Source of the DNA: Lewinellaceae bacterium
GTDB lineage: Bacteria > Bacteroidota > Bacteroidia > Chitinophagales > Saprospiraceae
Direction: 5' to 3'
Assembly (NCBI GenBank): GCA_029976695.1
Contig: JARQTN010000057.1
Span: 37,039-76,518, forward strand
Length of the DNA: 39,480 bases
The notes beneath the pieces are model-generated. The model worked only from the letters and a program-made list of their open reading frames with translations. It was not told the origin of the DNA and ran no database searches. Shown one piece after another: positions 1 through 39,480 of the stretch. Each line of letters opens with the position of its first letter. Positions within the stretch are counted from its first letter, which is position 1. The translations under genes were made by a program, and so were the position numbers.

Positions 1-188
1 AGATAATAGTGATGCTGGGTAATGGTTCCGACTGCAGTCTCTATGCTTCTGACCTGGTAATCCATGTCACCGGGAGCTAGAAAACTGATCCTTCCATCAT
101 CCAGTTTGTGCCGCATCCATTCCTGCCCGATCCCGGTTAGAGGCAAGACAAAGGACAGGATGAGAAGCATGCAAACCAGGTATCTCAT
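1..188 (-). CDS. 5' end of a secreted protein (partial)
   Basis: A minus-strand reading frame begins with ATG at 188 and stays open to the window edge, about 62 codons. The product starts MRYLVCMLLILSFVLP, then LTGIGQEW. This is a typical signal peptide with probable cleavage near Gly-Gln (about residues 20-21). The mature part (RHKLDDGRISFLAPGDMDY and onward) has no family I can name. The rest of the gene lies outside the window. It is divergent from the WG-repeat lipoprotein, with a 59-bp gap. Function unknown. Confidence that this is a real gene rests on the signal peptide and uninterrupted frame. Confidence 0.72.
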   Translation of the reverse strand, partial: MRYLVCMLLILSFVLPLTGIGQEWMRHKLDDGRISFLAPGDMDYQVRSIETAVGTITQHHYY

Positions 189-230
189 TTTGGGAGCGGT
201 TAAAAAATACGTTATTCAGTTGGCGGGAAC

Positions 231-238
231 TATCTTTG
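231..238 (+). promoter_or_regulatory. -7 promoter box (TATCTTTG)
   Basis: This is a perfect match to the Bacteroidota -7 consensus TAnnTTTG. It ends only 9 nt before the preferred ATG (248) of the WG-repeat lipoprotein, so the predicted leader is only about 5 nt. No convincing TTTG -33 element was found at 19-21 bp. Confidence 0.5.
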
Positions 239-247
239 TTTCCTCTA

Positions 248-1453
248 ATGAAACGAAATATGAACCTGAATGATATTGGAAGGCTCCTTTTTTTTCTGTT
301 TTTGATCCTGGCCTCTTGCCAGGACAGTACAGAGGAAAAAGCCTCATCCGGTGATGTTGAATCCATTTCTGCGGAGCAGGCATATTTTGAAGATTATGTA
401 TCCCCTGAATACAAATGGGGGTTTATCGACAAGGATGGCGATATCGTGATCGATGCCAGATACGATGCCGTTGGGAAATTTTCCGAAGGTCTGGCTCCCG
501 CCAATGAGGATGGAAAATGGGGATACATTGACAAGGACGGTAAGACCATTGTGGATTTTCGCTTTAAGGCGGCACATCCATTCCGGGAAGGGATCGCGCG
601 CGTACAGGATTTTGGCGGTGAGTACCACTTTATCAATGCCAGCGGAGATTACATTGAAGAAATGAATTTCACCCAGGCAGGTGAATTTTCAAACGGTTTG
701 GCTAAAGTACTCCTGGCAAACCAATGGGGCTATCTCGACCATGCAGGCGGGTTGGCTATAGAACCTGAATTTGACAAGGCATGGGATTTTGAAGGCGGAC
801 TTGCCCGGGTGAAAAAAGACGATGCATTCGGGATCATTGACAAATCAGGCCGATTTGTCCTTCCATGTATCTATGAGCGCGTTTTCGATTTTTCCGATGG
901 GTTCGCACGGGTTGTGAAGGAAGGCAAGACCCATTATGCCAGTCGCGAGGGCGAGATCCTGTTCGGACCATTTGATCGGGGAACGGATTTTGAATCGGGC
1001 AACGCATTTGTCATGAAAAACGGTAAAGTGTACCGTTTAGAACAGTCCGGAGACACCATTCCAGTGAAAATTGAAGGGATGCCTGGCGGGTTGCGTAGTC
1101 TTCCCGTATATCTTGGCGAGCTGAAGTGGATGGTTCGTGCCGAGAGCGGCTTTGCCCTGATGGATACATCCGGGGAACTTGTCACGCCATTTCAATACCA
1201 GCAAATCAACAGGTTTCAAGAAGGGTTCGCAGCCTATATGCGCAATGATCTCTGGGGATACCTTGATGCGGGCGGGAACGAACTGATTGACCCTGTTTTT
1301 GGCCTGGCATGGGATTTTTCTGACGGACTTGCACGGGCTGCCTTCAGGGAGGGGATCGCTTATGTCAACCGGAATATGACGGCTCCGTTTATCCCCAAAT
1401 ACCGTGATATGCAGGATTTCACCGAAGGCCTGGCTGCCTTCCAGGAGCGATAA
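248..1453 (+). CDS. WG-repeat lipoprotein
   Basis: This 401-residue protein has an N-terminal hydrophobic segment (about residues 10-22) ending in a lipobox, L21-A22-S23-C24, so it is probably a lipid-anchored envelope protein. The rest is a run of about nine to ten WG-type repeats (KWGFIDKDG, KWGYIDKDG, QWGYLDHAG, LWGYLDAGG and degenerate copies such as FGIIDKSG), each followed by an 'F..GLA' strand. WG repeats (KWG family) are common in Bacteroidota envelope proteins and are thought to form a beta-propeller-like or solenoid fold. No enzymatic role is known. A start at ATG 248 or 260 fits the signal better than the upstream TTG at 236, which lies inside the -7 box. It appears to be transcribed alone. 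Confidence 0.88.
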   Translation: MKRNMNLNDIGRLLFFLFLILASCQDSTEEKASSGDVESISAEQAYFEDYVSPEYKWGFIDKDGDIVIDARYDAVGKFSEGLAPANEDGKWGYIDKDGKTIVDFRFKAAHPFREGIARVQDFGGEYHFINASGDYIEEMNFTQAGEFSNGLAKVLLANQWGYLDHAGGLAIEPEFDKAWDFEGGLARVKKDDAFGIIDKSGRFVLPCIYERVFDFSDGFARVVKEGKTHYASREGEILFGPFDRGTDFESGNAFVMKNGKVYRLEQSGDTIPVKIEGMPGGLRSLPVYLGELKWMVRAESGFALMDTSGELVTPFQYQQINRFQEGFAAYMRNDLWGYLDAGGNELIDPVFGLAWDFSDGLARAAFREGIAYVNRNMTAPFIPKYRDMQDFTEGLAAFQER

Positions 1454-1480
1454 ATCAACCACCTAAAAGTGAAACTTGTC

Positions 1481-1488
1481 TATCTTTG
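1481..1488 (+). promoter_or_regulatory. -7 promoter box of lpdA (TATCTTTG)
   Basis: Perfect TAnnTTTG match lying 36 nt before the lpdA ATG at 1525. The predicted transcript starts near 1493, giving a leader of about 30 nt. It supports the ATG at 1525 over the in-frame TTG at 1486, which overlaps the box. Confidence 0.6.
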
Positions 1489-1524
1489 CCGCTATTCGAA
1501 ACCCATCAGCATAAAAGCAAGCAT

Positions 1525-2922
1525 ATGAAATACGATCTTATTGTGATTGGAAGTGGTCCCGGCGGTTATGTGGCCGCCATTCGTGCGTCACAGCTCGGAA
1601 TGAAGGTTGCCGTTGTGGAAAAGGAATCATTGGGCGGCGTCTGTTTGAACTGGGGTTGCATCCCCACTAAGGCACTCCTCAAATCTGCACAAGTATTCAA
1701 TTACATCCAGCATGCATCTGATTATGGAATCAAGGTGAAAGATGCGAAACCGGATTTTGACGGGATGGTTAAAAGATCAAGGAGCGTGGCTGGAGGCATG
1801 AGCAAGGGTGTCCAGTTCCTCTTCCGCAAAAACAAGATCGAAGTGATCAACGGACATGGGAGGCTTATCCGGGGAAAAAAAGTGGAGGTGACGGATGAAA
1901 AAGGGGCAAAACAAACCTACGAAGCAAATCATATCATTGTCGCAACTGGAGCACGCGCTAAAGAACTGCCAAGCCTTCCGATCGACGGCAAGAAAGTGAT
2001 CGGGTACCGTGAGGCCATGACGCTTGAGAAACAACCCGCCAGCATGGTCATTGTCGGCGCAGGCGCCATTGGTGTGGAATTCGCCTATTTCTACAAGTCG
2101 ATCGGGACCGAAGTCACAGTGGTTGAATTTCTCGAGCAGGGCCTTGTGCCACGTGAGGACAAGGATGTTTCCAAGGAACTGGCAAAAGCATTCAGGCGCC
2201 AGGGCATCAAGGTCATGGCAAATACATCTGTTGAATCGGTGGACACGAAAGGCAAGCAATGTACGGTTTCCGTCAAAGACAGGAAATCCGGTGACACAAG
2301 CACACTGGAGTGCGATATCGTCCTTTCTGCAGCCGGGGTGACGCCCAATACCGAGGACGTCGGCCTTGAAACGCTTGGTATCGAAATGGACAAAGGCCTT
2401 GTCAAGGTTGATGAGTACTACCAAACAAATGTGCCGGGGATCTATGCCATTGGCGACATCGTATCGGGCCCAGCCCTGGCACATGTGGCGAGCGCCGAAG
2501 GGATCACGTGCGTGGAGAAAATCGCCGGGGAAAACCCGAACCCGATCGATTACAACAATTTGCCGGGATGCACCTATTGTGTTCCTGAGGTCGCTTCCGT
2601 TGGTTATACCGAAGATGCCGCCCGGGAAGCAGGATACGAGCTGAAAATTGGAAAGTTCCCGTTCACTGCAAGCGGAAAAGCCAGTGCTGCCGGCGCAAAA
2701 GAAGGGTTTGTCAAGGTGATATTCGACGCCAGGTACGGAGAATTCCTCGGCGCTCATATGATCGGTATGAATGTGACAGAAATGATCGCTGAAGTGGTGG
2801 CTGCAAGGAAACTCGAAACCACCGGGCATGAGATCATCAAGGCTGTCCATCCGCATCCGACGATGAGTGAAGCTGTCATGGAAGCTGCTGCTGCTGCATA
2901 CGGTGAGGTCATCCACATCTAA
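1525..2922 (+). CDS. lpdA: Dihydrolipoyl dehydrogenase (E3)
   Basis: This 465-residue flavoprotein disulfide reductase reoxidises the dihydrolipoyl groups of pyruvate and 2-oxoacid dehydrogenase complexes (and the glycine cleavage system), passing electrons through FAD to NAD+. Visible signatures are the FAD-binding GSGPGGYVAAIRA near the N-terminus, the redox disulfide GGVCLNWGC (C40, C45), the NAD-binding GAGAIGVEFA in the middle, the second FAD motif YAIGDIV, and the C-terminal HPHPTMSE carrying the His-Glu pair of the active site. Length is normal for the family. No E1 or E2 gene is next to it. The next gene, HMG-CoA lyase, is convergent. The ATG at 1525 matches the family N-terminus (MKYDLIVIGSG). 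Confidence 0.97.
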   Translation: MKYDLIVIGSGPGGYVAAIRASQLGMKVAVVEKESLGGVCLNWGCIPTKALLKSAQVFNYIQHASDYGIKVKDAKPDFDGMVKRSRSVAGGMSKGVQFLFRKNKIEVINGHGRLIRGKKVEVTDEKGAKQTYEANHIIVATGARAKELPSLPIDGKKVIGYREAMTLEKQPASMVIVGAGAIGVEFAYFYKSIGTEVTVVEFLEQGLVPREDKDVSKELAKAFRRQGIKVMANTSVESVDTKGKQCTVSVKDRKSGDTSTLECDIVLSAAGVTPNTEDVGLETLGIEMDKGLVKVDEYYQTNVPGIYAIGDIVSGPALAHVASAEGITCVEKIAGENPNPIDYNNLPGCTYCVPEVASVGYTEDAAREAGYELKIGKFPFTASGKASAAGAKEGFVKVIFDARYGEFLGAHMIGMNVTEMIAEVVAARKLETTGHEIIKAVHPHPTMSEAVMEAAAAAYGEVIHI

Positions 2923-2943
2923 CCTGCAGAAAGAAGTCGAGTA

Positions 2944-3795
2944 CTAATCAGGAAAAATGTCGGCGGCCATCGTCATCACCTTGGCCAGCGCATGCCTGTC
3001 GAATCCCAGCTCGATGTCGTTCTTGTCGAAGTAGTATACTAGGTTCTCTGTAGGCATATTCCCTGTCAGGTCGTCTTTCGCCATGGGGCAGCCACCATAT
3101 CCCCGCATCGCGGCATCAAACCTGTGACAGCCGTTTTGGAAGGCTGCCTTGATTTTTTCTTCCCAATTATGTGCCTGCGTATGGAAATGCGCCCCGAACT
3201 CGACATCGGGGTAAGGCGGGATCAGATTGCTGAAGAGGTAACTGATACTGTCCGGCGTGGCCACCCCGATCGTATCCGACAGTGCCATGATGCGAATGCC
3301 CATATCGGCTAGCCTGTCTACCCACTTCTGGGCAATTTCCACATTCCAGGGATCGCCATACGGGTTGCCAAAACCCATCGAGATATAGACGACAAGCTGC
3401 TTTTCGTTTGCCATACAGATGTCCTGGATATCGTGTACGCGATCCACAGATTCCTCAATCGTCGCATTCGTATTCCTGACCTGGAAAGTTTCCGAAATGG
3501 AAAATGGATATCCCAGGTAAGTGATTTCATCAAATTGAACGGCATCAATGGCCCCCCTCTTGTTGGCCACGATTGCAAGCAGTTTTGATTTTGTAGTGCT
3601 CAAATCCAGTCCTTTCAGGACTTCCGGAGTATCTCTCATCTGGGGAATGGCTTTCGGGGATACAAAACTCCCGAAGTCGATGGTGTGGAATCCCACTTTG
3701 AGCAACTGGTTGATATATGCGGTCTTGAGTGTGGTGGGAATGAACTCCTTCAGACCCTGCATGGCATCCCGGGGACATTCAATGATCTTGAGCAT
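2944..3795 (-). CDS. Hydroxymethylglutaryl-CoA lyase family
   Basis: This 283-residue TIM-barrel enzyme of the HMGL-like family would cleave 3-hydroxy-3-methylglutaryl-CoA to acetyl-CoA and acetoacetate, the last step of leucine breakdown. Evidence: the N-terminal ECPRDAMQG (equivalent of the EVGPRDGLQ substrate/metal motif), the metal-ligand region GAHFHTQAHN, the DTIG loop, and the C-terminal GCPMAKDDLTGN carrying the signature cysteine of HMG-CoA lyases. I chose ATG 3795 because it gives the family N-terminus and sits about 33 nt after a -7 box. The longer frame begins with TTG inside that box. Related aldol/Claisen-type lyases share the fold, so the exact substrate is inferred. Confidence 0.88.
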   Translation of the reverse strand: MLKIIECPRDAMQGLKEFIPTTLKTAYINQLLKVGFHTIDFGSFVSPKAIPQMRDTPEVLKGLDLSTTKSKLLAIVANKRGAIDAVQFDEITYLGYPFSISETFQVRNTNATIEESVDRVHDIQDICMANEKQLVVYISMGFGNPYGDPWNVEIAQKWVDRLADMGIRIMALSDTIGVATPDSISYLFSNLIPPYPDVEFGAHFHTQAHNWEEKIKAAFQNGCHRFDAAMRGYGGCPMAKDDLTGNMPTENLVYYFDKNDIELGFDRHALAKVMTMAADIFPD

Positions 3796-3828
3796 TGTGG
3801 CTTCCTGTTTTTCTTGTTCAATCCCGAT

Positions 3829-3836
3829 CAAAAGTA
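3829..3836 (-). promoter_or_regulatory. -7 box of the HMG-CoA lyase gene (TACTTTTG)
   Basis: On the minus strand this reads TACTTTTG, a perfect TAnnTTTG match 33 nt before the ATG at 3795. It lies 18 bp from the plus-strand -7 box at 3855-3862, forming a compact divergent promoter pair. Confidence 0.55.
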
Positions 3837-3854
3837 TGAAAAGATTGTTTCACA

Positions 3855-3862
3855 TATATTTG
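3855..3862 (+). promoter_or_regulatory. -7 box of the small membrane protein gene (TATATTTG)
   Basis: Perfect TAnnTTTG match, 18 nt before the ATG at 3881. It probably drives the membrane protein gene and the helix-hairpin-helix protein gene behind it. Confidence 0.55.
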
Positions 3863-3880
3863 TAAACGACAAATGGTAAT

Positions 3881-4105
3881 ATGATGTCGATGAAGGTTTT
3901 TTTTCAGATTATCGGGTTCCTCCTGTTTCTTTTCGGGATGATCTCACTCGTGCTCTTGCTTGTTGGGGCAAATCTCACGATATTGACCTTTATTGACAGC
4001 GCCGGAAAATTGCCGGGACTTGTTGTCCGTCTGCTGATGGTTTTTGGCGGTGTCGTGATGGTTTATCTTGCCCGTACAAACTGGCAGGAATTGAATGAAG
4101 AATAA
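3881..4105 (+). CDS. Small two-TM membrane protein
   Basis: A 74-residue protein with two hydrophobic segments (about residues 6-29 and 45-63) joined by a short polar loop (TFIDSAGKLPG), ending in a charged tail (NWQELNEE). No family recognised. ATG codons at 3881, 3884 and 3890 are all possible starts. It lies 3 bp upstream of the large helix-hairpin-helix protein and is preceded by a good -7 box, so the two probably form an operon. Role unknown. Confidence 0.7.
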   Translation: MMSMKVFFQIIGFLLFLFGMISLVLLLVGANLTILTFIDSAGKLPGLVVRLLMVFGGVVMVYLARTNWQELNEE

Positions 4106-4108
4106 CAC

Positions 4109-6208
4109 ATGATCAAATTGCATGGGAATGATTTCCTATGCCTTTCTCTCTTCTCAATACTTATTTGCAATTCTTTTCTGGCACAGGACAAACAGGCCGA
4201 ATGGCTTCGGGAGATCGAACAATTTATCGAAAACGTGCAACCGGAGGCTGATGGGGAAGAAAGCATGCTTTTCGAGCAGGTCGCATTTCTTCTGGAGACT
4301 CCGCTCGATGTGAACAGGGAGCCACTGGATCCGCTTCTTGAAGCGGGACTCCTGTCAGCTGCGGAAAAACAGGCGATTGAAGTGCATCTTCTGCGCCATG
4401 GGGACCTGCTCTCCCTCTATGAATTGCAGGCAATCGAAATTCTGGACCTGGAGACCATCAGGCGGATCCTCCCTTTGATCACCATCCAGCGTGATCTGGA
4501 TGATTACAATGTGCCCTTGTCCGGGATGCTCATGGAAGGAAAAAATGAAATCCAGTTTCAATGGCGAAGGTTTATAGAATTGCAAAAAGGATCCATCGTG
4601 CCCCCCGATTCCAGCAGTTCTCCGTTTACAGGCCGGCCGGGCAGGGTGCTATTCCGGTACAGGCATACTTATGAGAATAGATTCAGCTTCGGGCTTACTG
4701 CTGAAAAAGATCCCGGTGAGCCTTTTTTCAAGGGTAAGAACAAGACAGGGTTCGATTTTTATTCATTTCACATCTTCCTGCAAGGTTACCGGAAATGGGC
4801 AAAGGAAATAGCGATTGGAGATTACAGGGTGAGCCTGGGGCAGGGATTGATCCATACCTCCGGATTCGGAACCGGGAAAGGAAGCCTTGTGACACAAATC
4901 AAAAAGAACGCACCCGGTATCCGCCCCTCCCGCTCATCAAACGAATCGGATTTTCTCCGTGGTGCTGCAGCTACATTCCGGCTGAAAAACCATCTTGAGA
5001 TCGGGCTATTTGCCTCAGTTCGAAATCGGGATGCCTCTATCCGGACAGATACGTCAACAGCTGCACGTGGATCCATTGAGATTACCAACAGTTTTACTTC
5101 TTTGAATGGATCCGGGCTGCACAGGACCACCACAGAGCTGAAGAACAAAAATACGGTCAGGCATACCTTTACAGGTGCCAGGATCCAGTATGCCAACCCG
5201 GTCCTCAGGCTCAATTTGAATGCTGTGCAGCATCGGTTTGATGCAGAACTCAGGCGGGGTAACCGCCTGTATCAGAGATTCCGTCCACACGGGAAGATTT
5301 TTTCAAACTTCAGCATTGACTATTCCATGCACATGAGATTTTTCACATTTTTCGGTGAAACGGCACTTGATGGCAGGGGACATATTGCTTTGGTATCCGG
5401 GCTGCAGTTCAGCCCGCACCGGAATGTGCAGGCAGCTATGTTATACAGGCGTTACCCAAAGGAATTTCACGCCCCCGTATCTGATCCGTTTTCGGAAACC
5501 GGGCAATCCGCAAATGAGTCGGGATACTACCTGGGAATTGAAATGCGCCCTGCAGTCTCCTGGAAAATCAGTGCCTACATGGATGTATGGCAGCACCCCT
5601 GGCTGAGATACCAGGCAGATGCCCCTTCTTCTGGATCCGAGCAGCTGATCAGGATCGAATACCAAAAGAAACGGAGATGGAGTGTGTATGCCCATTTCAG
5701 GCGGGAAATGAAACAAAGGAATGATCCATCACCGGAAGCTCGAACAAATGTGCTTTCCTGGCAGCGGAAAATCCAGGTTCGTGGCCACATTGCGTATCGG
5801 GTGACACCCTCACTGGAAATGCGCAACAGGCTTGAATTTTCAGCTTACCGTTTGGGAAACAATCCGGTGAGGAAGGGAATGCTGATGTTTCACGATGTGA
5901 TTTTCAAGCCAATGGGTAGCCCTCTTTCCGGTACGATGCGGTTTGCGCTATTTGATACAGACGGGTATGATGCGCGCATCTATGCATATGAGAATGATGT
6001 TATCTACCAGTTTTCAGTCCCTCCTTACTCGGATAGGGGAATCCGCTATTATGTGAATCTCAGGTATCGGGGTATCCGGGATCTCACGCTCGAATTGAGG
6101 TATGCCAGGCTGGAACTGCTAAATCGTGCAACTGTTGGCAGCGGATTGAACGAAATAGCAGCGAACCACAGGACAGAAATCAAACTCCAGGTCATCTACA
6201 GGTGGTAA
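4109..6208 (+). CDS. Helix-hairpin-helix / beta-rich envelope protein
   Basis: A 699-residue protein with a signal peptide (about 1-26, ending near FLAQ). An alpha-helical region with ComEA-like helix-hairpin-helix character follows (about 55-140; 'LDVNREPLDPLLEAGLLSAAE', 'LLSLYELQAIEILDLETIRRILPL'). The remaining ~540 residues are rich in alternating aromatic/polar strands (for example FGLTAEKDPGEPFF, FDFYSFHIFL, AIGDYRVSLGQGL) and end in an aromatic residue (LQVIYRW), as outer-membrane barrels do. Bacteroidota genomes commonly encode this architecture, annotated only as HHH-domain protein. An outer-membrane beta-barrel is my inference. No biochemical role is known to me. Confidence 0.78.
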   Translation: MIKLHGNDFLCLSLFSILICNSFLAQDKQAEWLREIEQFIENVQPEADGEESMLFEQVAFLLETPLDVNREPLDPLLEAGLLSAAEKQAIEVHLLRHGDLLSLYELQAIEILDLETIRRILPLITIQRDLDDYNVPLSGMLMEGKNEIQFQWRRFIELQKGSIVPPDSSSSPFTGRPGRVLFRYRHTYENRFSFGLTAEKDPGEPFFKGKNKTGFDFYSFHIFLQGYRKWAKEIAIGDYRVSLGQGLIHTSGFGTGKGSLVTQIKKNAPGIRPSRSSNESDFLRGAAATFRLKNHLEIGLFASVRNRDASIRTDTSTAARGSIEITNSFTSLNGSGLHRTTTELKNKNTVRHTFTGARIQYANPVLRLNLNAVQHRFDAELRRGNRLYQRFRPHGKIFSNFSIDYSMHMRFFTFFGETALDGRGHIALVSGLQFSPHRNVQAAMLYRRYPKEFHAPVSDPFSETGQSANESGYYLGIEMRPAVSWKISAYMDVWQHPWLRYQADAPSSGSEQLIRIEYQKKRRWSVYAHFRREMKQRNDPSPEARTNVLSWQRKIQVRGHIAYRVTPSLEMRNRLEFSAYRLGNNPVRKGMLMFHDVIFKPMGSPLSGTMRFALFDTDGYDARIYAYENDVIYQFSVPPYSDRGIRYYVNLRYRGIRDLTLELRYARLELLNRATVGSGLNEIAANHRTEIKLQVIYRW

Positions 6209-6216
6209 GTACAGGG

Positions 6217-7473
6217 TTACAGTTCATACAAAAGGTACTTTCGGCGTTTCTCCCTGTATTTCGCTATGTCCTTTGCCCAGGAACTCCTGATCGCATCTTC
6301 ATCCAGTCCTGATTCGATCTGTTTGCGCAGCTTGTCCGTCCCGGCAAGTTTGTCAAAAAAGTCCGGGTTGGTAATGAATTCCTTTTTTCCCAATGACTTG
6401 TAGAACCCAAGGAGGTAACCCAGGTTGAGCTCTTCCCATTGCATGATCTGTGCGGGGTCTAATCCTTCAAGATTCACGCCGTAACAGTCCTGGCCTTCGA
6501 GTTTTGGATGCATAGCACCAGGTCCTGGCGCAGGGCGGAACACATATGAGCCTTCCTTGAAGTCAGGGTGCCCGATCACCTGAAATTGCTTGTTCGTACC
6601 CCTGCCGATGCTGACAATGGTCGGCTCAAAATAGCAGAGGGAAGGATACAGCAGGATGGATCGGAGGTTTGGCAAATTCGGTGAGGGCTTGACCGGCAAT
6701 TCATACGTTTGATCATGGGAATAGTTCAGGCAGGAAACTACTGTGAGGTCGCAGGTTTTCCCACCATCGAGCCAGCCTTCCCCGTTGATCATCCCCGCCA
6801 GTTCACCGCAGGTAAGCCCGTATACCACCGGGATCGGATGCATCCCGACGAAGGACCTGAATTCCGGCTCCAGCACGGGTCCGTCCACATAGTAACCGTT
6901 CGGATTCGGCCTGTCCAGGATGATCAGTGGTTTCCCGTGATCGGCACATGCCTGCATGATATAATGCATGGTCGAAATGTAGGTATAGAAGCGGACTCCG
7001 ACATCCTGAATGTCGTACACGAGGATATCCAACCCCTCCATATCTTCAGCAGAGGGCCCCCTTTTGCTTCCATACAGTGAAATGATCGGGATGCCCGTCC
7101 TGTCATCCACACCGCTCTCTACTTTTTCGCCTGCATCGGCCTCTCCCCTGAAGCCATGCTCTGGTGCAAAAATTTTCCCGATGCGAATATCCAGCTCAAG
7201 CAAACTGTCAAGCAAATGCTTGTCACCGATGATAGATGTCTGGTTCACCACCAGCCCGACATTTTTTCCCTGCAACCTGGGGACATACGTTGCCAGCCTT
7301 TCTGCGCCGGGAATGATCTCAAGGACTTCTAAATTCGATACTCTTTGGACGATTGCTTCCTCACTGATGCCAACGTGTCGGTTGTGCTGGTCGGGTGTAC
7401 AGCCAAGATATATGACGAATAAAATAAATATGTAAAGGAAACAGTGTATTTTACGTTTTTGAATTTGGTGCAT
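6217..7473 (-). CDS. NamZ/DUF1343 exo-beta-N-acetylmuramidase-like lipoprotein
   Basis: A 418-residue protein with an N-terminal hydrophobic segment (about 11-24) ending in G24-C25, probably a lipoprotein. The body matches the DUF1343/NamZ family: GKNVGLVVNQTS, FAPEHGFRGEADAGE, GIPIISLYGSKRGPSAED, YDIQDVGVRFYTYISTM, and ILDRPNPNGYYVDGPVL. Characterised members are exo-acting N-acetylmuramidases (family GH171) that release MurNAc from peptidoglycan fragments, so a periplasmic cell-wall recycling role is expected. It is divergent from the nuclease gene with only 17 bp between starts. Convergent with the HHH protein gene (8-bp gap). Confidence 0.86.
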   Translation of the reverse strand: MHQIQKRKIHCFLYIFILFVIYLGCTPDQHNRHVGISEEAIVQRVSNLEVLEIIPGAERLATYVPRLQGKNVGLVVNQTSIIGDKHLLDSLLELDIRIGKIFAPEHGFRGEADAGEKVESGVDDRTGIPIISLYGSKRGPSAEDMEGLDILVYDIQDVGVRFYTYISTMHYIMQACADHGKPLIILDRPNPNGYYVDGPVLEPEFRSFVGMHPIPVVYGLTCGELAGMINGEGWLDGGKTCDLTVVSCLNYSHDQTYELPVKPSPNLPNLRSILLYPSLCYFEPTIVSIGRGTNKQFQVIGHPDFKEGSYVFRPAPGPGAMHPKLEGQDCYGVNLEGLDPAQIMQWEELNLGYLLGFYKSLGKKEFITNPDFFDKLAGTDKLRKQIESGLDEDAIRSSWAKDIAKYREKRRKYLLYEL

Positions 7474-7490
7474 GTTGAACCAGGGCTTTT

Positions 7491-8885
7491 ATGGATAAAC
7501 GATTTGCGATCATAGATATTGAGACCACGGGCGGCATGGTCAAACGGGATAAAATTACGGAAATCGCGATTGTCCTGCATGACGGCCACCGCATTATCGA
7601 CCAATGGGACACCCTGATCTATCCGGAAAGAAGCATTCCCGAGTACATCACAAGGATTACAGGCATCACGAATGAAATGGTGGCAGAAGCTCCCAAATTC
7701 TACGAGGTTGCTCGGAAAATCGTTGAAATGACGGAAGGTGCAGTCTTTGTTGCACACAATGTGCGGTTTGACTATGGGTTCATCAGGGCAGAATTCCAGC
7801 GGTTGGGATACACGTATACGCGCAAGCAATTATGCACCGTCAGGCTGACACGGAAGCTTTTTCCTGGTCTCGGTTCATATTCACTGGGCAACCTGATCAG
7901 GCATTTTGGCATCTCAGTCAATGCCCGGCACCGGGCACTGGATGACACCCTCGCTACTACGATCGTATTTGAGCATATCCTCGATGCAGATGCAGATAAC
8001 GAGAATGTAAAGCACTTCGTTAACCGGGGTATCCGTGAGTCGAAACTGCCTGCGAATGTGGACCTTGACGATCTCCACAACCTTCCTGAATTGCCCGGAG
8101 TGTATTACTTCCTTGACCAGGACGGCCAGGTGGTGTACGTTGGTAAAAGTATCAACATCCAGAAGCGGGTGATGCAGCATTTCGCAAGAATTACGGATAA
8201 AGCTGCAAAAATGCAGCAGAAGGTGGCTTCCATCGAGTACACTCTGACAGGTAGTGAACTCATTGCCTTGCTGCTCGAAAACAAGGAAATCAAAAAACTG
8301 CAGCCCGAGATCAACAGGGCCTTGAGGCGAAAGTCTTTTCCTTATGTGGCATATGCTGCATATGACCTGGATGGCTATATTTTCCTTGGTGTGCAGAAGA
8401 AGAACAAAATTGCCGATCGAAATGCCGTCATCATCCATGAGTATCCTGATCTCAGGGCTGCCCGAGGGGCGGTTAAGCGCATGATCGACTCCTTCGAGCT
8501 TTGCGAAAACAAGAGTGACCATGCGACAGGGCCGGGATCCTGTTTTTCTTTTAAAATCGGGAAGTGTAGGGGGGCATGTACCGGCGAAGAGAAGCCGGAA
8601 TCCTATAACGAAAGGGCTGAACTGGCAATGCGCATGCTCCGGAAATCAGTTGAAGACAACCTCGTCATTATCGACCGGGGCAGGGAGCCCGATGAAAAAT
8701 CACTTGTAGCCATTGTGGATGGAAAACTTTATGGTTGGGGTTATGCCCATGAAACCGATCTGCAGATCAACTCGCTCGATCATGCGCTCGAGCATATCAG
8801 GCCGTGCAATGCAACGCCAGAGGATATCAAGATCCTGCACTGGTTTATCCATGAAAACAAGGTTGAAAAAATGATCGCGTTTTAG
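7491..8885 (+). CDS. DEDDh exonuclease fused to GIY-YIG/UvrC-like nuclease
   Basis: This 464-residue protein joins two nucleases. Residues 1-165 are a DnaQ/epsilon-like 3'-5' exonuclease with all DEDDh residues visible: D9 and E11 in IDIETTG, D94 in NVRFD, H147 and D152 in HRALDD. Residues about 195-280 are a GIY-YIG domain like those of UvrC and Cho (GVY at 203-205, YVG at 216-218, R226, catalytic-type E263 in LLENKEIKK). The C-terminal part carries four cysteines, C338, C351, C359 and C363, spaced like the UvrC cysteine cluster. No UvrB-binding or RNase H-like domain of full UvrC is evident. The likely role is DNA repair incision with end trimming. The fusion is known in Bacteroidota and Actinobacteria, but its function there is largely inferred. 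Its stop codon interlocks with that of pyrF. Confidence 0.9.
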   Translation: MDKRFAIIDIETTGGMVKRDKITEIAIVLHDGHRIIDQWDTLIYPERSIPEYITRITGITNEMVAEAPKFYEVARKIVEMTEGAVFVAHNVRFDYGFIRAEFQRLGYTYTRKQLCTVRLTRKLFPGLGSYSLGNLIRHFGISVNARHRALDDTLATTIVFEHILDADADNENVKHFVNRGIRESKLPANVDLDDLHNLPELPGVYYFLDQDGQVVYVGKSINIQKRVMQHFARITDKAAKMQQKVASIEYTLTGSELIALLLENKEIKKLQPEINRALRRKSFPYVAYAAYDLDGYIFLGVQKKNKIADRNAVIIHEYPDLRAARGAVKRMIDSFELCENKSDHATGPGSCFSFKIGKCRGACTGEEKPESYNERAELAMRMLRKSVEDNLVIIDRGREPDEKSLVAIVDGKLYGWGYAHETDLQINSLDHALEHIRPCNATPEDIKILHWFIHENKVEKMIAF

Positions 8886-9700
8886 CCCCGCTGTTGCCCG
8901 ATGAACCGGGCCATATGCTGCTGCAATTTCAAGGCTTCTTCACGGGCCGCTTTGTCAAAGGCATCGGTGCTGTCCGCGTAGATGATCCCCCTGCTGGAAT
9001 TGATGAGCATCCCACATTGCGGATTCCAGCCTGCCCTCGATATCGCCTCCAGGTCTCCACCCTGTGCACCTACCCCGGGAATCAGGAAGAATGATTCGGG
9101 CAACGCCGCCCTGATTGAAACAAGCTGTTCAGGATGCGTCGCTCCGACCACATACATCAGTTGTTCGCGCCCGGCCCACTCTTTGGACTGCAAGATGACT
9201 TTTTCATACAGATGCACACCTTCCTTGTCTGCGATCATCTGGAAGTCATGGCTACCCGTGTTGGATGTCAGGCAAAGCAGGATCACCCATTTGCCGGGAA
9301 AATTCAGGAAGGGCTGGACGGAATCACGACCCATATAGGGATTCACCGTAATCGAATCAAATGGAAAAGTTTCAAAGAATGTCTTTGCATACATCCTGGA
9401 GGTATTCCCGATATCACCGCGTTTGGCATCCGCAATGGTAAAATGTGTGTTGGGGATATGATGGACTGTCTTGCGGAGGCTTTCCCATCCCTGGGGACCG
9501 AGGGACTCGTAAAATGCAATATTCAGTTTGTAAGCAACGCAAAGGTCATATGTGCTGTCTATGATGCGCCGGTTGAATTCAAATACCGGATCCGCGAGAT
9601 TTTTCAGATGCTGCGGGATTCTGGCCGGGTCCGTATCCAGGCCGACGCACAGATATGATTTCTTTTCAAAGATCTGGTCAGTTAGCTCCTGGTAAGTCAT
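8882..9700 (-). CDS. pyrF: Orotidine 5'-phosphate decarboxylase (type 2)
   Basis: This enzyme converts OMP to UMP, the last step of de novo pyrimidine synthesis. The product has 272 residues from ATG 9700. An in-frame TTG at 9712 would add four residues. Evidence: N-terminal CVGLDTDPARIP, the catalytic Asp-Lys-Asp region DAKRGDIGNTSRMYAK, FDSITVNPYMGRDSVQPF, and the phosphate-binding end FFLIPGVGAQGG and SSRGIIYA. The length and DAKRGDIG form place it in the longer bacterial subfamily (PyrF type 2). It follows nfu by a few bases (the nfu stop ends 14 bp before ATG 9700), so it probably shares the mrp-nfu transcript. Confidence 0.95.
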   Translation of the reverse strand: MTYQELTDQIFEKKSYLCVGLDTDPARIPQHLKNLADPVFEFNRRIIDSTYDLCVAYKLNIAFYESLGPQGWESLRKTVHHIPNTHFTIADAKRGDIGNTSRMYAKTFFETFPFDSITVNPYMGRDSVQPFLNFPGKWVILLCLTSNTGSHDFQMIADKEGVHLYEKVILQSKEWAGREQLMYVVGATHPEQLVSIRAALPESFFLIPGVGAQGGDLEAISRAGWNPQCGMLINSSRGIIYADSTDAFDKAAREEALKLQQHMARFIGQQRG

Positions 9701-9714
9701 GTGATCAGGCAAAT

Positions 9715-9969
9715 TCAGGATTCGTTGATGGCAATGATCGTTTCAATCTGGGGGAACTGCGACTTGATGGTTTGTTCAACACCCGCTTTCATCGTCATTT
9801 CACTCATGGCACAGGTCTGGCAGTTTCCCAGCCACTTTACCATAACACACATGTCATCCGTGATGTCCATCACCTCGATGTCACCCCCGTCAACTGCCAG
9901 GTGCGGACGGATGCTTTCCAGCGCTGCATTGATCTCGGTCAATAATTTTTCCTTATCCCCGGCAGACAT
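9715..9969 (-). CDS. NifU C-terminal-domain (Nfu) Fe-S scaffold protein
   Basis: An 84-residue single-domain Nfu protein. The CxxC of the family is present at C50-x-x-C53 (WLGNCQTCAMSEMT), together with the conserved RPHLAVDGGDIEV opening. Nfu proteins bind a [4Fe-4S] cluster between two subunits and pass it to client enzymes. The gene lies directly downstream of mrp, another Fe-S carrier type, and upstream of pyrF on the same strand, so a shared cluster-delivery role with Mrp is plausible. Start ATG 9969 gives MSAGDKEKLL, a normal length for stand-alone Nfu. Confidence 0.92.
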   Translation of the reverse strand: MSAGDKEKLLTEINAALESIRPHLAVDGGDIEVMDITDDMCVMVKWLGNCQTCAMSEMTMKAGVEQTIKSQFPQIETIIAINES

Positions 9970-10017
9970 CGTTCATTGCGTATATCCAATCAAAAATACA
10001 ATTCATCGGCAAACCAA

Positions 10018-11115
10018 TTAGTTCTTCAGCTCAACGCGTGCAGTCGGTGCCTTGGTGCTGTTCCTGATTTCTACTTGTTCCATCAGGTTGCGCGCGATAT
10101 CCAGGAAATACTTTTTCTGATCCTCAAATCCGCTTTCCACACTTGGTTTTCCAAGATCGCCTCCCTCCCGGATGCCCTGGATGAGGGGTACCTTTCCAAG
10201 GAGCATGGACCCGCTTTTCTGTGCGAGCTTTTCGCCCCCGCCTTCCCCAAACAGGTAATACCTGTTATCCGGCAATTCCTTTGGCGTAAACCAGGACATG
10301 TTTTCCACGACTCCCACCACAGGGACTTCAACGCCGTCAAGCAAAAACATATTCATTGCCTTTACAGCATCGATGACAGCTACCTCCTGGGGTGTTGTGA
10401 CCATCACAACCCCGGTGACGGGAACTGTTTGCACAAGGGTCAACTGGATGTCCCCGGTGCCTGGTGGCAGGTCGATAATCATGTAGTCCAGTTCGGGCCA
10501 GATGACATCGTTGATGAATTGTTTGATAATGCCGGATAAACGGGGTCCGCGCAGGACAACGGCCTGTTCGGGATCGACAACAAACCCGATCGAAATGACA
10601 TTCATGCCGTATGCCTCCAGCGGGATGATTTTGTGTGCCCCATAGACCTGTTTCACTTTCGGCCGTTGGCCCTTGAGGCCGAGCATTGTCGGAATGGAAG
10701 GGCCGTACAGGTCAGCATCGATCAATGCCACCCGCGCGCCGAGTTGTTTTAATCCAAGCGCAAGGTTGACTGACATCGTGGATTTCCCCACACCGCCCTT
10801 GCCACTGGCCACAGCAATGATATTCTTTGCCTGTGGTAACGCTCCGCTTTTTCGCGCTGCACTGTCCCTGGGTGCACCCAGCATGTGCACGTGGACCTGG
10901 GCCTCGGGGTATTCCTTCAGAATTGCCTCCTGGCAAGCGAAGTTCAGTGCGGACTTCTGCGCATCATCTATCCCGCTGATGTCAAGTTCAAACTGTACGC
11001 GGTTGCCTTCAATTTTCAGGTTTTTGATCCTGCGCTGGGTGATCAGGTCTTGCCCGTTGACCGGGTCTGCCACGGTACGCAGGATATCTACGATTTTATT
11101 ATTGTCAATCTGCAT
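10018..11115 (-). CDS. mrp: Mrp/ApbC/NBP35 family P-loop ATPase
   Basis: A 365-residue protein with an N-terminal MIP18/DUF59 domain (about 1-85, 'ILRTVADPVNGQDL') followed by a MinD-like ATPase (about 96-350). The deviant Walker A GKGGVGKST is at 105-113. IDADLYGPSIPTMLG, DYMIIDLPPGTGD and REGGDLG follow. Mrp/ApbC proteins act in Fe-S cluster loading. The CxxC usually found after 'VENMS' is absent here: the sequence reads VVENMSWFTPKELPDNRYYLFG. I recall this form as common in Bacteroidota homologs. It heads the leftward mrp-nfu-pyrF cluster and is divergent from ribF. Confidence 0.93.
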   Translation of the reverse strand: MQIDNNKIVDILRTVADPVNGQDLITQRRIKNLKIEGNRVQFELDISGIDDAQKSALNFACQEAILKEYPEAQVHVHMLGAPRDSAARKSGALPQAKNIIAVASGKGGVGKSTMSVNLALGLKQLGARVALIDADLYGPSIPTMLGLKGQRPKVKQVYGAHKIIPLEAYGMNVISIGFVVDPEQAVVLRGPRLSGIIKQFINDVIWPELDYMIIDLPPGTGDIQLTLVQTVPVTGVVMVTTPQEVAVIDAVKAMNMFLLDGVEVPVVGVVENMSWFTPKELPDNRYYLFGEGGGEKLAQKSGSMLLGKVPLIQGIREGGDLGKPSVESGFEDQKKYFLDIARNLMEQVEIRNSTKAPTARVELKN

Positions 11116-11193
11116 ATCTGTTATTTTAAAAACGAACCATTCAACGAATAAACGGTTTATTTGCGTGGGCGTTCAACAAACCGCGAATTTCCA

Positions 11194-11201
11194 TATTTTT
11201 G
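11194..11201 (+). promoter_or_regulatory. -7 box close to the ribF start (TATTTTTG)
   Basis: TAnnTTTG match ending 7 nt before the ATG at 11209. If used, transcription would begin within about 3 nt of the start codon, giving an essentially leaderless mRNA. No clear -33 element at standard spacing. Confidence 0.42.
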
Positions 11202-11208
11202 ACCGCAA

Positions 11209-13218
11209 ATGAACATCTTTTTCAATTTGGATGACCTCCCCGCATTTCAGAAAACTGTCATTACCATCGGGGCATTTGACGGTGTACATGCAGGACATCA
11301 GAAGATTGTAAAGCGTGTTCATCACCTTGCCAAAGAACAAGCTGCCGAATCTGTTGTCATCACCTTTCATCCACACCCACGCGAAGTAATCTATCCCAAA
11401 GATACATCTCTTGAATTACTCACCACGCTGGAAGAGAAATTCCCCTATTTTGAACGTGAAGGGATCGACCACGTAGTGGTTGTCCCCTTTACGATCGAAT
11501 TTTCTCAGATGTCCCCCCGCGAATACGTCGAGAAGTTCCTGATCGGCAACTTTCACCCGGCAAGTATTGTCATCGGGTATGATCACAGGTTTGGGCTCAA
11601 CCGTGCGGGCAATGTCGACTTGCTGAAGGAGTACGAACGCAAGGGGCTTTTCACGGTTGTGGAAATCGCGAAACACGAGACCAGGGAAATCGTGATCAGT
11701 TCCACAAAGATCAGGAATGCCATCTCAAATGCAGATATCAAATTAGCCAATCAGCTGTTGGGACACGCCTACGTGCTTTCCGGTAAAATCGTGCATGGCC
11801 AGAAACTCGGTACGAGGCTTGGATTTCCGACGGCAAATATCGAAGTGGATTTTTCCAGGAAACTCGTACCTCCAGACGGGATCTATGCTGTTCGTGTAGA
11901 AGTCAATGAACGGGAATATGAAGGCATGCTCTACATCGGCAAGCGACCCACGCTGGGAGCCGGGGAACAGAAATCCATAGAAGTCAATATTTTTCATTTC
12001 AATCAACGCATTTACGGGGAATCAATCAGGGTCTTCTTCATGGATTTTATCCGCACGGACCAGCAATTCGATTCATTAGATGACCTGCGCGCACAACTTG
12101 AGAAAGACCGTACACATGTCATGGAATATTTCAGGGAACCAAATGCCCCGGAACAGATGACTCCGGAGTTAGCGGTTGTCATACTGAATTACAATGGCCT
12201 TTCATTCCTGGAAAAGTTCCTTGATTCTTTTACCCGCATCGTGTATTCCAATTACCGGATATACCTTGCGGACAACGCATCGACAGACAGTTCGATCGCA
12301 TTTGTGGAAAAGTATTTTCCCTCTGTGCATGTGATCAGGCTGGACCGGAATTATGGTTTCGCAGAGGGGTACAACAGGGCTTTAGGCCAGATAGAGGCAG
12401 ACTACTACGCGATCGTCAATTCAGACCTTGAGCTCACCCCAGAATGGGCCTCCAGGATCATTACATATATGGAGGAACACCCTGACACTGCCGTTTGCCA
12501 GCCAAAGATACTGGATGTGAAAAATAAGGAAGCCTTCGAATATGCAGGTGCAGCCGGCGGGTATATCGATCTTTTGGGCTACCCTTTTTGCCGGGGACGG
12601 ATCCTGGATACCATCGAGAAGGATACCGGACAGTACAATGACATTCAATCCATATTCTGGGCCACGGGAGCAGCCTGCATCATCCGCGCGGAAGCCTTCA
12701 GGTTAGTCGGTGGCTTTGATCGTGATTATTTCGCTCACCAGGAGGAAATCGATCTCTGCTGGCGGCTCCAACGGGCAGGATACCAGATCAGGGTGATCCC
12801 CTCTTCCATCGTATTCCATGTGGGAGGCGGTACACTGGACTATCAGGATCCGCACAAAGTGTATTTGAATTTCAGGAACAACCTTGCTACGCTGATTAAA
12901 AACCAGTCAAGGTTGCCGCTTATGATCGTACTGTTGATCCGGCTCGTCCTGGATGGGCTGGCCGGGCTAAACTTCATCGTCAAGGGTCAATTTAAAAATT
13001 GCAGTGCCGTCGTCCGTGCGCATTTGAGCCTCTACGGATGGATTCCCGGGCTCATGAAAAAGCGGCGTGCATTTAAAAAGCGGCTTGCCGATATGCATAT
13101 TGAGCCTGTTAAAAAACTCAAGGGCGTCTACCGGGGATATATGCTCATCGATTATTATCTCATGGGCAGGAAGAGATTCTCCCGATTGCCGGTGAACAAG
13201 GGAACAAATGAGCTTTGA
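11209..13218 (+). CDS. ribF: RibF (riboflavin kinase/FAD synthetase) fused to GT2 glycosyltransferase
   Basis: One uninterrupted 669-codon frame. Residues 1-316 are a complete bifunctional RibF that makes FMN from riboflavin and FAD from FMN: nucleotidylyltransferase motifs GAFDGVHAGH (21-30) and ISSTKIR (163-169), riboflavin-kinase motif LGFPTAN (204-210), and the usual C-terminal helix 'FDSLDDLRAQLEKD' (288-301). From about residue 317 a family 2 glycosyltransferase begins (LAVVILNYNG, LADNASTDSS, the DxD-equivalent NSD at 404-406, GGFDRDYFAHQEEIDLCWR), resembling rhamnosyltransferase-type enzymes. There is no stop between them. An in-frame ATG at 12157 (M317) could start the glycosyltransferase separately. 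The two activities are not known to be linked. Overlaps the next gene by 11 bp. Confidence 0.9.
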   Translation: MNIFFNLDDLPAFQKTVITIGAFDGVHAGHQKIVKRVHHLAKEQAAESVVITFHPHPREVIYPKDTSLELLTTLEEKFPYFEREGIDHVVVVPFTIEFSQMSPREYVEKFLIGNFHPASIVIGYDHRFGLNRAGNVDLLKEYERKGLFTVVEIAKHETREIVISSTKIRNAISNADIKLANQLLGHAYVLSGKIVHGQKLGTRLGFPTANIEVDFSRKLVPPDGIYAVRVEVNEREYEGMLYIGKRPTLGAGEQKSIEVNIFHFNQRIYGESIRVFFMDFIRTDQQFDSLDDLRAQLEKDRTHVMEYFREPNAPEQMTPELAVVILNYNGLSFLEKFLDSFTRIVYSNYRIYLADNASTDSSIAFVEKYFPSVHVIRLDRNYGFAEGYNRALGQIEADYYAIVNSDLELTPEWASRIITYMEEHPDTAVCQPKILDVKNKEAFEYAGAAGGYIDLLGYPFCRGRILDTIEKDTGQYNDIQSIFWATGAACIIRAEAFRLVGGFDRDYFAHQEEIDLCWRLQRAGYQIRVIPSSIVFHVGGGTLDYQDPHKVYLNFRNNLATLIKNQSRLPLMIVLLIRLVLDGLAGLNFIVKGQFKNCSAVVRAHLSLYGWIPGLMKKRRAFKKRLADMHIEPVKKLKGVYRGYMLIDYYLMGRKRFSRLPVNKGTNEL

Positions 13219-13945
13219 CGTAAAAGTGGTCTTCAAAGACGAGGATATCCTCTGTATTGAGAAACCGGCAGGAAGCCTGTCTATCCCGGACAGGTACGAT
13301 CCATCGAAAAAGAATATTTACCATTACCTGCAGAACAGGCACCCTGGTGTCATGCCGGTACACCGGCTCGACAAGGACACAAGCGGTATTATGGTGTGGG
13401 CCCTCAATGAACAGGCACACAGGTCACTGAACACCCAGTTTGCCGACCGCCAGGTCATCAAGCATTACCTGGCCATTGTGCATGGAAATATGCATGAATC
13501 GCACGGAAAAATTGATGCGGCTATTGCCTATGGCAGTTCCGGGAAGGGAATGGTGAACAGAAAGGGGAAACCATCGCAAACTTCATGGAGGCTGGTCGAA
13601 CAATTCCGGGATTTTGCCCTTCTGGAAGTTACGCCACACACTGGGCGGACCCACCAGATCAGGATCCATTTGCAGCATATTGGCCATCCGTTAGCCGTGG
13701 ATGCACTTTATGGTCAGCGGTCTGCTTTGTATGCCCACGATATCAAAACGCAGGGAAAATTCAATTACCGGAAGGGAAAGGAATTACGACCGCTTATAGG
13801 CAGGCATACCCTTCACGCGAGCCGCCTCATTTTTCTGCATCCTGTAACAGGGTCCGAGGTCTCCTTCACCGCCGGGTTACCCAAAGATTTTCGTGCCTTG
13901 CTCAACCAGCTGGAAAAATGGCGCAAGCCTGCCAAACCTGAATGA
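13208..13945 (+). CDS. RluA-family RNA pseudouridine synthase
   Basis: This 245-residue enzyme should isomerise uridine to pseudouridine in rRNA or tRNA. Evidence: catalytic motif HRLDKDTSG with D55, N-terminal VVFKDEDILCIEKPAG, the LLEVTPHTGRTHQIRIHL motif and HPLAVDALYG. There is no S4 RNA-binding domain, so the protein is short like RluA, TruC or RluC-core enzymes. The exact target cannot be told from the sequence. It starts inside the last codons of the RibF-glycosyltransferase frame (ATGAGC, 11-bp overlap), which suggests translational coupling. Confidence 0.93.
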   Translation: MSFDVKVVFKDEDILCIEKPAGSLSIPDRYDPSKKNIYHYLQNRHPGVMPVHRLDKDTSGIMVWALNEQAHRSLNTQFADRQVIKHYLAIVHGNMHESHGKIDAAIAYGSSGKGMVNRKGKPSQTSWRLVEQFRDFALLEVTPHTGRTHQIRIHLQHIGHPLAVDALYGQRSALYAHDIKTQGKFNYRKGKELRPLIGRHTLHASRLIFLHPVTGSEVSFTAGLPKDFRALLNQLEKWRKPAKPE

Positions 13946-14256
13946 AGCCGATATCGAATCATGGGCGGACCACAAGCGTGATGTGAGATGCGGGTATCAC
14001 TGTGGAATACTTTTTCCGCATCCTGGATTGCTGTGTAACCTGACAGACTATTTTCTTATCTTGTGATGAAAGTTGGCGGACATAGACAATAGGGCAACTT
14101 GTACAGCGTTCAACCTGTGACAAACTGTCAACAATTTAAGGCAAATCTTACCCGGCCGCAATGTGTATGCGCTCACGTGTTTTTGCAATCAATAGCACAC
14201 GATGGCGCCATATTTTTTAGTTTTAATATATTCACAAGAGGAATTTCCAATTGACT
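13946..14256. other. Non-coding gap of 311 bp
   Basis: The stretch between the pseudouridine synthase and the response regulator holds no credible gene. Seen in it: a short inverted repeat GACA-aac-TGTC near 14119-14128, and an AT-rich segment (about 14210-14232) with imperfect -7-like sequences such as TAGTTTTA at 14218, which could serve the response regulator. No strong terminator hairpin or full promoter was found. Confidence 0.5.
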
Positions 14257-14907
14257 ATGATCAGGTTACTCATTGCTGATGACCATAATATGTTTGTGGA
14301 GGGGATTGAATCCATCCTGAAAGATGAAAGGGATATCCAGGTAGTCGCGAAATGTTACGATGGAGGCTCCGTGTTTGCTGAGATACAGAAGCACCAGATC
14401 GATGTGATCCTTCTGGATATCAACTTGCCCGGGATGAACGGCATCGAAGTATGTAAAAAGCTGACGAAGGAATACCCGGAGATCAGGGTGCTGGCATTAT
14501 CCATGTACAATGACGAGAGTTTTGTCACGGAGATCCTGAAATTTGGTGCATTGGGGTATATTTTAAAGAATACAGGCAAATCCGAACTGGTCAGGGCGAT
14601 TAAAACCGTTTACCGTCGACATTCCTATTTCAGTGATGAAGTCACGGAGACCATCATGAAAAGCCTCGTTTCCCCAAAGGATGACCAGAAGAAATCAAGA
14701 GGTATCTTGCCAAAGATCTCAAGGCGTGAGAAAGAGGTCCTCCAGCTCATCGTCCAGGAGCATACGACCCAGGAAATCGCAGAGGAGCTGTTCATCAGCC
14801 TGAAAACTGTAGAGTCCCACCGGCGCAGCCTACTGACAAAATTGAATGTCCGGAACACGGCGGGTCTTGTTCGGGTTGCATTGGAAAACGAATTGGTATC
14901 GCTTTGA
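14257..14907 (+). CDS. NarL/FixJ-type response regulator
   Basis: A 216-residue two-component regulator. The receiver domain (1-120) has the acidic pair IADDHN (D8-D9), phospho-acceptor D54 in ILLDINLPGMNG, and the conserved lysine in GYILKNTGKSEL. The C-terminal LuxR/GerE helix-turn-helix (about 148-212) reads ISRREKEVLQLIVQEHTTQE then ISLKTVESHR. The start ATG at 14257 gives MIRLLIADDHN. A TTG at 14251 would add two residues, and AGAGGAA lies upstream of both. Its stop overlaps the TTG start of the histidine kinase (TTGA), making the two a coupled pair. Confidence 0.94.
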   Translation: MIRLLIADDHNMFVEGIESILKDERDIQVVAKCYDGGSVFAEIQKHQIDVILLDINLPGMNGIEVCKKLTKEYPEIRVLALSMYNDESFVTEILKFGALGYILKNTGKSELVRAIKTVYRRHSYFSDEVTETIMKSLVSPKDDQKKSRGILPKISRREKEVLQLIVQEHTTQEIAEELFISLKTVESHRRSLLTKLNVRNTAGLVRVALENELVSL

Positions 14908-16703
14908 ACCGGGTTTTGCACAAGTTTTTCATCTTATTGTTCCTCCTGATCGCAGCAGGTGTTGTCCTGCCACGCTCCCTCTTTGCCCAGGAAAAGCCCG
15001 GAAAGGAATCGAATATCCAGGATCTTCAAGATTACCTGATGACCCTGGAAGAAGGTGCTGAACCCCTGGACATGGCAGTGGCACACCAATTGCTCGCTGA
15101 AAGCTACCTGCTCAGGATCGGGGACCACGACCAGGCCATTGCACACTTCAATCAGGCAGTAGACCTGTACTGGGAAGCACAGGATACGACAGCCTATTTC
15201 AGCGCGCTCAATGACCTGGCAAGCTATTATGAAAGCAGCGGATACCTCGCGGAAGCTTTGTCGATCTTCCAACAGATGCATGTCCATTTTGAGGCGGGGC
15301 GGGATACCAGCGCGATGCTCCTTGCGGAAAGTGCACTGGCAGATATTCAGCTGGTCAGGGGAAACATCGACTCGGCGCTTTTCATGCTGGAGCAAATCAA
15401 GGAAGGCAGACGCCCCGGCAGAGATTCGCTGGTACACCATGTCTCTTCGTTCACCGTGATGACGATAAACAAGTCAGGAGACAATATGGGCATCATCACG
15501 GATACACTGGCCAACCTGCTTTCCCAAAAACAGGATACGATTGATACACCGAATTATTTGAGTACCCTCCTGCTCAATAATGGCACCTATTACCAGGCAT
15601 CGGGGAGGATTCCGCTCGCACTGTATTACTTCCACAGGTCCCTTGAGGCAGCTGGCAGGAATCCGGATCGCAGAAAAGAAGCCCTGATCGCACTTGCCAA
15701 TTGTTATCAGCTCGATGGAGACTATCAAAATGCCTTCCATTACATGAGCCGCTATACAAACCTGAATGATTCCGTTTTCAACAAGAGGCGTTTGGAACTT
15801 CTCGAAGGCCTGACCGTGAAAAATGCTGAACTTGAGGAAAAGCAATTATCCATTGAAATGGACCGGGATCTGAAAATTGCAGAGCTCAAAAACCGGTTTA
15901 ACCGCCTGGGTGCCTATGCACTCATTTTTGGTGCATTGATTATCCTCGTTGTGAGTTACCTGATCATTCGGAACTACCAGGAAAGGCTCAATACAAATCA
16001 GATCATCTCCAAACAAAAGGAAGAAATTACGCAACGGCGCATTACGGACCTTGAAAACAACCTCAAGATCGAGACGATGCATTCCATGATCGTCGGACAA
16101 GAGGCTGAACGAGAGCGGATTGCCAAAGATTTGCACGACAGCCTGGGTGGATTGCTGTCTACCGTCAAACTCCACTTTGATGCAGTCCAGGACAAAAACG
16201 AAGGGATCTCTTCATTAAATGAATACAAGCGTGCGCACCTGTTGCTTGATGAGGCATGCAAGGAGATCAGGAACATCTCCAACAATATGCAGCCCGGCGC
16301 CCTGCTTAAACTTGGTATCGTCGCAGCGATCAATGACCTGGTGAACAGGCTCCAGACAGAGGGGAAACCGGAGATTGAATTTCAGCATTTTGGCATTAAT
16401 GGTGCACTCGATAACACAGTGAGCCTCAATATTTACCGGATTGTACAGGAACTGCTGCACAACAGCATCAAGCATGCGCATGCCAGGGAGATCCTGATCC
16501 AGCTGATCCGGAAGGATAATGAAATGATCGTCATGGTTGAAGATGACGGCGTCGGGTTTGACAGCCAGGAGATAAAAAAAGGCATGGGGACAGAGAATAT
16601 CGCATCACGTGTCAACTACCTCAAGGGAGACCTGAGTGTCCATTCTGTAAAGGGAACCGGCACAACGACGATGATCAATATCCCATTGCCGGAGAAGAAT
16701 TGA
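14904..16703 (+). CDS. TPR-containing sensor histidine kinase (HisKA_3)
   Basis: A 599-residue kinase. A signal peptide (1-28, ending RSLFAQ) leads a periplasmic region of TPR-like helices (about 40-300), then a short coiled coil, one transmembrane segment (336-357, 'LGAYALIFGALIILVVSYLI') and a cytoplasmic kinase. The HisKA_3 phosphoacceptor is H411 in AKDLHDSLGG. The HATPase part shows QELLHNSIKHA and VEDDGVGFD. It is the expected partner of the LuxR-type regulator just upstream. The start is the TTG at 14904, overlapping the regulator stop as TTGA. No ATG upstream of the signal peptide exists, so TTG is the only start that keeps it. The signal sensed is unknown. TPR regions in this class may bind proteins or peptides. 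Confidence 0.93.
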   Translation: MNRVLHKFFILLFLLIAAGVVLPRSLFAQEKPGKESNIQDLQDYLMTLEEGAEPLDMAVAHQLLAESYLLRIGDHDQAIAHFNQAVDLYWEAQDTTAYFSALNDLASYYESSGYLAEALSIFQQMHVHFEAGRDTSAMLLAESALADIQLVRGNIDSALFMLEQIKEGRRPGRDSLVHHVSSFTVMTINKSGDNMGIITDTLANLLSQKQDTIDTPNYLSTLLLNNGTYYQASGRIPLALYYFHRSLEAAGRNPDRRKEALIALANCYQLDGDYQNAFHYMSRYTNLNDSVFNKRRLELLEGLTVKNAELEEKQLSIEMDRDLKIAELKNRFNRLGAYALIFGALIILVVSYLIIRNYQERLNTNQIISKQKEEITQRRITDLENNLKIETMHSMIVGQEAERERIAKDLHDSLGGLLSTVKLHFDAVQDKNEGISSLNEYKRAHLLLDEACKEIRNISNNMQPGALLKLGIVAAINDLVNRLQTEGKPEIEFQHFGINGALDNTVSLNIYRIVQELLHNSIKHAHAREILIQLIRKDNEMIVMVEDDGVGFDSQEIKKGMGTENIASRVNYLKGDLSVHSVKGTGTTTMINIPLPEKN

Positions 16704-16718
16704 TTTCTTTCTTTCCAC

Positions 16719-16744
16719 AAAAATCATGGTTCTCCCTGATTTTT
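16719..16744 (+). terminator. AT-rich hairpin after the histidine kinase
   Basis: AAAAATCA (16719-16726) pairs with TGATTTTT (16737-16744), with an inner GG/CC. It may weakly terminate the kinase transcript. A related hairpin (AAAAATCAGGG-AAAA-CCCTGAT) occurs at about 17258-17278, so it may instead be part of the repeated element. Confidence 0.4.
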
Positions 16745-16761
16745 ATATGAAAAATCCAACT

Positions 16762-16770
16762 CATCTTTAC
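16762..16770 (+). promoter_or_regulatory. CATCTTTAC promoter-like element, copy 0
   Basis: CATCTTTAC followed by AAC, identical to the element at 17127 and near-identical to that at 17324. It differs from TAnnTTTG at two positions. It lies 27 nt before the start of the T9SS-tail-like protein, where a -7 box would be expected. A role as promoter or regulator site is inferred from the threefold occurrence. Confidence 0.4.
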
Positions 16771-16797
16771 AACCACATCCCATGAATTTGTAATTAG

Positions 16798-17067
16798 ATG
16801 ATGAGTAAAATCGGAGCAGTCAGTTTTCTGCACCAGACTGAGGCAGAAACACTTAAAGTGGCCTACCCAAGGGAGGGCAACAACGAAGATGCAATCAGCG
16901 TACAACTTGTAAGCCCGATGGGTGAAGAAATGAAGGTGCCTATTTTCGTCAGGAAGCTGACGTCAAACAGTATTGAAATCACGATACAGAACCGTCCAAC
17001 AGGTATCTTTTTCCTGAGGATCCAGGATGGTTCGTCTTACATCATGAAGAAGATCATCCTGCAATAA
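16798..17067 (+). CDS. Orphan T9SS C-terminal-domain-like small protein
   Basis: An 89-residue protein with no signal peptide and no membrane segment. Its second half resembles a type A T9SS sorting tail: strand 'AISVQLVSPMGEEMKVP' (compare the 'v.v.d..G..v' strand), then 'SIEITIQNRPTGIFFLRI' and the ending 'YIMKKIILQ'. It lacks the usual PNP motif at the start of such tails. It begins with ATG 16798 (or 16801) directly after an in-frame TAG, so it is not the open end of a longer frame. As it stands it could not be exported by T9SS. It may be a remnant of a cargo gene or a free-standing domain. It sits between a two-component pair and a tandem repeat that starts at its stop codon. Confidence 0.7.
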   Translation: MMSKIGAVSFLHQTEAETLKVAYPREGNNEDAISVQLVSPMGEEMKVPIFVRKLTSNSIEITIQNRPTGIFFLRIQDGSSYIMKKIILQ

Positions 17068-17126
17068 GGGAAAACCCTGAACATAAATTGGGGGTAAACA
17101 TCTACTTGCAATGGATCATTTAGCTT

Positions 17127-17135
17127 CATCTTTAC
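17127..17135 (+). promoter_or_regulatory. CATCTTTAC promoter-like element, copy 1
   Basis: It lies immediately before the conserved transcript-like block. A TTG at 17106-17108 sits 18 bp upstream, near the -33 spacing of Bacteroidota promoters, although this TTG is not conserved in copy 2. The -7-like sequence differs from TAnnTTTG at two positions. Confidence 0.4.
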
Positions 17136-17138
17136 AAC

Positions 17139-17243
17139 GTCGTTCGAAGGAAAGACAAAAAACATACAAAAACCGAAACAAGAATTATTTTAAGGGGTGA
17201 GACTTGCCGGGGTTACGAAAGGGTAACTTCGGCATTTTTTTTT
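17139..17243 (+). ncRNA. Candidate small RNA, copy 1
   Basis: A ~105-nt block that starts GTCGTTCGAAGGAAAGAC, runs through an A-rich stretch and GGGGTGAGAC, and ends in an intrinsic terminator. It has no convincing reading frame, is duplicated 197 bp downstream with its terminator intact, and follows a promoter-like element at the right distance. It resembles no RNA family I know. Expression is not shown by the sequence; an alternative is a duplicated read-through terminator region of the operon. Confidence 0.5.
17205..17243 (+). terminator. Intrinsic terminator 1
   Basis: A 12-bp stem (TGCCGGGGTTAC with GTAACTTCGGCA, two G-T wobbles), loop GAAAGG, then nine T. Strong plus-strand terminator. 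Confidence 0.9.
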
Positions 17244-17257
17244 ATTCCTGATCGTAA

Positions 17258-17278
17258 AAAATCAGGGAAAACCCTGAT
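17258..17278. repeat. Palindromic hairpin ATCAGGG-AAAA-CCCTGAT
   Basis: A perfect 7-bp inverted repeat with an AAAA loop (17261-17278), preceded by AAA. A shorter form (AGGG-AAAA-CCCT) opens unit 1 at 17067, and an imperfect form is at 16719-16744. It marks the start of each unit and could be a protein-binding site or an RNA hairpin. Confidence 0.6.
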
Positions 17279-17323
17279 CGCAAAATGAGTGTATTCATCT
17301 ACTGACAAGGCTCTTTTTTACTT

Positions 17324-17331
17324 CATCTTTA
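17324..17331 (+). promoter_or_regulatory. CATCTTTA promoter-like element, copy 2
   Basis: Same place in unit 2 as copy 1 in unit 1. The flanking TTCATCTTTA is identical; the next bases differ (TCAT instead of CAAC). Transcription would begin near 17336. Confidence 0.4.
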
Positions 17332-17335
17332 TCAT

Positions 17336-17437
17336 GTCGTTCGAAGGAAAGACAAAACATACAAATACCGATTCAAGAATTATTTTAAAGGGGTGAGACT
17401 TGCCGGGGTTGCTAGAGGGTGACTTCGGCATTTTTTT
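17336..17437 (+). ncRNA. Candidate small RNA, copy 2
   Basis: A ~102-nt counterpart of 17139-17243. The 5' block GTCGTTCGAAGGAAAGAC is identical. Differences are a 2-nt deletion in the A-run, three scattered changes in the A-rich middle, a 1-nt insertion before GGGG, and changes in the terminator that keep the stem paired. As with copy 1, transcription is inferred and the family is unknown. Confidence 0.5.
17401..17437 (+). terminator. Intrinsic terminator 2
   Basis: A 12-bp stem (TGCCGGGGTTGC with GTGACTTCGGCA), loop TAGAGG, then seven T. Relative to terminator 1, two pairs change from A-T to G-T type, all still pairing, and the loop differs. It overlaps the end of the convergent ABC-F gene by two bases. 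Confidence 0.88.
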
Positions 17438-19340
17438 ATTCCTCCATCAGGACCACAAGGTTTTCCCACTCCTCTGTCCGGGACTTTAATTTATTCTTCA
17501 GGCTGCCGTATCTCTCCATGGTCTTTGCATAATCGTTGCGCTGGTAAAAAGATTCATCCAGCATGGCTTCCTCAATCTCACTGATCTCTTTTTCAATGCG
17601 CTCGATATCGCGTTCGGCAGATTTCAATTTTTTCTTGAGCTCCCTGCGTGCAGCATAGGTCTGGCCAGAGTCAGCCGCATTTGTCGACTCGTGTTCCCCT
17701 GTATCGTGTCGCATCTCCAAGTCACGCATTTCCTTGATTTCCCGTTTCTCAAGAAAAGACCGGATATCCCCCGCATGAAGGTGTATCCTGCCTTCCCTGA
17801 ATTCCAGGGTTTTCTCTGTCAGGCCCTCCAGGAATTCCCTGTCATGGGACACTACGATCAGCGTACCATGATAGTCCTGCAATGCCTGTTTCAGGATATT
17901 CTTGGAAGGGATATCGAGGTGGTGGGTAGGCTCATCCAGGACCAGCAGGTTCATGGGGCTCAGCAGCATGCAGGCCAACGAAAGGCGTGATCGCTCGCCT
18001 CCCGAGAGCACACTCACTTTTTTATCCACATCCTCACCTTTGAACAGGAAACCGCCGAGCATCGACCTGAGCTTTGGGCGCTGTTCAGCAGTCGCGTGGT
18101 GTTCGATCGTTTCCAGTACCGTTTCCCGGGGGTCAAGCCGGTCTGCCTGATCCTGTGCATAATAGGATAAGAAAATATTGTCCTTTCGTACAAGCTCACC
18201 GGAAGTTTTACCCTCCTCTCCTACCAGGATTTTGGCGAGTGTGGACTTTCCCTGGCCATTCTGGCCGACAAAAGCAATCCGCTCGTTCCGGTGGATCTTA
18301 AACGTGAAATGTTCAAAAACCTGATTGTCACCGTATTTTTTCCCCAGGTCCTTGCAATCGAAATAGACCAGCGGGCCACGCGGCACCTCCGGAAACCTGA
18401 TCCGGATTGCTTGTACATCCGCAGTGTCCAGCTCAACCCTGTCCATCCTGTCCAGTTGTTTGGAAAGCGATTTTGCAAACTTCGCCTTGGAGCTCTTGGC
18501 CCTGAACTTTTCAATCAGTTTTTCCTTCTGCTCGATCACCCGCTGCTGATTCTTGTAGGCGGATTCCTGGAGCTTCCTTTCCTCTTCCCTGTGCCTGATG
18601 AATTTTGTATACGGCAGCCGGTAATCGTAAGTCCGTCCATTGATGAGCTCAATCGTACGCCTCGTTACACGATCAAGAAACCGCTGATCGTGCGATACCA
18701 CAATTACCGTATATGGATACTGCTGGAGATATGCCTCCAGCCAGATGATGGATTCGATGTCGAGATGATTTGTCGGTTCATCCAATAGAAGGTAATTGGG
18801 TTTCTGGAGCAGCAGCTTTGCCAGCTCAACGCGCATTTTCCATCCGCCGGAAAAAGTGGCGATCTTTTGGTCCAGGTCCTCCTGGCCGAAACCGAGGCCT
18901 TTCAATACCTTCTCTACTTCTACTTCAACCTGGTCGCCCCCAGCATGCCGAAAGGATTCATGTGCATCAGCCAACTCTGCAGAAAGCTCCATCAATTTGT
19001 CCTCATCCTGCCCATGCTGTTCAAGTTCCTTTTCGAGCTTGCGCATTTTTGACTGGATGGCAAGCACACCACTGAATGCTTCCGTGGCAGCCTCCCGGAC
19101 GGTCTTCTGCGGATCGAGGTTACTTGCCTGGCGCAGGTACCCGATCCTGATCCCTTTCGGAATGTCCAGTTGGCCCTGGTCTGGACGGATCTCACCTGCG
19201 ATTATTTTGAGCAGGGTGGATTTGCCGCTTCCATTCCGGCCGATCAGACCGATTCGCTCTCCCTCCTTGATAATGAGCTGGATATTGTCATACAATACCC
19301 TGTCACCATATTTGATATAAATATTCGACAGTGCAATCAT
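17436..19340 (-). CDS. ABC-F family ATPase
   Basis: A 634-residue soluble protein with two ABC domains and no membrane segment. Domain 1 has Walker A GRNGSGKST (about 34-42), signature TFSGGWKMRVELAKLL and LLLDEPTNHLDIESI. Domain 2 has GQNGQGKST, LSGGERSRLSLACML and LVLDEPTHHLDIP. The linker and C-terminus are charged and coiled-coil-like ('REELKKKLKSAERDIERIEK'). ABC-F proteins act on the ribosome, in translation quality control or antibiotic protection. The Uup/YdiF-like architecture with C-terminal coiled coil suggests a housekeeping role. Start ATG 19340 (MIALSNIYIKYGDR) is preferred to the upstream in-frame start at 19376, which overlaps yqgE. Last gene of the folE-fabD-yqgE cluster. Confidence 0.93.
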   Translation of the reverse strand: MIALSNIYIKYGDRVLYDNIQLIIKEGERIGLIGRNGSGKSTLLKIIAGEIRPDQGQLDIPKGIRIGYLRQASNLDPQKTVREAATEAFSGVLAIQSKMRKLEKELEQHGQDEDKLMELSAELADAHESFRHAGGDQVEVEVEKVLKGLGFGQEDLDQKIATFSGGWKMRVELAKLLLQKPNYLLLDEPTNHLDIESIIWLEAYLQQYPYTVIVVSHDQRFLDRVTRRTIELINGRTYDYRLPYTKFIRHREEERKLQESAYKNQQRVIEQKEKLIEKFRAKSSKAKFAKSLSKQLDRMDRVELDTADVQAIRIRFPEVPRGPLVYFDCKDLGKKYGDNQVFEHFTFKIHRNERIAFVGQNGQGKSTLAKILVGEEGKTSGELVRKDNIFLSYYAQDQADRLDPRETVLETIEHHATAEQRPKLRSMLGGFLFKGEDVDKKVSVLSGGERSRLSLACMLLSPMNLLVLDEPTHHLDIPSKNILKQALQDYHGTLIVVSHDREFLEGLTEKTLEFREGRIHLHAGDIRSFLEKREIKEMRDLEMRHDTGEHESTNAADSGQTYAARRELKKKLKSAERDIERIEKEISEIEEAMLDESFYQRNDYAKTMERYGSLKNKLKSRTEEWENLVVLMEE

Positions 19341-19363
19341 TCCGCAAAAATGAAAAAGTCGGG

Positions 19364-19921
19364 CTAATTCAGGCAAACATCATCCGGCATTTGAGCGATG
19401 ACACTGTACAGTTGCCCTTTGTTATACATGATCTGGCTCCAGAGACTGTATGGTTTGGACTTGAATAAATAGTTTGAATCCATTTCTGCTGGAATCCAGG
19501 ATTTATACACCATTTCGTCAGCAAGTTGGCCCGGGGACCAACCACTGTACCCAACAAAAAAACGGATATTCTCCGGCCTGATGAGTTGTGACGTGATCAA
19601 AAACTTCAGCTTGGCAAAATCACCACCCCAGTAAACGCCACGTCCCACTTCGATGCTTTCATCGAGGATGTCTCCTGCATTATGCACATAGTGGATGGTA
19701 TTCGTTGATACGGGGCCTCCGTAATAGACCTGTGCCTCAAATTCCGGAAAATCGGCTACCAGCTCGTTGAGCGGCATTTCCAGGGGTTTGTTGAGGATAA
19801 AACCGACAGTACCTTCTTCCTCGCTGTGATCACACAGCAGGACAACAGACCTCTTGAAATTTGGGTCCAGCATGAAGGGCTCCGCCAATAAGACACCGCC
19901 GGTTTTAATCTGAGTTTCCAT
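19364..19921 (-). CDS. YqgE/AlgH family protein
   Basis: A 185-residue protein of the UPF0301 (YqgE/AlgH) family. Evidence: GGVLLAEPFMLDPNFKRSVV, the EGTVGFILNKPLEMPL motif, VYYGGPVSTNTIHYVH and FFVGYSGWSPGQLADE. The family is widespread and single-domain. Its molecular role is not firmly known. It lies 14 bp after fabD and 23 bp before the ABC-F gene. Confidence 0.94.
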   Translation of the reverse strand: METQIKTGGVLLAEPFMLDPNFKRSVVLLCDHSEEEGTVGFILNKPLEMPLNELVADFPEFEAQVYYGGPVSTNTIHYVHNAGDILDESIEVGRGVYWGGDFAKLKFLITSQLIRPENIRFFVGYSGWSPGQLADEMVYKSWIPAEMDSNYLFKSKPYSLWSQIMYNKGQLYSVIAQMPDDVCLN

Positions 19922-19935
19922 GAATTGAAAATAAA

Positions 19936-20808
19936 CTAAATATGTGCTGTTTCAAATGTTCGGTCCAGTTTTTTGAAAAAGCCGCTTAACACGCGCCCAC
20001 CTACCTCGACGACCTGTGTGATCTCATCCGAGATCATCTGGCGCATGGTCTGGGTCCACCTGACGGGCGAGGTCAGTTGCTGGACGAGGTTTTCTTTTAT
20101 TTCTAACGCATTCACGACTCCGGATGCGGTGACATTCTGGTAAATCGGGCATTCCGGCTTCTTGAAATCAATAGCCTTTATCGCGTTGCCCAGTTGTTCA
20201 GCTGCCGGCTGCATCAGTGGACTATGGAATGCGCCACCTACTGGGAGGATCAGGGCTCTCCTGGCACCAGCTTGCGTGAGTTTTTCAACAGCTTTCTGGA
20301 CACCGGGAACGGTGCCTGAGATCACGAGCTGGCCCGGACAATTGTAGTTCGCAGGAACTACGATATCCTCAATCCCTGCGCATATCTCTTCGATCAGGTG
20401 ATCTTCCAGCCCCAGGATGGCAGCCATGGTGCTTTCCTGGATCTCACAAGCTTCCTGCATGGCCAACGCCCTCCTGTGCACCAGTTTCAACCCGTCTTCA
20501 AAAGAGATGACCCCGGCGGCCACAAGGGCCGTAAATTCACCCAGGGAATGCCCTGCTACCGCATCAGGCTTTGGCTTCTGTGGCTGGCTGAGGTATATTG
20601 AAATGGAATTCAGATAAACCGCGGGTTGAGTGATGCGCGTTTCTTTCAGGTCTTCGACTGTTCCTTCGAACATAACCTGAGACAACGGGTAACCGAGCAG
20701 TTTATCAGCCCTTGAGTAGATCTCCCTTGCTGTTTCATTGGTATCATACACCTCCTTACCCATACCGGGCTTCTGTGAACCCTGTCCGGGAAAAACATAT
20801 GCGACCAT
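19936..20808 (-). CDS. fabD: Malonyl-CoA:ACP transacylase
   Basis: A 290-residue enzyme that moves malonyl from CoA to acyl carrier protein to supply fatty-acid elongation. Evidence: N-terminal VFPGQGSQKPGMG, nucleophile S88 in AGHSLGEF, the conserved QPAVYLNS and the catalytic histidine in GGAFHSPLM. Length fits FabD. The gene lies 16 bp after folE and 14 bp before yqgE, all leftward. No other fab gene is nearby. Confidence 0.96.
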   Translation of the reverse strand: MVAYVFPGQGSQKPGMGKEVYDTNETAREIYSRADKLLGYPLSQVMFEGTVEDLKETRITQPAVYLNSISIYLSQPQKPKPDAVAGHSLGEFTALVAAGVISFEDGLKLVHRRALAMQEACEIQESTMAAILGLEDHLIEEICAGIEDIVVPANYNCPGQLVISGTVPGVQKAVEKLTQAGARRALILPVGGAFHSPLMQPAAEQLGNAIKAIDFKKPECPIYQNVTASGVVNALEIKENLVQQLTSPVRWTQTMRQMISDEITQVVEVGGRVLSGFFKKLDRTFETAHI

Positions 20809-20824
20809 GGATGCTGGATTTAAA

Positions 20825-21457
20825 TTAGGTTAAGTTTGCGCTCACCAAATTTAAGAATTCACTCCGGGTTTCTTCATTTTTAAATTCACCAGTGAAAGCG
20901 GAAGTGGTGGTGACTGAATTTTGTTTCTGTACACCCCGCATCATCATGCACATGTGTCTCGCTTCGATAATGACCGCACAACCGAGGGGCTTGATCGTTG
21001 AATCAATACAGTGCAGGATCTCGTGGGTAAGCCTTTCCTGTACCTGCAGTCTCCTCGCAAATACATCCACAACGCGGGGGAGCTTGCTCAGGCCCACAAT
21101 ATACCCGTTCGGGATATACGCGATATGGGCCTTCCCGAAAAATGGCAGGATGTGGTGCTCGCACAATGAGTACAACTCGATGTCCTTCACGATGACCATC
21201 TCGCTGTATTTTTCTTCAAACATTGCGGACTTCAGGATCTCGGCACCACTCATCTGGTATCCATGTGTAAGGAACTGCATCGCCTTGGCCGCACGCTCAG
21301 GCGTTTTCAAGAGCCCGTCCCGGTCAATATCCTCTCCTGTCAGTTTGATGATCTCTTCAAAATGGCCCTTTAATGGATCCGTGACCGCATCCAGGTAAAG
21401 CTCTTTCCTGCTGTAGCTCAGGTCATCCTGCATTTCATCCATGATTGGTGTCTTCAT
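20825..21457 (-). CDS. folE: GTP cyclohydrolase I
   Basis: A 210-residue enzyme (206 from an alternative ATG at 21445) that converts GTP to dihydroneopterin triphosphate, the first step of folate synthesis. Zinc ligands are visible as C99 and H102 in SLCEHH and C170 in HMCMMMRGV. Also present are [15 protein letters not shown] and [15 protein letters not shown]. Probable first gene of the folE-fabD-yqgE-ABC-F cluster. The upstream region shares a divergent gap with the LytS-type kinase gene. A near-consensus -7 sequence (TACCTTTA on the minus strand) lies upstream. Confidence 0.97.
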
Positions 21458-21627
21458 TTTTTCTCAATTTACAGATGTATAAATACATTTTTTGGGCCGA
21501 ATGTTTATGGTTTTAAAGGTAGGGATTAATTTGGTCCTCGAAAAAGGCAGGTCGATCGAATAATCTGAACCCGGCTTCAGTTTCCGTTGTATACCTTATT
21601 GCAAACAGCTGCCTGGAAGATGCATTG

Positions 21628-21658
21628 TTTGATGCTCCAGTGGAAATCTGTAATTTCG
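21628..21658 (+). promoter_or_regulatory. TTTG-N19-TAATTTCG promoter
   Basis: TTTG at 21628-21631 and TAATTTCG at 21651-21658 are separated by exactly 19 bp, matching Bacteroidota -33/-7 architecture with one mismatch in the -7 box. The predicted start near 21663 is 8 nt before the ATG at 21671, which supports that start for the kinase. Confidence 0.55.
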
Positions 21659-21670
21659 GTGACGGAAAGC

Positions 21671-22738
21671 ATGAATACCAGCGTACATCTCTCTTTTCTT
21701 GATAAGATCTATCATTTCTTCTCCCGCCGGATCGTACGGCATAGCCTGCTTTGGATCGTGTTATATGCTGTATTTGTCACCCTGCATTTTCTGAAAAACG
21801 GATCATTTGCTGATGCCCTGATCAGCGAGACCATCAATATTTCCCTGTATATCGCGATCGTCTATTTCAACCTGAATTACCTCATTCCCAGGTATCTTAC
21901 ACAGCGGACCTTTGCCACCTACTGCATTCTGCTCATTTTTGCAGCGATCGCCCTGACACCCATCAAAACTGTCATCTTTTATTTTCTGTATGCCAACAAA
22001 CCCTTAAACCAGGAATACCTCATTTTTAATATGGGGTATATTTTCCTTTCGATGTTCATGATCGCGTGCTTCAGTACCATTATCCAGGTCATGACCGACT
22101 GGCTGAGGCACAGGCAGGAAAAGAAGGAACTGGAAACAAAAACGATGCAATCCGAGCTGAACTTCCTGAAGTCACAGATCAATCCGCATTTTCTCTTCAA
22201 CACACTCAACAGCCTGTATGCCCTGACACTGAAGAAATCGGAGAAAGCACCGGAAATCGTCATCCAGCTATCCGAGATCATGCGGTATATGCTATATGAA
22301 TGCAATGAAAGGCGCGTCCCCCTCAGGAAGGAAGTAAACTATATGAAAAACTATATTGAGCTGGAAAGATTGCGGCAGGGCAGTGATGTGGACCTCCAGT
22401 TCACGGTAAAAGGTGAAATCGGGGATCAGAAGATCGCACCGCTCATGTTCATCCCGTTTATTGAAAACAGTTTTAAACATGGGCTCAGCAACCAGATCAA
22501 GCATGGTTTTGTGCATATTTGCCTTGAGCTGGTGGATGGTGTGATCAAGCTGCATATCCAGAACAGTAAAACACCCGCCCAGCCCTTGCAGGAGCATAAA
22601 AGAAGTGGCGGCATCGGACTGGTAAATATTCAGCGTCGGCTCGACCTGATCTATCCGGAGAGATATACCCTGGAGATCAGGGACCAGCCGGACCGTTATA
22701 TCATTAATCTGAGCATCGAATTGGATGATCAATCATAA
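21671..22738 (+). CDS. LytS/YpdA-type sensor histidine kinase
   Basis: A 355-residue kinase with four transmembrane segments (about 22-40, 52-72, 82-106, 118-142), then a His_kinase domain with phosphoacceptor H173 in INPHFLFNTLNSLYAL, and an ATPase domain with PFIENSFKHG and GGIGLVNIQRRL. This class pairs with LytTR regulators, and such a gene follows after 17 bp. I chose ATG 21671 because it begins the first membrane segment normally and fits the promoter upstream. The frame extends to a TTG at 21587, which would add 28 residues lacking family character. No sensing domain beyond the membrane part is visible. Confidence 0.93.
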   Translation: MNTSVHLSFLDKIYHFFSRRIVRHSLLWIVLYAVFVTLHFLKNGSFADALISETINISLYIAIVYFNLNYLIPRYLTQRTFATYCILLIFAAIALTPIKTVIFYFLYANKPLNQEYLIFNMGYIFLSMFMIACFSTIIQVMTDWLRHRQEKKELETKTMQSELNFLKSQINPHFLFNTLNSLYALTLKKSEKAPEIVIQLSEIMRYMLYECNERRVPLRKEVNYMKNYIELERLRQGSDVDLQFTVKGEIGDQKIAPLMFIPFIENSFKHGLSNQIKHGFVHICLELVDGVIKLHIQNSKTPAQPLQEHKRSGGIGLVNIQRRLDLIYPERYTLEIRDQPDRYIINLSIELDDQS

Positions 22739-22755
22739 ACACAAGACAGAATCAT

Positions 22756-23481
22756 ATGAAAGTGATAATCGTAGACGATGAACCCCTCGCACAAGATGTC
22801 CTCGAAACGTATGTCGGACAGATCAATGAACTGGAACTCGTTGCCAAATGCAGTAATGCCATCGAAGCCAATGAGGCATTGAAGAAAAATGAGGTTGACC
22901 TCATCTTTCTTGATATTCAGATGCCCCAGGTAACCGGGATTGAATTTGTAAAGTCCCTTTCAAATCCACCCATGGTGATTTTCACCACGGCATACAGCAA
23001 TTATGCGATTGACGGTTTTGAACTCGATGCCATCGACTATCTGCTCAAACCAATTTCCATGGACAGATTCATGAAAGCTGTGAACAAGGCTTCAGAGCAT
23101 TTCGAAATGCGCAAAACAGAATCAGTGCAGCAGAGTGCCGAACTTGACGGAGAAGATTTTGTGTTTGTCAAGGCAGATAAAAAACTTGTCAAAGTCAAGT
23201 TTGATGACATCATCTATATCGAGGGCCTCAAGGATTATGTCATTATCCGGATGGGAAATACCAGGGTGATCACACTTCAAACCATGAAAAGCCTTGAAAA
23301 AAAGTTACCTGAGCAGCAATTCCAACGGATCCACAGGTCCTACATCGTGAACCTGGATAAAATCCAGGCTATCGTCGGGAATATGGTGGAAGTGATTGAA
23401 AAGGGACAGAATAAACATCTCCCCATCGGAAAAAATTACCGGGATGACCTGCTGGAAATCGTAAACCAGAACAGGTTGTAA
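22756..23481 (+). CDS. LytTR-family response regulator
   Basis: A 241-residue regulator. The receiver domain has D8-D9 (IIVDDEP), phospho-acceptor D53 in IFLDIQMPQVTG, and the lysine in DYLLKPIS. The LytTR DNA-binding domain (about 130-238) shows 'IIYIEGLKDYVIIRMGNTRV', FQRIHRSYIVNL and LPIGKNYRDDL. It forms a pair with the LytS-type kinase directly upstream. Targets are unknown. LytTR proteins usually bind direct repeats upstream of target genes. Confidence 0.95.
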   Translation: MKVIIVDDEPLAQDVLETYVGQINELELVAKCSNAIEANEALKKNEVDLIFLDIQMPQVTGIEFVKSLSNPPMVIFTTAYSNYAIDGFELDAIDYLLKPISMDRFMKAVNKASEHFEMRKTESVQQSAELDGEDFVFVKADKKLVKVKFDDIIYIEGLKDYVIIRMGNTRVITLQTMKSLEKKLPEQQFQRIHRSYIVNLDKIQAIVGNMVEVIEKGQNKHLPIGKNYRDDLLEIVNQNRL

Positions 23482-23521
23482 CCTCCGTGCACCGACCAAT
23501 ACTACCTGTAGCTTTCGGATA

Positions 23522-24388
23522 TCAGAGATACTTGCGGATCGCCCTGTGTGCACCGGGCATATAACTCCTTCCGAAAAGGTTCACATGAACAAGCAAATAG
23601 TACAACTGGTATACCGGGATACGACCTTCCCACCCGGACTGTAAAGGATAGTGCTGATGATAAGCGTGATAAAAATGCTCAGGATATCCGCCGAAAAGCA
23701 GGGACATCGCGATATCCATTTCCCGGGAGGCAATGGAGACTGCAGGATCAATCAGATAGATGAGGCCTTTGCGGGATACAAGGTGGTTGCCCCCCCACAT
23801 GTCACCATGGATCATTGATGGTTCTGCATCTTCCACGATTTCACCAAGTTTTGATAAAAGTTTTTCTGCATCCTGGTAAAACCTTGTCTCTCCGGGAAAA
23901 TTCCTTTTCATTTGCGCCAACTGGGGCTGCAACCGTTTTGCACGATAAAAATCTGACCAGCTTTCGTGATACCCGTTTCGTTGGTGAAGCCGGCCGATAA
24001 AATTGTCGTGGTCAAGTCCGAACGGAAACCCTCCCGATCTGTGCATCCCACTCAGATTTTGTGCAAACTCGTCCCAGCTCTCTGCAACCAGATTTCCAGG
24101 TTCAATGAATTCAAGTACGAGAAATGCATAGGTACCCAATATTCCGAGATCGATCACTTCAGGTACCGGCACAGTCCCTGAAGCTGACATGGTCTGCAAA
24201 CCCAGCGCTTCAGTAGAAAGCATGTCCGGGGCTTCTTCAATGCCGTTCCCTTTGACAAAAAATGTTTGCCCCTTGCTGCTTGTGATTGTAAAGGCATCAT
24301 TGATATCCCCACCGGTTACGGACCTCGCATTTTGGATGTCAATAGAGAGACGGTCTTCAAGCAGTTGCTTGAGTTCAGAAGAAATCAT
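23522..24388 (-). CDS. Fructosamine kinase family protein
   Basis: A 288-residue kinase-like protein of the fructosamine/ketosamine-3-kinase family (aminoglycoside phosphotransferase fold). Evidence: N-terminal GGDINDAFTI and FFVKGN (nucleotide-binding lysine), 'AFLVLEFIEPG' hinge, catalytic loop MIHGDMWGGN and the metal-binding LIDPAV. Family members phosphorylate sugar adducts on protein lysines so that they detach. Bacterial substrates are less certain. It lies 16 bp downstream of the T9SS gene on the same strand. Confidence 0.9.
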   Translation of the reverse strand: MISSELKQLLEDRLSIDIQNARSVTGGDINDAFTITSSKGQTFFVKGNGIEEAPDMLSTEALGLQTMSASGTVPVPEVIDLGILGTYAFLVLEFIEPGNLVAESWDEFAQNLSGMHRSGGFPFGLDHDNFIGRLHQRNGYHESWSDFYRAKRLQPQLAQMKRNFPGETRFYQDAEKLLSKLGEIVEDAEPSMIHGDMWGGNHLVSRKGLIYLIDPAVSIASREMDIAMSLLFGGYPEHFYHAYHQHYPLQSGWEGRIPVYQLYYLLVHVNLFGRSYMPGAHRAIRKYL

Positions 24389-24404
24389 GGAGAAGCGGAA
24401 TGAT

Positions 24405-26927
24405 TTAGTTTTGGATGATCTCGAATTTTCTGGAGATCACCCCTTTGTCTGTGGAAATCCTGGCAATATAGAATCCCGATGCCAATCCGGGAAGATCGAT
24501 TGTCGTCTGCTTTCCTTCTAGATTATTGTACACTGCGACTTGTTGTCCGGTGAAAGAAAAGACTTCCAGTTCCTTCATTTCGTTTTTCCCGTTCAGATGG
24601 ACATGGAGAACCTGGTTGGCCGGATTCGGAAAAAGCAGTACAGATTTATCGAGATCCTGGTTCATGGCCGGATTGGACAAATCCAGGATATAGATCAGCG
24701 AGTCTCCCGGAATATCAATCCGTTCACCCGTCCCCGAATAGGCTAAGCCTTCATCGAGCCTGAATTTGAAAGGGATCTTGTCAGCAGAAGAACGGATACC
24801 TTCAATATCATCTTCCACAATGAAGCTGATCGTCGCAATCAGGCCAAAACCTGATACCACATTGCCTCTTGCTCGCGTAATGGCTGCATCAACCCTGCCG
24901 TCATAAGGTACCGCATCCATGGAGAGGCTGGATGTGTTTTCCCCGATCCAGCCATCATGGTGAAATTTGACATTCAGGGTCGAGGAATCCATCAGCAGCG
25001 GCGGAATGTTCAGCGAGAATTTCACCCCGTGAATATTTTCGGCGGGTTTGTTTTCTGTTCCAATCAGGACATCCAGTACAACCAGATCACCACTGTCCAA
25101 TGAGAAAGATACCGGTACCAGTGAGAACTGGTAAGGTGCCTTTACATTATACTCGACGGGAACAATGGCATTCTTGCCAAAATAATGATCTGCAATACTT
25201 GTGGTATCGGAAAAAGCGATCACGCCGTCCCCATCAGAGTCGGCATGTTTGATATTCTCTCCTGTGAAGGGCTGTTCAAGTAGCCAGTCCTCCCCGGTTT
25301 CCCCATACCAGTCATCAAACGGCATGGTGTCCCGGGAAGGTCCGTGATCACCAAGGTACCAGCCAATTGTGAGCAAGTCCTCCATATCTACAGCGCCATC
25401 ATTGTTGGCATCCCCCGCCCAGATGCAATCCCTGCCGACACAGGGGCAATCCATTTCCTCGTCGATCACTTCGACCTCGACCTGGACATATGCACAGAGG
25501 TTTGTATTTGGGTCACAATGATAAAAGCTGAAATTGTCGGTACCTGTAAAACCTTCATCTGGAATGTAGACAAAGACATTGTACCCTTCAATCGTGTCAC
25601 ATTCCACCTGCCAGCTGTTATAGCCTGTATACAGCGCCAGGTCCCCGTTTGCAGGGGACAGGCTGAACGTATTGATATAGTCTTCAAACGGGATCTTGTA
25701 GACGATGGGAAGTTTTGTATTCCTCAAAGTCCTGAACCGGTAGATAAAATCAGATCTGGGCTCCATATTCCCGACATGTATCGCTACTGTGGCAGATTCG
25801 CAATACACACTGTCCGCATAGCATGTCGTATATGTAAACTGGTCAATGCCCGTATAATTGAAGTCTGGTACATAGTGGAAAACGCCATCTCCAAGATACG
25901 TCACTACGCCATTGCCGGGTTCAGTCCAGTCACTTACGGGATATTCCATCAGGTCATTCGCATACACATCCAGCGTCGCTTCGACATTCGGCCGGGTATA
26001 AACGAGGTCATTCAGGGCATGGTAATTCTTGTCCATGCTCTTTACGTCAATGATGAATTTCCTGCTCACTTGCGGCGAATACTCGAACAACACTGTATCC
26101 ATCCCGACAAATCCGGTGTCAGAAGTATATTTCCACATGATGTCTCCATCCTCTCCCTGTAAGCTCCCATGCTGGGGAGCCTGGTCAAGGATGTAGTCCG
26201 GGCCCGGAAGGGTAAGGTGGATTTCTTTACCGGTAACGGTCCGGACGTAAATTTCTTCCTGTCCAAGATTTGCCCCTTCTTCCCTCACCTGGATGGCGAT
26301 TTCGCCTACATCGCATTTTCCAATATCATTGCAGGCAAGATAGGTCATATAGGCCTGGCCAACATAATCAGGCTCGGGCGTGAATTCAAAATACTGCCTG
26401 TCTGGTGAGATTTGCGCTGTCCCCATGTTGATGGCCACAACCTGTTCGAGGTGCAACGCTGTCGAATCCGAATCGTCATTTGAAAGGACATCCAGGATAT
26501 TTGCTGAAGAATTGGCATGCACCGAGAAGTAATCATTTTCCGCTTTGACGCAGGAAGGAGAAACTTCGATGAGGTACTTGCGGGATACTGGATAAGGAGG
26601 TTGAGCATTTTGAAAATAGGTAACCACAACCTCGGTGAGCCCGCTTGCATCTTCTTCTGTATCAAACCTGAACTCAAGCTGGTTCTGCCCGTCGGCATTC
26701 AGTGAAGCATGGCCAATAGAAGTATCCGGGGCAACAAGGATTTGAAAGGGCATCTCAGATCTGCCTGAAAAATTGGAGACGATGTATTCACCTGACCGGA
26801 TTTTCAGATGCTCTGCAGGAATCTGAGATTGAGCAATGCCCATGACGTTTCCCAACAGGATCAACGAGAATAGTAGGGAGAGAAACCGATATTGCTTAAC
26901 TTTACCCAATGGACATTTCTTACTCAT
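24405..26927 (-). CDS. T9SS cargo protein with Ig-like, dockerin-like and cohesin-like parts
   Basis: An 840-residue exported protein. A signal peptide (about 12-33, ending MGIAQS) is followed by about four Ig-like repeats of the VxxNDxxxY / DYVGxxxFxY type (about 125-490; for example DVLSNDDSD, DVYANDLMEYP, FTGTDNFSFYHC). Paired calcium-loop segments resembling a dockerin come next (GDANNDGAVDMEDLLTIG at 505-522, DSDGDGVIAFSD at 563-574), then a cohesin-like beta domain (about 595-710), and a type A T9SS sorting tail (763-840; FPNPANQVLHV, SFTGQQVAVY, GFYIARISTDKG). It is predicted to be secreted and surface-anchored. No catalytic domain was seen. Start ATG 26927 is chosen because it leads the signal peptide; the frame extends further upstream to 26990. 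The minus-strand -7-like AATCTTTG lies just upstream. Confidence 0.87.
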   Translation of the reverse strand: MSKKCPLGKVKQYRFLSLLFSLILLGNVMGIAQSQIPAEHLKIRSGEYIVSNFSGRSEMPFQILVAPDTSIGHASLNADGQNQLEFRFDTEEDASGLTEVVVTYFQNAQPPYPVSRKYLIEVSPSCVKAENDYFSVHANSSANILDVLSNDDSDSTALHLEQVVAINMGTAQISPDRQYFEFTPEPDYVGQAYMTYLACNDIGKCDVGEIAIQVREEGANLGQEEIYVRTVTGKEIHLTLPGPDYILDQAPQHGSLQGEDGDIMWKYTSDTGFVGMDTVLFEYSPQVSRKFIIDVKSMDKNYHALNDLVYTRPNVEATLDVYANDLMEYPVSDWTEPGNGVVTYLGDGVFHYVPDFNYTGIDQFTYTTCYADSVYCESATVAIHVGNMEPRSDFIYRFRTLRNTKLPIVYKIPFEDYINTFSLSPANGDLALYTGYNSWQVECDTIEGYNVFVYIPDEGFTGTDNFSFYHCDPNTNLCAYVQVEVEVIDEEMDCPCVGRDCIWAGDANNDGAVDMEDLLTIGWYLGDHGPSRDTMPFDDWYGETGEDWLLEQPFTGENIKHADSDGDGVIAFSDTTSIADHYFGKNAIVPVEYNVKAPYQFSLVPVSFSLDSGDLVVLDVLIGTENKPAENIHGVKFSLNIPPLLMDSSTLNVKFHHDGWIGENTSSLSMDAVPYDGRVDAAITRARGNVVSGFGLIATISFIVEDDIEGIRSSADKIPFKFRLDEGLAYSGTGERIDIPGDSLIYILDLSNPAMNQDLDKSVLLFPNPANQVLHVHLNGKNEMKELEVFSFTGQQVAVYNNLEGKQTTIDLPGLASGFYIARISTDKGVISRKFEIIQN

Positions 26928-26991
26928 ATGAACCTGCAAGATACAAAGATTGGCATGAAAAGAGAAAGCTTGTATATAAATTTGTTGCATA

Positions 26992-27078
26992 TGTCATATG
27001 TTAAATTTTTTCAATATGACACCCTTGTTATAAAATATTTAGATACAATGTGATATATATTACTTTTTAATGTGATAT
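26992..27078. promoter_or_regulatory. Cluster of four TGT(C/G)ATAT motifs
   Basis: The 8-mer occurs at 26992-26999 (TGTCATAT), 27014-27021 (same sequence on the minus strand), 27049-27056 and 27071-27078 (TGTGATAT). The last two, extended to ATGTGATATAT, are exactly 22 bp apart, about two helical turns. The surrounding 190-bp intergenic region is strikingly AT-rich compared with the rest of the window. It lies between the divergent T9SS gene and the 477-residue protein gene. A shared regulator site is inferred. Confidence 0.45.
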
Positions 27079-27182
27079 ATGAAAATTTATGATTATTGTT
27101 ACAAGAATTTGATAATATATACAGGTATTCATATCAAGAGGCTTAAATATTGCATAATCTTTAATACGTTCATCTCCCAGTC

Positions 27183-28616
27183 ATGAAAGAGACCAAGCTA
27201 TATCAATCGCTGGCAGTTCTGAATGTGTACGAATTGAACCGCTTCAACAAGTACATCAGGAGTCCCTACTTCAACAGGAATGAACGCTATATCCGGTATT
27301 TCGAGATCCTGGAACCTGCGCTCCGGGAGGAAGGGCCCGTACCCGGGCGGGAAGAAGTTTGGGTACAATTGTATCCGGGAAAAAAGTACGATGACCGGAA
27401 AATGCGGAAGTTCACGTCTGACCTGCTGAAATTGCTGGAAGCGTTCCTCGCGCAGGAAAGATACGAAGCCAATCCTCTCCACCAGGCGAATTACCTCCTC
27501 GATGCCGTGGCCACAAAGAAGATCGATGTGCTCTACAAGAGTTCTGTCCGGGCTGCAAAGAGGCTTTCCGAGATGCAGCTTGACCGGGATGCATCCTATT
27601 ATTATTTTCAATATGAGTTTGAAAGGGGGATCTACAGCATCGGTGATTATGAGATCAACCGCAGTGAAATCTCGAATATCGAGAATATTGCAGTGAACCT
27701 CGATAAATTCTACCTGGCAGAAAAGTTGCGTTATTACTGCACCGTGCTGAGCAGGCAGAATGTGATCAGGCACGAGTACAACATGCTGTTCATAGATGAG
27801 ATCATCCGGCATGTGGAATCGCATGACTACAAGGATGTGCCCCCGGTCACCATCTATTACCGGATCCTGAGAATGTACCAGGAACCCGATGTCAGGGAAC
27901 ATTATGACAAGCTGCGTGAATTGATCCGGGAACATATCCTGAGGTTCCCAGAACTTGAAGCAAACGAGATCATCTCGTCTGCCCTGAATTACTCCATCCG
28001 TCAGATCAACAAGGGCAAAAGGGAATTTCTGCGTGAGGTGTTCGGCCTGTACCAGGAGAGCCTGGACAAGGAACTGCTTTTCATCAATGGCGAACTCAGT
28101 CCCTGGGCCTACAAGAACATTGTGATCACAGCCCTCAGGCTGAAGGAATTTGACTGGGCAGAACAATTCATCCATACATACGTAGAGCGGTTAAACCCGA
28201 AATACCGGGAGAACGCACTTTCCTTCAATTTAGCCCAACTCTATTTTTACAGGAAGGAATATGCAAAGGTCATCGAACTGTTGCAGCAGGTCGAATATGA
28301 CGACCTTTCCTACAAACTGAACAGCACGACATTCCTGATGGGTTCCTATTATGAACTGGACGAGATAGAGGCCCTTGTGTCCATCCTGGACAGCTTTCGC
28401 GTATACCTCAACAGGAACAAGGAAGTGCCCACATCGAGGAAAACACACTATCTCAATATGATCAAAATCGTCAAGAAGCTGACCCGGATCATCCCGGGGG
28501 ACCAAAAGCAGATCGACAGGCTGAAAGCCGAGATCGAACAGCTCAATGCCATTGCCTCAAAAGGCTGGATTCTTGACAAGATCTCGGAACTTGAAGGGAC
28601 CACCGTGCATCCATGA
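27183..28616 (+). CDS. Conserved helical protein of unknown function
   Basis: A 477-residue, highly charged, mostly helical protein without signal peptide or membrane segment. The opening is 'MKETKLYQSLAVLNVYELNR' followed by FNKYIRSPYFNRNERYIRYFE. The second half has TPR-like pairs ('ALSFNLAQLYFYRKEYAKVI', 'TFLMGSYYELDEIEALVSIL'). I recall similar proteins from Saprospiria genomes but know no function. It starts at ATG 27183, after the AT-rich region with TGT(C/G)ATAT repeats, and its stop overlaps the next start (ATGA), so it is coupled to the LOG-family gene. Confidence 0.8.
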   Translation: MKETKLYQSLAVLNVYELNRFNKYIRSPYFNRNERYIRYFEILEPALREEGPVPGREEVWVQLYPGKKYDDRKMRKFTSDLLKLLEAFLAQERYEANPLHQANYLLDAVATKKIDVLYKSSVRAAKRLSEMQLDRDASYYYFQYEFERGIYSIGDYEINRSEISNIENIAVNLDKFYLAEKLRYYCTVLSRQNVIRHEYNMLFIDEIIRHVESHDYKDVPPVTIYYRILRMYQEPDVREHYDKLRELIREHILRFPELEANEIISSALNYSIRQINKGKREFLREVFGLYQESLDKELLFINGELSPWAYKNIVITALRLKEFDWAEQFIHTYVERLNPKYRENALSFNLAQLYFYRKEYAKVIELLQQVEYDDLSYKLNSTTFLMGSYYELDEIEALVSILDSFRVYLNRNKEVPTSRKTHYLNMIKIVKKLTRIIPGDQKQIDRLKAEIEQLNAIASKGWILDKISELEGTTVHP

Positions 28617-29707
28617 AAGAAATAGATACCTACGAGCAGTTTTTCGATCACGCATTTAACCTGACCGGTGCAGTTATCCGGGGGCTTGATTTTACCCGTC
28701 TTGAGATTAACTGGAAGCCATACCAGTTGAAAGATGCCTGCTTTCTGCAATGCAGGTTCAACTCGGAGGATATTCCCGGCATCCTGGATGCAGGGGCTTT
28801 TATCCTGTCTTCACCTGTCGACCTCCCATACCAACCCTTCAGAAAGGGCCTGTACACATGGCAGGAACTGCTCCAGGCAGAAGACGGCGAAGAAACGCGC
28901 GACCTGAAGATCTACCGGCACTTTTCGAAAAGCAGGTTCAATGCCGGCATGCAGGAAGCATTGTGGCAGCGGATCCACGACTATGCTATTGATTCGGCGA
29001 TGGACCTCCTGTTTGACCGCGATGAAAACGGGGCTTCGAGGCTCAAATGTGTTGCTGTGATGGGCGGCCACGGAATGCCCAGGACAAGTAATGCTTACCT
29101 GAAGGTTGCCCTCCTCTGCCAGCAACTGAGCCGGCTGGGCTATTTCATTTGTTCCGGCGGTGGGCCGGGCATCATGGAGGCAGCGAATTTGGGCGCCTGT
29201 CTTGCTACGTATGAGGCAGATGCCATTTACGACAGCATCAGCATCATGAAGGATGTCCCGCATTATACTTCTCCCGGATATCTGGAAGCATCAATCAGAG
29301 TCCTGGAAAAGTATCCTGACCACAGCGACAACCTGGCCATTCCGACCTGGTTTTACGGGCATGAACCCTCAAATGTCTTTGCCAGTGACATTGCCAAATA
29401 TTTTTCAAACAGTATCCGGGAAGACACACTTCTGGCCATCGCGCTGCACGGCATCATTTTTGCCCCTGGCAGTGCGGGCACCACGCAGGAAATTTTCATG
29501 GATGCGGCACAGAACCATTACGGGACATATAACTATTACAGCCCGATGGTATTCCTGGACAGAAAGCATTATGAGCATGACACGATGATCTTCCCGATCC
29601 TGAAGAAATTGTCCTGGGGGAGGGAATATTCAAAACTCATCTTCATCTCGGATGAAATTGAGGAAATAATTCAATTTATCCTTGATCACCCTCCCATCCG
29701 AAAATGA
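28613..29707 (+). CDS. LOG-family nucleotide-processing protein
   Basis: A 364-residue protein with a Rossmann-like LOG domain (about 145-355) after an N-terminal extension of about 140 residues. Visible motifs are AVMGGHGMPR, the phosphate-binding GGGPGIMEAANLGA (182-195) and PGSAGTTQEIF (285-295), the last a variant of the family's PGGxGTxxE. LOG proteins cleave nucleoside monophosphates at the base-sugar bond (cytokinin activation in plants, nucleotide turnover in bacteria such as PpnN). Substrate here is unknown. Overlaps the preceding gene by 4 bp (ATGA). Confidence 0.86.
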   Translation: MKEIDTYEQFFDHAFNLTGAVIRGLDFTRLEINWKPYQLKDACFLQCRFNSEDIPGILDAGAFILSSPVDLPYQPFRKGLYTWQELLQAEDGEETRDLKIYRHFSKSRFNAGMQEALWQRIHDYAIDSAMDLLFDRDENGASRLKCVAVMGGHGMPRTSNAYLKVALLCQQLSRLGYFICSGGGPGIMEAANLGACLATYEADAIYDSISIMKDVPHYTSPGYLEASIRVLEKYPDHSDNLAIPTWFYGHEPSNVFASDIAKYFSNSIREDTLLAIALHGIIFAPGSAGTTQEIFMDAAQNHYGTYNYYSPMVFLDRKHYEHDTMIFPILKKLSWGREYSKLIFISDEIEEIIQFILDHPPIRK

Positions 29708-29715
29708 TACTTTTG
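29708..29715 (+). promoter_or_regulatory. -7 box five nt before a start codon (TACTTTTG)
   Basis: Perfect TAnnTTTG match overlapping the LOG stop region, with only CCGAA between it and the ATG at 29721. A TTG at 29682-29684 lies 23 bp upstream. If it is active the lipoprotein mRNA would start at or next to its AUG. Confidence 0.5.
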
Positions 29716-29720
29716 CCGAA

Positions 29721-30635
29721 ATGAAACGGACCACCATGAAAATATTGCTTGTTCCTTTCCTTTGTGTTGCCCTGATCGCAGGGTGTTCGAATGAAAATGA
29801 ATCCGCACAGGAGATCAAACGCCTTGAAAAAGCCCTGCAGGATGCTCCCGGAAGACAGAATGCCGAAGCGCTTGTGCAGGCTTATATCCAGGCTTCGCAG
29901 GAAGCGAAAGACAAGGATAAGCAGGAAACACTTTATGAAAAAGCACTCCAGGTGGCATTGGACCAAAAGCTCTACGGACGTTCCATGGGCATCCTCCAGG
30001 AACTCCTCCTAGATTATCCTGACCAGTCGAAAACAGTGCAGCGGCTGGCGCGGATCAGCCAGATCTTCCGTGATATGAAACGCACAAATGCCAACGCCGT
30101 CCTGGTTTCAGCCATGGAGGAGAAATTCCCCGACAATGCTTCTGTCAGGGAACTCGCTTTAGCCGCAAATGTGAGCGGAGTCACCAGTGAATCCCTCCTG
30201 GACAAACAGGGTGCCAGCATGTTCAATGACTCCCTGATGCAGCTGGTGAAGCCCGTTGCACGTGAATATGTGGATGCATGCGAGGCATACGCACTGGTCA
30301 AACAGGATGCACCATCAGGGGCTGAGTATCTGCACAAGGGCGCTGAAACAGCAAGATCTCTCCAAACCCTCGACAAGGCCCTCTTTCTCTACGACTGGAT
30401 CATGGATCGCTACCCGGACCATCCGAGGGCTGCCCAATCTCTGTTCCTGAAGGCATTCACCTTGGATAATGACCTGAACCAGTTTGAGGAAGCGCGCAAA
30501 TTATATGAGGAATTCCTGCAGAAATATCCGAATAATGAATTTGCACCATCCGCACAATTCCTTCTTGAAAACCTGGGAAAATCAGACGAAGAATTATTGG
30601 AGAGCCTGCAGCAAAAGTCACAGCAAGCGAATTAA
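29721..30635 (+). CDS. TPR-like lipoprotein
   Basis: A 304-residue protein with a lipobox I19-A20-G21-C22 (VALIAGC), so a predicted lipoprotein. The mature part is helical and TPR-like ('ALVQAYIQASQEAKDKDKQE', 'LFLKAFTLDNDLNQFEEARK', 'LYEEFLQKYPNNEFAPSAQF'), similar to outer-membrane assembly or tol-pal associated TPR proteins but not assignable. ATG 29721 or 29736 are possible starts; both keep the signal. Its stop interlocks with that of the convergent gene at 30632. Confidence 0.85.
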   Translation: MKRTTMKILLVPFLCVALIAGCSNENESAQEIKRLEKALQDAPGRQNAEALVQAYIQASQEAKDKDKQETLYEKALQVALDQKLYGRSMGILQELLLDYPDQSKTVQRLARISQIFRDMKRTNANAVLVSAMEEKFPDNASVRELALAANVSGVTSESLLDKQGASMFNDSLMQLVKPVAREYVDACEAYALVKQDAPSGAEYLHKGAETARSLQTLDKALFLYDWIMDRYPDHPRAAQSLFLKAFTLDNDLNQFEEARKLYEEFLQKYPNNEFAPSAQFLLENLGKSDEELLESLQQKSQQAN

Positions 30636-31096
30636 TCCATTGCGATCTCCTTTTTGTCGAAAGGATTCAGGGCCACACCCTGCACATTCGCCTCCGCCTC
30701 GATCCAGAAGGTCGACCTGACCCCCTTGATGGCCTTGGCCGTGCGAACAAGCCCCTTGAACAAGAAGTTCTTTTCTTCAAGCTCATCCATCTCGGACTTT
30801 GTCCGGTCTATCGGAACCGAGAAGGGCACATCGACAATTTCGCCCGGCGGGACATCGATCCGCAGATCCATTTCCACCTCTCCCATCTTGTATTCATCCA
30901 CCATCTTGTTTTTCCGCCTCCCGCGGGCATACCGCTCAATCATAAACACTTTGATGCGGGTCACCGTCTGCAGGTGCATTGTACGGAACTGGATCATGCC
31001 CTGTACTTCCTTGTCACGGGCCTTGAAACTTTCAGGCAGGATGAGTTCGAGTTTCACCCCTTCGATCCCAAGCCATTTTTTTACCCTTCCGATCAT
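30632..31096 (-). CDS. Arrestin-like (Spo0M-type) small protein
   Basis: A 154-residue cytoplasmic protein that reads as an all-beta arrestin-like half domain: 'VKLELILPESFKARDKEVQG', 'TVTRIKVFMIERY', 'MDLRIDVPPGEIVDVPFSVP' and 'STFWIEAEANVQGVALNPFD'. The pattern resembles Spo0M/SpoOM-type proteins, whose bacterial roles are poorly defined. The family assignment is by strand pattern and is tentative. It is last in a leftward cluster after the conserved protein at 31107 (10-bp gap). Confidence 0.6.
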   Translation of the reverse strand: MIGRVKKWLGIEGVKLELILPESFKARDKEVQGMIQFRTMHLQTVTRIKVFMIERYARGRRKNKMVDEYKMGEVEMDLRIDVPPGEIVDVPFSVPIDRTKSEMDELEEKNFLFKGLVRTAKAIKGVRSTFWIEAEANVQGVALNPFDKKEIAMD

Positions 31097-31106
31097 CTTT
31101 TATAAA

Positions 31107-31586
31107 TTAAATCATCCGTTTGTGCCAACTTTTTTCAAGCGGCACCAACCAACCATCGATATATTCCTGTTTCGTCTTCACCAGGTTGTTGAAAAACAGC
31201 GTTTCATCTGATATTCTCCCTGCTTCATACGCCTGTTTCATCTCTGACTGGTGGATCAGGTGGACAACCTTGTCTTTTAAATAGGCAAACGTCAACCTGT
31301 CAAACAAATTTTGACCGAATTCCTGTTCCAGAAATTGGATGAACCTGACAGATTTATCTATGGAACACCCGCTCGCACCTGCCCGGGTCTCATCCACAAC
31401 GAGCACAACAAAATGCCTGTGCATCAGACCGCCTGTCGCTTTCAACTGCAGGTTGTGGCTGGTCCATTCTTTTGCAAAGCGATCGATATACGCATTTACA
31501 CGATCTACATCATCCTCTCTGAATGGCTTGTTTGACTGGTAGATCCAGACGCGGGAAGCATCCGGAAAGGCAATGAGATCCTGCAT
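31107..31586 (-). CDS. Conserved Bacteroidota protein (often mislabelled ABC transporter ATPase)
   Basis: A 159-residue soluble protein. Distinctive motifs are 'PDASRVWIYQSNKPF', TSHNLQLKATG, VVDETRAGASGCSIDKS and FFNNLVKTK near the C-terminus. I recognise the family as widespread in Bacteroidota and often annotated as an ABC transporter ATPase, but there is no Walker A, signature or Walker B, so that name is unsupported. Two starts are possible: ATG 31601 overlaps the upstream stop (ATGA), whereas ATG 31586 has AAGGAG six nt upstream and fits the family N-terminus better. It follows the HdrB-like and membrane Fe-S genes, which suggests a functional link. Function unknown. Confidence 0.82.
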   Translation of the reverse strand: MQDLIAFPDASRVWIYQSNKPFREDDVDRVNAYIDRFAKEWTSHNLQLKATGGLMHRHFVVLVVDETRAGASGCSIDKSVRFIQFLEQEFGQNLFDRLTFAYLKDKVVHLIHQSEMKQAYEAGRISDETLFFNNLVKTKQEYIDGWLVPLEKSWHKRMI

Positions 31587-31597
31587 GTAATTCTCCT

Positions 31598-32386
31598 TCA
31601 TTTTATGTTGTTCAAAATCATTTCAGAGATGTCCAGCACCATGACATCTTCCTGCCTGTCTTTTTCCTTCAGCCCATCCTCCAGCATCGTAATGCAGAAA
31701 GGGCAATTCGCTGCAATCGTGCCTGCTCCGGTTTCAAGCGCTTCCTCGATCCTTTCTGTATTGACGCGCTTGTCTCCCGGCTCATCTTCCTTGAACATCT
31801 GGGCCCCGCCGGCCCCGCAGCAGAGACCGTTTGACCGGCTTCTTTCCATTTCACGAACATCTGCCCGCAGGCTGGAGATCAGTTTCCTTGGCGCCTCATA
31901 TTCACCGTTCACCCTGCCCAGGTAGCAGGAGTCGTGATAAGTGATCTTCCCGGGCTGTCCGCTTGATTGGATTTTCAGCCGGCCACTTTCAATCAGCTGG
32001 TCCAGGTATTGCGTATGGTGATAGACTTCATACATGCCGCCAAGATCCGGGTATTCGTTCTTCAGCGTATTGTAGCAGTGCGGGCATGCCGTGACAATGG
32101 TTTTTACATTGTACATGTTCAGGGTCTCAATGTTCTGGAGGGCCATCATCTGGAAGACGAATTCATTGCCTGCCCTGCGTGCCGGGTCACCGGTGCATCC
32201 TTCTTCGTTTCCAAGGATCGCAAAGGACACACCTGCCCGCCAGAGCAACTCTGCAAATGCCCGGGATACACGCTGCGCGCGCGCATCGAAAGAGCCTGCA
32301 CAGCCGACCCAGAACAGTACTTCGGGAGCCTTGTCCTGGGCCTGCATCTCGGCCATCGTCGGGATATGCATTTCATTTTCTGCCAT
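31598..32386 (-). CDS. HdrB/GlpC-like (Fe-S)-binding protein with two CCG domains
   Basis: A 262-residue soluble protein with two cysteine-rich CCG domains like those of heterodisulfide reductase HdrB, GlpC and LldE. Cysteine motifs: VGCAGS, EEGCTGDP and TACPHCYNTL in the first half, then DSCYLGR, SNGLCCGAGGAQMF and NCPFC in the second. It should bind an Fe-S cluster and accept or donate electrons. The partner is probably the membrane ferredoxin encoded 10 bp upstream. I chose ATG 32386 because the longer frame overlaps that gene. Electron donor and acceptor are unknown. Confidence 0.9.
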   Translation of the reverse strand: MAENEMHIPTMAEMQAQDKAPEVLFWVGCAGSFDARAQRVSRAFAELLWRAGVSFAILGNEEGCTGDPARRAGNEFVFQMMALQNIETLNMYNVKTIVTACPHCYNTLKNEYPDLGGMYEVYHHTQYLDQLIESGRLKIQSSGQPGKITYHDSCYLGRVNGEYEAPRKLISSLRADVREMERSRSNGLCCGAGGAQMFKEDEPGDKRVNTERIEEALETGAGTIAANCPFCITMLEDGLKEKDRQEDVMVLDISEMILNNIK

Positions 32387-32396
32387 AGCGAAGGAT

Positions 32397-33725
32397 TTAA
32401 TTTTGTTCAACCGTTTTCGTCCATGATCCGCGTTCATCGGGAACTTGCCAGACAGATCCAGAGTTTTCGAGGCTGTTGAACATCGGCATCCAGTCAGCAG
32501 GCCCCTGTGAAAGCGTCAGGATTTCATAGCGCCGGAGCTTCAGGATCGGATCGAGCGGGTCGATCAGGACCGGGCACGCCTCCACACACGCATTGCATGT
32601 TGTACATGCATGGATCTCCTCTTTTGATATGTAGTCGAACAATGACTTTCCATCGTCATATGCTTCAGGCTTCATTTCAGGCTCGGATTTCATTGTCCTG
32701 GCCACTTCCTCGACACGATCCCTGATATCCATGACAATTTTCCGGGGAGAAAGTTTTTTCCCGGTCATGTTGGCCGGACACACATCCGTGCATCTGCCGC
32801 ATTCTGTACAGGTGTAGGCGTCCAGCAGGTTTTTCCAGGAAAGGTCGAAAATATCCTTTGCGCCAAATTCGGGGATCTCCTCCCCCATTTCCTGTTCACC
32901 CTCGGTTGCCAGGCCCATCATCGATTTTACTTCGTTCATGATCTCGGGCATGTTCTCCATTTTCCCCCTCGATTCCACCCTGCTGTAATACACATTCGGG
33001 AATGCAAGGAGGATATGCAGATGCTTGGATGAAGGCAGGTAATTCAGGAATGCGTACACGACAAGGACATGCAGCCACCAGCCAAACCTTTCGACCCCTA
33101 CAAGCCAGTCGGCAGACATGCTGCCAAATACTGCAGGGCCAAAAAAGCCGGATACCGCGAAAGTGCCTGTCTCGTGGTATACATCCGGCCTGAGCTCCTG
33201 TAGTACCGTATCCGCTCCGTTCATGCAGAAGATCCCGATGATCAGGGCAATCTCGCCGATCAGGATCAGGTTTGCATCCAGCTTTGGCCACCAGGTCATT
33301 TCCTGTTTGCGGAACCGGGGGATCTTCAGGAGGTTCCTGCGGGCCAGGAACACAAAAGTCGCAATGAATGCCCCGACCGACAGGAGTTCGATCAGGCTGA
33401 TCACGAACGTGTAGAAGCCGCCCAGGGAACTGGCAAAAAAGCGATGTGTGCCTGAAAATCCATCGACCAGGATCTCGATCAATTCGATTTGCGTAATCAG
33501 GAATGCCAGGTAGATGAAGAGGTGCATGATGGCAGATATCCATCGCCTGAACATCTTTTTCTGACCAAAGGCGATGAGCAGCACACGTTTCCACCGCTCA
33601 CCCTGATGGCCCGAGATCTCCTTTTTCTGGGCAAGGAAGATGTTCCGTCGGATTTGGGAAAACTGGCGAAATGCCCAGTAAATCGCGATGATCGTGACTA
33701 CCGCGAAAATGACCTGTTGGATCAT
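32397..33725 (-). CDS. Membrane (Fe-S)-binding protein with NarI-like and 2x[4Fe-4S] domains
   Basis: A 442-residue protein. The N-terminal ~245 residues hold about five to six membrane segments (for example 2-18, 66-86, 103-127, 152-168, 217-240) with histidines such as H68, H219 and H235 that could bind heme, as in NarI/DsrM-like subunits. The soluble C-terminal part has two ferredoxin motifs: C306, C309, C312, C316 (CTECGRCTDVCP) and C374, C377, C380, C384 (CTTCNACVEACP). It probably moves electrons between a quinone or membrane donor and the HdrB-like protein downstream. Known in Bacteroidota as a conserved pair; the physiological reaction is unclear. Divergent from the phosphoribosyltransferase. 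Confidence 0.9.
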   Translation of the reverse strand: MIQQVIFAVVTIIAIYWAFRQFSQIRRNIFLAQKKEISGHQGERWKRVLLIAFGQKKMFRRWISAIMHLFIYLAFLITQIELIEILVDGFSGTHRFFASSLGGFYTFVISLIELLSVGAFIATFVFLARRNLLKIPRFRKQEMTWWPKLDANLILIGEIALIIGIFCMNGADTVLQELRPDVYHETGTFAVSGFFGPAVFGSMSADWLVGVERFGWWLHVLVVYAFLNYLPSSKHLHILLAFPNVYYSRVESRGKMENMPEIMNEVKSMMGLATEGEQEMGEEIPEFGAKDIFDLSWKNLLDAYTCTECGRCTDVCPANMTGKKLSPRKIVMDIRDRVEEVARTMKSEPEMKPEAYDDGKSLFDYISKEEIHACTTCNACVEACPVLIDPLDPILKLRRYEILTLSQGPADWMPMFNSLENSGSVWQVPDERGSWTKTVEQN

Positions 33726-33809
33726 AAAGCCAAAATTGAATGGAGTATAAAACTAATACAATTTGGTCAATTGATCGAAAAGGCAGAATTTCGCCAAAAA
33801 CCAATTACG

Positions 33810-34322
33810 ATGCAGGAAGATCAACCCATCCAAATCCTTGACAAGAGCCAGATCAAGCGCAAGATCAGGCGCCTGGCCATTCAGATCATGGAACAAAATT
33901 ATGGTGATGAAGAGATCATCCTGGCCGGCATCAACAACAACGGTTATTTCTTTGCAGAACTCCTCCGCAAGGAATTGAAAAAAATATCTGATTCCCAAAT
34001 CAGGCTGACACGGATCACCCTCAATCCGGCCAGGCCGGTAGACAACCCGATCAGTATCGAAATGGATGTCAAGGAGCTCAAAAACAAGACCGTCATTGTC
34101 GTGGATGATGTCGCGAACACGGGCAGGACGCTCTTTTATGCGATCGAACCACTGCTTCAGACACTCCCGCGAAAAGTGGAAATGGCCGTCCTTGTGGACC
34201 GCACGCACAAGGCCTTCCCGCTCCGTGCCGACTATGTGGGGACATCCCTCGCTACGACACTGCAGGAAAATATCATCGTCCACATCCGGGATACGAAAGA
34301 CTGGGGCGTCTACCTCGATTAG
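33810..34322 (+). CDS. Phosphoribosyltransferase family protein (PyrR-like)
   Basis: A 170-residue type I phosphoribosyltransferase. The PRPP-binding loop is VIVVDDVANTGRTLFYA, preceded by a PyrR/Hpt-like core ('EEIILAGINNNGYFFAELLR') and followed by AVLVDRTHKAFPLRADYVG. This is closer to PyrR (UMP-responsive regulator/uracil phosphoribosyltransferase) than to Upp, but Bacteroidota members are not proven regulators. ATG 33810 fits the family length. The frame is open upstream to 33489, but that part runs antisense through the Fe-S gene. Its stop interlocks with the patatin stop. Confidence 0.86.
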   Translation: MQEDQPIQILDKSQIKRKIRRLAIQIMEQNYGDEEIILAGINNNGYFFAELLRKELKKISDSQIRLTRITLNPARPVDNPISIEMDVKELKNKTVIVVDDVANTGRTLFYAIEPLLQTLPRKVEMAVLVDRTHKAFPLRADYVGTSLATTLQENIIVHIRDTKDWGVYLD

Positions 34323-35089
34323 TCCCCGATGGCCGCTTTGATGCGCGGCATCATGCGGATCGTTTCCGAATAGCCGATCTCATACATTTTCTTCATTTGT
34401 GAAAAGTTATACCTGCTATAATGATGGATCTCGGGCGGCTCGATGACTACGTCGCAGTACTTCAGGTCGGGCATGATGTTGTTCAGGACCGACAGGTTGA
34501 AACACCTGTTTGCGACACCCATGATATTGCTGATCTCATCATTGCCTACCCGTGTTTGCGGGACCAGGTTCACGCCCAGGATCACGTCGGCTTTGTCCTG
34601 GAGGATCGATGCGGGCATGTTTTTCACGAGCCCGCCATCCACGAAGAGTTCACCGTCAAGTTCAATAGGCTCAAAAATGATCGGCACCGAGGAGGAAGCG
34701 ACAATAATTTCCCAGAGCGGCCCTTCTGACCGGAACTCTGCGAGGCCTGTATTGAGGTTGGCAATGGCAACGTACAACGACTTTTTCAGCGCCCCGAAAC
34801 TGTTCTCCGGAATGTGCTTTTTTAATTGTTTCATCAGGTGCGTATGCTTGACAAACCCTTTTTTTGGCAATCGGAGGCTCATCATTTTCAGGAAGGTGTT
34901 CTCCCTGGAAAACTCAAGCAATTCTGCAGGGGTGTACCCGTTGGCATACAACACGCCAACGATGGCACCCGCACTTGTGCCGGATATCACGTCCGGGGAA
35001 ATACCGTGTTCTTCCAGTGCCTGAAGCGCGCCCACATGGACCATGCCACGCGTCCCCCCGCCTGAAAGGGCGATACCTACTGTTTTCAT
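34319..35089 (-). CDS. Patatin-like phospholipase
   Basis: A 256-residue lipid acyl hydrolase. The oxyanion motif SGGGTRGMVHVG, nucleophile elbow G37-T38-S39-A40-G41 and catalytic Asp in FVDGGLVKNMP form the patatin Ser-Asp dyad. There is no signal peptide or barrel, so it resembles the small cytoplasmic or peripheral RssA-type proteins. Possible role in phospholipid turnover; the substrate is unknown. Its start is directly after the terminator of the T9SS gene upstream. Confidence 0.92.
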   Translation of the reverse strand: MKTVGIALSGGGTRGMVHVGALQALEEHGISPDVISGTSAGAIVGVLYANGYTPAELLEFSRENTFLKMMSLRLPKKGFVKHTHLMKQLKKHIPENSFGALKKSLYVAIANLNTGLAEFRSEGPLWEIIVASSSVPIIFEPIELDGELFVDGGLVKNMPASILQDKADVILGVNLVPQTRVGNDEISNIMGVANRCFNLSVLNNIMPDLKYCDVVIEPPEIHHYSRYNFSQMKKMYEIGYSETIRMMPRIKAAIGD

Positions 35090-35105
35090 CTGTCATGCAT
35101 TAAAT

Positions 35106-35137
35106 AAAAAAAACCGGCTGCATTTGCTGCAACCGGT
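35106..35137 (-). terminator. Intrinsic terminator of the T9SS copper-site protein gene
   Basis: On the minus strand, a 10-bp stem with one G-T pair (ACCGGTTGCA with TGCAGCCGGT), loop GCAAA, and a run of eight T. It lies 24 nt past the stop codon at 35161. Confidence 0.9.
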
Positions 35138-35160
35138 CAAAAATGAATATTTATTTCGGA

Positions 35161-36861
35161 TTAGTGCTTCACAAAATGTGAAACCCAGACACCTTCGCTG
35201 GTCTCGACACGCATAAAGTACATCCCTGCAGAAAGATCGTCCACCCGCAGCGTATTTCCGATCGGCTGATCTGTCCATCTGACCACCTGCCCGTTCTGGT
35301 TTATGATAGATACCTTCTCCAATGGCAAGTCAGCTGCAAAAGTCAGCTGATCAACAACCGGATTGGGAAACATCGAAATGCGCATCTGGTCAAGTCGCTC
35401 AACAGATGACAGGTTTTCAAAATCCGAATTGTACCGCACCAGGATCTGGTACCCGGAATCATAGGGTGCGTCATTGTCAAACTGGTTTCCGATGCCGGTA
35501 ATATTGTAGGTGCTGCCTATGGAAAGGGCACCCACATTGATATCCGTATCGGAATCGATACGGATGACGAATACATTGCCGTCCCGGCTCGCAAACACAT
35601 TATCCCCTGAACCTCCCGTGCCCTGGATGCTGTCCAGTGTAACGCCCGAGACCATGACCATGGAACCCTCATATTCCTCGGACATTTCCGTAATTTCAAC
35701 AGGGGTAACAAGGGCATTGCCTGTAGAGAGCACCTCGATGTTGTCAGGTATCAGTTCGATCAATCCCCGATACTGGTCAACCTCGCCCCGGACACGCAGT
35801 TCATCCCCTTCGGTAACCGTGTAATCCGAGACAGGATCAAATGAAAAGACATTGATCCCTTCATTCTGCTCATTGATGAGGTAGAAGGAAAGGCCGCCAC
35901 CCTGAAAATTGACGCCATGGACGACTCCGGTGAGTACTGTCGGAACCCCGTCAAATTCGGTGATCACGTTCTCATCCTGGTGCCTTCTGATCTGTCCAAA
36001 GGAAAAAGGTGTATAGCCATCCGGGTCAAAGGCCGCAATCACACCGACCATGCCGACTCCCAGGTGCGGGTCACACTGGTAGTCATAGTACCCTTCGACA
36101 TTGAAGATAAACGGAAACTCCCATGGCCCGGGAGAAGCGACTCCGCTGAAAAATGAAGCCGGGTTGTCCGGATAAGTGCTTTGCTGGCCATTTACATTGT
36201 GTGCGATCGATTCATTATTTACCCAAAGCACGGTTTCACCCTTTTCGACAAGGGCAAAATCGGGAATGAATTTCAGGTTCATGCATGCGATCGTGGCGTC
36301 AGGGCCTCCCGATCCCGTTGAGTTTGCAGCGCCTGGTGTAGCCATCACCTCATTTGATTCGATGATGATGCCGGTTGATGTGAAACTCGCCTGCCAGCTC
36401 TCCGGAAGGCTGTTGTCCAGTTCCAGGGAGATGAGCTCCAGTGACGGTCCGTCCCCGTCTGGTTCAGTGGGCCAGTCGCCGCCGTCGTCATATTCGACCA
36501 TGTCCACCACATTGCCCTGCGGATCGGCGAAAGCGATCAGCTCCCCGCCATTGTTCAGCCCGCCGTCGCTCCACTGGTCAGCCTGGATGCCGAAAACGTT
36601 CATCATGGCTTGTGCATTGACGGCAAAGACGTAGTATTCGCCCGCACCCAACTCGACACCTGAGACCGTGTCCTCCACGCCTGCGGTGAAGTAATATCCA
36701 TCCAGGTCTACGGGTTGCTCACCCGCATTGTAGATCTCGATAAACTCCAGCGAATCCGTGCCCGATTCCGGCGGGTTGTACATGATCTCCGTGATCAGGA
36801 TCTGGGAAAAAGCAGTGAAACAGAAAAAAAGAAGTGAAAGTGAGAGGTAAAGTCTTTTCAT
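35161..36861 (-). CDS. T9SS protein with lamin-tail, plastocyanin-like and OB-fold parts
   Basis: A 566-residue exported protein. Signal peptide 1-19 (FCFTAFSQ). A lamin-tail domain (about 20-160; LITEIMYNPPESG, SLEFIEIYNAG) is next. A cupredoxin domain (about 188-278) carries H221, C263, H266 and M271, with the plastocyanin C-x2-H-x4-M spacing. An OB-fold/DUF5689-like region follows (about 300-480; LTGVVHGVNFQGGGLSFYL, YTVTEGDELRVRGEVDQY). The end is a type A T9SS sorting tail (490-566; ISMFPNPVVDQLTF, GMYFMRVETSEG). It should be secreted and bound to the surface, and bind type 1 copper. Any electron partner is unknown. The start ATG 36861 leads the signal peptide. Confidence 0.88.
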   Translation of the reverse strand: MKRLYLSLSLLFFCFTAFSQILITEIMYNPPESGTDSLEFIEIYNAGEQPVDLDGYYFTAGVEDTVSGVELGAGEYYVFAVNAQAMMNVFGIQADQWSDGGLNNGGELIAFADPQGNVVDMVEYDDGGDWPTEPDGDGPSLELISLELDNSLPESWQASFTSTGIIIESNEVMATPGAANSTGSGGPDATIACMNLKFIPDFALVEKGETVLWVNNESIAHNVNGQQSTYPDNPASFFSGVASPGPWEFPFIFNVEGYYDYQCDPHLGVGMVGVIAAFDPDGYTPFSFGQIRRHQDENVITEFDGVPTVLTGVVHGVNFQGGGLSFYLINEQNEGINVFSFDPVSDYTVTEGDELRVRGEVDQYRGLIELIPDNIEVLSTGNALVTPVEITEMSEEYEGSMVMVSGVTLDSIQGTGGSGDNVFASRDGNVFVIRIDSDTDINVGALSIGSTYNITGIGNQFDNDAPYDSGYQILVRYNSDFENLSSVERLDQMRISMFPNPVVDQLTFAADLPLEKVSIINQNGQVVRWTDQPIGNTLRVDDLSAGMYFMRVETSEGVWVSHFVKH

Positions 36862-36978
36862 GTCTAATTGGATTAATTGAGTCTTTAAAATCAGGTGTTT
36901 TTCAATATGTATGTCTGTAAGGATGAGAAAGTAAGGTTAAGTTACTTTTAATCAGCGGCATCTCAAAGCAGGAAAAAG

Positions 36979-37012
36979 AAAAAGGCAGCATCCGTCAGAA
37001 TACTGCCTTTTT
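36979..37012. terminator. Symmetric terminator between TBDR and T9SS genes
   Basis: AAAAAGGCAG (36979-36988) pairs perfectly with CTGCCTTTTT (37003-37012) across a 14-nt loop. It should end the minus-strand TonB receptor transcript (stop at 37032) and could work in both directions. It makes the two surface-protein genes separate transcription units. Confidence 0.88.
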
Positions 37013-37031
37013 CCTATCATAGAGAACAGGT

Positions 37032-39480
37032 TTAGAACCAGACCTTCACACTGGCATTCCAGGTGCGGCCGAAGCCCCAGATCCCTCTGTTGTCGTAGAA
37101 TTCATTGACCGGTGTCGATGGGTCATCGGCAATGTTCGTCACGGTCTCTGACACATACTCTGTATCCAGCACATTGTTCATGTTGAACCTGACCTGTGCC
37201 CTCGTCCCGCCAAAGTCAAAGCCGTAACTGATCCCGGCATCGACCAATCCATAGGAAGGAAGTTCCACGATTTCAGGGCGAGTATCCTGACTAAAAAATC
37301 TGTCATCATCCACATCGTAGCGGGCAAAGAGGTTATCCGCAAAGTAGTAATCCGCATAGATATTCAAACCACGCACGACCTCGAGGTTTGCACCGATAGC
37401 AAAGGTTGTTTGTGCTGCATCGCCCACTTTCAGACCATCCGCAAAGATTGTGGCGTCGGCAACCGGTGTGTTGTCATCCAGGTTCTGACCCCGTGCAGTA
37501 AAATTGCTCGCATAGACCCAGTTACCCACCGATAACATCCCGTTAAGGGTTAATGCGCGGGAAACACGATAGTTCATTTCAAGCTCAATCCCTTTGTGGT
37601 CCTGGTCAACATTCTCAAACTGGTACAAAATATCCTGGCCCTGGTCATTTTCTGTGGAAACGTCAAACTGCCTATTCCCCCAGACCGTCCAGTACAGGTT
37701 CAGGTTTGCCCTGAAGCTCGCGCTCCGGAAGCCATAACCAAGTTCAAAAGCAGAAACTGTTTGGTTCATTACATCGGGATTGACTTCATTCCGGAAGTTG
37801 ATGAACACATTGTCGAAGAGCGGCTGCTGGCTGTAGATCCCTGCATTGAAAAAGACATTGTGGTACTCATTGATGTTGTAGTTTGCACCACCCTTGATCG
37901 TTCCACCCAGGAAATTCTCCCAGTCAGACTCCCTGGCAGGATCGTTCTCATCGTATACGAAATAGTCGATCCGCTTGAATCCCTGGTTCGATCCGGAGAA
38001 TGCAAGGAAGGCGGAAAGTTGGTCCCCTGTATATTCCAGCTGTGCAAACAGGCCCAACCAATTGACCAAACCGTCATTCCAGTAATTCAACACATTGGCA
38101 TTCTGATCATCCCTGTAACTCCCATCTGCGAAATTGCCGAATACTGCTTCCGATGGCTGAGTCAGGATATTTGTTTGTGCATTGATATTTCCCCTTGAAA
38201 TGTATGCATCTGCACCAAGGAGATTTTCAAGCCGCCTGTAGTGGATCCCTTTGTAGTATCGTCCATCAAATCCTGCGACTAGATTAAACCTGTCACCCAA
38301 TTGCGTTGTGAGTGTTGAAAGGATCCCAAACCAGTTGTGCGAGTTCATGGAAGCCCTGCGCACAAAACCGGAACCCGAATCATCCCTTGAGTCTGTTTCA
38401 TTACCAAAGTTGTCACTCATGATATTACCTGCAGCATCATAGTAAACCCGGCCATCTTCCGTGACGACATAGTTCCCGGTCACAGGGTTCTGGATCTTGG
38501 GATCTCCCCAGCCATCGACAGCTTGTCCCTGGTTGTACCTAACGATGTCGTCAAAACGGACATGCCCGTTCTCATCGTGAATTCCGGAACCGAATCCGCC
38601 GAAAGAATCAAAGACAGACCCAGGAGTGCGAAGCCTGCCCCTTGGACCGGTACCACCGCCCCGGCCAAAGGAGGCATAGACTGAAGTTTTCAGTTCCGTG
38701 CCCGGGCTCAGGGTAAGGTAGTGGTTCAGGAACACTTTCGGCTTGCTGTAGAAATTGCGCCTGAAATTGAATTCCTCCCCATCGAGTTCACCCCAGGTAT
38801 AATTCCACCTGATACCACGATTGATCATCTCAACCTCGTCGGGATTGTCCGGATCCGGAACATAAGTCTGCGCATCGGGGTTGTCCGGATCCCGAAAGGT
38901 CCGCAGGGTGATATTGTCAAATCTTCCCGGGATCAGCCTCTGGTGGTGCCACTGCGGTGCCCCAAGTGCCGTCAACGAGAGCATGTGATTGTCATTGAAC
39001 TGCTTTGTGATCGCTGCGTAGTAAGACCATGCCTTGAATGCCGTGCCTTCCACATACCCGTCACCGGTTGTATGGGTTCCTTGCAATGAAAAGGCCCATC
39101 CGCTTTCGCTGAGCCCTGAATTGTAGGCAAGTGCAGCTTTGAAATAGCCATCATTTCCAACGCCTACAGAAGCGATCGCACCTGATTTCAATTCTGCAGG
39201 GTTTGTGATGATATTGATCGAGCCACCCACAGCAGAGATTGCCAGTTTGCTGGCACCAAGCCCCCTTTGGACCTGCATCGTACTCGTGACATCTGACAAA
39301 CCGGCCCAGTTTGACCAGTAGACCCAACCGTTTTCCATATCGTTTACCGGGATCCCGTTGATCATTACAGCGACATTCCGCTGGTTGAACCCTCGCACGT
39401 TGATCCTTGAATCACCAAAGCCACCACCCTGTTTGGTTACATAAATGGAAGGTGTTTTCCTCAAAATCTCCGGGTACTCC
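37032..39480 (-). CDS. TonB-dependent outer-membrane receptor (5' end cut)
   Basis: The frame is open through the window edge. At least 815 residues are visible. The visible part begins in the plug domain (YPEILRKTPSIYVTKQGGGFG, INVRGFNQRNVAVMINGIPV, LGASKLAISAVGGSINIITN) and continues as a beta-barrel ending NASVKVWF with the C-terminal Phe typical of outer-membrane proteins. The start, signal peptide and any CarboxypepD-like N-terminal domain are outside the window. Substrate unknown. No SusD partner is present downstream, so it is not a SusCD pair. The barrel ends with a terminator at 36979-37012. Confidence 0.95.
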   Translation of the reverse strand, partial: EYPEILRKTPSIYVTKQGGGFGDSRINVRGFNQRNVAVMINGIPVNDMENGWVYWSNWAGLSDVTSTMQVQRGLGASKLAISAVGGSINIITNPAELKSGAIASVGVGNDGYFKAALAYNSGLSESGWAFSLQGTHTTGDGYVEGTAFKAWSYYAAITKQFNDNHMLSLTALGAPQWHHQRLIPGRFDNITLRTFRDPDNPDAQTYVPDPDNPDEVEMINRGIRWNYTWGELDGEEFNFRRNFYSKPKVFLNHYLTLSPGTELKTSVYASFGRGGGTGPRGRLRTPGSVFDSFGGFGSGIHDENGHVRFDDIVRYNQGQAVDGWGDPKIQNPVTGNYVVTEDGRVYYDAAGNIMSDNFGNETDSRDDSGSGFVRRASMNSHNWFGILSTLTTQLGDRFNLVAGFDGRYYKGIHYRRLENLLGADAYISRGNINAQTNILTQPSEAVFGNFADGSYRDDQNANVLNYWNDGLVNWLGLFAQLEYTGDQLSAFLAFSGSNQGFKRIDYFVYDENDPARESDWENFLGGTIKGGANYNINEYHNVFFNAGIYSQQPLFDNVFINFRNEVNPDVMNQTVSAFELGYGFRSASFRANLNLYWTVWGNRQFDVSTENDQGQDILYQFENVDQDHKGIELEMNYRVSRALTLNGMLSVGNWVYASNFTARGQNLDDNTPVADATIFADGLKVGDAAQTTFAIGANLEVVRGLNIYADYYFADNLFARYDVDDDRFFSQDTRPEIVELPSYGLVDAGISYGFDFGGTRAQVRFNMNNVLDTEYVSETVTNIADDPSTPVNEFYDNRGIWGFGRTWNASVKVWF

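Follow-up and report, generated by a model that had tools for sequence, protein, structure and literature searches.

Can an enzyme of flavin cofactor synthesis and a glycosyltransferase be parts of one and the same bacterial protein? This question is raised by a gene of the window (the whole stretch of 39,480 nucleotides analyzed here), which extends over 11209..13218 on the forward strand, starts with an ATG and encodes 669 amino acids. The preliminary description of this locus had read it as RibF fused in frame to a family 2 (GT2) glycosyltransferase, and had proposed as options a true fusion, the loss of a stop codon, an internal start at M317 giving two proteins, or a sequence error at the junction. 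The analysis indicates that this fusion is a real and old pairing and not a sequencing error.

Domain organization of the fused gene

The in-frame reading without a stop is borne out by a Pfam search of the 669-residue protein, which returned three domains in this single frame. FAD_syn (PF06574) covers residues 14-166 (E 4.6e-48) and Flavokinase (PF01687) residues 184-308 (E 3.1e-40), both above their cut-offs, and Glycos_transf_2 (PF00535) covers residues 323-432 (E 3.2e-22). The FMN adenylyltransferase (FAD synthetase) module is followed by the riboflavin kinase module, as in a bifunctional RibF, and then by the GT2 domain. The RibF half, residues 1-310 (11209..12138, forward strand), is recognized by Pfam, by the NCBIfam RibF models, by its likeness to solved RibF structures and by its motif residues. 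It is complete, since the RibF models are matched as far as residue 306-312: TIGR00083 is matched from position 1 to 290 of 290 with a score of 268.3 for a cut-off of 184.35, NF004160 reaches 299.5 bits for a cut-off of 295 and NF004162 also exceeds its own, while five other RibF equivalogs stay below theirs. The GT2 half, residues 318-669 (12160..13215, forward strand), aligns with free-standing relatives over approximately residues 317-660. PF00535, a DxD-type motif, acidic residues further downstream and matches to GT-A structures assign it to the GT2 family of GT-A fold; among the NCBIfam models, none for a specific transferase reached its cut-off. A linker of approximately residues 311-317 (12139..12159, forward strand) lies between the two halves.

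The known bifunctional RibF enzymes (PDB 2x0k from Corynebacterium ammoniagenes and 1mrz from Thermotoga maritima) likewise contain both modules, in the same order, at full length and with the motif residues retained, but the fusion protein adds to them about 355 C-terminal residues, which is an entire glycosyltransferase. The free-standing GT2 proteins of Bacteroidota (L025-L084, mostly Flavobacteriaceae) match approximately residues 317-660, some of them to about 620, and are 45-54% identical; unlike the GT half, they are separate proteins, and none of their 60 loci has ribF in its flanks. In the accessible part of a survey of B-vitamin gene fusions (PMC4921024), the RibFa and RibFk modules appear as a frequent fusion of neighboring pathway steps, whereas a glycosyltransferase is not named there as a partner of RibF. 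No report of a RibF-glycosyltransferase fusion was found in the literature as far as it was accessible, and the supplementary tables of that survey may contain an earlier listing.

The genome of the window (4.12 Mb, 97.2% complete, 263 contigs) gave no second FAD_syn or Flavokinase match beyond the fusion gene in a whole-genome search, and FMN and FAD should accordingly come from the fused protein. Four other fused genomes were searched for Flavokinase (G173, G182, G260 and G300), and each of them likewise gave a single match.

Distribution of the fusion

The order sample comprises 396 genomes, of which 137, spanning 62 genera, belong to Saprospiraceae, the GTDB family of the window. The same stop-free frame is present in 112 of these 137 genomes and in at least one genome for 51 of the 62 genera, which supports the true fusion among the four options. 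Relatives with separate genes, which the preliminary description would have taken as evidence against it, do exist (22/137), but as a minority beside the 112 fused genomes. In 21 of them ribF and the GT gene are adjacent on one strand, ribF coming first, and in G360 they lie about 81 kb apart on the same contig. Both states are found within genus g34, where G294 is split and G238 and G354 are fused. In the remaining three (G222, G256 and G328), neither half was detected at E 1e-5 save for weaker GT relatives, and no Flavokinase match was found. These genomes (L136-L138) are rated 97-98% complete, and yet neither ribF nor the orthologous glycosyltransferase was found in them; an assembly gap is likely, because a fused gene would go missing as one piece.

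Homologs spanning the junction, for which a search had been suggested, were found in a scan of genome contigs. Twenty of the best 80 of 517 relatives match both halves, the other 60 the GT half only, and the frame stays open across the junction in all 20 two-half records, ten of which are shared with the 112 fused genomes. The stops found within two of the 20 matched spans are C-terminal (residues 659-660), and L024 begins at residue 139, at a contig end. Fifteen of the 20 titles name Saprospiraceae, the others Bacteroidota, Bacteroidetes or Bacteroidia. The fusion is also present in the one-contig assembly G173 and in the four-contig assembly G182. The latter is most likely the finished genome of a cultured species, Haliscomenobacter hydrossis, whose type strain is described in the accessible part of PMC3156403 as a member of Saprospiraceae with three plasmids.

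Outside Saprospiraceae, no fusion was found in the order, class and phylum samples. Each non-Saprospiraceae row of the order sample covers one half only among the matches listed (to E 6.6e-106), and fusions are expected above this value since every Saprospiraceae fusion ranks there. In the samples of the class and of the phylum (395 genomes apiece, with some genomes in common between them and with the order sample), two-half spans at E 1e-108 or better are confined to Saprospiraceae. Five genomes of these samples (G507, G635, G584, G428 and G894) were rejected as fusions, long open frames notwithstanding: a stop precedes the GT match by 6-21 bases and the gene upstream is a different one. In the first four (L301-L304), which belong to other families of the class, an unrelated frame of 490-516 codons stops 9-21 bases short of the GT match; this upstream gene is in the frame of the GT but behind a stop, at the place held by ribF in Saprospiraceae. 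Of 42 genomes from the order's other families, 38 gave matches to both genes at E 1e-60, and in none of these were the two adjacent: in six they share a contig, at a distance of 9.6 kb or more, and in 32 they are on different contigs, where a contig break may hide an adjacency.

Evolutionary history of the fusion

A tree of 164 rows including outgroups needs the fused state to change 10 times, and well-supported branches force 8 of these changes; a tree of the 134 Saprospiraceae rows requires 7. Both are quick trees without a mixture model, and the outgroup rows of the former consist of the GT half alone. In the larger tree, split members are nested among fused ones (G294 with the two fused g34 members, G155 with G093, genus g4 with genus g28), and an early single fusion followed by several fissions is therefore the simplest account. 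The same tree places the fused G300 among the outgroup and the outgroup fragment G028 inside Saprospiraceae. Since a single clade of all fused rows survived an AU test (p 0.195), re-splitting is not proved. Fission of the fused gene in some lineages is the favored interpretation of these phylogenies, and the complete scenario, in which the fusion would have formed early in Saprospiraceae and later split in some lineages, is only partly supported by them.

The arrangement of the split genes is compatible with more than one history. In G057, G184, G226, G378, G155, G302 and G365, the two candidate frames either share an ATGA or overlap, by a few bases up to about 30, which would suit a fused gene broken by a frameshift and would suit ordinary coupled genes as well. 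Other split genomes have a spacer between the stop and the GT match, the longest being about 240 bases (G342).

The strongest competing account is a neutral one, in which the stop between two adjacent genes was lost early and the resulting fusion, devoid of a function of its own, was tolerated as both halves fold. It predicts the same product as the reading preferred here and differs from it in the advantage conferred. The 21 Saprospiraceae genomes that are split yet adjacent speak in its favor, as do the coexistence of both states within genus g34 and the unrelated neighbors of the free-standing GT elsewhere. Adjacent but split genes are nevertheless rarer than fused ones (21 versus 112), and, a new stop being an easy mutation, the long persistence of the open frame would suggest at least mild selection. 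Pure accident is disfavored by the retention of the fusion in 51 genera. Neutral read-through is accordingly a serious contender, with a little less than an even chance of being correct.

The junction and the possibility of two proteins

In the 112 fusions, the distance from the RibF residue aligned to position 300 to the GT core is 17-40 residues (median 27), with a variable sequence. The substitution pattern of this linker was compared with that of RibF in 26 close pairs. Differences at codon positions 1, 2 and 3 amount to 240, 201 and 415 over 696 codons of the linker, and to 1349, 788 and 3873 over 7788 codons of RibF; the length of the linker is identical in 18 of the 26 pairs. The linker evolves faster than RibF and has a weaker but clear third-position excess, like translated sequence.

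This region could nevertheless yield two proteins from the fused frame, through an internal start near the junction or through cleavage of the linker, in which case the fusion would be genetic only. The internal start put forward in the preliminary description, the ATG codon of M317 (12157..12159, forward strand), is indeed present in the window, together with a second ATG at M305; at least one ATG, GTG or TTG occurs in 71 of the 112 junctions, and the linker varies in sequence and is predicted with low confidence. Yet M317 is not conserved: no ATG is present in 96 of the 112 fused junctions and neither ATG, GTG nor TTG in 41 of them. A conserved internal start was consequently rejected as a general rule, the 71 individual junctions keeping their candidate start codons. 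Separate products would also put little pressure on the frame to stay open across 51 genera. The production of two proteins is thus unlikely, and a single protein agrees better with one stop-free frame and an unconserved internal start.

Conserved motifs and predicted structure

The impression that both halves are full length with intact motifs is sustained, as to the length of the RibF half, by the complete match to TIGR00083 and, as to the motifs, by a comparison of 28 positions, of which 20 are identical in all 112 Saprospiraceae fusions. The invariant positions are G21, D24, G25, H27, H30, S165, R169, T208, N210 and E258 in RibF, and D355, N404, D406, W484, G487, E512, E513, D515, H537 and N557 in the GT half. 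D125, S164, P207, A209, W518 and F555 are each retained in 108-111 fusions and S405 in 98. Position 166 is occupied by T in 85 fusions and by S in the remaining 27; all other positions checked in the RibF motifs GxFDGxHxGH, SSTxIR and PTAN and at the catalytic glutamate are retained in 110-112 of the 112. In the GT half, N404, D406, E512, E513 and D515 presumably form the DxD-type motif and the downstream acidic residues of a GT2 enzyme of GT-A fold. Judged from this conservation, both halves appear to be active.

A structure of the fusion protein, predicted from 19 sequences (mean pLDDT 85.6, pTM 0.56), consists of two confident halves separated by residues of low confidence at 312-316 (pLDDT <50); a pTM this low is compatible with two bodies whose mutual orientation is not fixed. 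The model resembles solved RibF structures and, less closely, GT-A glycosyltransferases, among them GalNAc-T2 and GlfT2. A hydrophobic helix at approximately residues 569-591 of the GT half (Kyte-Doolittle mean of 2.17 over 19 residues) makes an association of this half with the membrane plausible.

Neighboring genes and the question of a functional link

The fusion gene is followed on the same strand by a gene for an RluA-family pseudouridine synthase (13208..13945), which overlaps its end by 11 bases. In 76 of the 112 fused loci, the next gene on the same strand is of the RluA type. An RluA-type gene also follows all 18 named fused loci with sufficient flank (a set overlapping the 112), as well as 6 of the 17 split loci with sufficient flank. 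It follows the GT in 0 of 28 outgroup GT loci and in 0 of 58 GT-only named loci. In L013, the frame past the stop of the fusion continues in-frame into the RluA-type gene, and the genes are therefore packed head to tail. On the other side, pyrF, a NifU-domain gene and a gene for an iron-sulfur carrier ATPase of the Mrp/NUBPL type (10018..11115, reverse strand) occupy 8882-11115 on the reverse strand of the window, divergent from the fusion. Mrp, NifU and PyrF relatives occur in the flanks of 58, 37 and 31 of the 112 fused loci, most flanks being of about 1.5-2 kb and the Mrp relatives being counted regardless of strand. Further upstream (7491-8885, forward strand), the window encodes a 464-residue protein in which a DnaQ-type exonuclease (PF00929) is joined to a GIY-YIG nuclease (PF01541). 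Two-domain proteins of this kind are known.

Of the 38 ribF loci available from other families, 20 were tested, and none of these has rluA, the GT or mrp in its flanks of about 3 kb. The absence of these neighbors makes the arrangement particular to Saprospiraceae, and an older ribF-rluA pair into which the GT was inserted was rejected on the same grounds. The commonest neighbors of the free-standing GT at the 60 named loci are an HSDR_N-like protein and DNA polymerase III delta (55 ORFs each, the assignments being based on one named example of each). The free-standing orthologue of the glycosyltransferase (L025-L084) has a conserved position in genomes of the flavobacterial type, close to the genes for an HSDR_N_2 protein and DNA polymerase III delta. 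These two neighbors were discarded as a clue to its role because they are uninformative on glycans. The genes surrounding the fusion give no pointer to a shared pathway.

On the Rosetta-stone argument a gene fusion signals a functional link, and the glycosyltransferase step might then depend on flavin that has just been made, or on a derivative of it, or the GT might hold RibF at the membrane. The persistence of the fusion in Saprospiraceae and the hydrophobic helix at 569-591 would be consistent with such a link. The neighborhoods described above argue against it, with neither the GT nor RluA at the 20 ribF loci outside Saprospiraceae and no ribF at the 60 GT-only loci. Both genes being present in 38 of 42 genomes of the other families and adjacent in none, no functional link appears there, and a general shared pathway is disfavored by the same genes being unlinked elsewhere. 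We regard a link of this type as improbable. A sequencing or assembly error, a chance read-through, or a stop lost in the genome of the window alone can be dismissed in spite of the 263 contigs of this assembly, since the fusion recurs in 111 other Saprospiraceae genomes, the one-contig and four-contig assemblies included, and in the 20 named records.

Meaning of the fusion

The best explanation, to which we give a probability of roughly 80%, is a single polypeptide with three activities, in which a short flexible linker joins RibF to a GT-A glycosyltransferase of family 2. The frame would be translated as one chain of about 75 kDa, whose N-terminal half would act as riboflavin kinase and FMN adenylyltransferase and whose GT half would also be active and may sit at the inner membrane, the two probably behaving as independent beads on a string. 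The two genes would have become neighbors early in Saprospiraceae before fusing, and would have separated again in some lineages. A possible advantage is co-expression at a fixed ratio, or the retention of RibF at the membrane. A point against this reading as a whole is that 22 of the 137 Saprospiraceae genomes manage without the fusion.

For annotation, the fusion is a family-level marker, carried by genes that are easily labeled as RibF only or as glycosyltransferase only. Through the fusion, a glycosyltransferase that is common across the order but otherwise anonymous becomes accessible to study. Caution is called for when gene fusions are used as evidence of functional links, since these two genes show no linkage in the other families examined. 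The cofactors that RibF makes are essential, and the fused genomes tested gave no second copy of it. Retained by most of the family, the fusion thus amounts to a natural experiment, in which either the tether is of use or RibF can bear a large partner at its C-terminus without cost. The matter can be tested, as the fusion appears to be present in a cultured species. It is a long shot that a membrane-associated glycosyltransferase keeps the only FMN- and FAD-making enzyme of the cell at the inner membrane, or links flavin supply to glycan assembly; if this were true, an entire bacterial family would have its flavin synthesis spatially organized.
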